This document shows, in pieces, positions 1 to 64,000 of a DNA stretch of 64,000 nt. The DNA lies in assembly GCA_009773395.1 (NCBI GenBank), contig WRPI01000004.1, forward strand, positions 248,001 through 312,000, in the 5' to 3' direction. Position numbers and translations under genes: made by a program. Position 1 is the stretch's first letter; every line of letters begins with the position of its first letter. The notes under the pieces are model-generated. The model saw only the letters and a program-made list of their open reading frames with translations. It was not told the DNA's origin and did no database searches. The stretch comes from Hyphomonadaceae bacterium. Its GTDB lineage: Bacteria > Pseudomonadota > Alphaproteobacteria > Caulobacterales > Aquidulcibacteraceae.

Positions 1-729
1 TATTGGTGTGACAACGCCTGAAGCAATATCAAGAATTGCGCGTTTGGACTGGGTAACCGATATAGATTGCCCGATGAGCAGTTTCCTCCCATCGGGTGAA
101 AAATCGGCGACAAACCAAGCGCCATCAGCGCGATACACCACGCGTTTTGAGCTTGGCTCTGCGATATTCATTACCACAATTTCGCGCACCGACGAACCCG
201 ACCGCGAAACCGACCACGCCATCATTTTACCATCGCGTGATATATTGCGGCTTTCGTTGCGAGTGCCGGCTTCTGTAAGTTGCGTAGTTGTGCCGGTGGC
301 GCGGTTGAATAAATGATATTGGAAAAACTCATCACCGCCACGATCTTTGGTGAAAATGAAATTATTGCTTTTAGGGATTGTGCTGACGCCGCCAATTTGT
401 TCGGGGTAATAGGTTAATTGATACCGCGCCCCCATTGGCCGGCTTACGGCGTGAATTTGCGAAGTTTCTGCAAATCTAGTGCTTATGAGAATAGACCCAT
501 CTGGCGCAAAACCTGCAAAGCCCGCCGCGCGCACATTATTATATTGAATGAGGCGTTCGCGCACATTATCGGGCGTTATGGGCACATTTTCCATTACCAA
601 TGCGCCTTGAGTGCGGCGAACAATTTCCGCTTGCGGCGCGGCTTGGGCGAGAATGATGTTGGGCGCAACCACCATTGCTAATGTAGTTAATGTAACAATG
701 GTGGCTCGTGCTTTATACTTATTTTGCAT
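1..729 (-). CDS. S9-family (prolyl oligopeptidase-like) peptidase, N-terminal part, cut by window edge
   Basis: The reading frame is open for 243 codons from an ATG at 729 to the window edge and runs off it. GAGG lies just upstream of the ATG. Residues 1-30 look like a signal peptide ending in an Ala-rich stretch (ILAQAAPQA). The rest has repeated beta-propeller blade signatures: FAPDGSILIS, FTKDRGGDEFFQ, ISRDGKMMAWS, FSPDGRKLLIG. This is the TolB/WD40-like propeller that precedes the alpha/beta-hydrolase in exported S9 peptidases. The catalytic Ser-Asp-His domain would lie outside the window, so the enzyme assignment is an inference from the propeller. A stand-alone TolB-like propeller protein is the alternative. 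It diverges from the gene at 865. Confidence 0.72.
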   Translation of the reverse strand, partial: MQNKYKARATIVTLTTLAMVVAPNIILAQAAPQAEIVRRTQGALVMENVPITPDNVRERLIQYNNVRAAGFAGFAPDGSILISTRFAETSQIHAVSRPMGARYQLTYYPEQIGGVSTIPKSNNFIFTKDRGGDEFFQYHLFNRATGTTTQLTEAGTRNESRNISRDGKMMAWSVSRSGSSVREIVVMNIAEPSSKRVVYRADGAWFVADFSPDGRKLLIGQSISVTQSKRAILDIASGVVTPI

Positions 730-864
730 GGAATTTCCTCATTTGTTGAAAATACTAGCTCATATGTTTGTCGCCTTCAACAAGAGAATTTCGAATTTTT
801 TAGCAGTCAAATTTTTGCCATTATTCTGATTACAAGGCTGGCATTTTAGCAATTGGAGGCAAGA

Positions 865-1413
865 ATGGGTAAAGTAGGAAAGTTTGGAGCAATTTGTTTG
901 GGTGCGGCTCTAATGTCACAAGTTGCGATGGCAATGCCAGCAGGTTGGCTTACGCCATTTTTAATGGAGCGCGGCAAACAAAGCTGGACTTTACGGAGCG
1001 CGCGCATAACAACAGCGATTAATTCGCTTTATGAAACCCGCAATATTGAAGTTTTTGTAGGCAATTATAAAGACGCTTGCCGTGGCATATTGGGGGAACA
1101 TATGGCGGGCGGTATCCCAGTGTGGGCGCAAACTTCGCAATCCAATGCCTGTCAAGTTGCCGAAGCTTTGGACAAAACCCTAATTAGCCGTAGCCGCACT
1201 AATATAAGATATTGTCAGGTGCTGAACGCATCAATTAATGGCCTTGAACGCGGTAAAACCAGTGCCGAGGCGCCCTATTTGCAGCCACAATTAGATGAAC
1301 TGCACGCCGCACTTTTGCGATTAAAAGGCGCTACGCTTACTTCCGAAGGTGGAGTAGTGAATACTGGCGATGATATTTTGTTTTTGAGAGACAGAAGTTT
1401 GCGTTGTCGATAG
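865..1413 (+). CDS. Secreted hypothetical protein with four cysteines
   Basis: This is a 182-residue protein of unrecognised family. The ATG at 865 is preferred over an upstream in-frame TTG at 853 because GGAGG sits 5 bases before the ATG. Residues 1-23 form a typical Sec signal peptide (MGKVGKFGAICLGAALMSQ then VAMAMP). The mature part has four Cys (in DACRG, NACQV, RYCQV and the C-terminal LRCR), an even number that would allow two disulfides in the periplasm. It contains no membrane segment beyond the signal. It is transcribed alone, divergent from the S9-type gene. No function can be assigned from sequence. Confidence 0.7.
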   Translation: MGKVGKFGAICLGAALMSQVAMAMPAGWLTPFLMERGKQSWTLRSARITTAINSLYETRNIEVFVGNYKDACRGILGEHMAGGIPVWAQTSQSNACQVAEALDKTLISRSRTNIRYCQVLNASINGLERGKTSAEAPYLQPQLDELHAALLRLKGATLTSEGGVVNTGDDILFLRDRSLRCR

Positions 1414-1511
1414 TCCTGTTCGATTTCAGTTAGAACGCGATTTGTCGCAATTGCGTGCGCAGAAAATTGCCTTATGGTTCTGTTGCCTCGTAGGGCAATA
1501 GGGATAGGCTG

Positions 1512-1847
1512 ATGTCAGCAAGAAACAAAAACCAGCAAAAGCAAATGTTCCGCTTCTTGGCGGGACACTTATTGATTGGACTGTTTACTGGCTGGCCTAT
1601 ATTGGCGATTTTCATTGTTTTTGATTTCGGTGGCTTGCGTAGCCTCGCCACGCTTAACCAACTTGAATATTTGGTTTATCCACTTCTCGCGGTATTTTTT
1701 GCAATTACTTTTGGCTCTACAGCGATGGGCATTGGGATAATGTCATTGAAAAACGAACAAGACACCACCAAAGGCAAGTCGATTAAGATTGAACCGACAA
1801 TGGGATTGGCCGAAGTACAAACTGTGAAAATTGGCGCTCAGCGTTAG
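1512..1847 (+). CDS. Small two-pass membrane protein, hypothetical
   Basis: This 111-residue protein has two clear hydrophobic segments, about residues 14-37 (AGHLLIGLFTGWPILAIFIV) and 52-77 (LVYPLLAVFFAITFGSTAMG). They are joined by a short loop and flanked by a Lys/Arg-rich N-terminus and a polar tail of about 33 residues. This suggests both termini are cytoplasmic. An AGG-containing ribosome site (AGGGATAGG) precedes the ATG. No family was recognised. It lies between a secreted protein and dut on the same strand, with gaps of about 100 and 77 bases, so it may be transcribed separately. Confidence 0.65.
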   Translation: MSARNKNQQKQMFRFLAGHLLIGLFTGWPILAIFIVFDFGGLRSLATLNQLEYLVYPLLAVFFAITFGSTAMGIGIMSLKNEQDTTKGKSIKIEPTMGLAEVQTVKIGAQR

Positions 1848-1892
1848 TTAGCTAAGATTTGGCGGCCTAAGGGAATTATTTTATTGCGAATC

Positions 1893-1920
1893 GCCTCATT
1901 GTATCCATTCAAAATGAGGC
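1893..1920 (+). promoter_or_regulatory. Hairpin enclosing the dut ribosome binding site
   Basis: GCCTCATT at 1893-1900 is perfectly complementary to AATGAGGC at 1913-1920, with a 12-base loop. The 3' arm contains GAGG, the only Shine-Dalgarno sequence for the dut ATG at 1925. The hairpin could limit translation of dut or, read as DNA, be an operator. The pairing is seen directly; the regulatory role is inferred. Confidence 0.4.
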
Positions 1921-1924
1921 AATT

Positions 1925-2461
1925 ATGAAATCGAGATTTGGCAAATTTTCAAACCCATTAGGTACTACCGAAGTAAGCAGCGAAATAGTTTCTGTTCCTA
2001 ACAGTGACGCTCGTCCGATGGTTGCAATCGTCAGATTGCCACATTTTGGTGACTTGGCGCTTCCCGCCTATGAAACCGCACAATCGGCAGGTATGGACTT
2101 GCGCGCTGCATTGGCCGAAGGTGAGCATATTGATATTTTGCCCGGGAGGCGCGCGCTCATTCCCACTGGCTTAAAAATCGCTTTGCCGCCAGGGTTTGAG
2201 GCGCAAATACGTCCGCGCTCTGGCCTTGCGCTCAAAAACGGTGTTACTTGCCTCAATAGCCCGGGCACAATTGATGCTGATTACCGGGGCGAAGTTGGTG
2301 TGATTTTAATTAACCATGGATGGGAAAACTTTCGCATCAGCCGTGGTGATCGAATTGCTCAAATGGTCGTAACGCCAATAACCCAAGCAATTTGGATGGA
2401 GACCGATGAATTGGGCGAAACCACGCGCGGCGAGGGTGGTTTTGGCTCCACGGGAGTTTGA
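1925..2461 (+). CDS. dut: Deoxyuridine 5'-triphosphate nucleotidohydrolase (dUTPase)
   Basis: The enzyme hydrolyses dUTP to dUMP and pyrophosphate, keeping uracil out of DNA and feeding thymidylate synthesis. The homotrimeric dUTPase motifs are in order: motif 1 AGMDLRA, motif 2 [12 protein letters not shown], motif 3 [17 protein letters not shown], motif 4 RGDRIAQMV and the C-terminal motif 5 [10 protein letters not shown]. The protein is 178 residues, about 30 longer than the usual 150, because of an N-terminal extension before MVAIVRLPH (an in-frame ATG at 2018). The start at 1925 is kept because it has a good GAGG site, which lies in a hairpin. The stop overlaps the start region of the next gene. 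Confidence 0.95.
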
Positions 2462-2463
2462 TT

Positions 2464-2691
2464 TTGGCCGATCGAAAGCATGATTTCAACGTGGTTTTCA
2501 AAAATATCGAAAACAAGTCAGGCAAAACTCTGAATCAAATAATTGCCGCCGCACATCAGTGTGGAAAAGCAAAAGGTCAAATTAAAGCTACCGAATTTTA
2601 CCAATGGGCCATGCAAGAATTCGGCTTAGGCCGTGGACACGCGCAAGCGATTTGGATTAATTTTGATGAGTTTGAAAAACCAGAATCCTAG
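2464..2691 (+). CDS. DUF4287-type small protein, first of a tandem pair
   Basis: This is a 75-residue protein of the DUF4287 type, recognised by SGKTLNQII followed by the near-terminal FGLGRGHAQAIW. There is no ATG near the start. TTG at 2464 is chosen because GGGAG lies 7 bases upstream; TTG at 2458, overlapping the dut stop, is the alternative. It follows dut directly and is probably translated from the same mRNA. The next gene is a paralogue with the same K(T/S)GKT...GHGHA layout, so the pair arose by tandem duplication. DUF4287 proteins have no settled function. Confidence 0.72.
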   Translation: MADRKHDFNVVFKNIENKSGKTLNQIIAAAHQCGKAKGQIKATEFYQWAMQEFGLGRGHAQAIWINFDEFEKPES

Positions 2692-2721
2692 TGGTAAATT
2701 GCAAGGCTGGAGATGAATTGA

Positions 2722-2934
2722 ATGGCAATGGATTTTGATACTTATATGGCAGGGGTTCAAACCAAAACCGGCAAAACTTGGCGTGAAATTGTGGAAATTC
2801 TAAAACAAAATGGTTTCACAAAATCGGGCACAACCGCGACTATTGTCAAAGATTATTTGAAAGCCGAATATGACATTGGCCACGGCCATGCAATGGGGAT
2901 TTGGCGGCATTTGAAACCATTTGTAGAGAATTAG
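2722..2934 (+). CDS. DUF4287-type small protein, second of a tandem pair
   Basis: This is a 70-residue paralogue of the preceding protein. It starts MAMDFDTYMAGVQTKTGKT and ends with the family signature YDIGHGHAMGIWRHLK. GGAG lies nine bases before the ATG. It lies 30 bases after its neighbour on the same strand and converges with comM: its TAG stop (2932-2934) shares two bases with the comM stop (2931-2933). The family is common in actinobacteria and alphaproteobacteria but has no assigned biochemical role; nothing in the sequence suggests an enzyme. Confidence 0.78.
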   Translation: MAMDFDTYMAGVQTKTGKTWREIVEILKQNGFTKSGTTATIVKDYLKAEYDIGHGHAMGIWRHLKPFVEN

Positions 2935-4490
2935 GCTTTCTGTTTTGCTGTTTCAAAAAAAGGCGTATTTCCTATTGCGTTTTCCATCGGGTCGTTTCGG
3001 CGATAAGCAAGAGCTTCAGCAATATGAATACGGCGCACCGCTACTTCACCATCCAAATCAGCAATTGTTCTTGCCACTTTTAAAGTGCGATGATAGGCGC
3101 GCGCGGAAAGCCGCATGGCATCGGCGGCTTTGGTAAGAAGCGCATGGCCAGCAGCATCAGGAGCAGCATATTTATCCAATAATGAATTGCTTATCACTAC
3201 ATTAAGCGGCGCGCTTAGGTCTTCATCCTTATAGCGTTCAGCTTGAATTTCGCGCGCCAATGCCACCCGTGCGGCGACTTCTTTTGTGCCTTCTTGGGGT
3301 GCGGGAAGTGATAAATCGGAAACCAAAACCGCAGGAATATCAATTTGCAAATCAATCCTGTCAAGCATTGGGCCCGAAATTCGCCCTTGATAATTTGCCA
3401 TGCAGTTGGGCGCTTTGCCGCAAGTTCGCCCTTGCGGTGCGCCGCATCTACACGGGTTCATGGCCGCAATTAATTGAAACCGCGCCGCATAAGTAATGTG
3501 GCGATTGGCGCGCGCCACCACAACTTCGCCAGTTTCAATGGGTTGGCGCAATGCATCCAAAGCCTGCACCCCAAATTCTGGCAATTCATCAAGAAACAAA
3601 ACTCCATGATGCGCCAATGAAACTTCACCCGGTTTTGCACGATTGCCGCCGCCAGTAAGAGCCGCCATGGACGCAGAATGGTGCGGCGCGCGAAACGGCC
3701 TTGTGCGTGATAAAGTGCCGCGTCCCAAAATCCCCGCCACAGAATGTATCATTGAAACTTCCAAAAGCTCACGTGCATTTAGCGGCGGTAAAAGCCCGGG
3801 TAAACGCTGCGCCAGCATCGATTTGCCAGACCCTGGTGGCCCCACCATCAATAAATTATGCCCGCCCGCCGCTGCAACTTCCAAAGTGCGCTTGGCTTGG
3901 TCTTGGCCACGAACATCACGCAAATCCAAATTGCTTGGATTATCCAACAACTCACCCGCTTTGGCGCTGTCAATAATATTTAGCCCACGCACATGATTGA
4001 TAAATCCCATAAGCGATTTCACGCCCAAAACGCGCCCACCCGACCAAGCAGCTTCGGGCGCGGATTCTTGTGGGCAAATGAAACTCAGCCCTTCCTCATT
4101 GGCAGCAATCGCAGCCGGGAGCGCGCCAATAATTGGCAACCAAGCGCCGTCTAAACCCAATTCACCCATACAGGCCAGACCTTCAAGCGCATCAGAAGGC
4201 AAAACCCCCATTGCACCCAAAACTGCGAGCGCAATCGGCGCATCATAATGCGAGCCTTCTTTGGGTAAATCGGCGGGCGATAAATTGACCAAAATCCGTT
4301 TTGACGGCAGCGCCAAACCCATCGCCGAAAATGCAGCGCGGACTCGCTCTCGGCTCTCGCCCACTGCTTTGTCGGCCAAACCAACTACACCAAAGAAAAA
4401 TTGCGAACCGCCGTCAGTGATTTGCACCTGCACATCAACCCGTACAGCTTTGGCGCCATCAAAAGCAAATGTCACAATCCGTGCAACCAT
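2931..4490 (-). CDS. comM: YifB/ComM-family Mg-chelatase-like AAA+ ATPase
   Basis: This 519-residue protein is the usual length for ComM, the hexameric AAA+ helicase that drives branch migration during integration of transforming DNA. It has an N-terminal Lon-protease-like domain (about residues 1-170), Walker A (GPPGSGKSML) near 220, Walker B/DELPEF after HHGVLFLDE, the MNPCRCG segment, and a C-terminal Mg-chelatase domain ending with the MRLSARAYHRTLKVARTIAD region. ATG at 4490 is preferred over an upstream TTG (4502) since family members begin MVARI. No other competence genes are nearby, so a role in natural transformation here is inferred from the family. Confidence 0.92.
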   Translation of the reverse strand: MVARIVTFAFDGAKAVRVDVQVQITDGGSQFFFGVVGLADKAVGESRERVRAAFSAMGLALPSKRILVNLSPADLPKEGSHYDAPIALAVLGAMGVLPSDALEGLACMGELGLDGAWLPIIGALPAAIAANEEGLSFICPQESAPEAAWSGGRVLGVKSLMGFINHVRGLNIIDSAKAGELLDNPSNLDLRDVRGQDQAKRTLEVAAAGGHNLLMVGPPGSGKSMLAQRLPGLLPPLNARELLEVSMIHSVAGILGRGTLSRTRPFRAPHHSASMAALTGGGNRAKPGEVSLAHHGVLFLDELPEFGVQALDALRQPIETGEVVVARANRHITYAARFQLIAAMNPCRCGAPQGRTCGKAPNCMANYQGRISGPMLDRIDLQIDIPAVLVSDLSLPAPQEGTKEVAARVALAREIQAERYKDEDLSAPLNVVISNSLLDKYAAPDAAGHALLTKAADAMRLSARAYHRTLKVARTIADLDGEVAVRRIHIAEALAYRRNDPMENAIGNTPFFETAKQKA

Positions 4491-4670
4491 GTTCCGCCCC
4501 AAATATTATTGCCGAAAAATCGTTTCGGCTGCGAAACTTCCACAACTATGGTTAATAATCGGGGAATTGAGTGAACAATAACAGAACAATAAGCGAACGC
4601 AAGAACTATTTTTGGAAAATGCCGATTTATTTTTCAGTTGTCTTGAACTTGGGGCATTTCTTCAATCGCA

Positions 4671-5252
4671 TCAGAGAAGTGTTTTTGACGCAATTTCTTT
4701 CACTTTTTCAAGCCATGTTGCGCGCTTTTTGTCGTCCGCATAGCGAACTTCGCTAAAATTAGTGATTTTGACAGGTTTCACACCGCAAAATTCAAGAATA
4801 GTTCGTTTGATTTGTTTGTGGGCCGGATCACCGTAAATAAGGCTAAAAAACCAACGCGGAGTGTCCATCGTAATGAGGCAGTGCGCGGATTTCCCAGCCA
4901 ATAATTTGTCCCACATCGGATCGTTTTCGTGATACTTAAAAGTAAGCCCAGGTAAAAATGCGCGATCAAAAAAACCTTTGAGGATTGCAGGCATTGTGCC
5001 CCACCAAGTTGGAAATACAAACACCAAATGGTCGGCCCATAAAACAGCATCAATGGCCATTTGCAAATCAGGTTCTAAATTTTGGCGTTTATTATAGCCT
5101 TCGTGCAAAATCGGGTCGAATTCCATGTCGCCGAGCGCAAAATATTTGACATCATGCCCAGCTTTGAGCGCAGTGTTGCGGTAGGTCTCGGCAATGACGG
5201 AATTAAAGCTTTTGCTATTTGGGTGCCCCAAAATGATCGTGATTTTTGACAA
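4671..5252 (-). CDS. NAD(P)H oxidoreductase, flavodoxin-like fold (NQO/KefF/azoreductase type)
   Basis: This 193-residue cytosolic flavoprotein belongs to the two-electron quinone reductase group. The start MSKITIILGHPNSKSFN is the first beta strand plus FMN/FAD phosphate loop. WADHLVFVFPTWWGTMPAILKGFFDRAF is the conserved flavin/active-site segment of this family. Substrates are probably quinones or other electrophiles. It is divergent from the TetR-type gene at 5328, and two copies of a near-palindromic operator lie in the 75-base gap. This suggests that the oxidoreductase is repressed by that regulator and induced by its ligand. The identity of the inducer cannot be read from sequence. Confidence 0.88.
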   Translation of the reverse strand: MSKITIILGHPNSKSFNSVIAETYRNTALKAGHDVKYFALGDMEFDPILHEGYNKRQNLEPDLQMAIDAVLWADHLVFVFPTWWGTMPAILKGFFDRAFLPGLTFKYHENDPMWDKLLAGKSAHCLITMDTPRWFFSLIYGDPAHKQIKRTILEFCGVKPVKITNFSEVRYADDKKRATWLEKVKEIASKTLL

Positions 5253-5266
5253 TTGCCTCTCCTGAT

Positions 5267-5314
5267 GTTACAAGTGGTAACATGTGGATATAACAATAAG
5301 TTACCACTGTCAAC
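5267..5314. promoter_or_regulatory. Two copies of a TetR-type operator in a divergent intergenic region
   Basis: Site 1 (5267-5281) is GTTACAAGTGGTAAC, an interrupted palindrome with GTTAC/GTAAC arms. Site 2 (5300-5314) is GTTACCACTGTCAAC, matching the reverse complement of site 1 at 12 of 15 positions. Both lie between the divergent oxidoreductase (start 5252) and TetR gene (start 5328). Repeats of one operator between a TetR gene and its divergent target are the standard autoregulation layout. Binding by this regulator is inferred. Confidence 0.6.
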
Positions 5315-5327
5315 ATTTTGGTGTAGA

Positions 5328-5951
5328 ATGACGAAAAAAAGCGGAAGCTTCCATCACGGCAATTTAAGCGATGCTTTGGTCAAAGCGGCCACGCAGCTAA
5401 TAACGGCGCGTAAAGCAATGACATTTTCGGTGCGTGAAGTTGCGCAATCACTTGGGGTTTCCCATGCAGCAGCCTATCGTCATTTCAAGTCCAAATCAGA
5501 TTTATTGGCAATAATTGCGCAAACTGGCTTTATTGATTTGCGCGATGCGCTTGAAGCTGCCCAAATTAGAACATCAAATAAAATTGAAGTGAAGGAAACC
5601 CTAAGGGCCATGGGCAATGCATATATTGAATATGCCATCCATAATGCTGGTGCTTACCGCACTTTATTTCACCCCAATATTTGTGATGTTGCGCTTTATC
5701 CGCAATTGCATGAAGTTTCTTTCGCTTCTTTGCGGGTTTTGATTGATATTTTGGAAATGGGGCAAGCACAGGGCATTGTTGCCAAAGCTCCAAATGCGGC
5801 TAATTTAGCAACTATTATTTGGTCGGCTTTACACGGATATGCGTCGCTTTTTTTGGATAAACAAATTTCTGAAACCGGTGAATATTTCGCGCCGCCATCA
5901 AGCCGCGAAGCTTTTCTAGACTTTATTTATGGAGGGTTGTTTGCGAAATAG
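5328..5951 (+). CDS. TetR/AcrR-family transcriptional regulator
   Basis: This is a 207-residue regulator. ATG at 5328 (MTKKSGSFHHGNLSDALVKA) is chosen; the frame stays open upstream to 5253, but that part would cover the operator region and does not resemble the family. The helix-turn-helix is at about residues 30-60 (FSVREVAQSLGVSHAAAYRH followed by FKSKSDLL), followed by an all-helical ligand domain (TetR_C-like) ending at residue 207. It is divergent from the flavodoxin-fold oxidoreductase, its likely target. Its last 29 bases overlap the convergent DUF4260 gene. Confidence 0.9.
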   Translation: MTKKSGSFHHGNLSDALVKAATQLITARKAMTFSVREVAQSLGVSHAAAYRHFKSKSDLLAIIAQTGFIDLRDALEAAQIRTSNKIEVKETLRAMGNAYIEYAIHNAGAYRTLFHPNICDVALYPQLHEVSFASLRVLIDILEMGQAQGIVAKAPNAANLATIIWSALHGYASLFLDKQISETGEYFAPPSSREAFLDFIYGGLFAK

Positions 5952-6333
5952 ATTTGGCATTTTTGCCCACCAATCCAAGGTGCGTGAAACCAAATCCCGC
6001 GCTGTATTTCAAGCCATAACCCAAAGCTCTATCAAACCCAATGCGGGCAAGCCAAATTAGGCCGATGGTTTGGAGCAAACTTGTCGAAAGCCAAAATCCT
6101 ATTCCTAGCACCAATAATGCACCAATAAGCGAATGCGCGCAATTATAGGCAAAAGCGCCAATTCTCGGCCCCAAAAGATAGCCGAAAAAAGATAAATCTG
6201 GTGTCAGAAAGAAAATCGCAAAACTCGCCCATGAAAACCCAAGTTTGTGATAGGCAATGCCAGCGACAATCAGCAAGCACAAGCCTTCTATTCTTAAAAT
6301 CGCGCGCACTCCGCCTTTTACTTGCCCTGACAT
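5923..6333 (-). CDS. DUF4260-family integral membrane protein
   Basis: This 136-residue protein matches the DUF4260 pattern: RIEGLCLLIVAGIAYHKLGFSW at the start, then FFLTPDLSFFGYLLGPRIGA, and a C-terminal RIGFDRALGYGLKY. Three to four hydrophobic segments are visible, so it is an inner-membrane protein. Function is unknown for the family. Its 3' end overlaps the convergent TetR gene by 29 bases, and it lies 35 bases downstream of the PfpI-like gene on the same strand, possibly in one transcript with it. Confidence 0.85.
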   Translation of the reverse strand: MSGQVKGGVRAILRIEGLCLLIVAGIAYHKLGFSWASFAIFFLTPDLSFFGYLLGPRIGAFAYNCAHSLIGALLVLGIGFWLSTSLLQTIGLIWLARIGFDRALGYGLKYSAGFGFTHLGLVGKNAKSISQTTLHK

Positions 6334-6368
6334 TTTTGTCCCTCTCTAGAAAATTCGGAGCGCAGCTT

Positions 6369-7223
6369 TTAACTTAAAAGCGCAATAAATGCCTTGCCTA
6401 ACGCGTGAATGTCTCCTGGCCAGCGCGCCGAAACATAATTGCCATCTTGCACTACAAAAGAACAATTTTGGTTGGTTTGGGTGTCGCGCGTTATTCCATT
6501 GGTTTTCAAGCTATAATCGGGGTCAGCTTTTGGCACATCGTGGAAAAATTCTGTGCCGCCAATCAGCCGCGTAATTTCCGCTTGAGTGCTGGTCTCACCC
6601 AGTTTTTGGTCTGCCGCTTCGGGGTAAGTGCGGTAATAATTGGGATCCCAAAACCGCACAATTTTACCCAATGTGCCTGCGGCTTTTTCCAACTGCCAAG
6701 AAAGCGCTGTGGTTTTGCGGCCAAATAAAACCGACTTATTTGTTGATGGGTCGATTGACCGTGCGATCAATAATGGCCCGTGGCAAACTGAGCCAACTGG
6801 CTTGTTTGCTTTGAAGAATCCGACAATTAAATCTTGCAAGATTTTGCTTTCCAGAAATGAGCACATGCCTTTGGCGCAATGTCCACCCGGAACAAATAGA
6901 GCGTCAAAATTATGAACATTAGCTTCGCTCCAAGCGATAGGGCTTTGGAAAGCGGAGCTCTTTTCCATTTGCGAATAGGCCGCGCGAGCATCTTTATTGG
7001 CACGCAATATATTACCCACTAAGATCAATTTACGTAAAATTGGAATAAAGCCCCAAATATCCAAGCCCTCGCCCGACAACATCAACGGGTCGGCTTTCGC
7101 AGGTTTGCCATCGGGTGTTGCGAATATTACTTCATGCCTAGCACCGCTTATCAATTGCCACGCAATCGCCGCCTCTGAAGGGTCAAAATCCTCTGCAGGT
7201 AAAATTATCAAACAACGCGCCAT
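6369..7223 (-). CDS. DJ-1/PfpI-type class I glutamine amidotransferase-like protein
   Basis: This 284-residue cytosolic protein has the DJ-1/PfpI fold. Features are the start ARCLIILPAEDFDPSEAAIAW, the VPGGHCAKGM loop and the nucleophile elbow GSVCHGPLL, where Cys is the probable catalytic residue. At 284 residues it is longer than PfpI (about 170) and closer to the Hsp31-like/type 1 amidotransferase-domain proteins, which act as glyoxalase III, chaperone or deglycase. The substrate cannot be chosen from sequence. The next gene upstream on the same strand (Tat-exported protein) is 56 bases away. Confidence 0.8.
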   Translation of the reverse strand: MARCLIILPAEDFDPSEAAIAWQLISGARHEVIFATPDGKPAKADPLMLSGEGLDIWGFIPILRKLILVGNILRANKDARAAYSQMEKSSAFQSPIAWSEANVHNFDALFVPGGHCAKGMCSFLESKILQDLIVGFFKANKPVGSVCHGPLLIARSIDPSTNKSVLFGRKTTALSWQLEKAAGTLGKIVRFWDPNYYRTYPEAADQKLGETSTQAEITRLIGGTEFFHDVPKADPDYSLKTNGITRDTQTNQNCSFVVQDGNYVSARWPGDIHALGKAFIALLS

Positions 7224-7279
7224 AAAATTTCCTCACTTTACGGCTTAATTGGTTTAGACATGGCTCGTCAATATAATAA

Positions 7280-8416
7280 TTACCGCCCCAAGGCTGCGCC
7301 AAGCAATTTGCCCATAAGTTCATCGACTGCGCCCGAAACCCGTGTTTGATAAAGCGCTGGTTGTTCAAGGTGCGCGCCAGCGTTCATGTGGACTGCGCCG
7401 CCCAATAAAAACTCACGCGTTCTTTGCCCCGAAGTAGCCCCAGTTTCACGCACCGAAAATAAATTTGATCCAAGGAAAATTGGATTGCCTAACGCGACAA
7501 CCACATCACCATCTTTTGGCGGTGCCATATAAGTATTTGGCATTTGACGCACCCTAACGCCTGTGCGGTTTGAACTATTTGGGAGCCTGAAGGTAATTCG
7601 CGACTGTTCTTCGCGTATGCGAACATGGGTGGTTGCATTCGCCGTATGTTCAGCGCGGTCAAGTGTGCCGCCGCCGCCAGCAAAACCCCAACGGTTTGCA
7701 CCCGCAACGACCTTGCCGAAATTGACCACTTGCCATGCCTTGACAACAACTGCATCAAGCGCTTTGGCAAGGTCAATTTCCCAACCTGGCATTTGATATG
7801 GGGTCAGCGCCTTCATCATAGTTGGGGGATTTGCAGCGCTTCCAGCGGTGTTGTAATTACCAGCTTCAAAATTGCCAGTTTCGGGGCCATAGCCACGATA
7901 TGGGGGCAAGCCAGTTGCGCCGACCAAAATCGCACGGCCATCACCATTGCCCCAATAGGCGGGGCTGCCAAAACCTGTTTGGCGTTGTATGGTTTGATAC
8001 ATTGGCTGGCCGGCAAGCACAGACGTATCAAGGACTTCAATGCCTTTGGCGATAAATTCGGCTTTTAATTTGGCATATCCCGCATCAGTAATTTGTTGCA
8101 TCATTGCAACGTCAGGATTGTCCCACGCCAATGATGCAGCAGTTTCGGCGCGGTTATAGCGAGTAGCTTCGCGGAAATCTTTAGCCTCAATTTGGAAGGC
8201 AACAACATAATTTGCAATTACAACTCGTCTTATGCCTGCAAGTTGTGCCGCGGAACTGTCAACAAAAATAATATCGGCTTGTGGTGCGGCGCTGTTGTTC
8301 TCGGCAGGACGTCCAAATGGCAACGCCACCGCGCTATTTGCGCCAATCATGGATGCCAATGTTGCCGCCGCCGAAGTCGCCAATATATTGCGGCGTGAAA
8401 GTTTGAAATTGTTCAT
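7280..8416 (-). CDS. Tat-exported hypothetical protein
   Basis: This is a 378-residue exported protein of unrecognised family. The N-terminus (NNFKLSRRNILATSAA) has the twin-arginine motif SRRNIL, a moderately hydrophobic stretch rich in Ala and a cleavage region near SAVALP, so export is by the Tat route. The mature protein has no repeated motif or obvious metal-ligand cluster. It has Gly-rich loops (FAGGGG) and a region DGDVVVALGNPIF. Tat export suggests folding or cofactor insertion before transport, but no cofactor motif was seen. It may share a transcript with the downstream PfpI-like gene. Confidence 0.65.
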   Translation of the reverse strand: MNNFKLSRRNILATSAAATLASMIGANSAVALPFGRPAENNSAAPQADIIFVDSSAAQLAGIRRVVIANYVVAFQIEAKDFREATRYNRAETAASLAWDNPDVAMMQQITDAGYAKLKAEFIAKGIEVLDTSVLAGQPMYQTIQRQTGFGSPAYWGNGDGRAILVGATGLPPYRGYGPETGNFEAGNYNTAGSAANPPTMMKALTPYQMPGWEIDLAKALDAVVVKAWQVVNFGKVVAGANRWGFAGGGGTLDRAEHTANATTHVRIREEQSRITFRLPNSSNRTGVRVRQMPNTYMAPPKDGDVVVALGNPIFLGSNLFSVRETGATSGQRTREFLLGGAVHMNAGAHLEQPALYQTRVSGAVDELMGKLLGAALGR

Positions 8417-8493
8417 TATATTCCCCTTATTACAAGTGGGAATGCTTAGACGTCAAATCTTTGGCAAGAATAAGGCAAATATTTGCCATTATT

Positions 8494-9135
8494 TTACCAC
8501 TTTAACTTCGCGCCCATTAAATAACCAAATATGCCAAAGCCAATAATTGGCAGCCAATATACAAATATAAAATAGAAAATATTGTCCATATTGCAGTGAA
8601 ACGCATAAGCACTTGCCGCGAGCAAACCCGAAAGCAGTCCTGCCGCTGCGCCTAATTCGCGCGGATTTTGTGATGCTGACTTGTTAAGCCACAAAAGCCA
8701 AATAGTGCCAAAAACCAAAATCCCGCCGCCAATAATTACTGGAATGCAAATTCCCGCGCCGCCAAAATTAACGTGTGTTACTTCGTAAAATAATGACGAT
8801 TGCCCAGCCAAATCTAGCAAGCGCCACCCTATAACTCCCAATAAAATAGCCAATATCGCAATAATGAAAATCCTTGGCGGCGCAGTATGTGGCCGACTTA
8901 GTGCGATGGTCGCGATGGCTGCCGCCAAAGCCGCAAGCATCAGACCGCCATTTTTCCAAATAATCGTGCCGCTCGACATTGCGAGCCCAAAATCTTCGCG
9001 TAGGCCATAATAGAGAATCACAAAAGCAGAAATTGCGGCAAAACCAAGCGCCGCCAAAGCCCAAGCAAACCAATTTTGCATTGGTTTAATGGGCCTTAAA
9101 TCGCCGACTAATTCGTCTATCAGTGGGTCAATCAT
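8494..9135 (-). CDS. nrsF: NrsF-family (DUF1109) anti-sigma factor, six-pass membrane protein
   Basis: This 213-residue inner-membrane protein has six hydrophobic segments and a short N-terminal cytoplasmic part (IDPLIDELVGDLRPIKP) typical of DUF1109. In Caulobacter crescentus the homologue NrsF holds SigF inactive at the membrane until a stress signal acts. The ATG overlaps the sigma gene stop by ATGA (9132-9135), so the two are translationally coupled, as expected for a sigma/anti-sigma pair. There are Cys residues in the periplasmic/TM parts (GAGICIPV and AFHCNMDN); in the Caulobacter protein two Cys are reported to be needed for signal sensing. Confidence 0.88.
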   Translation of the reverse strand: MIDPLIDELVGDLRPIKPMQNWFAWALAALGFAAISAFVILYYGLREDFGLAMSSGTIIWKNGGLMLAALAAAIATIALSRPHTAPPRIFIIAILAILLGVIGWRLLDLAGQSSLFYEVTHVNFGGAGICIPVIIGGGILVFGTIWLLWLNKSASQNPRELGAAAGLLSGLLAASAYAFHCNMDNIFYFIFVYWLPIIGFGIFGYLMGAKLKW

Positions 9136-9665
9136 AATGCGCCCTCCAATGCTATTGCTTGAAGTTTCTTCAGACCACGATGAACCGTGACTTTAATATA
9201 TGATTGGCTGAGGCCAGTTTTTTGTGCGGCTTCTTCAATTGTCATTTCTTGAAGTTTGACCAATGAAATAATGTCGGCTTGGTTTTTGGGTATTTGGCTC
9301 AGCAGTTTTTGCACGTCATATTTTGCGCAATTTGCTTGAACAGCATTATCATCTGCCTGTTCTTCGTCTAATTCCACCATGACATATTTTACATTGGCCC
9401 GAATTTTATCAATCCATTTATGGCGCGCTACCGCATTCACCCAAGCTCCAAAACTACGGCTGGGGTCATAAGTTGCGCGTTTCGCATGAACTGCCAATAA
9501 GGTTTCCTGCACTAAATCTTCCACACCTTCTTGATACACCCGTTTGGCGAAGAACGCTCCAAGCCAAATTCGTAAATCACACAATAAGAGCCGATAGGAG
9601 GCTTGGTTTCCCGCCAAGGATTCATTAATCCAATCGTCCCATTTATCTTGCCTAATTTGGGTCAT
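9132..9665 (-). CDS. sigF: ECF sigma factor, SigF-like
   Basis: This 177-residue group IV sigma factor has region 2 at about residues 25-95 (GVEDLVQETLLAVHAKR with the DLVQET core, then FGAWVNAVARHKWIDKIR) and region 4 at about 115-170 (SLVKLQEMTIEEAAQKTG followed by SQSYIKVTVHRGLKKL). It overlaps nrsF by 4 bases and is divergent from the bufferin-like operon, as in the Caulobacter SigF locus. Its own upstream sequence has a GTAACC-N16-CGTATA element ending about 9 bases before the ATG. The mRNA would then be almost leaderless, and no Shine-Dalgarno sequence is seen. Confidence 0.88.
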   Translation of the reverse strand: MTQIRQDKWDDWINESLAGNQASYRLLLCDLRIWLGAFFAKRVYQEGVEDLVQETLLAVHAKRATYDPSRSFGAWVNAVARHKWIDKIRANVKYVMVELDEEQADDNAVQANCAKYDVQKLLSQIPKNQADIISLVKLQEMTIEEAAQKTGLSQSYIKVTVHRGLKKLQAIALEGAL

Positions 9666-9674
9666 TCTTGTCCA

Positions 9675-9702
9675 TATACGTTTAGTGAAGTAAATTGGTT
9701 AC
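9675..9702 (-). promoter_or_regulatory. SigF-like promoter upstream of the ECF sigma gene
   Basis: Reading the minus strand, GTAACC (9702-9697) is followed after 16 bases by CGTATA (9680-9675). The Caulobacter SigF consensus is GTAACC-N16-CGAA, so the -35 half is exact, the spacing is exact and the -10 is close. The -10 ends 9 bases before the ATG at 9665, which predicts a leaderless or near-leaderless transcript. Autoregulation is inferred. Confidence 0.65.
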
Positions 9703-9770
9703 AATTTTATTGGGGTTTGTTCAGTGCGAAAATCATTATTGGCTTATTGAAAAATAATTGCAATGGCTGT

Positions 9771-9798
9771 GTAACTTTTTTTCGGCGGCTGGCGTAAT
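9771..9798 (+). promoter_or_regulatory. SigF-like promoter upstream of the bufferin-like operon
   Basis: GTAACT (9771-9776), a 16-base spacer and CGTAAT (9793-9798) form a second copy of the element seen in front of the sigma gene. The shared form is GTAAC(C/T)-N16-CGTA. The -10 lies about 60 bases before the precursor ATG at 9856. The match to the known SigF consensus and the divergent placement support control of the operon by the adjacent sigma factor. Confidence 0.65.
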
Positions 9799-9855
9799 CT
9801 CAAATGTTAGGTCAAAACGATCTGGCAATTTTGCATATATTTGGGAGATAATAAC

Positions 9856-10134
9856 ATGAACAAAACTACTATATTCGCTGGCGCTGCGGCACTAGCATTT
9901 ATTGTTGGCGCAAGCATTGTGGCAACTGGCGCAACTGCTAGCCCAATGAAAGCCAAAGCTTCTGCCGGTGAAAAATGCTCAGGCATCGTAAAAGCGGGTC
10001 ACAATGATTGCGCTGCAAATGGCCATAGCTGCCAAGGCCAAGCTCGCACAGATCGCGCTGCAGGCGAGTGGATTCACACACCAAATGGCACATGTGCTAA
10101 GATTGCTGGCGGCGTAGTTCTGCCCGCAATGTAA
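9856..10134 (+). CDS. bufA: DUF2282-family bufferin-like precursor peptide (BufA)
   Basis: This 92-residue exported precursor has a Sec signal at about residues 1-29 (MNKTTIFAGAAALAFIVGAS then ATGATASP). The mature part has four Cys in the DUF2282 arrangement: GEKCSG, HNDCAAN, HSCQG and GTCAKI. DUF2282 peptides followed by DUF692 and DUF2063 genes are the bufferin system, in which Cys residues of the core are converted to copper-binding heterocycles. ATG at 9856 (GGGAG upstream) is preferred to the TTG at 9841. It is the first gene of a four-gene operon behind a SigF-like promoter. The modification of this particular peptide is inferred from neighbours. Confidence 0.88.
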   Translation: MNKTTIFAGAAALAFIVGASIVATGATASPMKAKASAGEKCSGIVKAGHNDCAANGHSCQGQARTDRAAGEWIHTPNGTCAKIAGGVVLPAM

Positions 10135-10161
10135 TTTGTGAATATATTTGGAAGCTCTGTG

Positions 10162-11013
10162 ATGAATAGCCCCCCCTTAAATTGCGGCATTGGCCTGCGT
10201 GCCCCGCATGTCACAGAGCTTCTAACTACTTTGCCACGCCTTGCTTTTGTTGAAGTGCATTCAGAAAATTATTTCGGCGGCGGTTTGGCGCGTAAACAAT
10301 TGCTTGAAGTTCGGCAGAATTATCAAGTTTCGCTTCATGGCGTAGGGCTTTCTTTGGGTCGTTTCGATGCATTGGACGAAAAGCACATAAATTCACTAAA
10401 AAAGCTGATTGATGACATTGACCCCCTTTATGTGTCTGATCACCTATCATTCAGCAATTTCGGCAATGCCCATGTGCCAGACTTATTGCCAGTGCCACTA
10501 ACCAATGAAGCGATGGCAGCAATGGTTCGCAATGTTTCGAAAGCTCAAGAAATTACCAAAAGGCGATTTTTAATCGAAAACCCTTCAAATTATGTTCGTT
10601 ACAAATTGGCGGATTATTCTGAACCGCAATTTTTGAATGAGCTTTGCCAGAAAACTGACTGTGGGATATTGCTTGATGTCAATAATATTGCGGTTTCGGC
10701 GCATAATTTAGGCAATAACCCGCGCGAATATATCGATGCGGTTGATGCGAAATTTGTTGGTGAAATTCACCTTGCTGGCTATCAAATCAACCAACTTGCC
10801 GATGGCAGCGATATTATTATTGACACCCATGGCAATAAGGTTTTTGACGATGTTTGGGCCTTATACGAATATACCATTGCCAAGCTCGGCAAAGTTCCAA
10901 CTTTGATTGAATGGGATTGCGATATTCCGACTTTGGATATTTTGATTGCCGAAGCCGCGCGTGCCGATGCAATTGCAAATGCCGCGACCAACGAGGCTTT
11001 GGCCTATGCTTGA
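10162..11013 (+). CDS. bufB: DUF692 family MbnB-like iron enzyme (BufB)
   Basis: This 283-residue TIM-barrel protein is of the DUF692/MNIO type. Conserved metal-ligand segments are visible in order: FVEVHSENYFGG, VSLHGVGLSLG, YVSDHLSF, LIENPSNYV, LDVNNI, GEIHLAGY and LIEWDCDIP. MbnB-type relatives are multinuclear iron oxygenases that turn Cys into oxazolone or thiooxazole groups with a partner protein. The substrate here is most likely the DUF2282 peptide encoded 27 bases upstream. ATG at 10162 (GGAAG upstream) is chosen; GTG at 10138, 3 bases after the bufA stop, is possible. The stop overlaps the next start by 8 bases. Confidence 0.9.
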   Translation: MNSPPLNCGIGLRAPHVTELLTTLPRLAFVEVHSENYFGGGLARKQLLEVRQNYQVSLHGVGLSLGRFDALDEKHINSLKKLIDDIDPLYVSDHLSFSNFGNAHVPDLLPVPLTNEAMAAMVRNVSKAQEITKRRFLIENPSNYVRYKLADYSEPQFLNELCQKTDCGILLDVNNIAVSAHNLGNNPREYIDAVDAKFVGEIHLAGYQINQLADGSDIIIDTHGNKVFDDVWALYEYTIAKLGKVPTLIEWDCDIPTLDILIAEAARADAIANAATNEALAYA

Positions 11014-11776
11014 AACCATCCAAAAAACTCTGATTGAAGATATTCACAATGTCTCGCGCAATCTTGCGCCCTATCTTGATGAAAGCATCGCAAATATTGG
11101 AGCGCGGATTGATATTTTTGCCAATAATCGCAAATTCGGACATTTGGACTTATTGGCATCAATTTATCCGACGACCAAGCAACTTCTGGGCGAAGATTTT
11201 TTTGACGCAATTGCAAAAGACTTTATTGCGGGGTCGGCGCAAGCAAGCGGCAACCGACATGAATATGGCAGCGATTTTGCAAGGTTTTTGGCCTCCCATT
11301 CAAGGCTTGAAAAAATGCAATATGTGGGTGAAGTAGCCGCAATCGAATGGATGCAATTTGGCGCTAGTTTGGCTGATGATGCCGCCGCAATTACAATTGG
11401 CGAAATCGCGGTAAAAATGGAAGCGGGTGAGGTTTTCGGCCTTGCACTGCATCCGAGCGCCGCAATAATCGAGTGCAAATATAATTCGCTCGAAATATGG
11501 CAAGCTCATCAGAAGCTGCCTTTTGAAGGCATTGAATTGCAGGCAAGCAAATCCAATTTGCTTTGTTGGCGCGACCAAGATGGCGAAGTTCTTTTTTCAA
11601 AAATTTCAGACGATTTCTCGAATTTGTTGCTGATTTCGCAATTGAAAACTGACTTTGGGGTAGCATTGTCAGAAGCAATTCTTAGCCAAGAAAGTTCGTC
11701 AGAAACTACAATTTTTCAAACCGAATTTGCCCAACTAACCGATGCTGGCATCTTTACAATCTCTAAGGAAAACTAA
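11006..11776 (+). CDS. bufC: DUF2063 family MbnC-like partner protein (BufC)
   Basis: This 256-residue protein starts MLETIQKTLIEDIHNVSRN, inside the last codons of bufB (8-base overlap). The N-terminal half matches DUF2063: a helical DNA-binding-like fold with RIDIFANNRKFGHLDLLASIYP and LLGEDFF, the region that docks on the DUF692 enzyme. The C-terminal half carries the weaker second domain (EVFGLALHPSAAIIE, WQAHQ). It is probably the substrate-recruiting partner of BufB. The frame stays open upstream to 10946, but that part overlaps bufB and looks like a shadow translation. Confidence 0.85.
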   Translation: MLETIQKTLIEDIHNVSRNLAPYLDESIANIGARIDIFANNRKFGHLDLLASIYPTTKQLLGEDFFDAIAKDFIAGSAQASGNRHEYGSDFARFLASHSRLEKMQYVGEVAAIEWMQFGASLADDAAAITIGEIAVKMEAGEVFGLALHPSAAIIECKYNSLEIWQAHQKLPFEGIELQASKSNLLCWRDQDGEVLFSKISDDFSNLLLISQLKTDFGVALSEAILSQESSSETTIFQTEFAQLTDAGIFTISKEN

Positions 11777-11777
11777 A

Positions 11778-12230
11778 ATGAACAAATTAATTGCCCCAAT
11801 GAATTGGCTTATGGCGCGTGCGCCAATGTTACAATCACTTATCCTCCTGGCCATCAGGCTTTGGCTAGCCAACGTGTTTTTGCGCTCTGGTCTTTTGAAG
11901 TTGGGAAGTTGGGAAAGCACGGTTTCCCTGTTCGCAACCGAATATCAATTGCCATTTTTGTCGCCAGAATTAGCGGCTGTTTTGGGAACAATTGTTGAAA
12001 TTGGCGCAGGCGGCTTAATATTGTTTGGCGCGCTTACACCTTTGGCGGCGCTCGGGCTTTTAGTGCTTACATTGACAATTGAATTATTGGTGTATCCCGG
12101 CACCAATGATCATTATCATTGGATGTTATTGCTTGGCACTTTGATCGCTTTTGGTGGAGGGAAGTTGAGCTTTGATGGATTGTTTTTCAGCCGTCTTTTG
12201 AAGCCGAGTCAAACAACTCAAAATGAATAA
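11778..12230 (+). CDS. DoxX-family membrane protein, last gene of the bufferin-like operon
   Basis: This 150-residue inner-membrane protein has four hydrophobic segments and the DoxX signature RLWLANVFLRSGLLKLGSWE near the N-terminus, followed by LPFLSPELAAVLGTIVEIG. AAGGA precedes the ATG at 11778, one base after the bufC stop. DoxX genes are frequent last members of DUF2282-DUF692-DUF2063 operons. A role in membrane redox or copper handling is suggested by context only. Its last 44 bases overlap the convergent monooxygenase-fold gene. Confidence 0.88.
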   Translation: MNKLIAPMNWLMARAPMLQSLILLAIRLWLANVFLRSGLLKLGSWESTVSLFATEYQLPFLSPELAAVLGTIVEIGAGGLILFGALTPLAALGLLVLTLTIELLVYPGTNDHYHWMLLLGTLIAFGGGKLSFDGLFFSRLLKPSQTTQNE

Positions 12231-12495
12231 CTTCGGGAAAAGGCTCATAAAAATGGTGCAATAATTTGCGCCATTCTTGATATTGCGGCGAGCCACGAAA
12301 ACCGATTGTGTGGTCTTCCAATTTCTCCCATTTCACCAAAAGCAAATATTGGTTTGGCGCTTCAATGCAGCGCAATAATTGGTGCGAAATATAGCCGTTC
12401 ATGCTGGCGATAATCTGTTGCGCTTTTTCAAAACATGCTTCGAATTCGGCGTTTTGGTCAGGCTTAATATTCAAGATTGCATGCTCTAAAATCAT
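12187..12495 (-). CDS. Antibiotic biosynthesis monooxygenase (ABM)-fold protein
   Basis: This 102-residue protein has the dimeric alpha/beta-barrel ABM fold. ILEHAILNIKPDQNAEFEAC begins the first strand and helix, and YLLLVKWEKLEDHTIGFRGS, then YQEWRKLLHHFYEPFPEV, are typical of ABM/YgiN-like proteins. ATG at 12495 overlaps the stop of the upstream thioesterase by ATGA, which decides the start against an upstream in-frame candidate at 12531. The substrate is unknown. It is the third gene of gshB-thioesterase-ABM and overlaps the convergent doxX by 44 bases. Confidence 0.82.
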   Translation of the reverse strand: MILEHAILNIKPDQNAEFEACFEKAQQIIASMNGYISHQLLRCIEAPNQYLLLVKWEKLEDHTIGFRGSPQYQEWRKLLHHFYEPFPEVIHFELFDSASKDG

Positions 12496-12902
12496 GAGGT
12501 TTTCACAATCGTGCCTTGGGCGATTGCGCATAATTTTTCCACGCCGCCATTAACCACGTAAATTTCGCAAGTCGCGACAGCTTGGCTTGAACCTGAATAG
12601 GCGGTTTTAGCCCGCGCATGAAGCATTTCGCCAATTGCGGGCCGCACATAATTGATTTTCATTTCCGAGGTAACGCAATTTGATAAAAGCGCAAGTGCAC
12701 CAGAAAATGTGAGGCTATTATCGGCTAAATATGCCAAAACCCCGCCATGGACAAAGCCATGCTGTTGCTTCAGCTCATCGCGAATCGGTAGTGAGAGCTC
12801 AACTTCGCTGCCATCCATTTTTGTGACTTTGGTGCCGAGCAATATGCTAAAAGGTTGGGTCTCTAAAGTGTGTTGGGCGCGGGCGATTAGGTCTTGGTTC
12901 AT
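12492..12902 (-). CDS. PaaI-family hotdog thioesterase
   Basis: This 136-residue single-hotdog protein has QQHGFVHGGVLAYLADNSLT, which holds the HGG-containing catalytic/CoA-binding segment of the PaaI family, with the acidic residue in LADN. It probably hydrolyses acyl-CoA thioesters in the cytosol; the acyl group cannot be told. ATG at 12902 overlaps the gshB stop by ATGA and its own stop overlaps the ABM start by ATGA, so three genes are chained for coupled translation. The N-terminal residues of the longer reading are rejected for that reason. Confidence 0.87.
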   Translation of the reverse strand: MNQDLIARAQHTLETQPFSILLGTKVTKMDGSEVELSLPIRDELKQQHGFVHGGVLAYLADNSLTFSGALALLSNCVTSEMKINYVRPAIGEMLHARAKTAYSGSSQAVATCEIYVVNGGVEKLCAIAQGTIVKTS

Positions 12903-13864
12903 TCGCCATCTCTTTTGTGAAATTTGGCTTCGACAGCATCCCAAAAAGGCACCATTAAATCAATGCCAGTGAAACCCCAAAAGGCGCGTATGCCAGTTGG
13001 CGAAGTCACGTTTATTTCGGTTAGACGGCCAGCAATCACGTCAATCCCGACAAAAAGCAAATTGCGTTCCCGCAAAGTTGGGCCAATGGCGGCACAAATT
13101 TCCAAGTCTCGTTCCGATAATTCGCAGGCCTCCGCCGAGCCACCTGCCGCCAAATTGGATCTTATATCATCGCCCTTGGGAATGCGATTTATGCCGCCCA
13201 TTGGTTTGCCATCAATCAAGAATATTCTTTTATCGCCTTGGAATACTTCTTTGACGAACGCTTGCACCATCAATGGCTCATTTGAGGTTGCGAAAAATAG
13301 ATCAATCAAAGAACCCAAATTGCCATCATCGGGCTTTATGCGGAAAACTGCGGCACCCGCATTGCCAAATAAAGGCTTCACCACAATATCTTCATGTTTA
13401 GCTTTAAACGCCATTATTGCATCACGATTCCGCGTGACTAAAGTTGGCGGCATTAATTCGGGAAACATCAATGGAATAATTTTTTCGGGGGAATTGCGCA
13501 CCCAGAAAGGATCATTCACCACAAGAGTTCTATCGGTTACAAATTCCAACATATGCGCTGCGCTGATGTAAGACATATCAAATGGCGGATCTTGGCGCAT
13601 GTGAATAATGTCAATGTCATTTGATAAATTTATGGTTTCCACTGCGCCCATATCATAATGATTGCCAATTTCGCGCTTCACTTTTATTGGCCGTGCCTTT
13701 GCAGTAATTTCACCTTCTTCCCAGGCGACATGCTGCGGCTGAAATATCCACAATTCATGGCCACGGGCTTGCGCCTGTTCCATCATTGCAAACGAAGTAT
13801 CGGCAGCAATATTAATGCCTTCAATTGGGTCCATTTGAAAAGCAACACGAAGATTTTGGGTCAT
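12899..13864 (-). CDS. gshB: Glutathione synthase
   Basis: This 321-residue enzyme ligates glycine to gamma-glutamylcysteine using ATP. The GshB features are the N-terminal MDPIEGINIAADTSFAMM, RQDPPFDMSYI, NDPFWVRNSPEK, the ATP-grasp segment VVKPLFGNAGAAVFRI, KRIFLIDGKPMGGINRIPK and the C-terminal EINVTSPTGIRAF. The length is normal. It heads a coupled operon with a thioesterase and an ABM-fold protein. In many alphaproteobacteria gshB lies next to rsmI-yraN; in this window those genes are 25 kb away without it. A GST (17767) and a gamma-glutamyltransferase (18466) nearby also act on glutathione. Confidence 0.96.
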   Translation of the reverse strand: MTQNLRVAFQMDPIEGINIAADTSFAMMEQAQARGHELWIFQPQHVAWEEGEITAKARPIKVKREIGNHYDMGAVETINLSNDIDIIHMRQDPPFDMSYISAAHMLEFVTDRTLVVNDPFWVRNSPEKIIPLMFPELMPPTLVTRNRDAIMAFKAKHEDIVVKPLFGNAGAAVFRIKPDDGNLGSLIDLFFATSNEPLMVQAFVKEVFQGDKRIFLIDGKPMGGINRIPKGDDIRSNLAAGGSAEACELSERDLEICAAIGPTLRERNLLFVGIDVIAGRLTEINVTSPTGIRAFWGFTGIDLMVPFWDAVEAKFHKRDGE

Positions 13865-13894
13865 ATATTTTTCACTTTTGAATTCATTATGTCT

Positions 13895-14677
13895 TCATAA
13901 TCCAATTGCATGCAAGAGTGCACTATTTTTCTTTAGTGTTTGGCGATGCATTTTATAGTCTGGCATTAAGCGCTCCACCTCGCTCCAAAAAGCAGGTGAA
14001 TGGTTCATTTCTTGAAGGTGCGCCAATTCATGGGCGATAACATATTTGAATATGTCTGGCTCAGCCAAAACCAAGCGCCAACAAAGTGATATTGTGCCCG
14101 AGCTTGAACAAGACCCCCAGCGCGATTTTGTGTCGGTGATTTTTACGCGTTGCGGAACGAGCTTCATCACGCCCGAAAACCCGTTTAAATGCAGGTTGGC
14201 AGTTTCCAATGCCAGCTTTTTCAAGGCTGTTTTGGTTTTTTCTGTGAAGTTTATTTCACTCGAAGGCACATGCAAAACTTGGAATTCGCCCCTCTCTAAC
14301 AGCGCTTTTGTGCGCGGTTTGGCCAATTTCAAAATTGTTGGCACACCAAATATTGGAATATGCCCATCAATTTCAAAACCAACGGCAACAGGTTTTTTGT
14401 GCAATTGGTTTTCAATCCAAACTTTGGAACTATGGGCAAAATCCAAGGCAGTCTTGTCAGAGCAATTTTTGGGCACTGTCATGGATAATGCCTGCCCGTC
14501 ACGCGTAAAACGCAGGCGAATTTGCCTCGCCACTTTCATGCGTTTTATTGTCAGGCGAAATTCACGCCCATCGTCCAGCAAAAGATAATAGGATTGCGCC
14601 GCAATTTTGGGTGAAGCAATATTGCGGGGCTTAGAAAATATGTTGTTAAAGAATGACACACTGTTCTTTTGCACCAT
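13895..14677 (-). CDS. YgjP-like (DUF45/M48-type) zinc metallopeptidase
   Basis: This 260-residue protein has the HExxH zinc motif in VIAHELAHLQEMNHSPAFW, where two His and Glu are followed by a downstream His in NHSPAFW, as in the YgjP/WLM-related family. The preceding KITDTKSRWGSCSSSGTISL with CWRLVLA is the other family hallmark. No signal peptide is seen, so it acts in the cytosol. ATG at 14677 is taken; a TTG at 14695 is possible and neither has a strong ribosome site. It is divergent from the aminotransferase. Confidence 0.87.
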   Translation of the reverse strand: MVQKNSVSFFNNIFSKPRNIASPKIAAQSYYLLLDDGREFRLTIKRMKVARQIRLRFTRDGQALSMTVPKNCSDKTALDFAHSSKVWIENQLHKKPVAVGFEIDGHIPIFGVPTILKLAKPRTKALLERGEFQVLHVPSSEINFTEKTKTALKKLALETANLHLNGFSGVMKLVPQRVKITDTKSRWGSCSSSGTISLCWRLVLAEPDIFKYVIAHELAHLQEMNHSPAFWSEVERLMPDYKMHRQTLKKNSALLHAIGL

Positions 14678-14738
14678 TGATAAAACAATGGTCAAGGGAA
14701 TATTTTTGAACTTTAGGATTGACCCGCCAAAAATTTTC

Positions 14739-14759
14739 TATAATTTGTTATAACAAATT
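14739..14759 (+). promoter_or_regulatory. Perfect 18-base palindrome overlapping a TATAAT box
   Basis: AATTTGTTATAACAAATT at 14742-14759 is a perfect palindrome and overlaps TATAAT at 14739-14744. It ends 19 bases before the aminotransferase ATG. A TTGACC lies at 14719-14724, but the 14-base spacing is short for a standard sigma-70 promoter. The palindrome position suits an operator for a dimeric repressor of the aminotransferase. No regulator gene is adjacent. Confidence 0.42.
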
Positions 14760-14778
14760 TCTCTGCAAAGGTAAAATA

Positions 14779-16164
14779 ATGACCGCGCCAATAAAAAACT
14801 ACAATAAATCAGAATTACAACGCCTTGATTTGGCGCATCATTTGCCAGCGCAGGCAGACTATAAAGAGCTGCATGAACTTGGCGGTTCACGCATTGTCAC
14901 TCGCGCCGATGGTTGCAGTTTTTGGGATATTGACGGCAAGGAATATTTAGACGGCATGGCGGGGCTTTGGTGCGTTGGGGTTGGCTATGGCCGTAAGGAA
15001 CTCGCGGATGTTGCGTATGCGCAAATGCTTGAACTGCCATATTATAATACGTTTTTCAAAACCGCCAATGTGCCCGCCGTGCAATTGGCGGCAAAAATCG
15101 CAGGCATAAGCGGCGGCAAGTTGCAGCATGTTTTCTTTAACTCATCAGGCTCCGAAGCCGTGGATACTATGTATCGCATGGTGCGCTATTATTGGAAATT
15201 ATTGGGGCAACCATACCGCAAAACCTTTATTTCGCGGCAAAATGGCTATCATGGTTCAACGGTTTTGGGCGCAAGTCTTGGCGGCATGGGCGGCATGCAT
15301 AATATCGATCATCAGCCCGTTGAAGCCATTGAGCATATTATGCAGCCCTATAAATTTGGCCTTGGGTTCGATGAAACCGAAGAAGCATTTTGCAATCGCG
15401 CGGTGCAGGCATTGGAAGATAAAATCCTCGAAGTTGGGGCGCATAATGTTGCGGCTTTTGTTGGTGAACCAATTCAAGGCGCGGGCGGTGTTATTATCCC
15501 GCCGCATGGCTATTGGCCACGCATTGAAGCCATTTGCCGCAAATATGGCATTTTGCTGGTTTGTGATGAAGTTATTTGTGGTTATGGCCGCACCGGCGAA
15601 TGGTTTGGCCATCAAACTTATGAAGTGACGCCTGATATTATTACCACCGCAAAGCAATTATCTTCGGGCTATGCACCGATTTCGGCAACCATTGTTTCAA
15701 GCGATATTGCCGAAGTTTTGCGCGAAAAAGGCGGTGATTTTGTGCATGGCTACACCTACTCAGGCCACCCTGTTTCTTGCGCAGTTGCATTGAAAAACTT
15801 GGAAATAATCGAAAATGAAAATCTAATCGGCAAAATCCAAACTGAAACTGGCCCATATTTGGCAGATGCGCTTGCAAGTTTAAAGTCGCACCCCTTGGTC
15901 GGCGAAGTGCGCTCCAAAGGCCTTATTGCTGCGGTGGAAATCGTGTCAGAACCCGGCACCAACCAGCGCTTTGGCGGCAAAGAAGGCAAAGCGGGGCCCA
16001 TTGTGCGCGACACTTGCATTGCCAACGGCCTAATGGTGCGCGGCATCCGCGATTCAATCGTAATGTGCCCACCGATGATAATAGAGAAAAGCCAAATTGA
16101 TTTTATGGTGGATACAATCAGAAAATCTCTGGATGAGGCATGGCCGAAATTGCGGGGGATTTAA
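14779..16164 (+). CDS. Class III PLP-dependent omega-aminotransferase
   Basis: This 461-residue cytosolic enzyme of fold type I uses PLP. Landmarks are SSGSEAVDTMYRM (phosphate binding), NGYHGST, EPIQGAGGVIIPP, DEVICGYGRTGEWFG with the Asp that binds the pyridine N, and the Schiff-base Lys in TTAKQLSSGY. The overall pattern (LAHHLPAQADYKEL and GYTYSGHPVSCA) is that of putrescine/beta-alanine/pyruvate transaminases of the SpuC/omega-transaminase group. The amino donor cannot be decided. ATG at 14779 has AAAGG upstream; residues upstream of it in the open frame would be read through the palindrome region and are rejected. Confidence 0.93.
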   Translation: MTAPIKNYNKSELQRLDLAHHLPAQADYKELHELGGSRIVTRADGCSFWDIDGKEYLDGMAGLWCVGVGYGRKELADVAYAQMLELPYYNTFFKTANVPAVQLAAKIAGISGGKLQHVFFNSSGSEAVDTMYRMVRYYWKLLGQPYRKTFISRQNGYHGSTVLGASLGGMGGMHNIDHQPVEAIEHIMQPYKFGLGFDETEEAFCNRAVQALEDKILEVGAHNVAAFVGEPIQGAGGVIIPPHGYWPRIEAICRKYGILLVCDEVICGYGRTGEWFGHQTYEVTPDIITTAKQLSSGYAPISATIVSSDIAEVLREKGGDFVHGYTYSGHPVSCAVALKNLEIIENENLIGKIQTETGPYLADALASLKSHPLVGEVRSKGLIAAVEIVSEPGTNQRFGGKEGKAGPIVRDTCIANGLMVRGIRDSIVMCPPMIIEKSQIDFMVDTIRKSLDEAWPKLRGI

Positions 16165-16202
16165 GCTGCCAAATTGTCGAGGCTATTGACAACTTCCCAT
16201 CA

Positions 16203-16220
16203 ATATTGTATACACAATAT
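16203..16220 (+). promoter_or_regulatory. Inverted repeat upstream of the toxin-antitoxin operon
   Basis: ATATTGT (16203-16209) and ACAATAT (16214-16220) form a perfect inverted repeat around ATAC, 15 bases before the antitoxin ATG. RHH antitoxins of GNAT-toxin modules bind such palindromes to autoregulate; this site is the likely operator. The repeat is seen; binding is inferred. Confidence 0.6.
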
Positions 16221-16235
16221 CAACACAGGCGTATT

Positions 16236-16517
16236 ATGACCGCAGTAGCAAAAACACAAGACCTTACTCTCAATATTCGCACAAAAACCTATGTGCGCGA
16301 TTTGATTGATTCGGCTGCGGCTATTTTGGGTAAGAATCGTTCTGAGTTTATGCTCGAAGTTGCGGTTCGTGAGGCTCAAGATGTTTTGCTCGACAAGGCT
16401 TTTTTCGCGCTCAGTGACACGAAATTTGCACAAATTACTTTCTTGCTTGACAATCCGCCACCACCAAATGCGAAATTGCTCGCGCTTCTTGCAAAAAAAG
16501 CACCATGGGAAAAATAG
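16236..16517 (+). CDS. DUF1778-family RHH antitoxin of a GNAT-toxin module
   Basis: This 93-residue protein has an N-terminal ribbon-helix-helix part (LTLNIRTKTYVRDLIDSAAA followed by LGKNRSEFMLEVAVREA) that binds operator DNA, and a C-terminal tail (DNPPPPNAKLLALLAKKAPW) that in TacA/AtaR-like antitoxins wraps the toxin. ATG at 16236 is chosen since family members start shortly before the RHH strand; the frame is open upstream to 16140 but crosses the inverted-repeat operator. It overlaps the toxin gene by 13 bases, the normal type II arrangement. Confidence 0.88.
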   Translation: MTAVAKTQDLTLNIRTKTYVRDLIDSAAAILGKNRSEFMLEVAVREAQDVLLDKAFFALSDTKFAQITFLLDNPPPPNAKLLALLAKKAPWEK

Positions 16518-16996
16518 CTATTGGCCCAATGCCGCTTGAAGTTGCCGACGATTTGGTTGGATTTGATTGCGGGGAGGAGAGCCTCAACCATTGGCTCCAA
16601 AGAACTGCACATAATAACCACAAGAGCGGTGCGTCGCGAGTTTTCACCATAAAAGAAAATGGACAAGTCATAGGATATTATTGCTTAGCAGCAGGTTCAA
16701 TCGCTCGGGTTGCTGCGCCCAAGAAATTGATACGTAATTCTCCAGACCCTTTGCCGATAATATTATTGGGTCGTCTTGCAATCGATAATCGCTACAAAGG
16801 ACAAGGTTTGGGTGGATTTTTGTTACGAGACGCAATTTTACGTTCAATTTCGCTTACACAAAACCTCGGCGTTGTCGCACTGGTTGCACACGCGTTAAAC
16901 CAGTCCGCAAAAGAGTTTTATCTGCAATACGGGTTTCTCGAAAGCCCACTTTCGGATATGACTTTGATATTGCCTTTGAAGAATTTGGCAGACTAA
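16505..16996 (+). CDS. GNAT-family acetyltransferase toxin (TacT/AtaT-like)
   Basis: This 163-residue GNAT protein in second position behind a DUF1778 antitoxin matches toxins that acetylate the amino group of aminoacyl-tRNAs and stop translation. FDCGEESLNHWLQRTAHNN is the N-terminal signature of this subgroup. The acetyl-CoA pyrophosphate loop is in LAIDNRYKGQGLGGFLL, and the probable catalytic Tyr is in FYLQYGFLESP. All key motifs are present, so it looks active. The tRNA target cannot be deduced. The stop overlaps that of the convergent WYL regulator. Confidence 0.88.
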   Translation: MGKIAIGPMPLEVADDLVGFDCGEESLNHWLQRTAHNNHKSGASRVFTIKENGQVIGYYCLAAGSIARVAAPKKLIRNSPDPLPIILLGRLAIDNRYKGQGLGGFLLRDAILRSISLTQNLGVVALVAHALNQSAKEFYLQYGFLESPLSDMTLILPLKNLAD

Positions 16997-17679
16997 TTAT
17001 TGCACTTCTCCCGCTCCCACCATTGCTTCAAAAGTGCTTTGCGGCGTGGTGGGAATTTTTCTTGAAGCGGTTCGAGATTTTCCATTCTATCGGTGCGAAA
17101 TGCTCGAAAGTCGTGGCGCAGCTCGCAATAAGTGACCGCTAGTCTGGTAGCTTCAAAATAAGCGATGGCCAATGGCCAAACAATGCGCTTGCTTTGCGCC
17201 CCATCTTCGCGAATGTATTCAAAGCTGATTTTGCGATTTTCACGAATTGCACGGCGTATTTGGGAAACGTCGATATTATCTTCAATTTTCCTGAAACTTG
17301 GCGGCACGACTAAGCCAGCATCGAACAAAACTGGCTTTAGATCCTTTGGCAAAATTGTTCCCACTTTGGCAATTGCGTCTTCGGCGGCACGAACTAAAGC
17401 GGCATCGCCTTGCCGTTTCACCCATTCAAGCCCCAAAACCACAGCTTCGATTTCGTCGGCCTTGAACATAAGCGGTGGCAAATCATAGCCTTCTCCCAAA
17501 ACATAACCAACACCCGCTTCACCGCGAATTGGCACACCGTCGGTCATTAAAGTGTCGATATCGCGATATATTGTGCGCAGGCTGACTTCTAATTCACGCG
17601 CGATAGTGTTGCCCGAAACTGGCTTGCGATAGCGGCGCATAATTTGTATGATTTGTAAAAGTCTATCTGCTCTGCGCAT
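16993..17679 (-). CDS. YafY-type HTH/WYL transcriptional regulator
   Basis: This 228-residue regulator has an HTH_11 winged helix at the N-terminus (MRRADRLLQIIQIMRRYRKP, then ELEVSLRTIYRDIDTL) and a WYL ligand-sensing domain (RENRKISFEYIREDGAQSKR and RIVWPLAIAYFEATRLAVTY). ATG at 17679 is chosen; a GTG at 17697 would add six residues. It is divergent from a glutathione S-transferase with a CTGACA/TGTCAG palindrome between them, so it probably controls the GST gene and itself. Members often sense small electrophilic or nucleotide ligands; which one acts here is not known. Confidence 0.87.
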   Translation of the reverse strand: MRRADRLLQIIQIMRRYRKPVSGNTIARELEVSLRTIYRDIDTLMTDGVPIRGEAGVGYVLGEGYDLPPLMFKADEIEAVVLGLEWVKRQGDAALVRAAEDAIAKVGTILPKDLKPVLFDAGLVVPPSFRKIEDNIDVSQIRRAIRENRKISFEYIREDGAQSKRIVWPLAIAYFEATRLAVTYCELRHDFRAFRTDRMENLEPLQEKFPPRRKALLKQWWEREKCNN

Positions 17680-17702
17680 GTTATATTTATATCTCACTTA
17701 TG

Positions 17703-17720
17703 CTGACACCATGCTGTCAG
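17703..17720. promoter_or_regulatory. Palindromic operator between WYL regulator and GST
   Basis: CTGACA (17703-17708), a 6-base spacer and TGTCAG (17715-17720) form a perfect inverted repeat in the 87-base divergent gap, 23 bases upstream of the regulator ATG and 47 before the GST ATG. Position and symmetry suit an operator for the YafY-type dimer. The assignment is inferred. Confidence 0.5.
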
Positions 17721-17766
17721 TATGCTGCAATTATAGAGACAAAATCAAATCAAAAGGAGCAATAAA

Positions 17767-18462
17767 ATGATAAAATTACACGGATTTATGCCAGCTTGGA
17801 ATCTCGTTGATCCAAGTCCCTATGTTACCAAGGCCATGATATTATTCAAAATGGCAAATATTCCCTATGATTTTGAAATGGCAGATCTCGAAAGCGTCTC
17901 GAAACATAAAGCACCCTATATCACGCTCGAAAGCGGTGAAGTCATTCAAGACAGCACTTTTATTCGGCAATATTTAGAGCAAGAACATGGCGCTGATTTT
18001 TCGGGTGGCTATGGCGCAAAGGAACTGGGGTTCGCATTTGCCGTTGAACGCTTATGCGAAAATCATTTGAACAATATTTTGATCAATTCGCGTTGGTGTA
18101 AACAAGATAATTTTGATAAAGGGCCAAAGATGTTTTTTATGCGAGTGCCAGAAGAAATGCGCGAGAATGTGATTAATGAAGTTCGCGGCATGGTTACAGC
18201 TGGCCAAAATTATCAAGGCATAGGCCGCCATAACGATGATGAAATTTTTGAACTCGGTAAAATGGACGTTGACGCCATTTCCGATGCACTTGGCGACAAT
18301 GACTTTATTCTTGGCGCAAATCCATGCGGCTATGACGCTAGTATTTATGCCACAATAGCAGGTATTTCGACGACATTTTTTGAATGCCGAACTGGCGAAT
18401 ATGCGCGCCAAAACCCACGCTTAATGGCGTATATAGACCGAATGAAAAACAAGTATTTCTAA
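17767..18462 (+). CDS. Glutathione S-transferase family protein
   Basis: This 231-residue protein has a thioredoxin-like N-terminal domain (KLHGFMPAWNLVDPSPYVTK then MANIPYDFEMADL and SGEVIQDSTFIRQYL, the last with the cis-Pro/Asp-Ser glutathione-binding region altered) and an all-helical C-terminal domain ending PRLMAYIDRMKN. It is closer to the metaxin/failed-axon-connections-like GSTs than to classic beta GSTs. AAGGAG lies seven bases before the ATG. The substrate is unknown. The divergent WYL regulator and the palindrome between them suggest inducible expression. Confidence 0.85.
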   Translation: MIKLHGFMPAWNLVDPSPYVTKAMILFKMANIPYDFEMADLESVSKHKAPYITLESGEVIQDSTFIRQYLEQEHGADFSGGYGAKELGFAFAVERLCENHLNNILINSRWCKQDNFDKGPKMFFMRVPEEMRENVINEVRGMVTAGQNYQGIGRHNDDEIFELGKMDVDAISDALGDNDFILGANPCGYDASIYATIAGISTTFFECRTGEYARQNPRLMAYIDRMKNKYF

Positions 18463-18465
18463 GGA

Positions 18466-20232
18466 TTACTGTCCCTGTGCCTTGCCTTCGCGCCTTGGAT
18501 CCGCACCGCCAACCAAACCATTGGGCGTCAGTTGCACCGCGTGAAGGCCCGAGCCTTCGCTATCCCTGTCGCTTTTGAACCTGTGGCCCATTGCTTCAAG
18601 TGAGGCTTGGGTGGCCGGGTCAAAGCGGCCGGCTTCGAGGCTTGTTGGCACACGGCGGGCAATAACATTTGGCAATCCTACCGCTTCTTGTGGCGTCAAA
18701 CCCCAGTCGAGCATACCAATAAGCGCCTTGGCAACATATGCAATAATTGCATTGCCGCCCGGCGACCCTACTGCCAATTCAAATTTTCCATGTTCATCAA
18801 ATACTATGGTCGGTGACATTGACGAACGCGGTTTTTTGCCAGGGGCAATCGCATTCACAATTGGGCGACCCAGAGTATCAACTGGCGCAAAAGAAAAATC
18901 CGTCAACTGATTATTTATGAAAAACCCATCGACCATGCGTTGCGAGCCGAAAATATTTTCAACTGTTGTGGTCATGGAAACCACATTGCCTTTATTATCA
19001 ACAATTACAAAATGCGTGGTTCCGGTTTCGAGATTGGTTGCATCTTCACCGCGCCGCCGTGCACCACGCGGATTTCCTGCTTCAGCTTTTGCCATGATGC
19101 TTGTCGGTGATATAAGTGCGGCCCGAGCTTTCAAATAATCAGCGTCCAAAAGCCCATCAACTGGCACATTAACAAATCTATCATCGGCAACATAAGTATC
19201 GCGGTCGATATAAGCGAGGCGTTGCGCCTCAATAAACAAATGCCAACCCAGCGCTGTGTTGCGGTTTGCCGCCATGTCGAAATTTTCCAGCATGCGCAAA
19301 ATTGACATTGTGCCAATGCCGCCCGATGACGGCGGCCCCATGCCGCACAACAAATGGACCCGATAAGTTCGGCAAATTGGTTCTTTTTTCAAGGGCCGAT
19401 ATGCGCGCATATCTTGCATAGTTAAAGTGCCAGCAAGTGGCGCTTTATGGGTTTCGGCGACAATGTCTTGGGCAATGCGGCCATCATACATGACCCGATA
19501 ATCGCGGCCAATATCATCAAGCGAGCGCGCATATTCAGGGTTTTTCATAACATAACCAGCAGGATATGGATTGCCCGCCGCATCGTATAAATACGCCTTC
19601 ACCCCTGCACCGGGTTCAGTCCAATTGCGCATTTCAGAGGCAAGGCCAGCCATACGCGCGGTTAAAGGCCAACCATCGCGCGCGATTTTGGCGGCAGGTT
19701 TGAAGCTATCGGCCCATGGCAATTTGCCATGTTCTTGGTGCGCCATATGTAACATGGCAATTACACCTGGTGTGCCAGTTGAGCGACCCGATTTTGCAGC
19801 TGTGAAAAAATCCAACGGCCTGCCATTTTCATCAAGAAACATATTGGGCGTTGCGCCCATTGGCGCGACCTCGCGGCCATCATAGGCAGTTACATTTCCA
19901 TTATGAGCATCATAATAAATCAAGAAAGCCCCGCCACCAATACCTGAGCTTTGCGCTTCAACCAAGCCAAGCGTGGTCTGCACCGCAATCGCAGCATCAA
20001 TAGCCGACCCGCCAGCGCGCAGAATTTCAAGCCCTGCCTCGACTGCCAATGGGTTGGCCGCCGAAATCATTGCACCGTGATTCCAACTAAGGGTTGGCGT
20101 CGCTTCAAATTGGCGATTGGGGTGGGCAATTGTCGGGCCGTAATCAACGGGCGCGCAGGAGGCCAAAACCAGGCAAGTTGCAAGGCTAATTATTTTACGC
20201 AATGGTTTCTTATTGTCCTTAATATTAAACAT
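18466..20232 (-). CDS. ggt: Gamma-glutamyltransferase, lipoprotein
   Basis: This 588-residue N-terminal-nucleophile enzyme cleaves glutathione and other gamma-glutamyl compounds in the periplasm. A lipobox (LASC, Cys26) predicts a lipid-anchored protein, where many GGTs are soluble. Substrate-site elements are visible: SGIGGGAFLIYYD, DGREVAPMGA and GPPSSGGIG. The autoprocessing nucleophile is Thr405 in LETGTTHFVIVD, giving a large subunit of about 400 and a small one of about 180 residues. It overlaps ampG by 8 bases on the same strand, suggesting coupled expression and a role in salvaging gamma-glutamyl or cell-wall peptides. Confidence 0.95.
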   Translation of the reverse strand: MFNIKDNKKPLRKIISLATCLVLASCAPVDYGPTIAHPNRQFEATPTLSWNHGAMISAANPLAVEAGLEILRAGGSAIDAAIAVQTTLGLVEAQSSGIGGGAFLIYYDAHNGNVTAYDGREVAPMGATPNMFLDENGRPLDFFTAAKSGRSTGTPGVIAMLHMAHQEHGKLPWADSFKPAAKIARDGWPLTARMAGLASEMRNWTEPGAGVKAYLYDAAGNPYPAGYVMKNPEYARSLDDIGRDYRVMYDGRIAQDIVAETHKAPLAGTLTMQDMRAYRPLKKEPICRTYRVHLLCGMGPPSSGGIGTMSILRMLENFDMAANRNTALGWHLFIEAQRLAYIDRDTYVADDRFVNVPVDGLLDADYLKARAALISPTSIMAKAEAGNPRGARRRGEDATNLETGTTHFVIVDNKGNVVSMTTTVENIFGSQRMVDGFFINNQLTDFSFAPVDTLGRPIVNAIAPGKKPRSSMSPTIVFDEHGKFELAVGSPGGNAIIAYVAKALIGMLDWGLTPQEAVGLPNVIARRVPTSLEAGRFDPATQASLEAMGHRFKSDRDSEGSGLHAVQLTPNGLVGGADPRREGKAQGQ

Positions 20233-22018
20233 GTTTATCCACCAAATCCCTAGGTTTCCCGCGCGCTACGATAAAGGCCATAATTACGCCAAATATCCCA
20301 ATTGCAATTGTGTAGGAATAAAACACGGCATAGCCAGTTGCCAGTGCTTCCGGGGCAACCCCCAATTTTTCTTGTGCGCCAGCAAATGAACCAGCTTGGA
20401 AATTGCTGAAATATGGCACTAAGAGTTGAACAAAGCCTTCATTTGAGGCCTTGGCTGCGCTCTCCACAATCCGCCCGCCCATGGCAGCAAGCAATTTTCC
20501 TGGCAACGCATAAAGCGACGAAAACAAAGCATATTGGGTTGCTGTAAAACCAACTTTGGTGAGGCGCGACATATAAACAATTAGGCATGTTCCCGCAAAG
20601 GATGACGCGATATTATCACTCCCAACCGCGAGCCATAAATCGGGCGGCAAATTGAACTTAATGGTAGTCATCGCGCCACTCGCAAAATCATACCACGGAA
20701 AATCAACGGGTATCACATAATGGCCATTGGCGCATATCAATAAAAACGGAATATGGGATAAGGGCTGAAAAAATGCACCAAACACCAAGCATTTGAACAA
20801 CCCAAACTTCGCAATCGCCCAACCCGCCAAAGCTGTGCCAACAGTTAGCATTACAACACCAAAAATCTTGGTCGCGGTGGCAATGTCTGCTTTTGAAAAA
20901 CCAACATCAATATACATTGCGCCAGCAATATTAAGCAAAAACTCAACCACGCGATAAACACAGATGAATATCAAAATTGTATGGGCAACGCCTTCAAATC
21001 TCCCGAAGAAATCGCGCATGGGTGCAAGCAAAGCATCGTCAAAATAAGCGCCGGGTTTAGTTTTGATTTTCGGTATTGGAACGGCAGAAACAAACACAAT
21101 AGCAAGGCCAAAAAACGCATAAAATACTTGTTGCCAAACTCCCCAAGGCTTGGCTTCCAAGATTTTTTTCATTTCGTCAATGGTGCCATAAATACCCGAA
21201 ACCATCCAATGAATTGGCTCCCCACGGCCTGAAAGACCAGTAGCCAAAAAGCAGCCGCCAATTACTAAAATTGAAAGCCGCAATACCCATTCACCGGCCT
21301 CGAACCATGGCCTTGATGGGACATCTTCGGGTGCTTTCCAACGTGGTGCACTCGGTGCAAGCTCGCGCGGCGCAGAAAGTGTCGCAAAAATCGGGATAAT
21401 CATCAAAGCCGCCATAACGCTATATGCAACGCTCCAGCCATGTTGTTTATAGACATCGCCATTATAAATTTCTGCAATAAACAACGGCGCGGCACCAGCG
21501 ACGATAAATGCAATGCGATAACCAAATTGATACATGGTAGTCATAATGCCAAGATGCGCTTCGTCTTTTGATGCTTCGATGCGCCATGCATCAATCGCTA
21601 TATCTTGATTAGAGCCGCAGAAGGCAATCAAAACTGCAATGGTTGCAAAAGCTTTCAAATTTGTGGCGGGGTCGATTTGCGCCAAAGCAAACAACAAAAT
21701 CATCACCAATATTTGCGTCACCAACATCCAAGAACGGCGACGTCCAAGTTTTGCGTCTAAAAATGGCAACGCAATTCTATCAATCAAAGGAGCCCAAAGG
21801 AATTTCAGCGCATAAGATAAAGTGACCAAACCCATTAAGCCGATAAGCGCCAATGTGACGCCAGCTTCGCGCATCCAAGTGCCAATAGCCCACGAAGTGC
21901 CAGCCAATAAATTCGGCATTCCTGCTGCAAAGCCAAGCCCCAGCATAACTATGGAAGATTTCTCTAAAAATGCGCCTATGCCGACTTTTTCTTTTGGGAT
22001 TGCTGGTTGTTCGCTCAT
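20225..22018 (-). CDS. ampG: AmpG-family muropeptide permease (MFS)
   Basis: This 597-residue inner-membrane transporter of about 12-14 segments imports GlcNAc-anhydroMurNAc peptides for cell-wall recycling. AmpG hallmarks are GFAAGMPNLLAGTSWAIGTW, SYALKFLWAPLIDRIALPFL, LGRRRSW, FCGSNQDIAIDAWRIE and TATQYALFSSLYALPGK. A long central insertion (about residues 230-330, including WMVSGIYGTIDEMKKILEAK) is larger than in the E. coli protein. GAGG precedes the ATG. It forms a pair with ggt and is divergent from an MltB-like transglycosylase, which would make its substrate. Confidence 0.92.
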   Translation of the reverse strand: MSEQPAIPKEKVGIGAFLEKSSIVMLGLGFAAGMPNLLAGTSWAIGTWMREAGVTLALIGLMGLVTLSYALKFLWAPLIDRIALPFLDAKLGRRRSWMLVTQILVMILLFALAQIDPATNLKAFATIAVLIAFCGSNQDIAIDAWRIEASKDEAHLGIMTTMYQFGYRIAFIVAGAAPLFIAEIYNGDVYKQHGWSVAYSVMAALMIIPIFATLSAPRELAPSAPRWKAPEDVPSRPWFEAGEWVLRLSILVIGGCFLATGLSGRGEPIHWMVSGIYGTIDEMKKILEAKPWGVWQQVFYAFFGLAIVFVSAVPIPKIKTKPGAYFDDALLAPMRDFFGRFEGVAHTILIFICVYRVVEFLLNIAGAMYIDVGFSKADIATATKIFGVVMLTVGTALAGWAIAKFGLFKCLVFGAFFQPLSHIPFLLICANGHYVIPVDFPWYDFASGAMTTIKFNLPPDLWLAVGSDNIASSFAGTCLIVYMSRLTKVGFTATQYALFSSLYALPGKLLAAMGGRIVESAAKASNEGFVQLLVPYFSNFQAGSFAGAQEKLGVAPEALATGYAVFYSYTIAIGIFGVIMAFIVARGKPRDLVDKHV

Positions 22019-22165
22019 GATGACCTCAAAAATTTATATCAGAATGGAGAATTGAACACGGCTTGGCAAGTAGATGTTTTTGTTTTACCAATTTTTACTC
22101 AGATGACAAACTTCACTGGCAATAGTTGAATACGTCGCGCTTAAATTCTTGGGATTATCAGTTTT

Positions 22166-23404
22166 ATGCTTGCAACCGTCGCTTTTCTAAGTCTTTTCAG
22201 TGCTGAAATTGCCCAACCCACCCCAACGCCACCTACTTTCAACGCGCCTTATGATGCACAATATCGCCAGTGTGTGCAAGGCGCGGCAATGACAGCGATT
22301 GCCCAAGGCGCGCCGCGTGATGCAGCACTTGCAGCAGTCGCCAACATCAACATACCAAATCAGGAAATTATCACGCTTTCGCGGGCGCAGCCAGAATCAA
22401 GCATGGAATTGTGGGATTATTTGGCGATGATGGTCGATGATGAAAGAGTGGCAGACGGGCAGGCGGCATTTTTAAGCCAGCGGGAATTTTTGTATGATCT
22501 AGGCATAAGAACTGGCGTGGATCCCGCAACAATTGTAGCGTTTTGGGGGATTGAGACCAATTATGGCCGTATTTTGGGCCGCCGCAATGTTATTGACGCT
22601 TTGGCGACATTGGGCTGCACCAATCGACCACGCGCGCAATTTTTCAAAACTGAACTGGTTGCCGCGATAAAAATCCAAGCCCAAGGCCATGTGGACGCCA
22701 ATAATTTTATTGGCTCTTGGGCCGGTGCTTTTGGGCATACCCAATTTATGCCAACGACTTTTCAGCGCCTAGCGGTTGATGCCAATAGTGATGGCCGCAA
22801 AAACCTTATTGGCGATGTGCAAGATGCTTTGGCCTCCACCGCGAATTATATGGTGCGTTCGGGCTGGGCGAGAGGCGAAAAATGGGGCTATGAGGTGAGA
22901 GTGCCTGCTAATTATCGTGGCGCCATTGGACGCGGCAATACAAGGACATTGACCACTTGGCGCGCATTGGGGGTCAAACAGGCAAATGGCGCAGATATTC
23001 CACAAAGTGGCGCATCATACGGCCTGATTCGGCCAACGGGCAATCGCGGCCCTACCTATTTGGTGGGCCGCAATTATAGCGCGGTTTACGCCTATAACCC
23101 AGCCCAAGCCTATGCATTGGCAGTAAATTTATTGGCGGATAGGATTAAAGGGGGTGCTGGTATCGTGACGCCATGGCCGACAGATGACCCACCGATTTCA
23201 AGGGCACAGCGTCGTGAGATACAGACCATTTTGCAAAACATGGGTTATGATGTCGGCGCAATTGACGGCATTTTGGGTGAAAAAACCCGAACCGCGCTGA
23301 ATGGCTTTTACCGCTCAAATGGCCTAGTTTTTGACGGGCGGGTTGCATCTAAATGTCTAAGCACAATGCGGCAATTTAGGCCAAATGGGCAAAGCAAAAA
23401 CTAA
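22166..23404 (+). CDS. Lytic murein transglycosylase (MltB family) with peptidoglycan-binding domain
   Basis: This 412-residue periplasmic enzyme cleaves the glycan strand to 1,6-anhydro products. The N-terminus (MLATVAFLSLFSAEIA) is a short signal-like segment. The catalytic Glu is in AFWGIETNYGRILGR, followed by GSWAGAFGHTQFMPTTFQRL, the MltB active-site region. Residues about 345-405 form a PG_binding_1 domain (IQTILQNMGYDVGAIDGILG and TRTALNGFYRSNGL). It is divergent from ampG. Together the gene products release and re-import anhydro-muropeptides, with GGT possibly trimming gamma-glutamyl bonds. Confidence 0.93.
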   Translation: MLATVAFLSLFSAEIAQPTPTPPTFNAPYDAQYRQCVQGAAMTAIAQGAPRDAALAAVANINIPNQEIITLSRAQPESSMELWDYLAMMVDDERVADGQAAFLSQREFLYDLGIRTGVDPATIVAFWGIETNYGRILGRRNVIDALATLGCTNRPRAQFFKTELVAAIKIQAQGHVDANNFIGSWAGAFGHTQFMPTTFQRLAVDANSDGRKNLIGDVQDALASTANYMVRSGWARGEKWGYEVRVPANYRGAIGRGNTRTLTTWRALGVKQANGADIPQSGASYGLIRPTGNRGPTYLVGRNYSAVYAYNPAQAYALAVNLLADRIKGGAGIVTPWPTDDPPISRAQRREIQTILQNMGYDVGAIDGILGEKTRTALNGFYRSNGLVFDGRVASKCLSTMRQFRPNGQSKN

Positions 23405-23525
23405 ATTTGCTCGGCAGAAATGACCGCATAAAGTCATTAGGTCGTGTAAAGCCCATATAAAATGAGGCAATAAATATTGGCATGAATCTTGAATGTTACA
23501 TCGGTAGCAAATCGAGGTAATGAAC

Positions 23526-23744
23526 ATGCGTCTAGATAATCTAAAAGTTAATTCGCTTGCGACCATCGCCTGGGCGCTTTTTGATGCTCATGGCGACAAG
23601 GCCTTGGGTGTTGCCGACAAAGCCATTTATGATTTAGAAACCGAAGGCATGCCAATGGCTGCGGACGCTTGGCGCGGCGTAAAATCAATGGTCGAAGATG
23701 TGGTATTGGGCCGCATGGACCGCGAACAACCAACGATTCATTGA
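23526..23744 (+). CDS. Small hypothetical protein
   Basis: This 72-residue soluble protein of unknown family has a long helix-prone N-terminal half (LKVNSLATIAWALFDAHGDK, then ALGVADKAIYDLE) and an acidic tail. ATG at 23526 is chosen because GAGGT lies 7 bases upstream; an ATG at 23520 gives two extra residues. It lies between mltB-like and the convergent asparaginase, 3 bases from the latter's stop. Codon use resembles its neighbours. It resembles small conserved alphaproteobacterial proteins of unassigned function. Confidence 0.62.
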   Translation: MRLDNLKVNSLATIAWALFDAHGDKALGVADKAIYDLETEGMPMAADAWRGVKSMVEDVVLGRMDREQPTIH

Positions 23745-23747
23745 GAA

Positions 23748-24713
23748 TTAGTGCATTTCTTTTGTTGTGCGCGCTTCGCGGCCTTCTGACTTAAGCACAT
23801 CATCTGGGTAAATTGAAGTTTGGGCAGCGCGTCCATCGGCAACCCAGCCGCGATACATTCCCATGTCATTAATCGCAAATGCAACATCGCCATTTGCATC
23901 CATTGCAATCAAACCGCCGTCACCGCCAATTTCGCCAATTGCCATAATAACATCATAAGCTGCACTATGAATATTTTGTCCATTCCATTTTATGCGATCG
24001 CAAATTTGCCGCGCCGCACTTTCACGAATAAAATACTCACCAGTGCCAGTGCAAGAAACCGCAGCTATGCCATTGATTGCTGTCGTGCCGGCGCCAATTA
24101 TTGGCGTATCGCCAATGCGCCCGCAAATTTTGCCAGTTGTGCCGCCAGTTGATGTCGCCGCCGCAAGATTGCCATCGCAGTCAAGCGCGACAGCACCAAC
24201 AGTTCCCATAATGTGGCTTTTGTTCAGTTTGTCGATTTGCTTTGCACGCCATTTCTCATATTGCGCTAAACGCAATTCTGTATGGAAATAATGCGGTTGC
24301 ACTTGCTCAAGGCCGTGGGCAATTGAAAAATCGTCTGCGCCTTCGCCCGCAAGGAAAAGACGATTCGATTGTTCCATAATTGCCCTGGCAAGCGAAATTG
24401 GATTCTTGGTTCTGGTGACGGTTGCAACTGCGCCAGCTTTGGCGGTTTTGCCGTCCATAATTGCGGCGTCAAGTTCGATTGTTTTCTTTTCGGTAAAAAC
24501 TGCGCCGCGCCCTGCGTTAAATATTGGATTATCTTCTAAAGTGCGAACACTTGCCTCAACTGCGTTAAGCGATGTGCCGCCTTTGGATAAGATTTTTTCG
24601 CCAACAGACAAGGCGTCGAGTAAGCCGTTACGATATTCGGTTTCACGCTTGGGTGACATATCCTCGCGCTCAATTATCCCTGCGCCACCGTGAATAGCTA
24701 AAGACCATTTCAT
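23748..24713 (-). CDS. iaaA: Plant-type L-asparaginase / isoaspartyl aminopeptidase
   Basis: This 321-residue Ntn-hydrolase matures by autocleavage before Thr171 in SHIMGTVGAVALD, giving alpha and beta subunits. The beta part has AAATSTGGTTGKICGRIGDT followed by PIIGAGTTA, the conserved substrate/oxyanion region. NPIFNAGRGAVF in the alpha part is also diagnostic. It removes isoaspartyl residues from peptides or hydrolyses asparagine in the cytosol. The start overlaps the stop of the upstream DUF1697 gene by ATGA, so they are co-translated. Confidence 0.94.
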   Translation of the reverse strand: MKWSLAIHGGAGIIEREDMSPKRETEYRNGLLDALSVGEKILSKGGTSLNAVEASVRTLEDNPIFNAGRGAVFTEKKTIELDAAIMDGKTAKAGAVATVTRTKNPISLARAIMEQSNRLFLAGEGADDFSIAHGLEQVQPHYFHTELRLAQYEKWRAKQIDKLNKSHIMGTVGAVALDCDGNLAAATSTGGTTGKICGRIGDTPIIGAGTTAINGIAAVSCTGTGEYFIRESAARQICDRIKWNGQNIHSAAYDVIMAIGEIGGDGGLIAMDANGDVAFAINDMGMYRGWVADGRAAQTSIYPDDVLKSEGREARTTKEMH

Positions 24714-25231
24714 TTTTGGGTTTCCATGTTTGTTGCCAAATCCAGCATTTTACTCATTGTATTAATATTGCGGCCAGTCCCGATTTTTGCGGCGGGAATT
24801 ATCAATTTTGAACTTCCCATTCCTTCACCATAATGAACATATATTTCGCGCTTGCCAATTGCGATAATTTCATCTTTTTGGTGTTTAATATTTTCCAGCG
24901 GATTGCTCGGCATTGCATCAAGCAAAATAACAATTACTCGATTTGGTGGTTTGTCATTAAACGGATTATTCTTAAGTATCGCTTCCAATTCTGCCGCAGT
25001 GCGCACCATAACCCCAATGGGCTTTCCTAAATATTTGCATAGTTTTGTTTCGAGTTTTTCTTTGATTTCAGACGGGTTTTGATCGGCCTCGATCACCACA
25101 TTGCCGCTTTGGATATAAGTAGTGACTTTTTCAAACCCCAATTCATGGCAAATTGTTTTCAAATCTGCCATCGGTAGCTTGCCGGTTCCACCGACATTTA
25201 TTGCGCGCAAAAAAACCGTGAATATTGCCAT
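24710..25231 (-). CDS. DUF1697 domain-containing protein
   Basis: This 173-residue cytosolic protein is recognised by FLRAINVGGTGKLPMADLK near the start, TYIQSGNVVIEAD, and the C-terminal NINTMSKMLDLA. ATG at 25231 matches family starts (MAIFTVFLRAINVGG); eleven residues of the longer reading are rejected. It is coupled to the asparaginase gene by a 4-base overlap. DUF1697 is widespread without a known activity. Confidence 0.9.
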   Translation of the reverse strand: MAIFTVFLRAINVGGTGKLPMADLKTICHELGFEKVTTYIQSGNVVIEADQNPSEIKEKLETKLCKYLGKPIGVMVRTAAELEAILKNNPFNDKPPNRVIVILLDAMPSNPLENIKHQKDEIIAIGKREIYVHYGEGMGSSKLIIPAAKIGTGRNINTMSKMLDLATNMETQK

Positions 25232-25325
25232 ACGACAGAATAGCAAAATGCGCGCCCGAAGCAAACAATTCTATTGAACTCTAAAAGCAAATGGTTCACA
25301 CTCGCAAAAAATAATGGGGGCGCAA

Positions 25326-25568
25326 ATGCTTGATTTAAGACCCAATTGCGAATGTTGTAATAAGGACCTTCCACCTGATGCCGCAGACGCCGTAATTTGC
25401 ACGTTTGAATGCACGTTTTGCACAAATTGCGCAACGTCGCGTTTTGGCGGAATTTGCCCAAATTGCGGTGGCAATTTTGCGCAAAGGCCAATTCGTCCAA
25501 AATCAAAATTGGATAAATACCCACCAAGCGAAGTGCGAATTTTGAAACAACATAAAGAATGCGCTTAG
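25326..25568 (+). CDS. DUF1272 family small zinc-ribbon-like protein
   Basis: This 80-residue protein has eight Cys plus a C-terminal Cys, with pairs CECC, CTFECTFC, NCA and CPNCGG that suggest two zinc sites. The start MLDLRPNCECCNKDLPPDAA is the DUF1272 signature. ATG at 25326 gives the family length; a start at 25314 would add four residues. Function is unknown. It lies 12 bases before the FAD oxidoreductase gene and may share its transcript. Confidence 0.88.
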   Translation: MLDLRPNCECCNKDLPPDAADAVICTFECTFCTNCATSRFGGICPNCGGNFAQRPIRPKSKLDKYPPSEVRILKQHKECA

Positions 25569-25580
25569 GGACAAATTTCT

Positions 25581-26966
25581 ATGGAAAATCTGATTGAACA
25601 AATCAAAAATATTGTTGGCGAAAACGGGCTCATTATTGGTGATGATGTTGCCAAACGCGCTGGTGATTGGCTAGGCCGCAGCAAATGTGGCGCGTCCGCA
25701 GTTGTTAGGCCCGCAAGCACGCAAGAACTTTCAGAAGTTATGAAGCTGTGTCATGCTGCGGGGCAAAAAGTCGTGGCCGCAGGTGGGCTTACTGGTTTGG
25801 TGCATGGCGCAGATGCTGTGCAAAATGAAGTCATGATTTCGTTTGAGCGAATGAACAAAGTTTTGGAAGTCGATAAAACTGGGCGAACAATGTTGGTTGA
25901 AGCAGGCGCGCCATTACAAAAAGCCCATGAAGCCGCAAAAGAACATGATTTAATGTTCGCCGTGGATTTGGGCGCACGCGGGTCTTGCACAATTGGCGGC
26001 AATATATCCACTAATGCCGGCGGCAACCAAGTCATTCGTTATGGCATGATGCGCGAACAAGTTTTGGGGCTTGAGGCGGTGCTTGCAGATGGCACAATTA
26101 TTTCTTCGCTTAATACGCTTTTGAAAAATAATAGCGGCTATGATTTGAAGCAATTATTCATCGGTTCTGAAGGCACTTTGGGCCTGGTTACGCGTGCGGT
26201 ATTGCGCCTGCATTCTTTGCCAAAAAGTGAAAATGTGGCATTTGTTGCCTTTGATGATTTTGCCGCTTTGGTTGATTTCTTTGGCGCCGCAACTCGTGCT
26301 TTTGGCGGCGCTTTGACTTCGTTTGAAGTCATGTGGGATAGTTATTACGAGCTTATTGTTGGCGATGGTAGCAAGCACAACCCGCCGCTCCCGAAGGGGC
26401 ATAAATATTACGCAATTGTTGAATGCCAGGGGTATGAGCCACAAAAAGACGCCGATAATTTCAATGCAGTTTTGGAAAAAATGGTCGAAGACGAAATGTT
26501 TGCCGATGCCATGATTTGCCAATCATTGGCCCAAGCCCAAGCAGTTTGGGCGATTCGTGAAGACATTGTCGGGCTATTTATGGGCACGCAACCCGCGGCA
26601 GTTTTTGATGTTTCATTGCCAATTTCAACTATGGACAATTATTTGAATGAGCTTTTCGTAGTAGTGAAACAAAAATGGGGCGAAAAATCACGTGTGATTG
26701 TTTTTGGCCATTTGGGCGATTGCAATCTTCATATTGTGGTCTCACCCGGGGTTTGGGAGCCGCAAACCCAAGGTGAAATCGAAACCATGGTCTATCCGCC
26801 GCTTAAGGCAATTGGCGGCGCGGTTTCGGCAGAACACGGGATTGGCCTTGAAAAACGCAATTATTTGCACCATTCACGCAGCGAAAGCGAAATCGCATTG
26901 ATGCGCACTTTGAAAACCGCCCTTGACCCTAAAAATATACTAAATGCGGGGAAAGTCTTAGTTTGA
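25581..26966 (+). CDS. FAD-binding oxidoreductase, GlcD/D-2-hydroxyacid dehydrogenase type
   Basis: This 461-residue flavoprotein of the PCMH-FAD/VAO class has the FAD-binding_4 domain at about residues 35-175 (GGLTGLVHGA, GSCTIGGNISTNAGG and IGSEGTLGLVT) and the FAD-oxidase C domain at about 210-460, with metal/substrate segments VFGHLGDCNLH and SAEHGIG. These fit D-lactate, D-2-hydroxyglutarate or glycolate dehydrogenases that pass electrons to the respiratory chain or ETF. The substrate cannot be fixed. The stop overlaps the convergent Anbu gene by 9 bases. Confidence 0.91.
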   Translation: MENLIEQIKNIVGENGLIIGDDVAKRAGDWLGRSKCGASAVVRPASTQELSEVMKLCHAAGQKVVAAGGLTGLVHGADAVQNEVMISFERMNKVLEVDKTGRTMLVEAGAPLQKAHEAAKEHDLMFAVDLGARGSCTIGGNISTNAGGNQVIRYGMMREQVLGLEAVLADGTIISSLNTLLKNNSGYDLKQLFIGSEGTLGLVTRAVLRLHSLPKSENVAFVAFDDFAALVDFFGAATRAFGGALTSFEVMWDSYYELIVGDGSKHNPPLPKGHKYYAIVECQGYEPQKDADNFNAVLEKMVEDEMFADAMICQSLAQAQAVWAIREDIVGLFMGTQPAAVFDVSLPISTMDNYLNELFVVVKQKWGEKSRVIVFGHLGDCNLHIVVSPGVWEPQTQGEIETMVYPPLKAIGGAVSAEHGIGLEKRNYLHHSRSESEIALMRTLKTALDPKNILNAGKVLV

Positions 26967-27710
26967 TTTCGGTGGCTCAATAAATGGTGGGCGCGGGATA
27001 GACGCTTGGGCTTCTTTTAATTTTTGGCTCCACGCGATTGATAATTGGTTGAAATAAGCATCGTCACGCTCAATCCGATATTGGCTGGATTTTGTATTTT
27101 CTCCGCGCCGCAAAGTCACAATATCTATCGGCAGGCCAACTGCCAAATTGGAACGCATAGTTGAATCAAATGAAATTAAGCCAAGTTTGACCGCTTCATT
27201 GAATGGCGTATCAAATGAAAGCGCGCGGTCCAAAATTGGCTTTCCATATTTCAGCTCACCGATTTGCAAGAAGGGCGTATCAATACCACAGCGAATTGCA
27301 TTGCCGATTTCATAAATCAAATAAAGCCGCAATTGCTCATTACCAACGCGGCCGCCCAAAAGCATGGTTGCGCCGAATGATATTTCTTCAGCCTCAAGGC
27401 CGCTTTTAATTTCACTTTGGGTTTCACGCAGGACTTTGCCAACCAGTTCTACTGCGCGAAAAATGGAAGTGACAGTCCATAAAGTTTCAAGCTCGCCGCT
27501 TTCTTCGTTCAATATGCCTTCATCAAGTTTCGACAATGTAGCTTGAGTAACCGATAAATTGCCAGCTGATGCAATCGATAAAAATCGGTTTTCATTTTCA
27601 TAAATATGCAATTTGCGATAGCATGAAACATTATCAACGCCGGCATTAGTGCGGGTATCGGCCATCATTACCAAGCCAGAATCAACCAACATTCCGATAC
27701 AATAAGTCAT
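26958..27710 (-). CDS. anbu: Anbu (ancestral beta-subunit) proteasome-like protease
   Basis: This 250-residue Ntn-hydrolase is of the Anbu/BPH family (proteasome-type protease). It starts MTYCIGML, so removal of Met exposes Thr2 as the nucleophile. Asp18 in MADTRTNAG and Lys33 in CYRKLHIYE complete the usual catalytic set. No propeptide is present, as is normal for Anbu. Published Anbu structures form open helical rings. It is the last gene of an operon with transglutaminase, alpha-E and ATP-grasp genes, the association that defines this system. Its substrates are not established. Confidence 0.92.
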   Translation of the reverse strand: MTYCIGMLVDSGLVMMADTRTNAGVDNVSCYRKLHIYENENRFLSIASAGNLSVTQATLSKLDEGILNEESGELETLWTVTSIFRAVELVGKVLRETQSEIKSGLEAEEISFGATMLLGGRVGNEQLRLYLIYEIGNAIRCGIDTPFLQIGELKYGKPILDRALSFDTPFNEAVKLGLISFDSTMRSNLAVGLPIDIVTLRRGENTKSSQYRIERDDAYFNQLSIAWSQKLKEAQASIPRPPFIEPPKSN

Positions 27711-27720
27711 GCTTTACCTT

Positions 27721-28542
27721 TTAAGATTGGCTTTGTTCACTCGATTGGCGCACGTGAAGCCCAACCGATAGGGTCTCAAAGCCGCCGCCATATCTTGCAC
27801 CAGATACAGGTGCTGCGTCACGATAATCAAGCCCCACTGCTACACGAACATAATGTTCATCTGCACAAATACCGTTTGCTGCGTCAAAAGCAATCCAACC
27901 CAAACCTTCAACATAGCTTTCGGCCCAAGCATGTGAGGCTTCTTGAAAATTCTGTCCGTCTTGGCGCAATAAATGGCCAGAAATATAACGCGAAGGGATA
28001 GACAAGGCGCGGGATGCCGCAATAAAAATATGGGCTAAATCTTGACACACGCCTTGGCGGTTTTCAAATGCCATTGCCGCATCAGTGGTTGAATTAGTTG
28101 CGCCGACAACAAATGCGATTTGTTTGTGAATTGCGCTCAAAACGCAATGAAGCGCGTCCAATTTATTGCTAGAACTTGCAACATCATGGGCAAATTCCTT
28201 AATTTGCGCGCTGGGCGTTGCAAGCGGCGTTGGCCGCAAATAAACCAAGGGTGAAAATGGTTCGATAGCGCCTTCCACCAAGCCATTATTGCTTGTGACA
28301 TCCGCAGAACCAATGACTTCGATATTAAGCTCATGAATATTTTTATCGATCGCCAAAATGTGGCACGAATTGCCATAAGCATCGCGAAATGGTGTTAATT
28401 TGGCATCGCAATCAATATTGATATCCCAATTTAATATGGTTTGATTGGCATTGCTTTGCGGCGTCACTCGTAAATGTTGAATAACTGATCGCGCAGGTTG
28501 CGAAAAAACATATTTGGTAAGGTGGTCGATATTGATGCGCAT
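27721..28542 (-). CDS. Transglutaminase-like cysteine protease of the Anbu operon
   Basis: This 273-residue protein has an N-terminal beta domain (MRINIDHLTKYVFSQPARSV) and a transglutaminase core with the Cys-His-Asp triad in RQGVCQDLAHIFI, EASHAWAESYV and IAFDAANG. No signal peptide is seen, so it is probably cytosolic. It lies 10 bases upstream of the Anbu gene. Proteins of this subgroup accompany the ATP-grasp/alpha-E pair in many bacteria and may cut or make the amide bonds formed by the ATP-grasp. Its ATG is 2 bases from a 263-bp palindromic element that separates it from alpha-E. Confidence 0.9.
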   Translation of the reverse strand: MRINIDHLTKYVFSQPARSVIQHLRVTPQSNANQTILNWDINIDCDAKLTPFRDAYGNSCHILAIDKNIHELNIEVIGSADVTSNNGLVEGAIEPFSPLVYLRPTPLATPSAQIKEFAHDVASSSNKLDALHCVLSAIHKQIAFVVGATNSTTDAAMAFENRQGVCQDLAHIFIAASRALSIPSRYISGHLLRQDGQNFQEASHAWAESYVEGLGWIAFDAANGICADEHYVRVAVGLDYRDAAPVSGARYGGGFETLSVGLHVRQSSEQSQS

Positions 28543-28544
28543 TA

Positions 28545-28807
28545 GGGTCAGCTCTCGCTAATTAACGAAGTGTGACCGACGTTTTGGCTAAAATATAATG
28601 AGAAAACAAGGATTTTGTGATGTTGCCATCACAAAACTCCTTTTTTCGCATTAGGTTGACGCCAAAACTCGGCCCAAGGGTGCGGGTTTTTTGCCCACAC
28701 AGAGGCGCGGGAAATCTCGAAATATTCCAATATTACTTCGATTTCCCGCGCCTCTGTGTGGGCAAAATCCCTCGCATCACACTCCGTTAATTAGTGAGAG
28801 CTGACCC
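28545..28807. mobile_element. Palindromic MITE-like element (copy A), 263 bp
   Basis: The terminal inverted repeats begin GGGTCAGCTCTC and match over about 30 bases (28545-28574 against 28807-28778) with few mismatches. Inside are two more hairpins: TTTTGTGATG/CATCACAAAA, and a perfect 27-bp stem (28689-28715 with 28741-28767) around a 25-base, itself near-palindromic loop. It fills the whole gap between alpha-E and transglutaminase. It has no ORF and so is non-autonomous. The GGGTCAG ends are shared with copy B at 49777; the interior differs. TA precedes the left end. Confidence 0.7.
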
Positions 28808-28813
28808 AAGACC

Positions 28814-29746
28814 CTAAAACAAGAATTGTTCGCAAACCGCAAGGCCCACTTCATTATTGGCAGCAAGAAATTCGCCCAGAAACTCATGTAAGCCTGATTG
28901 GAATATGGTGTCGATGGTTAAGCCTGAAATCTTAGTCGCCAATGCCCGTGCCGCCCTATCCGCTGGGCCAGTGCGACCGCCAATCGCGCGTAAACGCGCC
29001 AGCAACAAATTGGCTTCCAAAACACAAGCGGCAAGCGAGCGTGGCATAGCCTCTTGTAAAATCATCATATCGGCGACTTGCCATGCGTTCAGACCTTCGC
29101 GATAAATCCAACGATAGGCGGTTTCCGCAGAGACTGAGCGCAATAGCGCTGTCCATTGCGCCTGATCTATTGGGCCACCGACTTTTTCGGCTTTTGGCAA
29201 TAATACGTGATATTTAACATCCAATAACCTTGCAGTGTTATCAGCGCGTTCGAGGGCCGCGCCGAGCCTTAAAAACCAAAATGATTCATTGCGTAATAAG
29301 GTTCGTTGCAATGCACCGTCAAACCCACGGGCGACTTCTTCAATCCAAGCTACAAATGGCCCAATGTCGCCATCAATAATTTCTGCTTTTTTGGTTTTGA
29401 AATTAAGCCAAGCGACGTTTAATTCTTCAAAAACTTCGCGCGTAACTGCGGTTCTAACCGTTCTAACATCATGGCGGGCTTTTGATATGCAAGAATAAAT
29501 CGAGCTTGGATTATTTTCATCAAACGCCAAAAAGTCCAAAATTTCGTGTTTTGATGGTTCATTATCAAAGAAAGGGTAAATATACGAAGCGCCAGATGCG
29601 TCAAACGCGCTTTTTAAGCCTGATACCCCATCGGCATAGGGTAACATATCGAATTTGAGAGCTGCATCAATAAGCCGTGCAGTAAAATCCGCCCGTTCAA
29701 TATGGCGACCTACCCAATAAAGTGATGAAGCAGTGCGCGATAACAT
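28814..29746 (-). CDS. Alpha-E domain protein (DUF403)
   Basis: This 310-residue all-helical protein starts MLSRTASSLYWVGRHIERAD with the conserved arginine-rich segment of the alpha-E family. Further marks are ALERADNTARLLDVKYH and FNRIV-like helices of the C-terminal part (LNAWQVADMMILQEAMPRSL). Alpha-E proteins are fused or linked to circularly permuted ATP-grasp enzymes and are thought to assist peptide-ligase activity. The start shares one base with the ATP-grasp stop (TAATG), showing coupling. The TAG stop at 28816-28814 is followed by GGTCTT and then the palindromic element. Confidence 0.9.
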   Translation of the reverse strand: MLSRTASSLYWVGRHIERADFTARLIDAALKFDMLPYADGVSGLKSAFDASGASYIYPFFDNEPSKHEILDFLAFDENNPSSIYSCISKARHDVRTVRTAVTREVFEELNVAWLNFKTKKAEIIDGDIGPFVAWIEEVARGFDGALQRTLLRNESFWFLRLGAALERADNTARLLDVKYHVLLPKAEKVGGPIDQAQWTALLRSVSAETAYRWIYREGLNAWQVADMMILQEAMPRSLAACVLEANLLLARLRAIGGRTGPADRAARALATKISGLTIDTIFQSGLHEFLGEFLAANNEVGLAVCEQFLF

Positions 29747-31197
29747 TAATTGCTACCTCGCGCGTTTTTTTCTTCTTCTAATACCCAAGTGTCTTTTGTG
29801 CCGCCGCCTTGCGAAGAATTTACGACCAATGACCCTTCGGTCAAGGCTACGCGAGTAAGTCCACCTGGGACAATTTCGACACCATTTGTGCCAGTCAACA
29901 CAAACGGGCGTAAATCAACATGGCGCGGCGAAAGGCCATTTTCGGTCAAAGTCGGGCAAGTTGAAAGAGCCAAAGTTGGCTGGGCAATAAAGCGTTCTGG
30001 CTGCGCCACAAGCTGAGCCCGAAATGCTGCAATTTGTGCTTTGCTGCTGGTGGGGCCAACCAACATCCCGTAACCACCCGAGCCATCAACTAATTTAACC
30101 ACAAGTTTTGCCAAATTATCGAGAACATGTTTCAGGGCTTGCGGCTCGCGGCAACGATAGGTCTCAACATTGGGGATAATCGGCTCTTGACCCGTATAAA
30201 ATTTGATGATCTCAGGCATATAAGAATAAATTGCTTTATCATCGGCAATGCCAGTTCCCGGGGCATTCACAATTGTAACATTGCCTGCCGAATATGCGTC
30301 CATTAGCCCGGGCAGGCCCAGCATTGAATTGGGATCAAACATCAAGGGATCAATGAAATCATCATCAACGCGGCGGTAAATAACATCGACTTTTTGCGGG
30401 CCTTCGGTGGAGCGCATGAAAACTTTGCGATCTTTCACAAATAAATCGCTGCCTTCGACCAATTCTACTCCAATATTATCGGCCAAAAAGCTATGTTCAT
30501 AAAATGCCGAATTATATGGCCCGGGAGTAAGAATAACTACGCGCGGGTCATTGCTGGCAGATTTTGGCGCAACCGAGCGTAACATTGCCACCAGCGCATC
30601 TGGATATTGTTCAACTGCCCTTACTTTATTAGTTACGAACAAATTCGGGAAAAGCCGCTCCATCGCTTCACGATTTTCGAGCATGTAAGAAACGCCAGAC
30701 GGTGTTCTGGCATTGTCTTCAAGTACAAAAAATTCATTGGCATCGGTTCTAACTAAATCAATGCCACAAATATGCGCCCAAACATCATGGGGCGGCTTGA
30801 TATTGGTCATTTGCAGGCGATATTGCGGATTGGCGTAAATTAATTCATCAGGCAAAATCCCAGCTTTCATTATTTCGCGCTTGCCATAAATGTCACTCAA
30901 GAACATGTTTATGGCGCTGACCCTTTGCTTCATGCCGCTTTCAATTAGCTGCCATTCTTGGCTGGCGATAATGCGTGGGATAATGTCGAACGGAATTATT
31001 CGTTCCTCGGCTTCATCATTTGAATAGACCGCAAATGTGATGCCAGTTTTCCTGAAAATATGCTCGGCGGCCAATTGGCGTAGCTTCAAGTCTTCGATTG
31101 AATTTGCTGAAAGCCATTTGGCAAGCGCTTTATAGGGCGCACGAATTTCGCCGCCCTGCGCCATGCCTCGCATTTCATCAAATATTGACTTGCTCAT
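29746..31197 (-). CDS. Circularly permuted type 2 ATP-grasp protein (COG2308)
   Basis: This is a 483-residue predicted peptide/amide ligase. Segments typical of the family are FAVYSNDEAEERIIPFDIIP, EWQLIESGMKQRVSAINMFL, VLEDNARTPSGVSYMLENR, VILTPGPYNSAFYEHSFLA, DVIYRRVDDDFIDPL and LVVKLVDGSGGYGMLVGP (ATP site). It is first in the four-gene operon ATP-grasp, alpha-E, transglutaminase, Anbu. A ligase together with two amide-cleaving enzymes suggests making and removal of a peptide or isopeptide product; that product is unknown. Confidence 0.91.
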   Translation of the reverse strand: MSKSIFDEMRGMAQGGEIRAPYKALAKWLSANSIEDLKLRQLAAEHIFRKTGITFAVYSNDEAEERIIPFDIIPRIIASQEWQLIESGMKQRVSAINMFLSDIYGKREIMKAGILPDELIYANPQYRLQMTNIKPPHDVWAHICGIDLVRTDANEFFVLEDNARTPSGVSYMLENREAMERLFPNLFVTNKVRAVEQYPDALVAMLRSVAPKSASNDPRVVILTPGPYNSAFYEHSFLADNIGVELVEGSDLFVKDRKVFMRSTEGPQKVDVIYRRVDDDFIDPLMFDPNSMLGLPGLMDAYSAGNVTIVNAPGTGIADDKAIYSYMPEIIKFYTGQEPIIPNVETYRCREPQALKHVLDNLAKLVVKLVDGSGGYGMLVGPTSSKAQIAAFRAQLVAQPERFIAQPTLALSTCPTLTENGLSPRHVDLRPFVLTGTNGVEIVPGGLTRVALTEGSLVVNSSQGGGTKDTWVLEEEKNARGSN

Positions 31198-31314
31198 TAC
31201 TTCGCCTTGAACATTCTATGTCCTAGAGCAAAGCTGCTTTAAGATTGCGGATTTGGCAACCAAAACATACTGCAAAGCCTGATTTATTATGTTTTTGCTT
31301 AATTAAGCTGCAAA

Positions 31315-31896
31315 TTATCGGCGGGCCAACATACCCATAATGTCATCAAGTGGATTACCATCGCCATCCATGTCTAACATATTGGCAAGGCCGCCCAAAG
31401 CACCAGCGTTATTGGAGCCAGTTTGCGGTGCCGCTGCGCCACCAAGAACCGAACCTAAAAGCCCGCCAAGCCCGCCTTGATTGGCATTGCTGGCCACCCT
31501 GCCTGCTGCCATTGCCGCGACAATTGGCAAAATTTGCTTCAATAAATCCGAACTCAAACCAGTTTGCCCAGCAGCTTGGGTCGCAACCTGGCGACTAACA
31601 TCTTTGGAGCCAAAAATCGCGCCCAAAACTTCATTGCCAATCGCCGTTGTGCCAGGGCGGGCCAATTCTTCTGGATTATCGCCAATTGCGACATGATTGC
31701 CGCTGATAACACTGCCCAAAAGACCTTCAAGGCCACCCACTGCATTGGCTTGGCTTTTCATGCCGCCCGCAATCATGGGTGACAAAGCCTCAATCGCCAT
31801 GCGGCTTTGCGCTGGGGAAATGCCAAAGCGGCCTGCAATCATTTCAACTGCGCTGCCGCCACCAGCTTGTAAAATTTGGTTCAAAAGTCCGCTCAT
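31315..31896 (-). CDS. DUF937 domain-containing protein
   Basis: This 193-residue protein is rich in Gly and Ala with a DUF937 pattern: MSGLLNQILQAGGGSAVEMI, AGRFGISPAQSRMAIEAL, then QTGLSSDLLKQILPIVAAM and a glycine-rich linker before NMLDMDGDGNPLDDIMGML. The last segment resembles a single calcium-binding loop (DMDGDGNPLDD). No signal peptide is visible. Function of the family is unknown; a YidB-like role has been suggested only by similarity. It is a single gene upstream of the ATP-grasp operon on the same strand, separated by 117 bases. Confidence 0.87.
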   Translation of the reverse strand: MSGLLNQILQAGGGSAVEMIAGRFGISPAQSRMAIEALSPMIAGGMKSQANAVGGLEGLLGSVISGNHVAIGDNPEELARPGTTAIGNEVLGAIFGSKDVSRQVATQAAGQTGLSSDLLKQILPIVAAMAAGRVASNANQGGLGGLLGSVLGGAAAPQTGSNNAGALGGLANMLDMDGDGNPLDDIMGMLARR

Positions 31897-31993
31897 TTTT
31901 TATCCCTTTTTCGAATTGGTTCAACCCAATCTTCATAAGGGAAATTGGGGAACACGCAAAGCACTTGCTCCAGTTAGGCGAAATATTTATGAC

Positions 31994-32692
31994 CTAATCT
32001 TTGGCTTCTTTGGAGAGGGCAACTTCATGGCTTAGCTTTTTCCATGCTTGCTTGAAATCAAGCGTCAAAAGCATGGCAAGGCCGTTTACAATTTTGCGTG
32101 TGGTTTGCGGAATCCAGCTTTTGCGAACTACAGTTGGCTGATCCACCCATTCGCGCGCCACAAAAGGAGCGGTTTTTTCAAAAATAGCGGTGCGCCCACG
32201 AACAATTGAAATCAAACGCCATTCGGGTTCGCCGCGCATCAAATCGACAAGCATTTTGCCGGTCCACAAATCGACGTCATCAATCAATAATTTGCCACCG
32301 ATTTTTAGCATTGGCGCAGTATAAAGCCAATCAACCGCAGGGATTGGGAAGCCGTGGCCACCATCGATCAAAACCACATCAAGGTTTTCATGGCCCGCAA
32401 TTTTGGGCAAAATATTTTGGCTAAATTCATTGTAGAAAGTCACATTGCTTGTATCAATGCCAACTCTCTTGGCTTCATTTTTGATGTTTTCAATTTCGCT
32501 GTCTGAAGGGGTAATCACTTGGTGGCTGGCGCCGCAATTTGCGAACACCATTGTGGTTTTGCCTGCACCTGTTTCAAGCGTTTTCATGCCAGGTTTTATG
32601 TTGGCTTCTAGCCACGTCAAAATTGCGTCAGAAGCATCCCAAGCAATTGCTCCGCCTTTGTGCAACTTCACATCATAATCATTGAATTTCAT
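31994..32692 (-). CDS. Class I SAM-dependent methyltransferase-like protein
   Basis: This 232-residue protein has a Rossmann methyltransferase core: motif I KTLETGAGKTTMVFAN (a less common ETGAG form), NLDVVLIDGGHGFPIPAVDW as the acidic loop/motif II, and KIGGKLLIDDVDLWTGK as the following strand. It resembles Methyltransf_24-type proteins that modify sugars or small molecules. The C-terminal 40 residues (NGLAMLLTLDFKQAWKKLSH) are additional and hydrophobic/basic. The acceptor is unknown. It stands alone between DUF937 and a secreted protein on the same strand. Confidence 0.78.
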   Translation of the reverse strand: MKFNDYDVKLHKGGAIAWDASDAILTWLEANIKPGMKTLETGAGKTTMVFANCGASHQVITPSDSEIENIKNEAKRVGIDTSNVTFYNEFSQNILPKIAGHENLDVVLIDGGHGFPIPAVDWLYTAPMLKIGGKLLIDDVDLWTGKMLVDLMRGEPEWRLISIVRGRTAIFEKTAPFVAREWVDQPTVVRKSWIPQTTRKIVNGLAMLLTLDFKQAWKKLSHEVALSKEAKD

Positions 32693-32769
32693 TTTTCGCC
32701 CATTTCTAAATCGCCCCTTTTTGGGGCAAAGCCAATCAGAAATACTCCTGTTGCTAGAAACGTGCCAAA

Positions 32770-33696
32770 TTATGGAATCTCAACCCATTGCCCTTGGTTT
32801 TGCACTAAAATCTTATTGGTTAAAGCATGTGGGCCCGTAGTTTCTGTCGTGGCCAATTCGCCTAATTTGCGAATATCATCAGCATTATTGGCGCGGCCAA
32901 TGACTAAGCGCTCTCGGTTAGGGATAATAATTGCGACGGGCGCTTCAAGGCGTGCGCTAACGCCGGCCCAAATGCCGTCAACTTTCAAAAGGCTTGAAGC
33001 ATATGCGCCATCAAGTTCGGCAACCAACAGACCATTTTCTTCAAACCAACGTGCACTTCGTGCAAGTTCGGCAGTATTGGCTTCACCTATTACAAAAGCT
33101 TCGTCGGCAGACAAATTTAAGTCCGCAAGCCTTGATTGTGGCATGAAAGCGATTGAGGTTGGGCTGTCGGCAACTACAACTTCTTCAAGGCCAGCTATAA
33201 ATGGCCTGCGCACTAATATGTTTGCGTCACTACCAAATGCGGTTTCTTGTTCGAATTCGTTTAACGCCGCGCTGGTGCGAATTACTACCCGCAGTGCTTC
33301 GCGTTTGAAGGGGTCATATTCACGAACTGTAAGCGAGATTACGCGAATATATTTATCCAATTCTTCGGAACGATTTGCATTAGGGCGATTAAGCCGTTCG
33401 CGTAAATTTGTAAGGTCGATTTCAATGCTTCTTGAAGCAATTATGCGAAATTTTGCTGGGTTTTCATTGTCAAGAATAATGCCGCGCACTGATGGCATTG
33501 ATGATATTGGACCGCGCAAATTTGCGATAATATCTTCATATGATAAAGGGCCTAAGCGCCGAGTGCTACGTCGATTAGTTTGCAAAACTGCGCCGCTGGT
33601 CGTTGCAACTGCTTGTGGGGTGCTGCTTTGTGCATGCGCGGGGAGGGTTGCTGCAAAACCAGCGAGGCCAAGTAAAAGGCAGATTATTTTTTTCAT
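32770..33696 (-). CDS. Secreted hypothetical protein
   Basis: This 308-residue protein has a clear Sec signal (MKKIICLLLGLAGFAATLPA, cleavage after AHA). The mature protein is mixed alpha/beta with no cysteines near the start and no recognised catalytic motif. Segments such as YIRVISLTVREYDPFKREAL and APVAIIIPNRERLVIGRA look like strand-rich domain pieces. It may be periplasmic. No family could be named; it is not obviously linked to the methyltransferase downstream. Confidence 0.65.
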   Translation of the reverse strand: MKKIICLLLGLAGFAATLPAHAQSSTPQAVATTSGAVLQTNRRSTRRLGPLSYEDIIANLRGPISSMPSVRGIILDNENPAKFRIIASRSIEIDLTNLRERLNRPNANRSEELDKYIRVISLTVREYDPFKREALRVVIRTSAALNEFEQETAFGSDANILVRRPFIAGLEEVVVADSPTSIAFMPQSRLADLNLSADEAFVIGEANTAELARSARWFEENGLLVAELDGAYASSLLKVDGIWAGVSARLEAPVAIIIPNRERLVIGRANNADDIRKLGELATTETTGPHALTNKILVQNQGQWVEIP

Positions 33697-33784
33697 TTTG
33701 CGCCAATATTAGTAATCTGTGACCAAAATTGGGCACAGTGTTCACACATTACATTGGATTGAAGCAATGTTTCAACTTTTTGAC

Positions 33785-34003
33785 TCAGGTTTCGTCATCA
33801 CCATCAACCCATTCCAAAATATCGGCGGGTTGGCATTTTAGGACTTTGCACAAATTTGAAAGCGTCGAAAACCGAATTGCGCGCGCTTTGCCAGTTTTGA
33901 GAATTGAAAGGTTTGCCAAAGTAATGTCAATGCTTTGGGCAAGTTCGGTCAAGGACATTCTTCGTTCCAATAATATTCGGTCAAGATTAACTCTTATTGG
34001 CAA
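33785..34003 (-). CDS. YozG-like XRE/HTH regulator, TTG start
   Basis: This 72-residue Cro/C1-type HTH protein has PIRVNLDRILLERRMSLTEL, AQSIDITLANLSILKTGKAR then AIRFSTLSNLCKVLKCQPAD and ILEW, the normal pattern of HTH partners of DUF2975 membrane proteins. The long open frame has an ATG at 34120, but that part overlaps the DUF2975 gene out of frame. TTG at 34003, with AGGA 8 bases upstream, gives the family start (M/L-PIRVNLD). It lies 10 bases after the DUF2975 stop and is surely co-transcribed. Confidence 0.86.
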   Translation of the reverse strand: MPIRVNLDRILLERRMSLTELAQSIDITLANLSILKTGKARAIRFSTLSNLCKVLKCQPADILEWVDGDDET

Positions 34004-34013
34004 ACGCGGATTC

Positions 34014-34553
34014 CTAAATAGTAAGCTGTTCAAATTGGCGCAAACGCGCGCCTTCCTTGAATGCTTGGGATAGTAAAAACAAAATAATAACTGCGCCCCA
34101 AGCAACGAGATTTGGTGCAAGGCTTATATTTACGGTTCCAGTTTCAATTTGCCCGAAAATATTTAATATCAGAGCGGTAATGCCTTTGGTGATATAACGA
34201 AACCCTTCGAGCAAAGCGAGGATTATTGCAATTTCGCGCAGTTTATTGGCATTATCGGGAATAAACGGGTCACCTTTATTCAAATAAGTGAGAATTGAAA
34301 CTAGTCGCGAGCAAATCAAAATCAAACCAAAAAAATGCGCGCTCAACGACAAAACAGCTGGGGCAACAAGCCGCCATTCGACTTGCAGCTCAATGCCACC
34401 AATTCTACCGCCGAAAATTGAAAATACCGCCGCAACCAAACTAGCGAATAAAGTTGCCGCAAATAATATTTTGGCGATGAAATTCAAAGCATTTACGAAT
34501 TTTAGCGACCAATTGCTAAGTGGTATTTGTTGCATCATAATTCTCATTTTCAT
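34014..34553 (-). CDS. DUF2975 membrane protein
   Basis: This 179-residue inner-membrane protein has four hydrophobic segments (about residues 23-48, 65-85, 107-128 and 145-165) and the central motif LTYLNKGDPFIPDNANKLRE, which is diagnostic of DUF2975. It pairs with a YozG-like HTH gene downstream, a conserved membrane-protein/regulator module in many phyla; the signal sensed is unknown. Start choice is uncertain: ATGs at 34553, 34547, 34538 and 34535 are in frame without a strong ribosome site. Confidence 0.86.
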   Translation of the reverse strand: MKMRIMMQQIPLSNWSLKFVNALNFIAKILFAATLFASLVAAVFSIFGGRIGGIELQVEWRLVAPAVLSLSAHFFGLILICSRLVSILTYLNKGDPFIPDNANKLREIAIILALLEGFRYITKGITALILNIFGQIETGTVNISLAPNLVAWGAVIILFLLSQAFKEGARLRQFEQLTI

Positions 34554-34639
34554 ATTGGGCTTAACCCTATATCATAATATATCGATAGCCGATAAGAAGC
34601 CATTAAGTCGATAAGAAAATCCTTTAATTTGAGGCAAAA

Positions 34640-35254
34640 ATGTATCCAAACGTCAAATCCGTACTAATTGCTTCGCATAATTCTGGCAAAGTAAAAGAAA
34701 TACGCGATTTGTTGCAGCCTTTTGGGGTTGAAGTTTTTGATGCAAGCGGCATTGGCATTGAAGAACCCGAAGAAACTGAACCTAGTTTTACTGGCAATGC
34801 ACTGCTTAAAGCCCGCGCCGCCGCCAAAGCCAGCAATAAACTTTCATTGGGCGATGATTCGGGGCTTTGCGTGAATGCTCTTGGTGGTCAACCTGGCATT
34901 TATTCGGCGCGTTGGGCGGGACCTTCGCGTGATTTTGGCGTCGCGATGGCGCGGGTTGAGCAGGAATTATTAGCCATCAAAGCGAGCGATTATTCAGCAT
35001 ATTTTATTTGCGTTTTGGCATTGGTTTGGCCCGAAGATGCAAATGGCGAAATGAAAGAGCTTGTATTTGAAGGAAAAGTGCATGGGCATTTGCGCTTTCC
35101 GCCCAAAGGTAACAACGGCTTTGGCTATGACCCGATTTTTGTTGCAAATGGACAGAAAATTAGTTTTGGCGAAATGGACGAACTAAATAAAAACGGCATG
35201 AGCCACCGCACCAAAGCATTTGAAAAATTGATCGCCGAAGTGTTTGCAGATTAA
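34640..35254 (+). CDS. rdgB: RdgB/HAM1-type non-canonical purine NTP pyrophosphatase
   Basis: This 204-residue enzyme hydrolyses dITP, dXTP and ITP to monophosphates, keeping deaminated purines out of nucleic acids. Signature segments are LIASHNSGKVKEI, SFTGNALLKARAA, LGDDSGLCVNALGGQPGIYS (metal and base-binding) and GNNGFGYDPIF, then SHRTKAFEKL. AGGC lies 6 bases before the ATG. It is followed 5 bases later by hemW, a common alphaproteobacterial pairing. Confidence 0.96.
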   Translation: MYPNVKSVLIASHNSGKVKEIRDLLQPFGVEVFDASGIGIEEPEETEPSFTGNALLKARAAAKASNKLSLGDDSGLCVNALGGQPGIYSARWAGPSRDFGVAMARVEQELLAIKASDYSAYFICVLALVWPEDANGEMKELVFEGKVHGHLRFPPKGNNGFGYDPIFVANGQKISFGEMDELNKNGMSHRTKAFEKLIAEVFAD

Positions 35255-35259
35255 CGGAA

Positions 35260-36408
35260 ATGAGTGTTCAAAATAACCAAAGCCGAAAATTGGGGATTTA
35301 TATCCATTGGCCTTATTGCACGCATATTTGCCCATATTGCGATTTCAATATTTATCGCGCACGCGGCCAAGATAATGACAGCCTTTTGGCCGCAATTAAG
35401 ACCGAGCTTCAATTTTTTGCAGGCCAAACCAAGGATCGAAAGCTTGCCAGCCTATATTTTGGCGGCGGCACGCCATCGCTGATTGACGCCGCGCAAATTG
35501 GCGCAATTATCGAAACATGCAACGATTTATGGGGCTTTGAAGTCAATCCCGAAATCGTCTTGGAAGCCAATCCCAATGACGGCGAAATAGAAAAATTTGC
35601 GGATTTCAAAAGCGCTGGGATTGAAAGACTTAGTTTGGGAGCTCAGAGTTTTCTCGACCAAGGCCTTAAAGATTTAGGGCGCTTTCACACTAAAGAAAAA
35701 TCAATTTTGGCAACCGAGCAGGCCGTTAAAATCTTCGACAGGGTTTCAATAGATTTGATTTATGCAAGGCAAAATCAAAGCCAAAAAGATTGGGAATTGG
35801 AACTTCAGATTGCCCATCAATTGGCAGTAGATCATATTTCGCCTTATCAACTTACAATCGAACACAACACAAGTTTTGAGCGCAAAGCCCATCGCGGCAG
35901 CATTAAAATGCCCGATGATGAATTGTCACTGGCGTTTTGGCAGCAAACTCAAGATACATTAGCGGCATATGGCTTCGAGGCCTATGAAATCTCAAACCAT
36001 GCGCGCGGTGCGGCGGCAAAATCGCGCCATAATTTGCTTTATTGGCAATCACAAGATTGGCTTGGTATTGGGCCGGGTAGCCACGGTCGAATTGGCGAGC
36101 GTGAACAAAGGCGGGCGACCCAAAATCTCAAAAAGCCAAATGAATATATTGCTTCAGTCCAAAATTCAGGCAGTGCTTTGGAAATTGACGAAGTGCTAAG
36201 TTCCGACGACGCAATTCGCGAACATTGGCTAATGGGGCTAAGGCTTTTGGAAGGAGTTACTCACAATGGCGATTTAAGCGGAATCAATCATGGCAAATTG
36301 AATGAATTTACTGGGCTCGGCCTGGTTTCCTTAAGCGAAGAAAATTTAGCGCTAACCGCGCAAGGTCGGCCACTAAGCAATGCAATAATTGGGGGACTAT
36401 TGGACTAA
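35260..36408 (+). CDS. hemW: Radical SAM heme chaperone HemW
   Basis: This is a 382-residue radical SAM protein with the HemN/HemW-type cluster motif CTHICPYCDF (CxxxCxxC). The motif is preceded by YIHWPY and followed by YFGGGTPSL (SAM binding), NPNDGEIEKF and RLSLGAQSF. It lacks the N-terminal extension of true HemN and is therefore HemW, which inserts heme into respiratory enzymes; older annotations call it coproporphyrinogen oxidase-like. The C-terminal HemN_C segment includes RHNLLYWQSQDWLGIGPGSHG. It is co-transcribed with rdgB and abuts the convergent PBP-activator gene with no gap. Confidence 0.94.
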   Translation: MSVQNNQSRKLGIYIHWPYCTHICPYCDFNIYRARGQDNDSLLAAIKTELQFFAGQTKDRKLASLYFGGGTPSLIDAAQIGAIIETCNDLWGFEVNPEIVLEANPNDGEIEKFADFKSAGIERLSLGAQSFLDQGLKDLGRFHTKEKSILATEQAVKIFDRVSIDLIYARQNQSQKDWELELQIAHQLAVDHISPYQLTIEHNTSFERKAHRGSIKMPDDELSLAFWQQTQDTLAAYGFEAYEISNHARGAAAKSRHNLLYWQSQDWLGIGPGSHGRIGEREQRRATQNLKKPNEYIASVQNSGSALEIDEVLSSDDAIREHWLMGLRLLEGVTHNGDLSGINHGKLNEFTGLGLVSLSEENLALTAQGRPLSNAIIGGLLD

Positions 36409-37659
36409 TTATCTTGCCGCTTCAATAATCCTCGCGCCATTTGGCGCTATTTCCACCACTGCCAAATCACGAGCAATGATGCCGTTCTCGAAATGGTAAT
36501 GCCCGTCAACCCCTTGAAACCCAGCGGGATTTTCAATTGTTGTAGGGTTGATTGTCGATTTATCGCCTTGCACGCCCATTCGTGCCAGCATTGTCATTAC
36601 ATCGTAACCCATGCCAGCGAGCCGTGTCGCGCGGCGTTGCGATTGATTGCGTAATTTGGTTTCAAAATTTGCGCGGGTCGCAATATCGGTTCGCACGAAC
36701 CAACTGCCTAAAGCACGCGAATCTGAAATTGTGGTTGGCTCATTCCATTGGCTAGTTCCCAAATATCGGACGCGCGAAGTTGACGCGCCGTTTAGTGTCA
36801 ATGTCTGAATAAGGCTCCGCAATACGCCGCTCCGTTCGGGAACAAAAATTGCGGTTTGTCCACGTGCGCCACCGCGAGAAAGCACTGCAGCGCGGCGCGC
36901 AGCATCGGTTGCACCCGTCAAAACATTATTTGCAACTTCATAGCGTTCGGTGCCCAATATTGTGATATTGGCACTCACCGCAGAAGCAGTAGCGGCCGCA
37001 ACAATGCGATCGCCATAGCGGCCAATTGGTGCCAAAATTACCATGCGCCTTATACCATGGCTGCCCGCATAATCGACAATGCGCCGTGCGTCGCCTTCTG
37101 GCAGAAAGCTAAAAACATAAACCCCGCGCCCAGCTTCGGTGCTGTCGGTTGAAAACGAAAACAGCAAAGCATTATTGGCTCTTGTATAGGGCGCAACCGC
37201 AGTTACACCACTGGCAAATAACGGCCCCAAAACAACATCAGCACCTTTTGCCAGTGCCGATTTTACTGCATTTGTTGCTTCTTCAGGTGTTGCGCCCGAA
37301 TCCTCAGTAAAGAAAACAGTTTTCCCATCACCCGATTCTGAAAGCGCCAAACGCGCTGCGGCTTCGAGTGTTTCGGCTTCTTCTTTAATGGTCGGATTGT
37401 TGGAATTGAGGGGTGCTAATAACGCAATGCGAATAAGTTTTTGACCCTGCATATTGGCGGGTGTAAATGGATTAGTGACAGTAACGCGGTAAGGGTTTTG
37501 TTCGCGATATTGCGTGCGACTATTTGTGTTTGATGCGGTTTGGCTCGGTGCAGTTGAACATGATGTTGCAAGCGCAAAAAGCAAAACTATTGCTATCTTT
37601 CGCATCCACGATGCGATTGATTGATTGCCAAGCTCAATAATCGTTCTAATAATTCCCAT
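36409..37659 (-). CDS. Penicillin-binding protein activator-like lipoprotein (LpoA C-domain type)
   Basis: This 416-residue protein has a lipoprotein signal and lipobox LATSC (MRKIAIVLLFALATSC when started at 37605). It also has a periplasmic-binding-protein fold: IRIALLAPLNSNNPTIKEEA, ALAKGADVVLGPLFASGVTA, LLFSFSTDST, RRMVILAPIGRYGDRI and RYLGTSQWNEPT. It resembles the C-terminal domain of LpoA and the PBP-activator proteins next to rsmI in alphaproteobacteria. The coordinates use ATG at 37659; ATG at 37605 gives a more normal signal peptide and is quite possible. It is divergent from rsmI. Confidence 0.86.
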   Translation of the reverse strand: MGIIRTIIELGNQSIASWMRKIAIVLLFALATSCSTAPSQTASNTNSRTQYREQNPYRVTVTNPFTPANMQGQKLIRIALLAPLNSNNPTIKEEAETLEAAARLALSESGDGKTVFFTEDSGATPEEATNAVKSALAKGADVVLGPLFASGVTAVAPYTRANNALLFSFSTDSTEAGRGVYVFSFLPEGDARRIVDYAGSHGIRRMVILAPIGRYGDRIVAAATASAVSANITILGTERYEVANNVLTGATDAARRAAVLSRGGARGQTAIFVPERSGVLRSLIQTLTLNGASTSRVRYLGTSQWNEPTTISDSRALGSWFVRTDIATRANFETKLRNQSQRRATRLAGMGYDVMTMLARMGVQGDKSTINPTTIENPAGFQGVDGHYHFENGIIARDLAVVEIAPNGARIIEAAR

Positions 37660-37681
37660 CTTTTTCTCTTTTCAGGCCGCA

Positions 37682-38602
37682 ATGCACCCCAACCCTAAAC
37701 CTCGTTCCAAAAATGCGCAATCTTTGAATGCGCGATTCAGTGAAAAACCAATCAAGGCAAAATTGGCATGCGGACTTTATTTGGTTTCGACACCAATTGG
37801 CAATTTGAGTGATTTTTCGGCGCGCGCGATTGAAGTTCTAAATCATGCTGATTTAATTTTGGCCGAAGATACTAGAAACACAAAAAAACTTATGAATGCC
37901 TATGGCATCCATGGAGCAGTTGAACGCGCTGACGAAGAGGCCACGGCAAGCGCTATTCACAAAGCACTTTTGTTGCTCGAAAAAGGTGGCGCAGTTGCCT
38001 TTGCATCGGACGCTGGCACTCCTTCAATTTGCGATCCAGGGCAAAGATTGGCCCAAGCAATAATTGAAAAAGGGTGTGAAGTTTTCCCAATTCCCGGTGC
38101 ATCAAGTGTATTGGCGGCACTCGTTTCGTCGGGGCTTGATGCACGGCAATTTGCATTTTTGGGCTTTATTCCCAATAAATCCAACGCCCGCAAAGCATTT
38201 ATTGAAAATGCACTTGGCATGCCGATGACGACGATCATGTTCGAAACTGGCCCAAGACTACTCGCGAGCCTCGAAGTTTTGGCGCAAATTGCACCGCAAA
38301 GGCAAATTGCAATTACCCGCGAATTGACCAAATTATTTGAAGAAAAAAGGCGCGGCACTGCTGGCGACATCCTCGTCCATTACCAAACCAATGGCACACC
38401 AAAAGGTGAAATTGTTATTGTTGTGGAAGGCGCGGAAGTCGCTGCAGCGATTTTTGATGGCGAAGCTCTTGAAGCAAAAATCATAGAAGGGCTTGCGAAA
38501 GAAGGCATAAAGGACGTGTCCGCGCGCTTAGCTAAAGAAACTGGCCTAAAAAAGCGTGACATTTACCAATTGGCGCTTTCACTTTCCAAAAAGGCCGATT
38601 GA
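37682..38602 (+). CDS. rsmI: 16S rRNA (cytidine1402-2'-O)-methyltransferase
   Basis: This 306-residue tetrapyrrole-methylase-fold enzyme methylates the 2'-OH of C1402 in the 30S decoding centre. It shows GLYLVSTPIGNLSDFSARAI, LAEDTRNTKKLM, AFASDAGTPSICDPG, PGASSVLAALVSSGLDA and FLGFIPNK. ATG at 37682 is chosen; the open frame extends upstream into the divergent promoter region. The first 25 residues are an extra polar tail. The stop overlaps the yraN start by TGATG. Confidence 0.95.
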   Translation: MHPNPKPRSKNAQSLNARFSEKPIKAKLACGLYLVSTPIGNLSDFSARAIEVLNHADLILAEDTRNTKKLMNAYGIHGAVERADEEATASAIHKALLLLEKGGAVAFASDAGTPSICDPGQRLAQAIIEKGCEVFPIPGASSVLAALVSSGLDARQFAFLGFIPNKSNARKAFIENALGMPMTTIMFETGPRLLASLEVLAQIAPQRQIAITRELTKLFEEKRRGTAGDILVHYQTNGTPKGEIVIVVEGAEVAAAIFDGEALEAKIIEGLAKEGIKDVSARLAKETGLKKRDIYQLALSLSKKAD

Positions 38603-38982
38603 TGCGCAGCCCGAGACCCCGTAAATCCCGACAGAGCGCCGAAAAATATGGGCGTTTTGGGGAATTCGCCGCTGCAATATTGCTCACATTATCAGGCTAT
38701 CAAGTTTTAGAATGGCGAAAAAAAACTTTTATGGGTGAATTGGACTTGGTGGCAAGGCGCGGTAATTTTTTGGTGTTTGTCGAAGTGAAAGTCCGCAAAA
38801 CGCTTGATGAAGCCCAATTTGCAATTTCGGTTTCGCAACAAAAACGCATAATAAAAGCCGCCAGCCTTTACTGTCATAAGCGCCACTGGACCCAAAATTT
38901 TACTTGGCGTTATGATGTCGTAGCCATAGCGCCTTGGCGTTTCCCGCGCCATATTATTGATGCTTTCAGGCCAATAAACTAA
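38602..38982 (+). CDS. yraN: YraN/UPF0102-family nuclease-like protein
   Basis: This 126-residue protein has a Holliday-junction-resolvase-like fold. It shows KYGRFGEFAAAILLTLSGYQ, GELDLVARRGNFLVFVEVKV (the D...ExK nuclease core) and FAISVSQQKRIIKAASLY. ATG at 38602 shares its A with the rsmI stop (TGATG), fixing the start. rsmI-yraN is a conserved pair; gshB, usually next in this order, is instead at 12899. The stop overlaps that of the convergent recR by 4 bases. Confidence 0.93.
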   Translation: MRSPRPRKSRQSAEKYGRFGEFAAAILLTLSGYQVLEWRKKTFMGELDLVARRGNFLVFVEVKVRKTLDEAQFAISVSQQKRIIKAASLYCHKRHWTQNFTWRYDVVAIAPWRFPRHIIDAFRPIN

Positions 38983-39593
38983 ACCGCTAAACGGGACATC
39001 AAAGCCGCTATCAAAGTGCTTTCATCAATATGGTCAAGTTCGCCACCGATTGGCAAACCGTGTGAAAGCCTGGTCAATTTGACATTAAAGGGCTCCAGAA
39101 CTTGCGCCAAATAATGCGCGGTTGATTGCCCATCGACAGTGGCAGCTAACGCCAGAATAATTTCATTTACTTCGCCGCTTTCGGCACGATGCAATAAATC
39201 AGAAATTTTCAAATCACTGGGTCCAATGTCATCGAGCGCGTTAAGGAGGCCACCCAATACATGATAGGTTCCGCGAAAACCCTGGGTTCGTTCAAATGCC
39301 CATAAGTCACTAACATCTGCGACAACGCAAATAACACTTTTGTCGCGAACATCACTTAAGCAAATCGCGCAAGGATCCATGGTGTCGAGATTGCCACATA
39401 TTTTGCAGGGTTTGATTTGGTCGGCGGCCACCAACATGGCTTCGGCCAGTGGCCGCATTAAATTGTCTTTACGCTTCAATAATGCCAAAACCGCCCGCCG
39501 CGCCGATTTAGGCCCAAGGCCTTGAACCTTAGCTAATAATTCAATCAACCGACCTAATTCGGGGCCAAATGTCGCGCGGGATTTATTTAACAT
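38979..39593 (-). CDS. recR: Recombination mediator RecR
   Basis: This 204-residue protein acts with RecF/RecO in loading RecA at gaps. It has the helix-hairpin-helix region LLAKVQGLGPKSARRAVLAL, a zinc finger CKICGNLDTMDPCAIC (four Cys intact), a Toprim domain with VVADVSDLWAFERTQGF and YHVLGGLLNALDDIGP, then RLSHGLPIGGELDHIDESTL. It forms the classic dnaX-ybaB-recR order. AGAT-rich sequence rather than a strong SD precedes the ATG. Confidence 0.96.
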   Translation of the reverse strand: MLNKSRATFGPELGRLIELLAKVQGLGPKSARRAVLALLKRKDNLMRPLAEAMLVAADQIKPCKICGNLDTMDPCAICLSDVRDKSVICVVADVSDLWAFERTQGFRGTYHVLGGLLNALDDIGPSDLKISDLLHRAESGEVNEIILALAATVDGQSTAHYLAQVLEPFNVKLTRLSHGLPIGGELDHIDESTLIAALMSRLAV

Positions 39594-39602
39594 AATCTCA
39601 AT

Positions 39603-39926
39603 CTAAAACGGCATTTTGAAACCGGGCGGCAGATTTAGGCCGCCCATCAGACCTTTTTCCATGCCTTTTCGTGCTTCCTCTAATTTCTTTTGCGCATCAT
39701 CAAAAGCGGCTTTGATTAAATCTTCGAGGATTTCCACTTCTTCCGCAACCATCAATGATGGGTCTATTTTCATTGACACTAAATTATTTTCGCCGCGTAA
39801 TATCAGCGAAACTAAGCCGCCGCCGGATTTACCTTCCGCTTCCAATTTTTCCATTTCTTTTTGCGCATTTGCAACTTTCGCCTGCATTTGCTGCATGGTT
39901 TTCATAAGTCCACCCATTTCACGCAT
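39603..39926 (-). CDS. ybaB: YbaB/EbfC-family nucleoid-associated protein
   Basis: This 107-residue DNA-binding protein forms a tweezer-like dimer. MGGLMKTMQQMQAKVANAQK, EMEKLEAEGKSGGGLVSLIL and NNLVSMKIDPSLM are typical, with a Gly/Met-rich tail (GGLNLPPGFKMPF). It lies between dnaX (26 bases upstream) and recR (9 bases downstream), the conserved order. It probably organises the nucleoid or affects expression. Confidence 0.95.
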   Translation of the reverse strand: MREMGGLMKTMQQMQAKVANAQKEMEKLEAEGKSGGGLVSLILRGENNLVSMKIDPSLMVAEEVEILEDLIKAAFDDAQKKLEEARKGMEKGLMGGLNLPPGFKMPF

Positions 39927-39952
39927 ATCAAAATTTTCCTTTCATTTCAGTT

Positions 39953-41752
39953 TCAAGCGCCATTTTGGTTGGCAGCTTGATTACGGGTTTCAATCTCAAT
40001 TTGTGGCGCATCTGCATTATCATCGTTTGAGGCATTTATTGCAGTTATTTTGACGCCCGGAAATAGGCCAAAAAGCGTCTTTATTTGCGGCAGCTCTTTA
40101 ATTTGCTCAATTTCAAGGGCTTTGTTTTTACCCTGAGTTTCGTGCACAGTCGCGCCGCCGCCTTGCTCCAAATACACCTTCCATTCTTGCGATGTAAGTT
40201 TCGCTAAAGCCGCGACCAAGCGTGGTTGCAAATTCTTGGGGGCGGTCTCGGTTGGTTCAAGCCTAACAATATTGCCATTTATGCCAATAGGTTTGGCGTA
40301 GCGTTCAAGATCCGCGACCAATGCTTTTTCGCCGATTTCGTGCTCCAGTGCATGTAACATTTCGTGGAAATTGCTGAAACTGGGCGTGGTTTGTTGGTTA
40401 GTTATTAGGTTTTTTTTTTGACTGCTGGGCGCGCTTATTTCTTGGTCAGAAACATTGGGTTTTTGCGCGATTGTCTCAATTTGTGCGCCGCCAATTATGC
40501 GCACTAAATCCTCGGGGCTAGGGACTTGCCCGGCCCCACAAAGCCGCAAAATGCACATATCAATGGCCGGCAGAGGTTCGGGCGCGCGGCGAGTTTCCTC
40601 AAGGCCAGTCAGCAGCATTTGCCAAATGCGACTAACACCAAGATTGGTGGTTTGCCCCGCCAAATCCGCCAACCGTTCATAGCCATCGCCGCTTTCAATG
40701 TCTTTATAGGCTTCGCCAAGGTTCAAAACTTTACCAATTTCATGAGCAATTTCCATAAGGCCTTGGACAATATAAGTTGGATCCGCACCATACTGATATT
40801 GGTCATGCACTTCGAGAATCGCGGATTTTGTATCACCTGACAAAATATGGCCAAATAGGTCAAAAATTCGATTTCTATCCGAAAGGCCCAGCATATCCCG
40901 TATTTTTTCGGCGCTAATTGCGTCCGATGCGCCGTCCGATTGTTGCACCAATGCTTGATCCAATAATGACAATGCATCACGGACAGATCCTTCGGCGGCA
41001 CGCGCAATTTGTGCTAACCCTTGGCTTTCGACTTTTACATTTTCAGCCAAACAAATTTTTTCAAGATGTTCCGCCAATTGCTTGCGCTCAATCCGTTTCA
41101 AATCAAACCTTTGGCAGCGCGATAAAATTGTAACTGGCACTTTGCGGTTTTCGGTGGTCGCAAAAATGAACTTTGTATGCGGCGGTGGTTCTTCCAAGGT
41201 TTTCAACAGCGCATTGAACGCATTAATCGAAAGCATGTGAACTTCGTCAATAATATAGACTTTATATCGCGCCGATATCGGGCCATAGCGTGAATTATCG
41301 AGCAAATCGCGCATTTTCTCAACGCCAGTATTTGATGCGGCGTCAAGTTCCATAACATCAGGATGCCGACCATTGATTATCGCATCGCAATGTATGCCAT
41401 AAGTCGATAATTCCATTGTCGGCGCGTCTGCTCCCGGGCTTGAGAAATTAAGTGCGCGGGCAATAAGCCGTGCTGTGGTGGTTTTGCCAACTCCGCGGAC
41501 CCCAGTTAACATGAAGGCGTGGGCAATGCGGTTTTGCGCAAATGCATTGGTAAGGGTTGTTACCATTGCATCTTGGCCAATTAAGTCTTCAAAGCGCATT
41601 GGGCGGTATTTGCGCGCCAAAACTAAATATGCGTTTTTGGTGTTTTGGCTTATATTGGTTTCAGCTTTCGGTTCGCCAAACATGTCGAAACTCGCTTCGT
41701 CATGGCCATTTTCCATGTCGGTGGCTTCGTCAATGTCATCAGTTGCGCCCAT
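39953..41752 (-). CDS. dnaX: DNA polymerase III subunits gamma/tau
   Basis: This 599-residue clamp-loader ATPase has Walker A GVRGVGKTTTARLIA, Walker B YKVYIIDEVHML, sensor I LEEPPPHTKFIFATTE and SRCQRFDLKRI. The usual four-Cys zinc site between Walker A and DAASNTGV is reduced to one Cys (GIHCDAI). ATG at 41752 is chosen; a TTG at 41848 would add 32 residues with no family similarity. A run of ten A (40410-40419 on the minus strand) lies at codons 445-448. Slippage by one base either way ends translation within 1-4 codons after the lysines, giving a gamma-like form of about 450 residues. Confidence 0.94.
   Translation of the reverse strand: MGATDDIDEATDMENGHDEASFDMFGEPKAETNISQNTKNAYLVLARKYRPMRFEDLIGQDAMVTTLTNAFAQNRIAHAFMLTGVRGVGKTTTARLIARALNFSSPGADAPTMELSTYGIHCDAIINGRHPDVMELDAASNTGVEKMRDLLDNSRYGPISARYKVYIIDEVHMLSINAFNALLKTLEEPPPHTKFIFATTENRKVPVTILSRCQRFDLKRIERKQLAEHLEKICLAENVKVESQGLAQIARAAEGSVRDALSLLDQALVQQSDGASDAISAEKIRDMLGLSDRNRIFDLFGHILSGDTKSAILEVHDQYQYGADPTYIVQGLMEIAHEIGKVLNLGEAYKDIESGDGYERLADLAGQTTNLGVSRIWQMLLTGLEETRRAPEPLPAIDMCILRLCGAGQVPSPEDLVRIIGGAQIETIAQKPNVSDQEISAPSSQKKNLITNQQTTPSFSNFHEMLHALEHEIGEKALVADLERYAKPIGINGNIVRLEPTETAPKNLQPRLVAALAKLTSQEWKVYLEQGGGATVHETQGKNKALEIEQIKELPQIKTLFGLFPGVKITAINASNDDNADAPQIEIETRNQAANQNGA
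40410..40419 (-). promoter_or_regulatory. A10 slippery tract in dnaX, candidate gamma/tau switch
   Basis: Ten consecutive A residues (T on the plus strand) span codons CAA AAA AAA AAC. With one extra A the frame reads AAA CCT AAT AAC TAA; with one fewer it reads ACC TAA. Both alternatives stop at once. The site is about residue 445 of 599, near the end of domain III, where gamma ends in E. coli (431) and Thermus (about 454; A9 transcriptional slippage). The tract is seen; use as a switch is inferred. Confidence 0.6.
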
Positions 41753-41973
41753 TGTTTCGCCTGTATTGTTGGGTAGGGTGGAGACCGACAAGCGACCCAC
41801 AATAAACTCGTTACGGCTGCTTTCTTCCGAATCTGACCGGATTGGCAAGGATTATGTCCACCGCCGATCTCCAATTGCCATATTGCAACAAAGCACCAAG
41901 GTTTCAAGGCTGTGATATGATAAAAATGCCTATCCCTCTTTTGCACCTGCATTTATAGCGTTAAAGGTGCTTA

Positions 41974-44640
41974 ATGACAAAAAGCCCAATTTCAGAAAAT
42001 ATTGCAAAAGGCCCCACGCCGGTGATGGCGCAATATTTGGGCGCAAAAGAACAACACCCTGATGCGCTTTTGTTTTTTCGAATGGGCGATTTTTACGAAG
42101 TTTTTTTCGAAGATGCCAAAACTGCTTCCGCCGCTTTGGATATTGCGCTTACAAAACGCGGCAATCACAATGGAGAAGATATTCCAATGGCGGGCGTGCC
42201 GGCGCACTCTATTGAAAATTATTTGGCAAAATTGGTGCGCCAAGGTTTCAAAGTCGCGATTTGTGACCAAGTTGAAACCCCAGAGGATGCCAAAAAACGC
42301 GGCTATAAAGCTGTTGTAAAACGCGAAGTAACAAGGATAATTACTGCAGGCACTTTAACAGAAGAATCGCTTTTGGCTGCGGACACATCAAACCGCATAA
42401 GTGCATTGGTTTTTGCACTTGGCGGCTTGGAAGCGGCACTTGCCTGGGCCGATGTTTCAACTGGCGAATTTGCAGTTATGGGCGGCCACCCGCAACGCTT
42501 AATTGATGAGGCATCGGGGCTTAATATTGGCGAAGCATTGTTGATTGATAAGGATTTTGAGCGTCCACATGCTAAAATCCTGGCATCATTGGCGGGTTCA
42601 TTAACACTGCGGCCAGCCATAAAAGCAGACACTAAATCAAGCCAAATTCAGCTTTGCCAAGGTTATAATGTCGCGACATTGGAAGGTTTTGGCGATTTTG
42701 ATAAATTGGAAATTTCGGCGCTTGGTTTGCTTTACGAATATGTAAAAACCACCCAGGCTGGCTTGCTTCCCAAACTAAAACCGCCAGCAAGAATTTGTGC
42801 CGATAATTTTGTCGCAATTGACGCGGCAACTCGTAATAGCCTTGAAATCGACAAGAGCCAAAAAGGGCAAAAAGCGGCAAGTTTGCTCCACGCAATTGAT
42901 TTCACCAAAACTCCCCAAGGTGGGCGTTTATTATGTGATGATCTTGCAAGGCCGCTTTTGGATTTGCAGGCAATTGAACAACGCTATGATGCGGTTCATT
43001 TTTTTGTCGATGATGAAATAAATTGCACCAAAATCCGTGAAAATCTTGCCAGTGTCAATGATATGGCGCGGCCATTATCACGGCTTGAACTAAATCGCGG
43101 TGGCCCAAGGGATTTGGGTGCAATTGGCAAATCGCTTGATGCTGCTAATAAAATTGCGGCGGCTTTACCGCAAATTCTGCCGCCTTTGCTGGCGAAAGCC
43201 CACAGCGATTGCAATTTCAATAACAAGCCGAATTTAAGCGAACTTGCGCAATATTTGCGGGCTTTATTGGCCGATGAATTGCCATATTTGGCGCGCGATG
43301 GCGGCTTTGTGCGCCGTGGATTTGATGCCAACCTTGATGAATTTGTTAGCCTTCGTGATGAATCAAGGCGGCTCATTGCCGAATTAAGCGCACATGTTTC
43401 GCAAATTGCTGGAATGCAATTGAAAATAAAGTTCAATAATATTCTTGGCTATTTTATCGAAACCACACCGAAACAAGCGCCGATTTTGTTTGAAGCACCA
43501 CTAAATCAAACATTTATTCATCGGCAAACATTGGCAGGAATGGTGCGATTTACTACAAATGAATTGATTGAATTAAATTCAAAAACTGCCCGCGCTGGCG
43601 AAATGGCGCTTGCTCGTGAATTGGCATTATTTGATGAAGCGCGGGCTCGAATATCCGCTTGTGCCCACGAAATCCGCGCCGCCAATGATGCATTGGCAAG
43701 GCTTGATGTCACTATTTCAGCGGCACATTTTGCAATTGAAAACGCCTGTTGCCGCCCAAAAATTGACACCTCCACAAAGTTCAAGGCAATTGGCGCGCGC
43801 CATGCGGTAGTTGCGCAGGCACTTTCAAAATCTGGCGCTATATTCACCGATAATGACTGCGAACTTGATGGCGAGGGGGCAGACGCGCCACGATTGTTGT
43901 TAGTCACTGGGCCGAACATGGCGGGGAAATCGACATATTTGCGGCAAAACGCATTGTTGGTTATTATGGCGCAAGCGGGCCAATTTGTTCCCGCAACAAG
44001 TTTTGAATTGGGCCTGGTTGATCGAGTATTTTCAAGGGTCGGTGCTGCCGATGATTTATATGCCGGCCAATCAACTTTCATGGTTGAAATGGTCGAAACT
44101 GCGGCAATTTTGAACCGCGCAACCGCAAAATCTTTTGTGATTTTGGACGAAATTGGGCGTGGAACAGCAACTTATGACGGCCTTGCAATTGCTTGGGCGG
44201 TTACCGAATATTTGCACGATGTGAACAAATCACGCGCGCTTTTTGCCACTCATTATCACGAGCTTACTTCACTTGCTGGTCGGCTTGAAGCGGTCGGCAA
44301 TTCGAGTTTGCAAGCACGTGAATGGAATGGCGAATTGGTGTTTCTTCACAAAGTTGTAGCAGGAGCGGCGGACAAATCATATGGCGTCCAAGTTGCGAAG
44401 CTCGCGGGTATTCCAAAAATTGCAATTGAAAGGGCGAAAATGGTTCTTTCGCGCTTGGAAAATGACAAAACCAATAATGCTGGCCTTAGCGATGATTTGC
44501 CGCTGTTCAATGCTGCCCAAACCGCGCCAATCATACAAAAAAGCCCTGCAGAATTGATGCTTGAAGACATAAATCCAAATGAGCTTTCGCCGCGCGAAGC
44601 TTTAGACATTTTGTTTGATTTGAAAGCCGCAATTAAGTAG
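41974..44640 (+). CDS. mutS: DNA mismatch repair protein MutS
   Basis: This 888-residue mismatch sensor starts from an ATG with AAAGGTG upstream. Domain I carries the mismatch-stacking motif in [15 protein letters not shown] (Phe-Tyr-Glu). The core and lever domains follow, and the ATPase has Walker [18 protein letters not shown], the ABC signature region and [33 protein letters not shown] short C-terminal segment ends [19 protein letters not shown], the tetramerisation helix region. The length is typical. It is divergent from dnaX and stands alone upstream of a histidine kinase. Confidence 0.97.
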
Positions 44641-44670
44641 CGGGATGATGATATTACCGCATTGATTTTG

Positions 44671-44687
44671 TGGCAATTTAATTGCCA
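44671..44687. promoter_or_regulatory. Inverted repeat between mutS and the histidine kinase
   Basis: TGGCAAT (44671-44677) and ATTGCCA (44681-44687) form a perfect 7-bp inverted repeat with loop TTA, 43 bases before the kinase ATG and 31 after the mutS stop. It lacks a following T tract, so it is not a classic terminator. An operator is possible. Confidence 0.3.
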
Positions 44688-44729
44688 AACATTAGCAGTT
44701 TATTTGCGATTTTGTGTCAATATCATTTT

Positions 44730-47700
44730 ATGACCAAACTTAAGATACCAAGACCTTCGGCAATTGCGCATTATGAAAACTATTCTGATGACATAAAGAT
44801 AGGCCTCATAAGGCGCACTTTAAGCAAAATCCCCGAGACCGAGAAAGCCGTTATTGCCGGTCGATTCACTGCGGCGGCAGCAGCTATTGCTCTGACACCG
44901 CTTTGGTTCGCGATCAGCGTGATCGGCGCTTTGATGGTAGTGCTTCGCGTTCAAAAATTTGTTTTAAAGGCAATTGCGCGCGAATTGGACGGCGATGCGA
45001 TCAATCTTGAGTTTATGCATAATTCGCTGACTTCAGCGGGATTCTTGCGGTCTTGTATTTTTGGAGCGCTTTATGTTGGCCTAAGCCTTAGCGAAATACC
45101 ATTTGCCGCAAGTGCAGCGTGTTTTTTTGCGGTGGGGCACGCATATTTATACGCGACCCAAAACATCGTTTTGCCGAAATCTTTGGCTTTTGGATTAGCA
45201 CCGATTTTTGTAGCCGTTATTATAGTTGTAACACTTCAAATCTCTCAAACTGGCAATATAGCGCTTATTCTTGCACCGGGGTTCTTCGTTTTTTCTACCG
45301 CTCTGATTGTCAACCGAATGTCACTTGGCGCGCTAAAATTGCTCGATTTGCATGCGCAATTTGAAAATACTGCGCTATTATCGCAATCAAATTTACGAGA
45401 ACTTCAAAAAGAAGCTGCTTTGCGTATCGACTTAGAACTAGCGGCAGGCGTAGGTTCCTATGAGTGGCATTTGCAAGATGACCGCCATGTCTGGTCACCT
45501 GGGGCGTATAAAATCTATGGCCGAGCACTCGAAGATGGCATGCCGACAGTTGCAGAATTTGTCGAGAGAATTGCCGAAGAAGATCGCAAGACATTTTTAG
45601 ATAAAATGAGTAGAGCCAAAGAGACTGGTGTTTCAATCGCCCAAGAGTTTTCATTTTTGGGCTATGATGGCATACTTCGCCACGTTAAATCACGAGGTGA
45701 AGCACTGGTTGACGACAAAGGTAATACACAGGGCTTTCGCGGCATGGTTATAGATCAAACTGCGCAGAAAGTTGCTGCACAAATAATAAGTGACAATTTT
45801 GAAGCGCTGAAGAAAGAAGTAACCCTGCGCGAGGAACTGGAAATGACGGCGGGTGTTGGTTCATATGAATGGTATTTTGAAGACGATCGTCACGTTTGGT
45901 CCAAAGGAACATTTCAAATCTATGGGCGCAACATTGAAGATGGGGTTAGCTCGACAGACGAATTTGTATCTAGACTGACTCCAGAAGGCCATGAAACCAT
46001 CCAACGTCAATTATCTTTGGCAAGAAATGAAGGAATATGCGATGGGTCAGAATATCAATTCCATGGATATGATAATGTCGAACGCCACTTAAAATGTTAT
46101 GGCAATCCATTGCTTGATAACGATGGTAATCTCATTGGCATGCGCGGATTGGTGATTGATCAAACTGCACAAAAGGCAGCATCCGAACGTATAGCAGAAT
46201 CTCAGATGTTGCTTAATTTGGCTTTGATTCAAGGCAAGTCTGGCGTTTTTGTCAATGACCTTACCAATTCCAAATTACAGGCTTTTGGCGCGATGGATAT
46301 GGTTGGCATAACACCCGGCGAAGATTTCGCTTTGAGCGAAAAAACCTTGTTTGAAAGATTGCCCTCCAAAGATAAGGCAATTGTGTTTGGCGCAATGCAA
46401 GAAGCCGAAGCACGCGGAGAAACAGTGATTGTTGAGCACCAAATGCGCTCAAACGATGATGGCCTTCTTGATATAAGATTGGCACTAACTTCAGAGGGAA
46501 AGCCGTCACAGGGCCAAGGCCGAGTAATCACCATTTCGACGGACATAACTGAAGAAGTTCGCCGCCGCAATGAATTGAAGAATGCGTTGGAAGAGGCTAA
46601 ACGTCTTAGTCGGGTAAAAAGTGAATTCCTTGCCAATATGAGCCATGAAATCCGCACACCTTTGAACGGTATTATTGCCGTCACAGGAATTTTAACAAAT
46701 ACTGCGCTCGACGATAAACAAAAAGAAATGTTGAAATTGGTCGAGACATCGGGCGAAACTTTGTGCCAGATTCTCAACGACATTCTTGACATTGCGCGGG
46801 TTGAATCTGGCAAAATGGAAATCGCAAATTCGATATTTAATTTGCAAGAATCTTTGGAAAATGCCTGCATGCTTTTTGCAAGCAAAGCCAGTGAGAAAAA
46901 TGTTGTTCTGAACGCAACATTCGCGCCTTTAGCCAATGGCAATTTTATAGGGGATTCGGTGCGGATACGGCAAATTGTCTCAAACCTGTTGTCCAATGCT
47001 GTGAAATTCACAAAAAAAGGCACGGTTGATTTTGCGCTGAATATTGAAACTTCTTTAGAAGGCAAGCAAGTTTGCCGCATCGATGTAGGTGATACTGGAA
47101 GCGGTCTGCGCCCCGAGGACATCGCAAGGTTGTTTGATAGGTTCGAACAAATTGACGGCTCGATAACTCGTCAACATGGCGGATCGGGTCTTGGGCTTTC
47201 CATCAGCCGTGATTTAGCGCGTCTAATGGGCGGTGACATCGAGGTTAAGTCGGAATTTGGCAAAGGCTCAATTTTCACTTTAACCCTTCCACTTGTTTCC
47301 GCAGATAATAAAACTATTGAGCCGAAAGCCTCGACTAATAATGCGCTTATGCACGATGACGCTGGTCATGTCATTTCAATTCTCGGGGTTGATGACAATA
47401 TTACCAACCGCAAAGTTATGGATATGATTCTTGCTCAAACTGGTGTTAATCTGACTTTGTGCGAAAACGGCCAAGAAGCGGTCGATGTTTGCAATCAGGA
47501 AAAATTCGACATCATTCTCATGGATTTGCAAATGCCAGTATTGGACGGATTGAGTGCCATAAGGCTAATCCGCGAAATGGAAATTCGCAATGCCGTGACA
47601 GCAACTCCGATTGTTGCGGTTTCAGCAAATGCGATGTCCCACCATATTGATGAGGCTATTGAGGCAGGCGCTGATGATTTCCTCGCCAAGCCTTTCACGC

Positions 47701-47792
47701 CAACTGCCTTATTGTCCATGATTGAAAAAGCAATTGACGCGAAAAGCCGAACTTCGAGGAAATCGCCAAAAAAGACGGCGAAAAAAGGTTAA
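44730..47792 (+). CDS. Hybrid histidine kinase with duplicated PAS domains and receiver
   Basis: This 1020-residue inner-membrane kinase has about six hydrophobic segments at residues 45-205 and two near-identical PAS domains at about 237-345 and 372-480. The PAS pair is marked by VGSYEWHLQDDRHVWS and VGSYEWYFEDDRHVWS, both followed by IYGR and later FRGMVIDQTAQK or MRGLVIDQTAQK. A third, weaker PAS lies at 490-610. Next are HisKA with His639 in NMSHEIRTPLNG, HATPase with DTGSGLRPEDIARLF and GGSGLGLSISR, and a REC domain with Asp932 in ILMDLQMPVLDG. There is no Hpt domain. ATG at 44730 avoids 16 upstream residues of poor quality. The signal and output are unknown. Confidence 0.92.
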   Translation: MTKLKIPRPSAIAHYENYSDDIKIGLIRRTLSKIPETEKAVIAGRFTAAAAAIALTPLWFAISVIGALMVVLRVQKFVLKAIARELDGDAINLEFMHNSLTSAGFLRSCIFGALYVGLSLSEIPFAASAACFFAVGHAYLYATQNIVLPKSLAFGLAPIFVAVIIVVTLQISQTGNIALILAPGFFVFSTALIVNRMSLGALKLLDLHAQFENTALLSQSNLRELQKEAALRIDLELAAGVGSYEWHLQDDRHVWSPGAYKIYGRALEDGMPTVAEFVERIAEEDRKTFLDKMSRAKETGVSIAQEFSFLGYDGILRHVKSRGEALVDDKGNTQGFRGMVIDQTAQKVAAQIISDNFEALKKEVTLREELEMTAGVGSYEWYFEDDRHVWSKGTFQIYGRNIEDGVSSTDEFVSRLTPEGHETIQRQLSLARNEGICDGSEYQFHGYDNVERHLKCYGNPLLDNDGNLIGMRGLVIDQTAQKAASERIAESQMLLNLALIQGKSGVFVNDLTNSKLQAFGAMDMVGITPGEDFALSEKTLFERLPSKDKAIVFGAMQEAEARGETVIVEHQMRSNDDGLLDIRLALTSEGKPSQGQGRVITISTDITEEVRRRNELKNALEEAKRLSRVKSEFLANMSHEIRTPLNGIIAVTGILTNTALDDKQKEMLKLVETSGETLCQILNDILDIARVESGKMEIANSIFNLQESLENACMLFASKASEKNVVLNATFAPLANGNFIGDSVRIRQIVSNLLSNAVKFTKKGTVDFALNIETSLEGKQVCRIDVGDTGSGLRPEDIARLFDRFEQIDGSITRQHGGSGLGLSISRDLARLMGGDIEVKSEFGKGSIFTLTLPLVSADNKTIEPKASTNNALMHDDAGHVISILGVDDNITNRKVMDMILAQTGVNLTLCENGQEAVDVCNQEKFDIILMDLQMPVLDGLSAIRLIREMEIRNAVTATPIVAVSANAMSHHIDEAIEAGADDFLAKPFTPTALLSMIEKAIDAKSRTSRKSPKKTAKKG

Positions 47793-49666
47793 TCAATATC
47801 CATCGGGCGTTCACCATCCAATGAGCTCGCGCGTTCCACCAAATTCTTGAACTCGTCGATTTGCCCATTGGCGTCCGAACTACCAATTTGGCTCGCTAGA
47901 TACCTGATGTCGCCATATCGCAAATCACCAACCCAAGGGTCATTTCGTAGTTTTTGCGCAAAGCCCGCGACCGCAAGCGCCAATTTGGTTGCGCTTGGGC
48001 TATTGCCGCCATTCACGACATCGGCTTGGGTGATTGGGCGTTCTATAAGCCGCGATTGGCTTTGCCCGGGTAATTTATAGCGAAGCCGCAAAAACCCGAT
48101 TTCGCCACTTGGCGTTGGCCGTGCTTCATTTTGGTAACGAAGCGGATCCACGCTTGAATTGCCGCCAACCGGCGTAATTTCATAAAGCGCAGTCACTTGA
48201 TGGCCCGAGCCAATTTCGCCGGCATCAATATTGTCATTATTAAAATCTTCGCGGTTGAGGGCGCGAGTTTCATAGCCGATTAAACGATATTCGGAAACCC
48301 GCCTTGGATTAAATTCGATTTGCGCTTTCACATCATTGGCGATGGGATACATTGCACCTCTGAATTGAGTTTGCAAAATGCGCCGCGCTTCGGGCAGGCC
48401 ATCAATATATGCTGCAGTTCCATTTCCGTTTTGCGCCAAAGTCTGCATCATATTATCATTGTAATTTCCGCGACCAAACCCAAATACCGACAAATAAATG
48501 CCACGGTCTTTGCCTTGCCTTACGAAATCTCGCAATTGGTTGGGGTCGGTTATGCCGACGTTAAAATCGCCATCTGTCATAAGAATCACGCGGTTTACAC
48601 TGCCTTGATGCATGTTTCTTTCGGCCATTCGATAAGCAAGGCGAATGCCTTCGGCGCCAGCAGTTGAACCGCCAGCGTGTAAAACTTCTAATGCGCACAC
48701 AATATCGCGGGTTGCATTTCCACGGGTTGGTTCAAGCACAACGCCAGAAGCGCCCGCATAAACCACCATTGAAATCCTGTCATTGCCATTTAATTGCGGC
48801 AGCATCATGCGCACTGTGCGCTTTGCCAATGGCAAGCGATCTTCGGGCTGCATAGAACCTGAAACATCCATCAATAATACTATATTGAGTGGTGCGCGAG
48901 TTGTTCGTATTGTGTCATAACCTTGTAGGCCAACATGGATTATTTGCTTCCCTGCCGCCCAAGGCGAGGGCGCGACCACAACATTAGTTGAAAATGGGGC
49001 GCTGCGTTCACGTGGCATTGGGTAACTATATTGGAAATAATTCAAAAACTCCTCGACCCGAACTGCTTCGCTTGGCGGTAATCTGCCCTCATTTAAGAAC
49101 CTGCGAGAATTGGCGTAACTGGCAGTATCATTTTCCATGGCGAAAGTTGAAACTGGTTGTTCGCTCACTTGCTTGAAGCCGTTTATCTGCGCATGCGGAT
49201 AGCGCTCAGTATTCGGCGGAATTGGTCGCGGGTAAGGCATTGGATGCGGCATTATCCGCGAGCCAGTAACCGCAACCGACTCTGAGGCAGCACCCGATGG
49301 GGGTGGCGGAGGAGGCGGAGGCGGGGGAGGGGGTGGCGGCGTAGGATAATATGACGGACTTGGTTGACTCAGCTCTTTCGGCGCAGCACGCTGTAGGTTT
49401 GGCGCAGACGTGCCAACGGGAGCGCGCGCATTACCATAGCCCGAACGGCCATAGCCCGAACTATCATATTCAGGCCGTTCATATTGTGGGCAATTGAAAT
49501 CTTGCGCATCGATTTCGGTTGTGTCGTAATTATTCTGCGCGACTTGTTGATAGGTTACAGGCGCAGAACATGCCGCTAAATTGGCAAACAGAAACCCAGC
49601 GAGCGAAACTTGAACAATCGGCTTTGCAAAACTTTTTGAACGGAAAAAATTGTTTGAAATTACCAT
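47789..49666 (-). CDS. VWA-domain lipoprotein (DUF3520/YfbK type)
   Basis: This 625-residue envelope protein has a lipobox LAAC after a basic N-terminus and a low-complexity region with a run of 14 or more prolines near residue 115. ESVAVTGSRI, a motif also seen before TonB-receptor plugs, follows. A von Willebrand A domain then carries the MIDAS in LMDVSGSMQPEDRLPLAK and VILMTDGDFNVGITD, and a C-terminal DUF3520 ends the protein. EFLNYFQYSYPMP just before the VWA is typical of the family. Probable metal-dependent protein contact; partner unknown. Convergent with the kinase (4-base overlap); downstream of purS beyond a palindromic element. Confidence 0.9.
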   Translation of the reverse strand: MVISNNFFRSKSFAKPIVQVSLAGFLFANLAACSAPVTYQQVAQNNYDTTEIDAQDFNCPQYERPEYDSSGYGRSGYGNARAPVGTSAPNLQRAAPKELSQPSPSYYPTPPPPPPPPPPPPPPSGAASESVAVTGSRIMPHPMPYPRPIPPNTERYPHAQINGFKQVSEQPVSTFAMENDTASYANSRRFLNEGRLPPSEAVRVEEFLNYFQYSYPMPRERSAPFSTNVVVAPSPWAAGKQIIHVGLQGYDTIRTTRAPLNIVLLMDVSGSMQPEDRLPLAKRTVRMMLPQLNGNDRISMVVYAGASGVVLEPTRGNATRDIVCALEVLHAGGSTAGAEGIRLAYRMAERNMHQGSVNRVILMTDGDFNVGITDPNQLRDFVRQGKDRGIYLSVFGFGRGNYNDNMMQTLAQNGNGTAAYIDGLPEARRILQTQFRGAMYPIANDVKAQIEFNPRRVSEYRLIGYETRALNREDFNNDNIDAGEIGSGHQVTALYEITPVGGNSSVDPLRYQNEARPTPSGEIGFLRLRYKLPGQSQSRLIERPITQADVVNGGNSPSATKLALAVAGFAQKLRNDPWVGDLRYGDIRYLASQIGSSDANGQIDEFKNLVERASSLDGERPMDID

Positions 49667-49776
49667 AATGAATGCCTCCGCAAATTTGTTACGGCAAATG
49701 ACAACCTAACCAAGGCAATCAAAAGGCGGGTTTGTGGCTAAAAAATGATTAGTTTACGGCAAATATGGTGGCTCTA

Positions 49777-49935
49777 GGGTCAGGACTCAATAATATAGAC
49801 GAAAAGCCGCCAAAATGGCTTCATATTGGGCGCAAATCTTACTCAAAGAGGGGATAAACCCTCTTTTCGCAATCTTCACGCCCACTATTTTGCCATTTTC
49901 ACGGCTTTTTCGCCAATATTAATGGGTCCTGACCC
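49777..49935. mobile_element. Palindromic MITE-like element (copy B), 159 bp, at the purS stop
   Basis: The ends GGGTCAGGAC...GTCCTGACCC are inverted repeats that stay alignable for about 45 bases. TA flanks both ends (49775-49776 and 49936-49937), which fits a TA target duplication. The core has an AAAGAGGG/CCCTCTTT hairpin (49845-49852 with 49859-49866). About 75 bases of the core are nearly identical to copy C at 58009. The purS TAG stop is formed by the flanking TA plus the first G of the element. No ORF inside. Transposase family (IS630/mariner-like or IS5-like) is not determined. Confidence 0.78.
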
Positions 49936-50177
49936 TAGCCGATTACCGAAACCTCAAATGATTCAATAACCAAATTTGCCAGGAGTTTTTGCGCCATTTC
50001 GCGGCCTTTTGAAACGGCAACTTCTTGGCTAGTCGTGTCAATATCAATTTCAATCGATTTACCAATTCGCACTTCGCCAACTTCGGCAAAACCCAAGCTG
50101 TGCAGGGCTTGGCCAACAGCGCGGCCTTGCGGATCTAAAACTCCGGGTTTCAATTTTACATCAACGCGTATTTTCAT
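49935..50177 (-). CDS. purS: Phosphoribosylformylglycinamidine synthase subunit PurS
   Basis: This 80-residue subunit bridges PurL and PurQ in the fourth step of purine synthesis. It shows KIRVDVKLKPGVLDPQGRAV, ALHSLGFAEVGEVRIGKSIE and MAQKLLANLVIESFEVSV. It lies 6 bases downstream of purC. purQ, usually next, is absent; the frame ends in a TAG built from the end of a palindromic element, and an unrelated VWA gene follows. This suggests that the operon was broken here or that purQ lies elsewhere. Confidence 0.95.
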   Translation of the reverse strand: MKIRVDVKLKPGVLDPQGRAVGQALHSLGFAEVGEVRIGKSIEIDIDTTSQEVAVSKGREMAQKLLANLVIESFEVSVIG

Positions 50178-50183
50178 AAGGCT

Positions 50184-50933
50184 CTAACTTTCAACCAAGG
50201 CAATATTTGGATCTTTGAAAATGCCCAATCTCTTGGCAACTTCGGCATAGGCTTCGGAAAGCCCACCTAAATCTTGGCGAAAACGGTCCTTATCCAATTT
50301 ATTATTGTCGCGCGCGTCCCAAAGTCTGCATGAATCTGGGCTGATTTCATCGGCCAAAACGGTGCGCACCAATTCGCCTTCAAATAATCGTCCAAATTCC
50401 AATTTGAAATCAATAAGGCGAATTCCGACTGCTGCGAACATTCCAGTTAAATAGTCATTGATGCGCAATGCCAAAGCCATAATATCGTCAAGTTCTTGGG
50501 TCGCTGCCCAATTAAATGCGGTAATATGTTCTTCGGCAACAATTGGATCACCAAGCGCGTCATTTTTATAATAAAACTCAACGATGGAACGCGGCAATAT
50601 TTCGCCTTCGGGAATCCCAAGTCTTTTTGAAATGCTACCCGCAGCAACATTGCGAACCACGACTTCAAGCGGGATAATTTCGACTTCACGAATAAGCTGT
50701 TCGCGCATATTCAAGCGGCGGATAAAATGCGTGGGTACACCAATGGCGTTCAATTGCGTCATGATAAATTCGGAAATCCGATTATTAAGAACGCCTTTGC
50801 CTTCAATAATTGCGTGTTTTTGGGCATTGAACGCAGTCGCATCATCTTTGAAATATTGGATAAGCGTGCCAGGCTCTGGGCCTTCATAAAGAATTTTGGC
50901 CTTGCCTTCATAAATTTTCTTACGTCGTGACAT
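50184..50933 (-). CDS. purC: SAICAR synthase (PurC)
   Basis: This 249-residue ligase joins CAIR and aspartate using [62 protein letters not shown] and [14 protein letters not shown] are the standard motifs. ATG at 50933 has GAGG six bases upstream and gives the family start [13 protein letters not shown]. It is followed by purS. Upstream is a 254-base gap to the divergent DUF1476 gene holding no gene I could identify. Confidence 0.97.
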
Positions 50934-51199
50934 TTTATGCCTCAAAACAAGCTATTTGCCCAAATTGGCATAGCTTTGATAAATGCGATTGCCGTTGGTT
51001 ATGATTCCAATTGGACTTTCAATGCTCTAGCACGAAGCTCGAAGGCCAATCAACTTTGCGAACTAGTTAATTCACCGTAAATCGGAGATAGTGGCAGTCA
51101 ATCTTTTCTTTTTTGCACAGACGCGCGCACTCAAACCTTGATTGTGGAGCGATTTACTAATAATGCCGATTTTGACTAAACCAAATATTGGACGAGAAC

Positions 51200-51520
51200 A
51201 TGAATAATTTTGAAGAACGCGAAAAAGGTGAAGAACTTAAACATGTGCTTAGCCAAGAACAAGAATTCAAAATTGCGTCACGTCGCAACAAATTATTAGG
51301 GCTATGGGTCGCAGAATTATTGGGGCTTGCTGGCGACGAGGCTGACAAATATGCTTTGTCCGTTGTAATTGCCGATGTCCAAGAAAAAGGCAGCGAAGAC
51401 GTTTTTCGCAAAGTCTTTGCCGATTTGCAAAACGCAAAGTCCGAAGTGAGTGAGCACATGGTTCGCCGTGAAATGGCGAATTATTTGGACATAGCGCGCG
51501 CAGAATTTGCCAATTCCTAA
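51200..51520 (+). CDS. DUF1476 protein, ATPase inhibitor subunit zeta-like
   Basis: This is a 106-residue helical protein. MNNFEEREKGEELKHVLSQE and the following FKIASRRNKLLGLWVAELLG are the DUF1476 pattern. In Paracoccus the homologue (zeta subunit) inhibits the F1-ATPase. The family is largely confined to alphaproteobacteria, which helps place the organism. ATG at 51200 is preferred to the frame start at 51188. In alphaproteobacteria it is commonly beside purC/purS, as here (divergent). Confidence 0.92.
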   Translation: MNNFEEREKGEELKHVLSQEQEFKIASRRNKLLGLWVAELLGLAGDEADKYALSVVIADVQEKGSEDVFRKVFADLQNAKSEVSEHMVRREMANYLDIARAEFANS

Positions 51521-51527
51521 GATCAAT

Positions 51528-51719
51528 ATGAAACGACTTGCGTTTTTCCTGTTCCTAACAATGACTGCATCTCTTAGTGCTTGTGCCATGGCGCCAGTCG
51601 AAAGTGATCCCGCCGCAGCGCAAGCGCGCTATGCCCGAATGGCCGATGATTGCTATAAACGTGGCGGCACTTGGAATGATAATGTTAAGACTTGCGTGGG
51701 TGCGGATCCGTTGCGGTAA
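51528..51719 (+). CDS. Small lipoprotein
   Basis: This 63-residue protein has a lipoprotein signal MKRLAFFLFLTMTASLSAC (lipobox LSAC), then a short mature part of about 44 residues with two Cys (DDCYKRGGTW and KTCVGADP), which could form a disulfide. ATG at 51528, 7 bases after the DUF1476 stop, is chosen for the signal peptide. Similar tiny entericidin-unrelated lipoproteins occur in alphaproteobacteria; no function is known. Probably in one transcript with DUF1476. Confidence 0.75.
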   Translation: MKRLAFFLFLTMTASLSACAMAPVESDPAAAQARYARMADDCYKRGGTWNDNVKTCVGADPLR

Positions 51720-51896
51720 TAGGTCGTCTATTTGCCAATACTTGCGGCTGATTGCCGCTTTGCTGCAAAATTGCCACAATTGCCTTGTTTTTTCCATCAA
51801 AATACACCAAAATCAACGAAATTCAAACTTATTCAAGCCGCATTTTTGTTGGATTTTGTTGCATGCTCAATGAGGGGCTTAATTTTGGGGAATAAA

Positions 51897-52763
51897 ATGA
51901 AACGATTATTATTAACAACAATTGCAGGTCTTAGCTTAATTTCAACTTCGGCATTTGCGCAGGCCAGCCAAACCAATTCGCATCAAAATGTCGTCTCATC
52001 GCAATTACGTGCAGCCGAGGCCGCTTATCTATCGTTAGGGTTTAGACGAACAACTACAACGGGTTCGCAGTCTTTGAATGATGACGGCAATGCCACTTTT
52101 AATATGCCAGTAATTGCAGGGCAGCGCTACGCGGTTTTGGGCGCTTGCGATAGTGATTGCACGGATCTTGACATCAAAATCTTGGATGCAAGTGGTGCGA
52201 TGGTAACCCAAGACGCGGCTACCGATGATTTGCCAACTGCGTATTTTGAAGCCCGGCAAACTGGCAATTATCGCCTGCAAGTGACAATGTATCAATGCAC
52301 TTCTAACCCTTGTTATTATCAGGCAACGGTTGTTTCATTTGGCACTCCAACACCTACGCCTGCGCCTGCGCCTGCGCCAGTCGCACAAAATAACAATTAT
52401 GATGCGCAAGTGACCAGCCAATTGGATCGCGTGGAAGAAGTAGCAAATGGCATGAACTACCGCCGCTTATTCCGCTCACCAATGATGCATATGGATAAAG
52501 ACGCAGTTGAAAATTATACTGTCGTGTTAACGCAGGGTGTGAATTATAAAATCGCTGGTGTTTGTGACAATGACTGCCCAGATATGGACATCAAATTGAT
52601 TGATCCAAATGGCCGCGAAGTCGCCGCTGACGTGCTAACCGACAGCGTGCCAATTGTTGACTACCTAGCCGCGCGTGGCGGAGCATTTACCGTTCGCGTA
52701 GTTATGTATAATTGCACTTCGAACCCTTGCTCGGCTGGCGTAACAGTAATGGCTGCGCGGTAA
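51897..52763 (+). CDS. Secreted protein with two tandem PPC-like repeats
   Basis: This 288-residue exported protein has a signal peptide MKRLLLTTIAGLSLISTSAF, cleaved after AFA. Two homologous domains follow, about residues 30-140 and 165-285, joined by a Pro-Thr-Ala linker (TPTPAPAPAPV). Each holds CDxDC then (L/M)DIK(I/L), and each ends with Y(Q/N)CTSNPC. These look like pre-peptidase-C-type beta domains with two disulfide-prone Cys pairs. ATG at 51897 has GGGG seven bases upstream. It probably binds a surface or carbohydrate, but this is not certain. A bidirectional terminator follows. Confidence 0.75.
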   Translation: MKRLLLTTIAGLSLISTSAFAQASQTNSHQNVVSSQLRAAEAAYLSLGFRRTTTTGSQSLNDDGNATFNMPVIAGQRYAVLGACDSDCTDLDIKILDASGAMVTQDAATDDLPTAYFEARQTGNYRLQVTMYQCTSNPCYYQATVVSFGTPTPTPAPAPAPVAQNNNYDAQVTSQLDRVEEVANGMNYRRLFRSPMMHMDKDAVENYTVVLTQGVNYKIAGVCDNDCPDMDIKLIDPNGREVAADVLTDSVPIVDYLAARGGAFTVRVVMYNCTSNPCSAGVTVMAAR

Positions 52764-52785
52764 AATTGCCAAACAAAATGACGAA

Positions 52786-52814
52786 AAAGCCGCCTTGTTT
52801 AGGCGGCTTTTTTT
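52786..52814. terminator. Bidirectional intrinsic terminator between convergent genes
   Basis: AAAGCCGCC (52786-52794) pairs with GGCGGCTTT (52802-52810), with a 7-base loop and T tracts on both strands. It ends the two-repeat protein transcript. The last codons of the convergent glycosyltransferase form one stem arm and its TAA stop lies in the loop (52799-52801). Confidence 0.85.
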
Positions 52815-53737
52815 GCTTTTTCGCCGTATAATTTCACCTTAAATGGCCCGCCCCAAAATACTTTTCCGAGGCCGCGTAACATTTTATCATAAGCCCAAGC
52901 CCGCTGTGGATGCCGCAATATCCAAAGCGCTAATGCAATGGGAGCCATGACAAGCGCCTGCACAACTCCTTTGGCCATCGAAGCGACACCCGCAACATAA
53001 TTTGGTGTTGCGGCATCAAAATACTGGGCAGTTGTATTGTGGCCATAGGCAAAGCCGCGCAAAGTTAAATAGCGCCAATTGGCGCGATTGCTTGGCACAT
53101 CTTCATATACCCAAGCATTTTCGGCCCAGCCGAACTTGCCGCCCTTGGACGCAATATAAGCCCAAAGTAAATCATCTTCGCCACCAGTATCATTGGTCAT
53201 GGGGTTGAAGGGCGGTTTGAGTTCTTGGGTTGCTGCAACCGATAATAAGCAATTGCCGCAGCCATAGGGTTTTTCGATTATGCGAGTAGGGCCAGAAACC
53301 AGCCGCGAAAAAAATAGTTTGAAGAAGTCATGCGGTTCTTGGTATCCTTGCTCAAGCCTTGCTTCAATTGGGCCAAACACCACTTCGGCTTCGGTTTCTT
53401 TTTGCGCCGCCACCAGCATTTCAAGCCAATTTTCAAACGCCACTTCATCATCATCAAGGAAGGCAATGAACGTGCCTTTGGCTAATTTGACTGCACTATT
53501 GCGGGCATTAGCGACGCCAGCTTCGGGTTCAATTGCATAGGTAAAGTCAATTTGTTTGGCTTCGGCTTCTGCAGCCAAAATATCGGCACTCAATTTTGCC
53601 GAAGCATTGCGGTCATTGTCCATCAAAATAATTTCAAATTTCGGCGCATTTTTTTGGTTCAAAACTGAACGCACTGAGTTTAAGGCACCTTGAGCGCGAT
53701 GAAAAGTGAGGATTATGACGCTAATTTCAATGGTCAT
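52799..53737 (-). CDS. Family 2 glycosyltransferase
   Basis: This 312-residue GT-A enzyme has ISVIILTFHRAQGALNSVRS as the N-terminal nucleotide-binding strand, EAGVANARNSAV, and the metal-binding FIAFLDDDEVAFENW (DxD-like DDD). TNDTGGEDDLLWAYI is the acceptor-side motif. A hydrophobic C-terminal segment (VQALVMAPIALALWIL) suggests membrane association. Its first 11 bases overlap the end of the next glycosyltransferase gene upstream, so the pair works in one pathway, probably cell-surface glycan; donor sugar unknown. A terminator overlaps its 3' end. Confidence 0.88.
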   Translation of the reverse strand: MTIEISVIILTFHRAQGALNSVRSVLNQKNAPKFEIILMDNDRNASAKLSADILAAEAEAKQIDFTYAIEPEAGVANARNSAVKLAKGTFIAFLDDDEVAFENWLEMLVAAQKETEAEVVFGPIEARLEQGYQEPHDFFKLFFSRLVSGPTRIIEKPYGCGNCLLSVAATQELKPPFNPMTNDTGGEDDLLWAYIASKGGKFGWAENAWVYEDVPSNRANWRYLTLRGFAYGHNTTAQYFDAATPNYVAGVASMAKGVVQALVMAPIALALWILRHPQRAWAYDKMLRGLGKVFWGGPFKVKLYGEKAKKAA

Positions 53738-54680
53738 TTGCTTGGTCCATTGCTTCAGCGGCCCATGATGCGCGCCAGAACTTAATTGCCATGCGGCGAA
53801 TAAATAGTGAGAAAATTTGATTTTTGTCCAAGCTTATCGCTTTTGCCAGCGGTCGGAATATTTGATGAAAGGGCAAGTGGCGAACAAACATCGCAGCTTT
53901 AGTGCCACGAAATCGTTTTGCAATTGGGTGTTTTTGTAATAATAACCGCAAATTGGTGCCCGCTTCTTGGTATTTATTCAAAACCGTCGCAGTTTTATCA
54001 AGGCCGACATGGATTGCAATATTGTCGATATGAACCAGCCCATATCCCGCTTTGACGGAACGCAAAGCCCATTCTGTATCTTCCCAGCCCCAGCCATGAA
54101 AGCCAGAATCAAATGGCTCTTTGTCTAAGACGTCGCGCCTGACCAATAAATTATTCGACGCAACCGCATATGCGCCTTTCAGCTTGCGTTCACTTGCTGG
54201 TCGGCAATCGCCAGCTTGCGACAAACTATGGTGTAAAATGGTGTCAATGTTCACATTCGCAGCGCGAGTTGTAAAACCGCCATAAACCACGGCGGAAGCA
54301 TTTTTTTCAATCAGATCCAAATAACGCCTTAAAAATAGATTGTCTTGGGGCAGCATATCGGCATCAACAAACAACACATAATTGGCGCGGCATTCCAAAA
54401 TTGCGCGATTTCGAGCCGCAGACCGTCCGCGATTTTGCGAAAAGCGAATTTTCTTCACTGACCCTGGCCAATTTTCGATTGCCGCACTTACTGCACTATC
54501 CAAGTCGTCATCGCCGCTACCATCATCGACCAATATTATTTCTACGTCCTTTGCGCCTTCAAGGCGTGAAAAAGCCTCAATCAAAGCGCATGGGTCATCG
54601 CGAAAATAGGGAATTGCAATGCTTAATTTTGGCTTGTCAGTATGCGCCGCATTTTTAACAAGAATGTTCTCTTCGGTCAC
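53727..54680 (-). CDS. Family 2 glycosyltransferase
   Basis: This 317-residue GT-A enzyme has LSIAIPYFRDDPCALIEAFS, VEIILVDDGSGDDDLDSAV, RGRSAARNRAIL, NYVLFVDADMLPQDNLFLRR (DxD) and HGWGWEDTEWALRSV (acceptor/catalytic ED). The C-terminal 90 residues are basic and may sit on the membrane. It overlaps the second glycosyltransferase by 11 bases. Both are likely to build an exopolysaccharide or LPS side branch, though no transport or polymerase gene is nearby. The ATG is taken at the frame start. Confidence 0.88.
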   Translation of the reverse strand: MTEENILVKNAAHTDKPKLSIAIPYFRDDPCALIEAFSRLEGAKDVEIILVDDGSGDDDLDSAVSAAIENWPGSVKKIRFSQNRGRSAARNRAILECRANYVLFVDADMLPQDNLFLRRYLDLIEKNASAVVYGGFTTRAANVNIDTILHHSLSQAGDCRPASERKLKGAYAVASNNLLVRRDVLDKEPFDSGFHGWGWEDTEWALRSVKAGYGLVHIDNIAIHVGLDKTATVLNKYQEAGTNLRLLLQKHPIAKRFRGTKAAMFVRHLPFHQIFRPLAKAISLDKNQIFSLFIRRMAIKFWRASWAAEAMDQANDH

Positions 54681-54784
54681 AAATTGTCTTTCAGCATTTA
54701 TCGAATATTGGCTGAACCCATATACAATGCTTATCTGAACATAATATTGACAGAAGTGCCTGTAATGATCAAACAGGCAAAAAA

Positions 54785-54812
54785 ATACCGCCCTTTTGGG
54801 GCGGCATTTTTT
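54785..54812. terminator. Intrinsic terminator downstream of the 49-residue membrane protein
   Basis: CCGCCC (54788-54793) and GGGCGG (54799-54804) form a stem with a 5-base loop, extended by A-T pairs. On the minus strand it is followed by a T tract (54786-54780) and begins 24 bases after the small gene's stop. T residues flank both strands, so it may also work on the plus strand. Confidence 0.75.
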
Positions 54813-54828
54813 CTGCGATTTGCTTATT

Positions 54829-54978
54829 CTAGTTCACGCCTAAAATTTTCGAAGCCAGCATAAGAACTGGGCCCAAAAATACTGCCACAATTAAAGTCGA
54901 AGCAAGCAAGCTTTGAATCAATTGAACATGGGCGGTGCCATCATCGGCGTTAAAAAATTCTTCAGAATATAGTTTCAT
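54829..54978 (-). CDS. 49-residue single-pass membrane protein
   Basis: This is a short ORF below the usual length cut-off. It reads MKLYSEEFFNADDGTAHVQL then a hydrophobic span of about 25 residues (IQSLLASTLIVAVFLGPVLM) and ends SKILGVN. AAGGA is nine bases upstream of the ATG and a strong terminator lies just downstream, giving a complete transcription unit. The acidic N-terminus and single span suggest an inner-membrane peptide. No family recognised; a similar single-span layout is common among small regulatory membrane proteins. Confidence 0.68.
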   Translation of the reverse strand: MKLYSEEFFNADDGTAHVQLIQSLLASTLIVAVFLGPVLMLASKILGVN

Positions 54979-55262
54979 GGGGAGGATTCCTTTTCGGTTT
55001 GTTGTTATTAAGACATATAGTGCATCTGCGAGAAAATGTCAATGAATAATATGTAAAATGTTCAGTGTTCATTATTCGCAGAGTAGTTATGCAAAACTGC
55101 ATGACAAATCGCGTGAGCTCTGCGCGACATTACTGATAATTTAGTCGCGAATTCGCCAATGCGACGTTTTGCCAAATGGAAAATCATACAGAAAATTCTA
55201 CATTTAAAGAAATATAGTAGCCTTAGCAGTTGCAGTTTGGCTTGTAGTTTGGTTGGGGTATT

Positions 55263-56336
55263 TTGGCAAAAACCGTCGGAAATATTGATGTTCATGAAGT
55301 GCCGGCAATTCTGGTTGAAATCGCGCGCGGTTTCAAATCACATGGCGCGCTTTACGTTTTGGCGATTTTCACCGCGCTTTCGGGGCAAGTCGTTGGGTAT
55401 TTTTACGGACGCGAAAGTGCCAATTCTTATTTTCGCGGTTTCTTCACCGAAAATTTCCTAAATTCCGCAATTGGTGCCTTGGGTCTATTCTGCGCGATAT
55501 TCCTGCTGCATTCGATTTTTACAACGCGCCCGCGCAATCTCTGGGTTCATGTAACCAAGACTTTGCGCGAAAATATTTTTTCGCATTCCAGATTGGCGAA
55601 CGGTTTTCACGGGGTTTTATTAATTGCGCTTACGCTTGGCGGTTATAGTTTTTGGAAGCAACAAGTCGCCAATATCGGCGGCTTTGCTTTTGACAAAGCA
55701 CTGGTCAAGATTGACTTGATGTTGCACGGCGGCGCTCTGCCGCAAGAATTGCTGGATCGGATTATCGCCTTTCCGGTAATGGCCATTTTTATCGACGCTT
55801 TTTACATTTTTTGGTTCCCTATTCAGCTAGTCGTCATTGCGTCAATGTCCTTCCAAAAAATTGCCAGCTTTCATCGCTATCGATATTTGCTGACTTTCGG
55901 GCTGAATTATTTGGTGATTGGCGTCATTGCGGCAAATTTAGTTTCAACTGCAGGGCCAGTATATTTTGAAAGATTGAATCCAGGCTCTGACATCTATGCG
56001 CACCACATGGCGATTTTGGATCAAATAACGCCAAGTTTTCAACTGCACGCGACCCAATGGCAAGACGCACTTTGGGCCGCATATATTAGTTCGCCATCCT
56101 ATTCATATATTTCGGCCTTTCCGAGTATGCATGTCGCCAATGCAATGCTGGTTTTTCTGATTAGCCTAAAATATGGGTTATTGATAAGGATTTCAGGGTT
56201 TTTGTTTCTATTTTTGACATTGGTTGGCAGCATATTTTTGGGTTGGCACTATGCTGCCGATGGTTATGCCGCGATATTGATAGTCTTAGGCGAATGGTGG
56301 CTCGCTGGCAAAATCGCGAACAAACAAGTCCACTGA
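55263..56336 (+). CDS. PAP2/Aur1-like membrane phosphatase or transferase
   Basis: This 357-residue protein has about six to seven membrane segments. The PAP2 motifs are incomplete: SAFPSMHVANAMLVF (conserved His) and FLGWHYAADGYAAI (second His and Asp) match PAP2_3/Aur1-type proteins, which lack the N-terminal KxxxxxxRP motif of classic PAP2. Such proteins act as inositol-phosphoceramide-synthase-like transferases or lipid phosphatases. No ATG is near the start; TTG at 55263 with GGGG upstream is used. Ends next to a convergent TetR gene. Confidence 0.82.
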   Translation: MAKTVGNIDVHEVPAILVEIARGFKSHGALYVLAIFTALSGQVVGYFYGRESANSYFRGFFTENFLNSAIGALGLFCAIFLLHSIFTTRPRNLWVHVTKTLRENIFSHSRLANGFHGVLLIALTLGGYSFWKQQVANIGGFAFDKALVKIDLMLHGGALPQELLDRIIAFPVMAIFIDAFYIFWFPIQLVVIASMSFQKIASFHRYRYLLTFGLNYLVIGVIAANLVSTAGPVYFERLNPGSDIYAHHMAILDQITPSFQLHATQWQDALWAAYISSPSYSYISAFPSMHVANAMLVFLISLKYGLLIRISGFLFLFLTLVGSIFLGWHYAADGYAAILIVLGEWWLAGKIANKQVH

Positions 56337-56921
56337 TTATTTTGCTAACCCATGGATCAAATGCGAAATGATGCCATCAAGTTCTTTTCGTAAATATTCA
56401 AGATTATAGCAATGATGTATTTGCGGATAACGATATTTCATGGTCGCGCATTGTAAGACTTCGGCAGTCCATTCAACGTCTTCAAATTCACGAAATTCAC
56501 CGCTTGCGATGCCGTCGTTTAGAATGGCGACAATCAAACCACGTTCTTTTGCCAACCTCTGATTGGCAAATTCCGGCCTTTGGCTAATTATTGCCTGCGC
56601 CATTTCAAAAACTTTATTGCTTTCGGCAATATGATTATAGGTTTCGGTCAAAACTGTATGCGCCAATTTATACAGGCGTTCAATTGCCGTGCCTTTTGAT
56701 TTAATAACTTCAACCAGAATTTCATGGTCATGGTCGCCATGTTTGGTTGCTATGGCTTCGGCTATATCCAATTTGGAAACAAAAAACCTATATAAATTGC
56801 CAGTGGACATTTTAAGATCCCGCGCGATTTCGGCCATTGCTGTTTTATTATAGCCATAATGCATAAAGCGCTTTGACGCGGCTTCAAGGATTTGCATAGA
56901 TGTTTCTTGCTTTTCGTCCAT
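56337..56921 (-). CDS. TetR-family transcriptional regulator
   Basis: This 194-residue regulator has an HTH at about residues 22-52 (HYGYNKTAMAEIARDLKMST, then GNLYRFFVSKLDIAEAI) and a helical C-terminal ligand-binding domain with an HHC segment. It is divergent from gpsA with an AATGAA-N7-TTCATT repeat between them and adjoins the PAP2-like gene with a 0-base gap (convergent). The probable target is itself and/or the divergent gene, but gpsA is a housekeeping gene, so self-regulation is more likely. Confidence 0.88.
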   Translation of the reverse strand: MDEKQETSMQILEAASKRFMHYGYNKTAMAEIARDLKMSTGNLYRFFVSKLDIAEAIATKHGDHDHEILVEVIKSKGTAIERLYKLAHTVLTETYNHIAESNKVFEMAQAIISQRPEFANQRLAKERGLIVAILNDGIASGEFREFEDVEWTAEVLQCATMKYRYPQIHHCYNLEYLRKELDGIISHLIHGLAK

Positions 56922-56963
56922 TTACGACCCTAACATTACTCTACGTAACGATAGCCGCAAATA

Positions 56964-56982
56964 AATGAACGGTCAATTCATT
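56964..56982. promoter_or_regulatory. Inverted repeat upstream of the TetR gene and gpsA
   Basis: AATGAA (56964-56969), seven bases and TTCATT (56977-56982) form a perfect-arm inverted repeat in the gap between the TetR gene (start 56921) and gpsA (start 57005). It is 43 bases from the regulator ATG. Spacing of about 19 bases in total is usual for TetR-family operators. Assignment inferred. Confidence 0.4.
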
Positions 56983-57004
56983 GTTCAGTGAAGGAAAAAG
57001 GAAC

Positions 57005-58009
57005 ATGCAACTATTGCCTTCTAAAGTTGGAGTATTGGGTGGCGGCGCTTGGGGGACAGCTTTGGCGCAAGTTGCCGCAAGTGCTGGCAATGAAGTATTA
57101 ATCTGGGCATTTGAAGCTGATGTTGTTAATGACATAAACAAAAACAACCAAAATTCGGCATTTTTGCCCAATATCGTGCTTTCGAGCCGGGTTAGGGCGA
57201 CCAATAATTTGGCAGAACTTGGCCAATTGGACTTAGTCATGGCGGTGATACCGGCACAATTTACACGTTCAACCTTGGAAAAATTCGCGCCATTCGCGCG
57301 CGCTGGCTTGCCAATCGCGCTTTGTTCAAAAGGCATCGAACAATCGTCACTTAAATTTATGACTGATGTATTGTCAGAAGTCGTGCCGCAAGCGGTTCCT
57401 GTTGTTATATCAGGGCCAAGTTTTGCCAAAGATGTGGCAATTGGCAAACCGACAGCAGTGACCCTTGCTTGCACCGACCGCGATTTGGGTGAAAAACTAA
57501 ACCAAATGCTAGGAATTGCGACATTTAGACCATATTGGGTGCAAGACTTAATCGGCACCGAAATTGGCGGTGCGGTGAAAAACGTATTGGCAATTGCCTG
57601 CGGCATGGCGGAAGGTCGAAAACTTGGCGAAAGTGCCCGCGCCGCCCTTATTACGCGCGGCTTTGCGGAAATGATGCGGCTTGGTGTTAAATTGGGTGCG
57701 AAGCCTGAGACCCTAATGGGGCTATGCGGTTTGGGGGATTTGGTGTTGACCTGCTCGTCCACCAGTTCGCGCAACTTTTCCTTGGGCCGGGCTTTGGGTG
57801 AGGGGCAGAGTGTCGAACAGGCGCTTTCGGGCAAATTATCGGTCGCTGAAGGCGCAGCAACTGCGCCAGCTTTGGCGGCGCTGGCAAAGCGCGAAGGAAT
57901 TGAAATGCCAATTTGCCAAGTGGTCAATGCAATTTTGCGAGAAAAATTGACAGTTGATGAAGCAATAAATGCACTATTGAACCGCCCATTTCGCGAGGAA
58001 GGAATCTAG
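57005..58009 (+). CDS. gpsA: Glycerol-3-phosphate dehydrogenase [NAD(P)+]
   Basis: This 334-residue enzyme reduces dihydroxyacetone phosphate to sn-glycerol-3-phosphate for phospholipid synthesis. The Rossmann start VGVLGGGAWGTALAQVAA, ISGPSFAKDVAIGKPTAVTL, the catalytic Lys in GGAVKNVLAIACGMAEG and GLGDLVLTCSSTSSRNFS are diagnostic. ATG at 57005 has AAGG upstream. Its stop TAG is formed by TA followed by the first G of a palindromic element that lies between it and yciI, normally its operon partner. Confidence 0.96.
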   Translation: MQLLPSKVGVLGGGAWGTALAQVAASAGNEVLIWAFEADVVNDINKNNQNSAFLPNIVLSSRVRATNNLAELGQLDLVMAVIPAQFTRSTLEKFAPFARAGLPIALCSKGIEQSSLKFMTDVLSEVVPQAVPVVISGPSFAKDVAIGKPTAVTLACTDRDLGEKLNQMLGIATFRPYWVQDLIGTEIGGAVKNVLAIACGMAEGRKLGESARAALITRGFAEMMRLGVKLGAKPETLMGLCGLGDLVLTCSSTSSRNFSLGRALGEGQSVEQALSGKLSVAEGAATAPALAALAKREGIEMPICQVVNAILREKLTVDEAINALLNRPFREEGI

Positions 58010-58167
58010 GTCATGGACTCAATAAAAAGTGCAAAAATCCGCAAAAATGGCTTTATATTGGGAGCGAATCTTACTCAAAGAGGGGATAAACCCTCTTTTC
58101 GCAATCTTCACACCCACTATTTTGCCATTTTTACGGCTTTTCCACCCTTTTTAATGAGTCCATGACC
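58009..58167. mobile_element. Palindromic MITE-like element (copy C), 159 bp, at the gpsA stop
   Basis: The ends GGTCATGGACTC and GAGTCCATGACC are inverted repeats. The core from about 58055 to 58140 is nearly identical to copy B, including the AAAGAGGG/CCCTCTTT hairpin (58077-58084 with 58091-58098). TA precedes the left end (58007-58008); TC follows the right end, so the second copy of the duplication has probably changed. The left end lies in the gpsA stop codon and the right end is five bases before the yciI TTG start. No ORF. Confidence 0.78.
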
Positions 58168-58172
58168 TCGAA

Positions 58173-58466
58173 TTGCCACATTATTTAATCACTTGCTTTG
58201 ATAAGCCAAATTCCGTTGAATTGCGCATGGCGACCCGACCTGCGCATTTGGAATATGTTGACACATTTTCGGATGTCAGAAAAATCGCGGGCCCAATGCT
58301 GGATGGTGAAGGCAAACCCAAGGGATCGGCATTTATTATGGATTTAGCAAACATAGCCGCTGCCGAAGATTTCGTAAAAAACGACCCTTATGAAATGGCA
58401 GGCCTATTTGCCCGCCATTCAATCGAGTTGTTTAGTCCATTGATGGGGCAATGGGTCGGAGGTTAA
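58173..58466 (+). CDS. YciI-family protein, TTG start beside a palindromic element
   Basis: This 97-residue protein has a ferredoxin-like fold. PHYLITCFDKPNSVELRM, TRPAHLEYVDTFSDVRKIAG and FVKNDPYEMAGLF are the YciI/YCII motifs, including the His and Asp that are conserved. The family start is at this codon, which is TTG; no Shine-Dalgarno sequence is present since palindromic element C ends 5 bases upstream. Expression may rely on read-through from gpsA. Its stop overlaps that of the convergent Sel1-repeat gene. Confidence 0.85.
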   Translation: MPHYLITCFDKPNSVELRMATRPAHLEYVDTFSDVRKIAGPMLDGEGKPKGSAFIMDLANIAAAEDFVKNDPYEMAGLFARHSIELFSPLMGQWVGG

Positions 58467-60757
58467 ATTTCATCGCATATCCATTGGCCGTCAATTTGCC
58501 GACATCTGATGCCTGCTACTTGGTTCAGAATTTTACGGGCTTCGACACCCAAGTTCCCTTGATCATGCGCAACGGCCTTCATGAGGCTTAAGCCTTCTTG
58601 AAACTTATCATCTCCGGCTTCACCAGTTAAATAGACGCTTCCAAGAAAATACATTCCCAAAATGCTCTCAGCTTGCGCAGATTTTACAAGTAATTCCATC
58701 GCGGTCTCGGTTGATTGCTTGACCCCGTCGCCATCAAGAATTCGCATTGCAAGGGTTGCCATTGCATTAGGTTCTTCAGCGTCGGCGGCTTCTCGCAACA
58801 GCGCTAAACCAGCGATTTTATCAACCCTAACACCTACCATGCCCTCAAGCAGAAACACTGCATAGTCGAATTTTGCTGCTGCATAACCATTATCGGCGCT
58901 CGCTTTTATAAGCCTAACGCCTTCACGTTCATCTTTTGGAACTGCGGTTCCTTCTAGCAACATATTTCCATAAACATGCTGCGCAATTACATCTTCTTTT
59001 TGCGCAGCTTCAGCAAGCAGCCTTAAAGCCTCAGTTTCGTTTTTTGTGACTCCTCGTCCTTCAAGGAGCACAAGTGCATATAGCGTTCTGGCGGTGTAAT
59101 CATCGAGGTCTGAAGCTTTTTTATACCAACTTGCGGCTTCAGCCTCATTTTTTGTTATGCCGTGCTGTCCTGAAGCAAGCATTACACCATAACTTAACAT
59201 TCCAATTGTCGAATCATTATTTGCGGCTTCAATAATCAGCCGCTTGCCTTCTTCAATATTGGCCTCAACACCGCGACCCTCAATCAGCATCATGCCATAT
59301 TGTGCTTTGGCATCGTCATGATAATAGCGTATCGCATTTTGGTATAATCTCGCGGCTTCGACATCGCTTTTTGGAACACCGTCTCCAGCTTCATATAATT
59401 GCGCCAACAAAACCATTGCTTCAGTCGAACCCAAATCAGCCGCGCGTCTTATTAGCCTAACCGCTTCAGCCTCATTTTTAGGCACGCCTTTGCCAACAAG
59501 ATGGAGTAAGCCAAGGCTTGTCATTGCACTTGTTGACCCGATGTCAATTGCCCGATTATATAGCCGAACCGCCTCACGAGGGTTTTTCGCCATGCCAATT
59601 CCACCTGCGTTGACACGGGCAAGGTTCTCTATCCCTTCCCAATCATCTAGTTCTGCGGCGCGGCGATAAAGCCCTACTGCAGCGGGAATGTCCTTTGGCA
59701 CATCGGAGTTAAATTCATAAATATTTCCCAGTGCGCACATTGCTTCTGAATCGTTTTCATTTACGAGGCCTGTCAAAATGCGTATACCTTCGGCAATGTT
59801 TTTCGGAACATTTCGACCATCTATCAGCATATTTGCATAGGTAATTTGCGCGAATTCGCTATTGAGGTCGGCCGCCCGTTTTATCCATTCCACGCCTTTG
59901 GCAACGTCTTTTGCTATGCCATCGCCATAAATAAGGTGGCTTCCGTAAGTTATCATTGCATAAGGGTCTTCGCTATTCGCAGCTCTTAAAATAAGCCTTG
60001 CGCCTTCGGTCTCATTTCTTGGGACGCCTTCGCCAAATAGGAACATAGTTCCGATACGAAGAATTGAAGTATCGTCGCCTATTGCTTCGCCCATGCGGTA
60101 ATATTGCATTGCTTTTGAATGATCTTTGGCAACATGGGCGCCAGAATTATACAAACCGCCAAGCATCACCATTCCAGAAGGACTTCCAGCCACTACCGCT
60201 TTTTCAAGCCACGAAATGCCAGTCGCCACGTTTTTTGTCACTCCAATACCTGTAATATAATGGCTGCCCATTTCGGCCATGGCAAACCCATTGCCCGCTT
60301 CGGCAGCGCGGCGGTATAAATTCATTGCTTCGCGCAAATCACGCCTCGTACCAATACCGTAACCCAAGTGTCCGCCTAAATTGACCATTGCATAGGGAAA
60401 TGGCACGCGGTTGGCGCGGCGATAAAAAGCCACCGCGTCTTGATTGCTTTTTGGGCGTCCTTTGCCATAAGCGGCGCAAATGCCAGCCAAAAGTGCCGCA
60501 ACGGGGTCATTGGCATCGGCCGCGGCAACGAACTCTTGATATTTGATCGCGCCGCCTGCTTTAGCGAGTAAATCCTCATCATAAAGGACTTGAAAGTCGC
60601 GTTCATCTAAATTCCATTTTGCAGCAAACGCCAAAAGCGAGGCATCTAAATGTGCAACTGAACTCGTGCCCGACTGTGCCTGTGCGTATGCGACAGGAGC
60701 TGTACCCAAACTAAGACTAACGGCAATAAAACTTGCGCAAATAAAGCGTGAAGACAT
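58463..60757 (-). CDS. Secreted protein of about 18 Sel1-like (SLR) repeats
   Basis: This 764-residue exported solenoid protein has a signal peptide (SSRFICASFIAVSLSLGTAP, cleaved near AYAQ). About 18 tandem repeats of some 36 residues follow, seen as GxGVxKNxxEAxxxxxxAA and AMxxLGxxY-like variants from about residue 90 to 740. Sel1 repeats scaffold protein-protein contacts, often with envelope or secretion complexes. ATG at 60757 with AAGGG upstream is preferred to TTG at 60772. Two Cys in the C-terminal GIRCRQIDGQWICDEI may form a disulfide. Partner unknown. Confidence 0.88.
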   Translation of the reverse strand: MSSRFICASFIAVSLSLGTAPVAYAQAQSGTSSVAHLDASLLAFAAKWNLDERDFQVLYDEDLLAKAGGAIKYQEFVAAADANDPVAALLAGICAAYGKGRPKSNQDAVAFYRRANRVPFPYAMVNLGGHLGYGIGTRRDLREAMNLYRRAAEAGNGFAMAEMGSHYITGIGVTKNVATGISWLEKAVVAGSPSGMVMLGGLYNSGAHVAKDHSKAMQYYRMGEAIGDDTSILRIGTMFLFGEGVPRNETEGARLILRAANSEDPYAMITYGSHLIYGDGIAKDVAKGVEWIKRAADLNSEFAQITYANMLIDGRNVPKNIAEGIRILTGLVNENDSEAMCALGNIYEFNSDVPKDIPAAVGLYRRAAELDDWEGIENLARVNAGGIGMAKNPREAVRLYNRAIDIGSTSAMTSLGLLHLVGKGVPKNEAEAVRLIRRAADLGSTEAMVLLAQLYEAGDGVPKSDVEAARLYQNAIRYYHDDAKAQYGMMLIEGRGVEANIEEGKRLIIEAANNDSTIGMLSYGVMLASGQHGITKNEAEAASWYKKASDLDDYTARTLYALVLLEGRGVTKNETEALRLLAEAAQKEDVIAQHVYGNMLLEGTAVPKDEREGVRLIKASADNGYAAAKFDYAVFLLEGMVGVRVDKIAGLALLREAADAEEPNAMATLAMRILDGDGVKQSTETAMELLVKSAQAESILGMYFLGSVYLTGEAGDDKFQEGLSLMKAVAHDQGNLGVEARKILNQVAGIRCRQIDGQWICDEI

Positions 60758-60823
60758 AAATATTCCCTTCAATTATTTACGCAATTAGAAATAGAAATCG
60801 CCGAGAGTCAAGGCAACAATCGC

Positions 60824-62404
60824 CTAAAACCGCAAGACCTTCACATATCTTACTTGCGGTATTGCTTTTAGTTGCGCCATAACCTCATCGGGGACATCAC
60901 TGTCAATGCCGACCATTGCGATTGCGTCTTGGCCTTCTTCTTCGCGGCCCAAATGGAAAGTCGCAATATTTACGCCTGCTTGACCTAGCATGGTTCCAAG
61001 CGCGCCAATGAAGCCGGGTTTATCGGCATTATTCACAAACAGCATTAGCGGATGGAAATGGGCGTCCAATTCCATGCTTTTTACTTCGACAATTTTTGGC
61101 TGGCCGCCAACAAGTGTGCCAGCCAAAGTGCGCCACTTGCCGCCAGTTTGAATTTTCACCCGCATTAAACTATCATAAGTGGGTGAAATTTCACGTTTGG
61201 CTTCAGTGAACGGTGTGCCGCGCTCCTTCAAAATTGCTGGTGCCGAAACCATGTTTATTTCCGCCAATAATGGCCGAAGTATTCCTGCCAAAGCAGCCGA
61301 AGTTAATGGCGCAGTATTGAGATGAGTAACTGCGCCTTCATATTCAATTTCAATCGCATCAAGGCCATCATCGGCAATTTGCCCAGCAAACAGGCCCAAT
61401 TTTTCAGCGAGTGCCACCAATGGCTTAAGTTTAGGTGCTTCTTCGGCAGTAATCGACGGCGTGTTAAGCGCGTTGGTGACTGCCCCGCTTAGCAAATAGT
61501 CCGCGATTTGTTCGGCCACTTGCAGCGCCACATTTTCTTGGGCTTCTGAAGTTGAAGCGCCCAAATGCGGGGTTGCTGTGAAGTTAGGGCAACCAAACAA
61601 CACATTTTCGCGCGCTGGTTCGGTGGTGAACACATCAAATGCCGCCGCGCCAACATGACCCGAATTAAGCGCATCTGCCAATGCTTGTTCATCGACCAAG
61701 CCACCACGGGCACAATTGACAATCAAAACCCCTTTTTTGGTTTTTGCCAAATTTTCACGGCTCAGGATATTTTTGGTTTTTTCGGTTAAAGGCACATGAA
61801 GAGTTATTGCGTCGGCACGCTGCAAAAGCTCATCTAGCTCTACTTTCTCGACACCCAAAACAATTGCCCGTTCGTGGGACAAAAATGGATCATAGGCCAC
61901 GACTTTCATTTTAAGGCCAAGCGCCCTATCGGCTGCAATCGAACCAATATTGCCACAACCAATCAAGCCCAAAGTTTTTGCATAAAGCTCGACACCATTA
62001 AAGCGGTTCTTTTCCCACTTGCCGGCTTGCGTTGAAGCGTCCGCAGCGCCGATTTGGCGAGCAGCCGCGAACAAAAGCGCAATTGCGTGTTCGGCAGTGG
62101 TAATAGCATTGCCAAACGGCGTGTTCATAACAATCACGCCTTTTTGCGTGGCGGCAGGTATGTTCACATTATCAACGCCAATGCCTGCGCGCCCAATCAC
62201 TTTAAGGTTAGTGGCTGCGGCCAAAACATCGACATCAACTTTGGTATTTGAACGAATGGCAAGGCCCGAATATTCGCCGATTATCGCAATAAGTTCGGCT
62301 TTGGTTAGGCCGGGTTTGTAATCAACAGCAACACCACGGCGGGTGAAAATATCAATCGCCGCTTGGCTGATTTCGTCGGAAATAAGTACTTTTGGTTTTG
62401 TCAT
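60824..62404 (-). CDS. serA: D-3-phosphoglycerate dehydrogenase
   Basis: This 526-residue long-form (type I) PGDH oxidises 3-phosphoglycerate in serine synthesis. NAD-binding GCGNIGSIAADRALGLKMKV, GRAGIGVDNVNIPAAT, TPHLGASTSEAQENVA with the catalytic His-Glu, an intervening domain (about 320-450) and a C-terminal ACT domain (DKPGFIGALGTMLGQAGVN) for serine feedback are all present. It is downstream of serC; 149 bases with two hairpins separate them. Confidence 0.96.
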   Translation of the reverse strand: MTKPKVLISDEISQAAIDIFTRRGVAVDYKPGLTKAELIAIIGEYSGLAIRSNTKVDVDVLAAATNLKVIGRAGIGVDNVNIPAATQKGVIVMNTPFGNAITTAEHAIALLFAAARQIGAADASTQAGKWEKNRFNGVELYAKTLGLIGCGNIGSIAADRALGLKMKVVAYDPFLSHERAIVLGVEKVELDELLQRADAITLHVPLTEKTKNILSRENLAKTKKGVLIVNCARGGLVDEQALADALNSGHVGAAAFDVFTTEPARENVLFGCPNFTATPHLGASTSEAQENVALQVAEQIADYLLSGAVTNALNTPSITAEEAPKLKPLVALAEKLGLFAGQIADDGLDAIEIEYEGAVTHLNTAPLTSAALAGILRPLLAEINMVSAPAILKERGTPFTEAKREISPTYDSLMRVKIQTGGKWRTLAGTLVGGQPKIVEVKSMELDAHFHPLMLFVNNADKPGFIGALGTMLGQAGVNIATFHLGREEEGQDAIAMVGIDSDVPDEVMAQLKAIPQVRYVKVLRF

Positions 62405-62485
62405 AATAATGGTCTTTCGATAAATTGGAATTTCTACTTCTTGTCCTCCCTTGCGACCCGTACGAGGTTCGGGCGGGGGAGGGGG

Positions 62486-62544
62486 ACCACACGAAGTGTG
62501 GTGGAGGGGGTGGCGCTAAATGCTCCCCCGCAAGCAGGGGAGCA
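62486..62544. repeat. REP-like double hairpin between serC and serA
   Basis: ACCACAC/GTGTGGT (62486-62492 with 62496-62502, 3-base loop) is followed by TGCTCCCC/GGGGAGCA (62521-62528 with 62537-62544). The block is G-rich (GGGGGAGGGGG around it) and far richer in G+C than its surroundings. It looks like a repetitive extragenic palindrome of the kind found in alphaproteobacterial genomes. It may stabilise the serC mRNA or attenuate serA. Only one copy was seen here. Confidence 0.55.
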
Positions 62545-62553
62545 TTGGCGCGG

Positions 62554-63750
62554 TCATAATTTCGCAATCTCGCTGGCAAAGGCCCAATCGAGCCATGGCA
62601 AAAGCGCGGCAACGTCCGAAGTTTCTACGGTCGCGCCACACCAAATCCGCAGGCCGGGCGGTGCTGCGCGGTAACCACCTACATCAAGCGCGGCACCAGC
62701 TTTTTCAAGCGTGCTGGCCAAGTTTTTGGCAAAATTTGCTTGACCTTCTTCGTCCAGCGATGTCACGCGGGGGTCAATAACTTTCAAGCAAACGCTGGTA
62801 TTTGATTTGGTGTCATCGCGCGCCGATAAATTGGCAACCCATGGAGTTTTGGCGACCCAGCTGTCAATCACCGCCAAATTTGCATCTGCGCGCGCCATTA
62901 ATCCTTGCAAACCGCCGACGGATTTCGCCCAATTTAGCGCGTCAATATAATCTTCAACTGCAAGCATAGAAGGCGTGTTGATGGTTTCGCCTTTGAAAAT
63001 GCCTTCAATCAATTTGCCTTTGGAAGTTAGGCGGAAAATCTTGGGCAAAGGCCATTCGGGGGCGTATGTTTCCAAACGCTCTACAGCGCGTGGTGACAAT
63101 ATCAATATGCCATGCCCACCTTCGCCGCCCAATGCTTTTTGCCAAGAAAGTGTGGTTACGTCTAATTTACCCCAATCCAAATCTTGGGCAAAAGCGGCGC
63201 TGGTTGCATCGCAAATGGTAAGGCCTTCGCGGCTATCCAAAATCCAATCGGCATTGGGAACGCGCACACCTGATGTTGTGCCATTCCAGGTGAAAATAAC
63301 GTCTGCGGTTTGTGTGGGGACGGCGGTAAGGTCAGGCAAATCGCCATAGCCGGCTTTTATGACCATTGGATCCAATTTCAATTGCTTGACGGTATCGGTG
63401 ACCCATTCTTCGCCAAAACTTTCGAACGCCACAACGCAAACTGGCTTTGGCCCAAGCAATGACCATAAAGCGGCCTCAACTGCACCAGTGTCGGAAGCGG
63501 GCATAATGCCAATGCGGTAATCAGCCGGTACTTGTAAAACTTCGCGGGTTAAATCAATTGCCAATCCAAGGCGGCTTTTGCCAATTTTGGAACGGTGCGA
63601 ACGGCCAAGGCACTCGGTGGCAAGCGCAGATGCACTCCAGCCCGGACGCTTTTTGGTTGGCCCCGATGAAAATCGTGGGTCTTGTGGCAAAATTGTAGGG
63701 GGGTTCGCGCCATTGTTCACGCCAGCGCCAGCGTTAATTTCATTCGTCAT
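62554..63750 (-). CDS. serC: Phosphoserine aminotransferase
   Basis: This 398-residue PLP enzyme converts 3-phosphohydroxypyruvate to phosphoserine. Its sequence belongs to the alphaproteobacterial SerC type: DPRFSSGPTKKRPGW, ASDTGAVEAALWSLLG, FTWNGTTSGVRVP, the PLP Lys in TLSWQKALGGEGGHG and GLRIWCGATVE. It is upstream of serA on the same strand. The 5' leader (63751-63791) contains competing hairpins around the GAGG ribosome site. ATG at 63750 is kept. Confidence 0.95.
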   Translation of the reverse strand: MTNEINAGAGVNNGANPPTILPQDPRFSSGPTKKRPGWSASALATECLGRSHRSKIGKSRLGLAIDLTREVLQVPADYRIGIMPASDTGAVEAALWSLLGPKPVCVVAFESFGEEWVTDTVKQLKLDPMVIKAGYGDLPDLTAVPTQTADVIFTWNGTTSGVRVPNADWILDSREGLTICDATSAAFAQDLDWGKLDVTTLSWQKALGGEGGHGILILSPRAVERLETYAPEWPLPKIFRLTSKGKLIEGIFKGETINTPSMLAVEDYIDALNWAKSVGGLQGLMARADANLAVIDSWVAKTPWVANLSARDDTKSNTSVCLKVIDPRVTSLDEEGQANFAKNLASTLEKAGAALDVGGYRAAPPGLRIWCGATVETSDVAALLPWLDWAFASEIAKL

Positions 63751-63755
63751 TTAGT

Positions 63756-63791
63756 CATCCTCACAGATGAGCGCCCTACGGTGGGATAGGG
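63756..63791 (-). promoter_or_regulatory. serC leader with two mutually exclusive hairpins over the ribosome site
   Basis: On the minus strand, CTCA (63771-63768) can pair with TGAG (63763-63760), or CATC (63769-63766) with GATG (63759-63756); both options involve GTGAGGATG, the ribosome site of serC. Upstream, TAGGG/CCCTA (63787-63791 with 63774-63778) forms a further hairpin. A cis-regulatory role is inferred and no known riboswitch class was recognised. Confidence 0.3.
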
Positions 63792-63889
63792 TGGCCCAGC
63801 GCGCTAATGCAGCATATTGATTATTATTGCAAGCGCTCATATGTTTTTGCTGCCTGTATAGGTTCGCCAAAAACACTGAAAAAGAAACA

Positions 63890-64000
63890 ATGACACCGCT
63901 TGAAATTCTCAAAAAGACCTATGGATATGATGCGTTTCGTAGTGTTCAGGCGGAGGTGATTGATCATATTATAGCGGGCGGAAGTGCTTTTCTTGTTATG
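63890..64000 (+). CDS. recQ: RecQ-type DNA helicase, N-terminal fragment at window edge
   Basis: The frame is open from an ATG at 63890 to the window end (37 codons): MTPLEILKKTYGYDAFRSVQ, then AEVIDHIIAGGSAFLVM. This matches the Q motif and the approach to Walker A of RecQ helicases (FRxxQxEVI, then PTGGGKS expected next). Only the start is visible, so the assignment rests on this segment. It is divergent from serC. Confidence 0.8.
   Translation, partial: MTPLEILKKTYGYDAFRSVQAEVIDHIIAGGSAFLVM

Follow-up and report, generated by a model that had tools for sequence, protein, structure and literature searches.

The two palindromes named copies B and C, located in the window (i.e., the whole 64-kb stretch of DNA that was analyzed), belong to a 20-member family of gene-less mobile elements that insert at TA. 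The explanation that we hold, as a whole, to be highly probable is that B and C are nonautonomous MITEs of the IS427 group (IS5 family), mobilized in trans, compatible with stop codons and carrying an inner hairpin under selection on one strand. Additions to the original prediction are the transposase family, the placement at stop codons, the broader group of related elements, and the finding that the inner hairpin is asymmetric between strands. The features of the two copies and of the gene adjoining copy C are the following:

49777–49935, minus strand: copy B (locus L012), MITE of 159 bp with type-2 ends GGGTCAGGAC; minus is the better folding (alpha) strand
49775–49776, no strand: left-hand TA of the target duplication at copy B
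49936–49937, no strand: right-hand TA of the target duplication at copy B
49777–49793, plus strand: terminal inverted repeat (type 2) at the left end of copy B; together with the TA, it shares 18 of 19 bases with the end of the insertion sequence from Aminobacter in L169
49919–49935, minus strand: terminal inverted repeat (type 2) at the right end of copy B; together with the TA, it agrees with that L169 end in 18 of 19 bases
49842–49870, minus strand: apical hairpin of copy B, with the motif CGAA...TTGAG on the minus strand; its start is at position 69, counted from the outer TA
58009–58167, minus strand: copy C (locus L001), MITE of 159 bp with type-1 ends GGTCATGGAC
58007–58008, no strand: left-hand TA of the target duplication at copy C, forming with the first G of the element the TAG stop of the upstream gene
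58168–58169, no strand: right-hand side of the target duplication at copy C, changed from TA to TC
58009–58025, plus strand: terminal inverted repeat (type 1) at the left end of copy C
58151–58167, minus strand: terminal inverted repeat (type 1) at the right end of copy C
58074–58102, minus strand: apical hairpin of copy C, bearing on the minus strand the motif also present in copy B (CGAA...TTGAG)
56981–58009, plus strand: gpsA, the gene of NAD-dependent glycerol-3-phosphate dehydrogenase; copy C completes its TAG stop, and the congener gene ends in TAA

Both copies were verified at these positions, each with a length of 159 bp, the predicted ends and the common apex AAAGAGGG/CCCTCTTT. They had been described as near-identical, which is correct for the core and incorrect for the whole copies (85% identity over 157 nt). 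A 36-base pattern of the core matched twice in the window versus zero matches expected in shuffles. Folded as RNA (window strand with the flanking TA), copy B reached -80.4 kcal/mol (z -13.0) and copy C -68.9 kcal/mol (z -11.3), and none of 200 shuffles was as good in either case. In an Rfam search of 28 loci, no element reached the gathering score. Some miRNA models of Rfam showed E values down to 8e-4, yet far under their cut-offs (34 of 200 bits), which is typical of long hairpins.

The family consists of 20 copies of 157–161 bp in the genome of 2.63 Mb, none of which contains a transposase. Their mobility had been predicted with the provision that a core found only twice in the genome, or relatives keeping the same sequence at the empty site, would argue against it; the genome-wide search for the core produced all 20 copies, and congeners have no element at the compared loci. 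TA is present on both sides in 17 of the 20 copies, and the remaining three are altered on one side. The base before the TA is Y in 17 of 20 copies and the base after it is R in 13 of 17, with both (full YTAR) in 10 of 17 intact sites. Two copies placed on different contigs (L007 and L008) differ from each other at just two positions. Empty sites were found at L013 and at copy C. In detail, all four congeners have at L013 two convergent stop codons with one common TA (TTAA, TTAA, TTAG, and CTAA), and the element is located in this shared TA, its first G restoring both stops as TAG. At the locus of copy C, all four congeners have gpsA ending in TAA, with the next gene directly after it in two of them. 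The family was not detected in any of 60 relatives by BLAST and the covariance model R1, and its core pattern matched zero stretches in the sets of other genomes and of viral contigs, from which the own records were possibly excluded. No B/C was found in plasmids; an element of Phyllobacterium occurs in four plasmid records.

Stop codons are touched by nine of the 20 copies. This is an excess against all nondisrupting TA sites of the window, of which 12% are in stop codons (P = 0.0002), and it is not clear against the YTAR sites of the window, of which 26% are in stop codons (P = 0.055). Because full YTAR is seen at just 10 of the 17 intact sites, there may still be a modest preference, or selection, for sites in stop codons. 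Since the element begins with G, a TAG stop is rebuilt when it inserts at the TA of a stop codon, and two convergent genes with a common stop can receive it without either being broken. Such placement offers a clean view of how a G-first element with a TA target enters the shared stop of overlapping genes harmlessly.

The ends of the copies match those of insertion sequences of 830–880 bp (best 18 of 19 bases) with a transposase of the DUF4096 plus DDE_Tnp_1 type. For instance, the 830-bp insertion sequence of Aminobacter (L169) has the end TAGGGTCAGGACTCATTAA, identical to copy B in 18 of 19 bases, and its ORFs match DUF4096 and DDE_Tnp_1 in a Pfam scan which covered this element alone; its two-ORF layout recurs in L289, L290, and L291. 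An element of 844 bp in genome G044 has the end TAGGTCACGGACTCATTAA, with 18 of 19 bases as in L007. In genomes G006 and G010, TAGGCTCAGGACTCAT adjoins a transposase, the G006 end having 17 of 19 bases as L014. The 2-bp duplication and the two-ORF partner with DUF4096 and DDE_Tnp_1 are those of the IS427 group. Respective elements of Paracoccus are reported with 832–865 bp and 2-bp duplications (PMC3281130), and the same source gives for one member, ISPha1, a duplication of 4 bp and one ORF.

The ends are shared with autonomous elements of other genera only. We infer the partner from those genera because no match to an IS427-type transposase was obtained in the own genome and its four congeners (G000–G004), and thus no partner of the same genome was found. 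The predicted absence of a transposase from the window stands for the two types searched, as neither an IS427-type transposase protein nor DDE_3 (PF13358) was matched in the window or genome-wide. An IS427-type transposase is the probable mover of B and C, judging from the sequences of the ends. In the proposed mechanism, ends of approximately 19 bp would be recognized in trans, now or formerly, by a DDE transposase of this type, and insertion would occur at TA, mostly Y-TA and often YTAR, leaving the 2-bp TA duplication. The matched end variants (GGTCATG, GGTCACA, GGGTCAG or GGCTCAG, then GACTC) may represent the end specificities of different IS427-like lineages. The core of B and C was found in none of the full-length insertion sequences seen, so that these sequences do not mark B and C as deletion products.

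The TA duplication and the YTAR-like target would also suit a MITE of the IS630/Tc1-mariner group, which targets TA as well. However, DDE_3 is found nowhere in the genome and the ends match IS427-type elements instead, making this assignment extremely improbable. An intergenic repeat serving the host, either as a terminator or as a CcrM-site repeat like the CIR of Caulobacter, would be kept for its function and would not be a mobile parasite. Its strong hairpin, the presence of GANTC in 15 of 20 copies and the position of the copies, many of which touch gene ends and none of which lies within a long ORF (no ORF of at least 90 aa spans any copy), are in line with such a role. On the contrary, five of the 20 copies have no GANTC, the congeners have empty sites, and the terminator scan showed one site in the region of copy B (located in the left arm and outside the apex) versus 1.2 in shuffles and none in that of copy C versus 1.0. 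A host-serving repeat is, therefore, very unlikely.

The arms had been noted to differ between copies and to match within each copy. This applies family-wide, with 17 of 57 stem pairs changed on both sides among the 20 copies (covariation score of 0.177, whereas shuffles gave 0.064 and slid controls no more than 0.036). The ends of several copies are mismatched, however (L002, L003, L010, and L014 among them). Constraint on the palindrome and descent from different inverted-repeat variants had been offered as alternatives, and both gained ground: the palindrome looks constrained by its covariation and strand-biased mismatches, and the end variants of the family mirror those of full-length IS427-type insertion sequences. 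Beyond the first 15 columns, the mismatches on the window strand are 38 A.C versus one G.T (corresponding to G.U on the other strand), whereas those of the end columns are balanced (8 versus 10). The inner asymmetric loops are nearly fixed across copies.

Paired changes could also result purely from hairpin-templated copying of one arm off the other during replication, without selection on structure. Such copying is known for long palindromes, and the changes are indeed block-wise in both arms. Nevertheless, it does not predict the strand asymmetry, and the nearly fixed loops and the mismatch bias confined to the inner columns also speak against it, so that arm copying as the sole source is rather unlikely.

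One strand folds better in 20 of the 20 own copies, which are of common ancestry and do not amount to 20 independent tests, and in 46 of 50 half-hairpins from 26 genomes, including two from the congener HYPHO1 and near-identical copies. With G.U pairs disallowed, the favored strand is still ahead in 48 of the 50 half-hairpins, by a mean of 2.7 kcal/mol. G.U pairs make up only part of the strand bias in these foldings, and purine-rich loops contribute another part, because the favored strand wins even without G.U pairs. In alignment A4, made of trimmed cores with a hand-drawn structure from 28 of 31 listed half-hairpins (L175, L244, and L286 omitted), mismatches showed no clear excess of G.T (22 G.T versus 18 A.C). 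RNAalifold found no pairs in alignment A3, which has 35 of 38 listed half-hairpins, three odd ones being omitted. Selection on a single strand is suggested by the folding comparisons as what maintains the inner hairpin, and the favored strand would be active as folded RNA or single-stranded DNA. Host transcription was rejected as the source of the bias: one-way neighbors read the alpha strand at three copies and the opposite strand at eight. According to the ORF map, six copies have convergent and three divergent neighbors.

Related ends occur elsewhere in at least 120 stretches. Short paired elements, with a partner end at a distance of 100–320 bp, were recognized at 52 of 120 genome loci with the end. 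Many of the other end-bearing loci are located at contig ends. The paired elements often have a covarying hairpin at position 66–71, those that do being almost always from Alphaproteobacteria. The hairpin motif is found in 34 of 42 paired elements of Alphaproteobacteria, one of three of Nitrospinia and none of two of Desulfovibrionia, and at the right position in 19 of the 20 own copies; its pattern was drawn up after viewing these very elements, and the palindrome is not preserved in its shuffles. The strict paired pattern matched one of 385 genomes of the class. A relative with two hairpins lies within the window:

28545–28807, no strand: element A of 263 bp, the two-hairpin relative, whose ends are GGGTCAGCTCTC / GAGAGCTGACCC; the left TA is kept (28543–28544) and the right is now AA
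28709–28747, minus strand: hairpin module of element A, the top match of model R3 in the window (24.0 bits, E 1.8e-4)

Model R3, built without any sequence of the own genome or the HYPHO1 congener, recognizes element A, a second own family and four of five elements of genome G001, and the best control locus has an E of 0.045. Its second match in the window (4591–4644, 19.8 bits, E 0.0032) is unexplained. B and C are not significantly recovered, copy B being matched at 49833–49876 on the right strand with 9.6 bits and a nonsignificant E of 4. Model R2, without base pairs, matched L151 (E 4e-6) and the second own family at E 0.36, and gave no match to B or C.

It is possible, as a tentative reading, that this wide set of gene-less elements, seen here almost exclusively in Alphaproteobacteria, joins IS427-type ends to a conserved hairpin module working as one folded strand, either RNA or single-stranded DNA; G.A-rich internal loops and the G.U pairs favored on that strand point in this direction. 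If so, a classical MITE of a DDE transposase would need one strand in a structured, single-stranded form, for instance in recruiting the transposase or timing its action. MITEs are usually viewed as passive leftovers with unconstrained middles. In the B/C family it is the middle that is conserved; it shows covariation and a strand bias beyond what double-stranded DNA alone explains, and a similar hairpin recurs across elements of many Alphaproteobacteria. The novelty of this work lies in the elements with related ends elsewhere, the paired elements with a covarying hairpin and the strand asymmetry; whether a folded strand is used by a MITE moved by a DDE transposase becomes a testable question.

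Among known systems, the CcrM-associated intergenic repeats (CIR) of Caulobacter have an inverted-repeat organization, over 100 bp and about 20 copies, and the ERIC and Correia elements insert at TA. Like the B/C family, CIR are strictly intergenic as reported (PMC10969869), but GANTC is not conserved in every copy here, and the likeness is one of organization. ERIC and Correia elements are described in the same source as small, palindromic, mostly intergenic MITEs, and QMITE2 of Coxiella as occurring chiefly in 3′ untranslated regions (PMC10969869), both resembling B and C by description. Their hosts (Enterobacteriaceae and Neisseria for the former, Coxiella for the latter) are different, and, unlike ERIC and Correia, the ends of B and C indicate a partner group. 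The insertion sequences of this group (e.g., IS1248 and ISPpa6 of Paracoccus) share with B and C the reported 2-bp target duplication (PMC3281130), and the full-length elements of IS427 type that this analysis detected in other genera share their ends; B and C differ from the latter by the absence of a transposase and by a structured core of their own among the elements seen here.

The coordinates and the length of 159 bp given in the original prediction proved correct for both copy B (49777-49935) and copy C (58009-58167). The two share 85% identity across 157 nt and, folded with the flanking TA, each forms a single long hairpin whose stability far exceeds that of shuffles. The proposal that they are part of a larger family was borne out in the genome (2,633,741 bases, 17 contigs, 99.86% complete), where BLAST recovered 20 copies and a covariance model the identical 20. 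Two remnants (C8:60328 and C6:264007) consist of a single end and part of the core. Pairwise identity among the copies is 73 to 98.8% (mean 83.5%), and two copies on separate contigs (L007 and L008) have only 2 differing positions, which points to recent movement. No copy of this family was found in the 60 relatives searched, four of which are of the same genus.

TA is present on both sides in 17 of the 20 copies, with one side altered in L001 (copy C), L002 and L019. A pyrimidine precedes the TA in 17/20 copies and a purine follows it in 13/17. In nine of the 20 copies (12 of 40 sides; ORFs called mechanically, minimum 90 aa), the terminal TAG serves as the stop codon for the adjoining ORF, and at L003, L005 and L013 it is the stop for both convergent neighbors. 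Of the window's non-disrupting TA sites, 12% fall in stop codons, and of its YTAR sites, 26%; against these shares, 9/20 gives P = 0.0002 and P = 0.055, respectively. Comparison with related genomes revealed the L013 site without the element in four congeners, where the stops of the convergent genes overlap as TTAA, TTAA, TTAG, and CTAA. The L013 element is inserted in the TA common to both stops. At the copy C site, the stop of gpsA is TAA in all four congeners, and in two of them (G002 and G004) the next gene lies directly after gpsA. In two other copies (L018, 1490-1506, and L019, 1500-1520), the left ORF enters the element by 17 and 21 bases and stops there, and thus its new C-terminus seems to be supplied by the element.

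The terminal inverted repeats are of two types (type 1 in copy C, type 2 in copy B). Among five genomes of the genus, both exceed control counts only in the own genome (type 2, 13 matches; type 1, 30) and in the MAG HYPHO1 (12 and 8); the other three have 0-3 matches and the controls 0-2. A lone type-1 end of the own genome (L154, C8:99169) lies immediately upstream of a gene that by eye begins like gyrB. HYPHO1 (Proteobacteria bacterium isolate HYPHO1) was recognized as genome G001 through an element that is identical together with 300 bp of flanking sequence. The HYPHO1 elements have cores unlike the own family and sizes of 38, 161, and 264-267 bp, and single ends also occur. Two 38-bp palindromes (L125, C5:656222-656259; L133, C5:317166-317203) are two ends alone, and several single 19-bp ends are partnerless, as if these were leftovers of excision or deletion. 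Related palindromes of the own genome are:

Window 28545-28807: element A, 263 bp, two hairpins, ends GGGTCAGCTCTC, related to the HYPHO1 elements.
C11:92362-92523 (L042 10363-10524; L076), C15:602168, and C4:19678: second palindromic family, about 160 bp, ends TAGAGCAAGAAAGG (read at the C11 and C15 copies); three full-length and two partial matches in the genome.

The type-2 end TAGGGTCAGGACTNATTAA was found in at least 120 stretches of the genome collection, against a chance expectation of about 7.5 by our own estimate. The matches listed bear 68 titles (67 organisms once one doubled entry is merged), and among them 82 loci belong to Alphaproteobacteria, 22 to Desulfovibrionia, five to Nitrospinia, six to Pseudomonadota without class, two to Fidelibacterota, and one to Bdellovibrionia, with two unplaced. 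The end also occurs on one viral contig (IMGVR_UViG_3300032435_000083; L288 8042-8060).

From 120 loci among the matches listed, 52 paired elements were obtained, of which 46 measure 255 bp or more. In 37 of these 46, at least one half carries CG[CA]A...T[CT][GA]AG beginning 66-71 from the TA, a pattern whose post hoc definition is a real limit (shuffle control: mean 0.62, maximum 3). In the own family, 19/20 copies have the motif at 66-71, read on the complement of the window strand. Its carriers among the 52 (matches listed) are 34/42 in Alphaproteobacteria, 3/4 in unclassed Pseudomonadota, 1/3 in Nitrospinia, 0/2 in Desulfovibrionia, and 1/1 unplaced. Covariation in 28 half-hairpins, none of the own genome or HYPHO1, is 0.527 versus 0.184 when shuffled; the slid-by-one control is high (0.360) because two spacing classes are mixed. 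The model of these 28 has element A as its top match of the window (E 1.8e-4). It also recovers 4/5 HYPHO1 elements (E 1e-5 to 4e-4) and, at E 1.4e-4, the second own family. Its second best match in the window, 4591-4644 (+), has 19.8 bits and E 0.0032, and no element was seen there. Judged by ends, target, and motif position, copies B and C belong with the wider set; the model score is not significant, since it gives E 4 on them. The strict paired pattern occurs in 1/385 genomes sampled from the class, so exact paired forms are uncommon. One locus of an alphaproteobacterial MAG, L230 4887-5176 (-), strongly matches the Rfam 5' ureB small RNA (RF02514, E 1e-28), perhaps merely as conserved ureB coding sequence.

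The hairpin is strand-biased. With stem pairs taken from the copy B fold, mismatches of the 20 copies are balanced in columns 1-15 (8 A.C vs. 10 G.T cells). Past these, the window strand shows 38 A.C mismatches in 13 columns versus 1 G.T in one, and the former are G.U pairs on the opposite strand. That strand is the better fold in 20/20 copies by a mean of 20.5 kcal/mol (2.7 with G.U forbidden), counts for which shared ancestry of the copies is a real limit. Of 50 half-hairpins from the wider set (26 genomes; two halves from HYPHO1), 46 fold better as the favored strand (mean 7.6 kcal/mol), which has more G.U pairs in 30 of the 50 and fewer in 12; when G.U is forbidden, this strand is ahead in 48, by 2.7 kcal/mol on average. 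DNA parameters preserve the bias (20/20 copies, 44/50 half-hairpins), and therefore RNA and single-stranded DNA are indistinguishable.

A literature search, mostly without subscription papers, found no description of these elements. Among the matches listed, two loci with type-2 ends, 830 and 837 bp apart, enclose a frame-split transposase (L169, Aminobacter sp. HY435; L268, a Desulfovibrionaceae bacterium). In L169, the ORFs have matches to DUF4096 (E 1e-21) and to DDE_Tnp_1 (E 5e-16); as a protein query, one of them has matches in 11/37 genomes and none in the five genus genomes. The ends adjoining transposase matches include TAGGTCATAGACTCATA, TAGGTCACGGACTCATT, TAGGCTCAGGACTCAT, and TAGGTCGTGGACTCATA, with a partner end 835-880 bp off in four of the nine loci examined. 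These ends vary at the positions that also differ among the ends of the 20-copy family, with a best agreement of 18/19 bases between the two groups. In the rows available from PMC3281130, IS427-group elements of Paracoccus are 832-865 bp long and have 2-bp duplications, except for one row.
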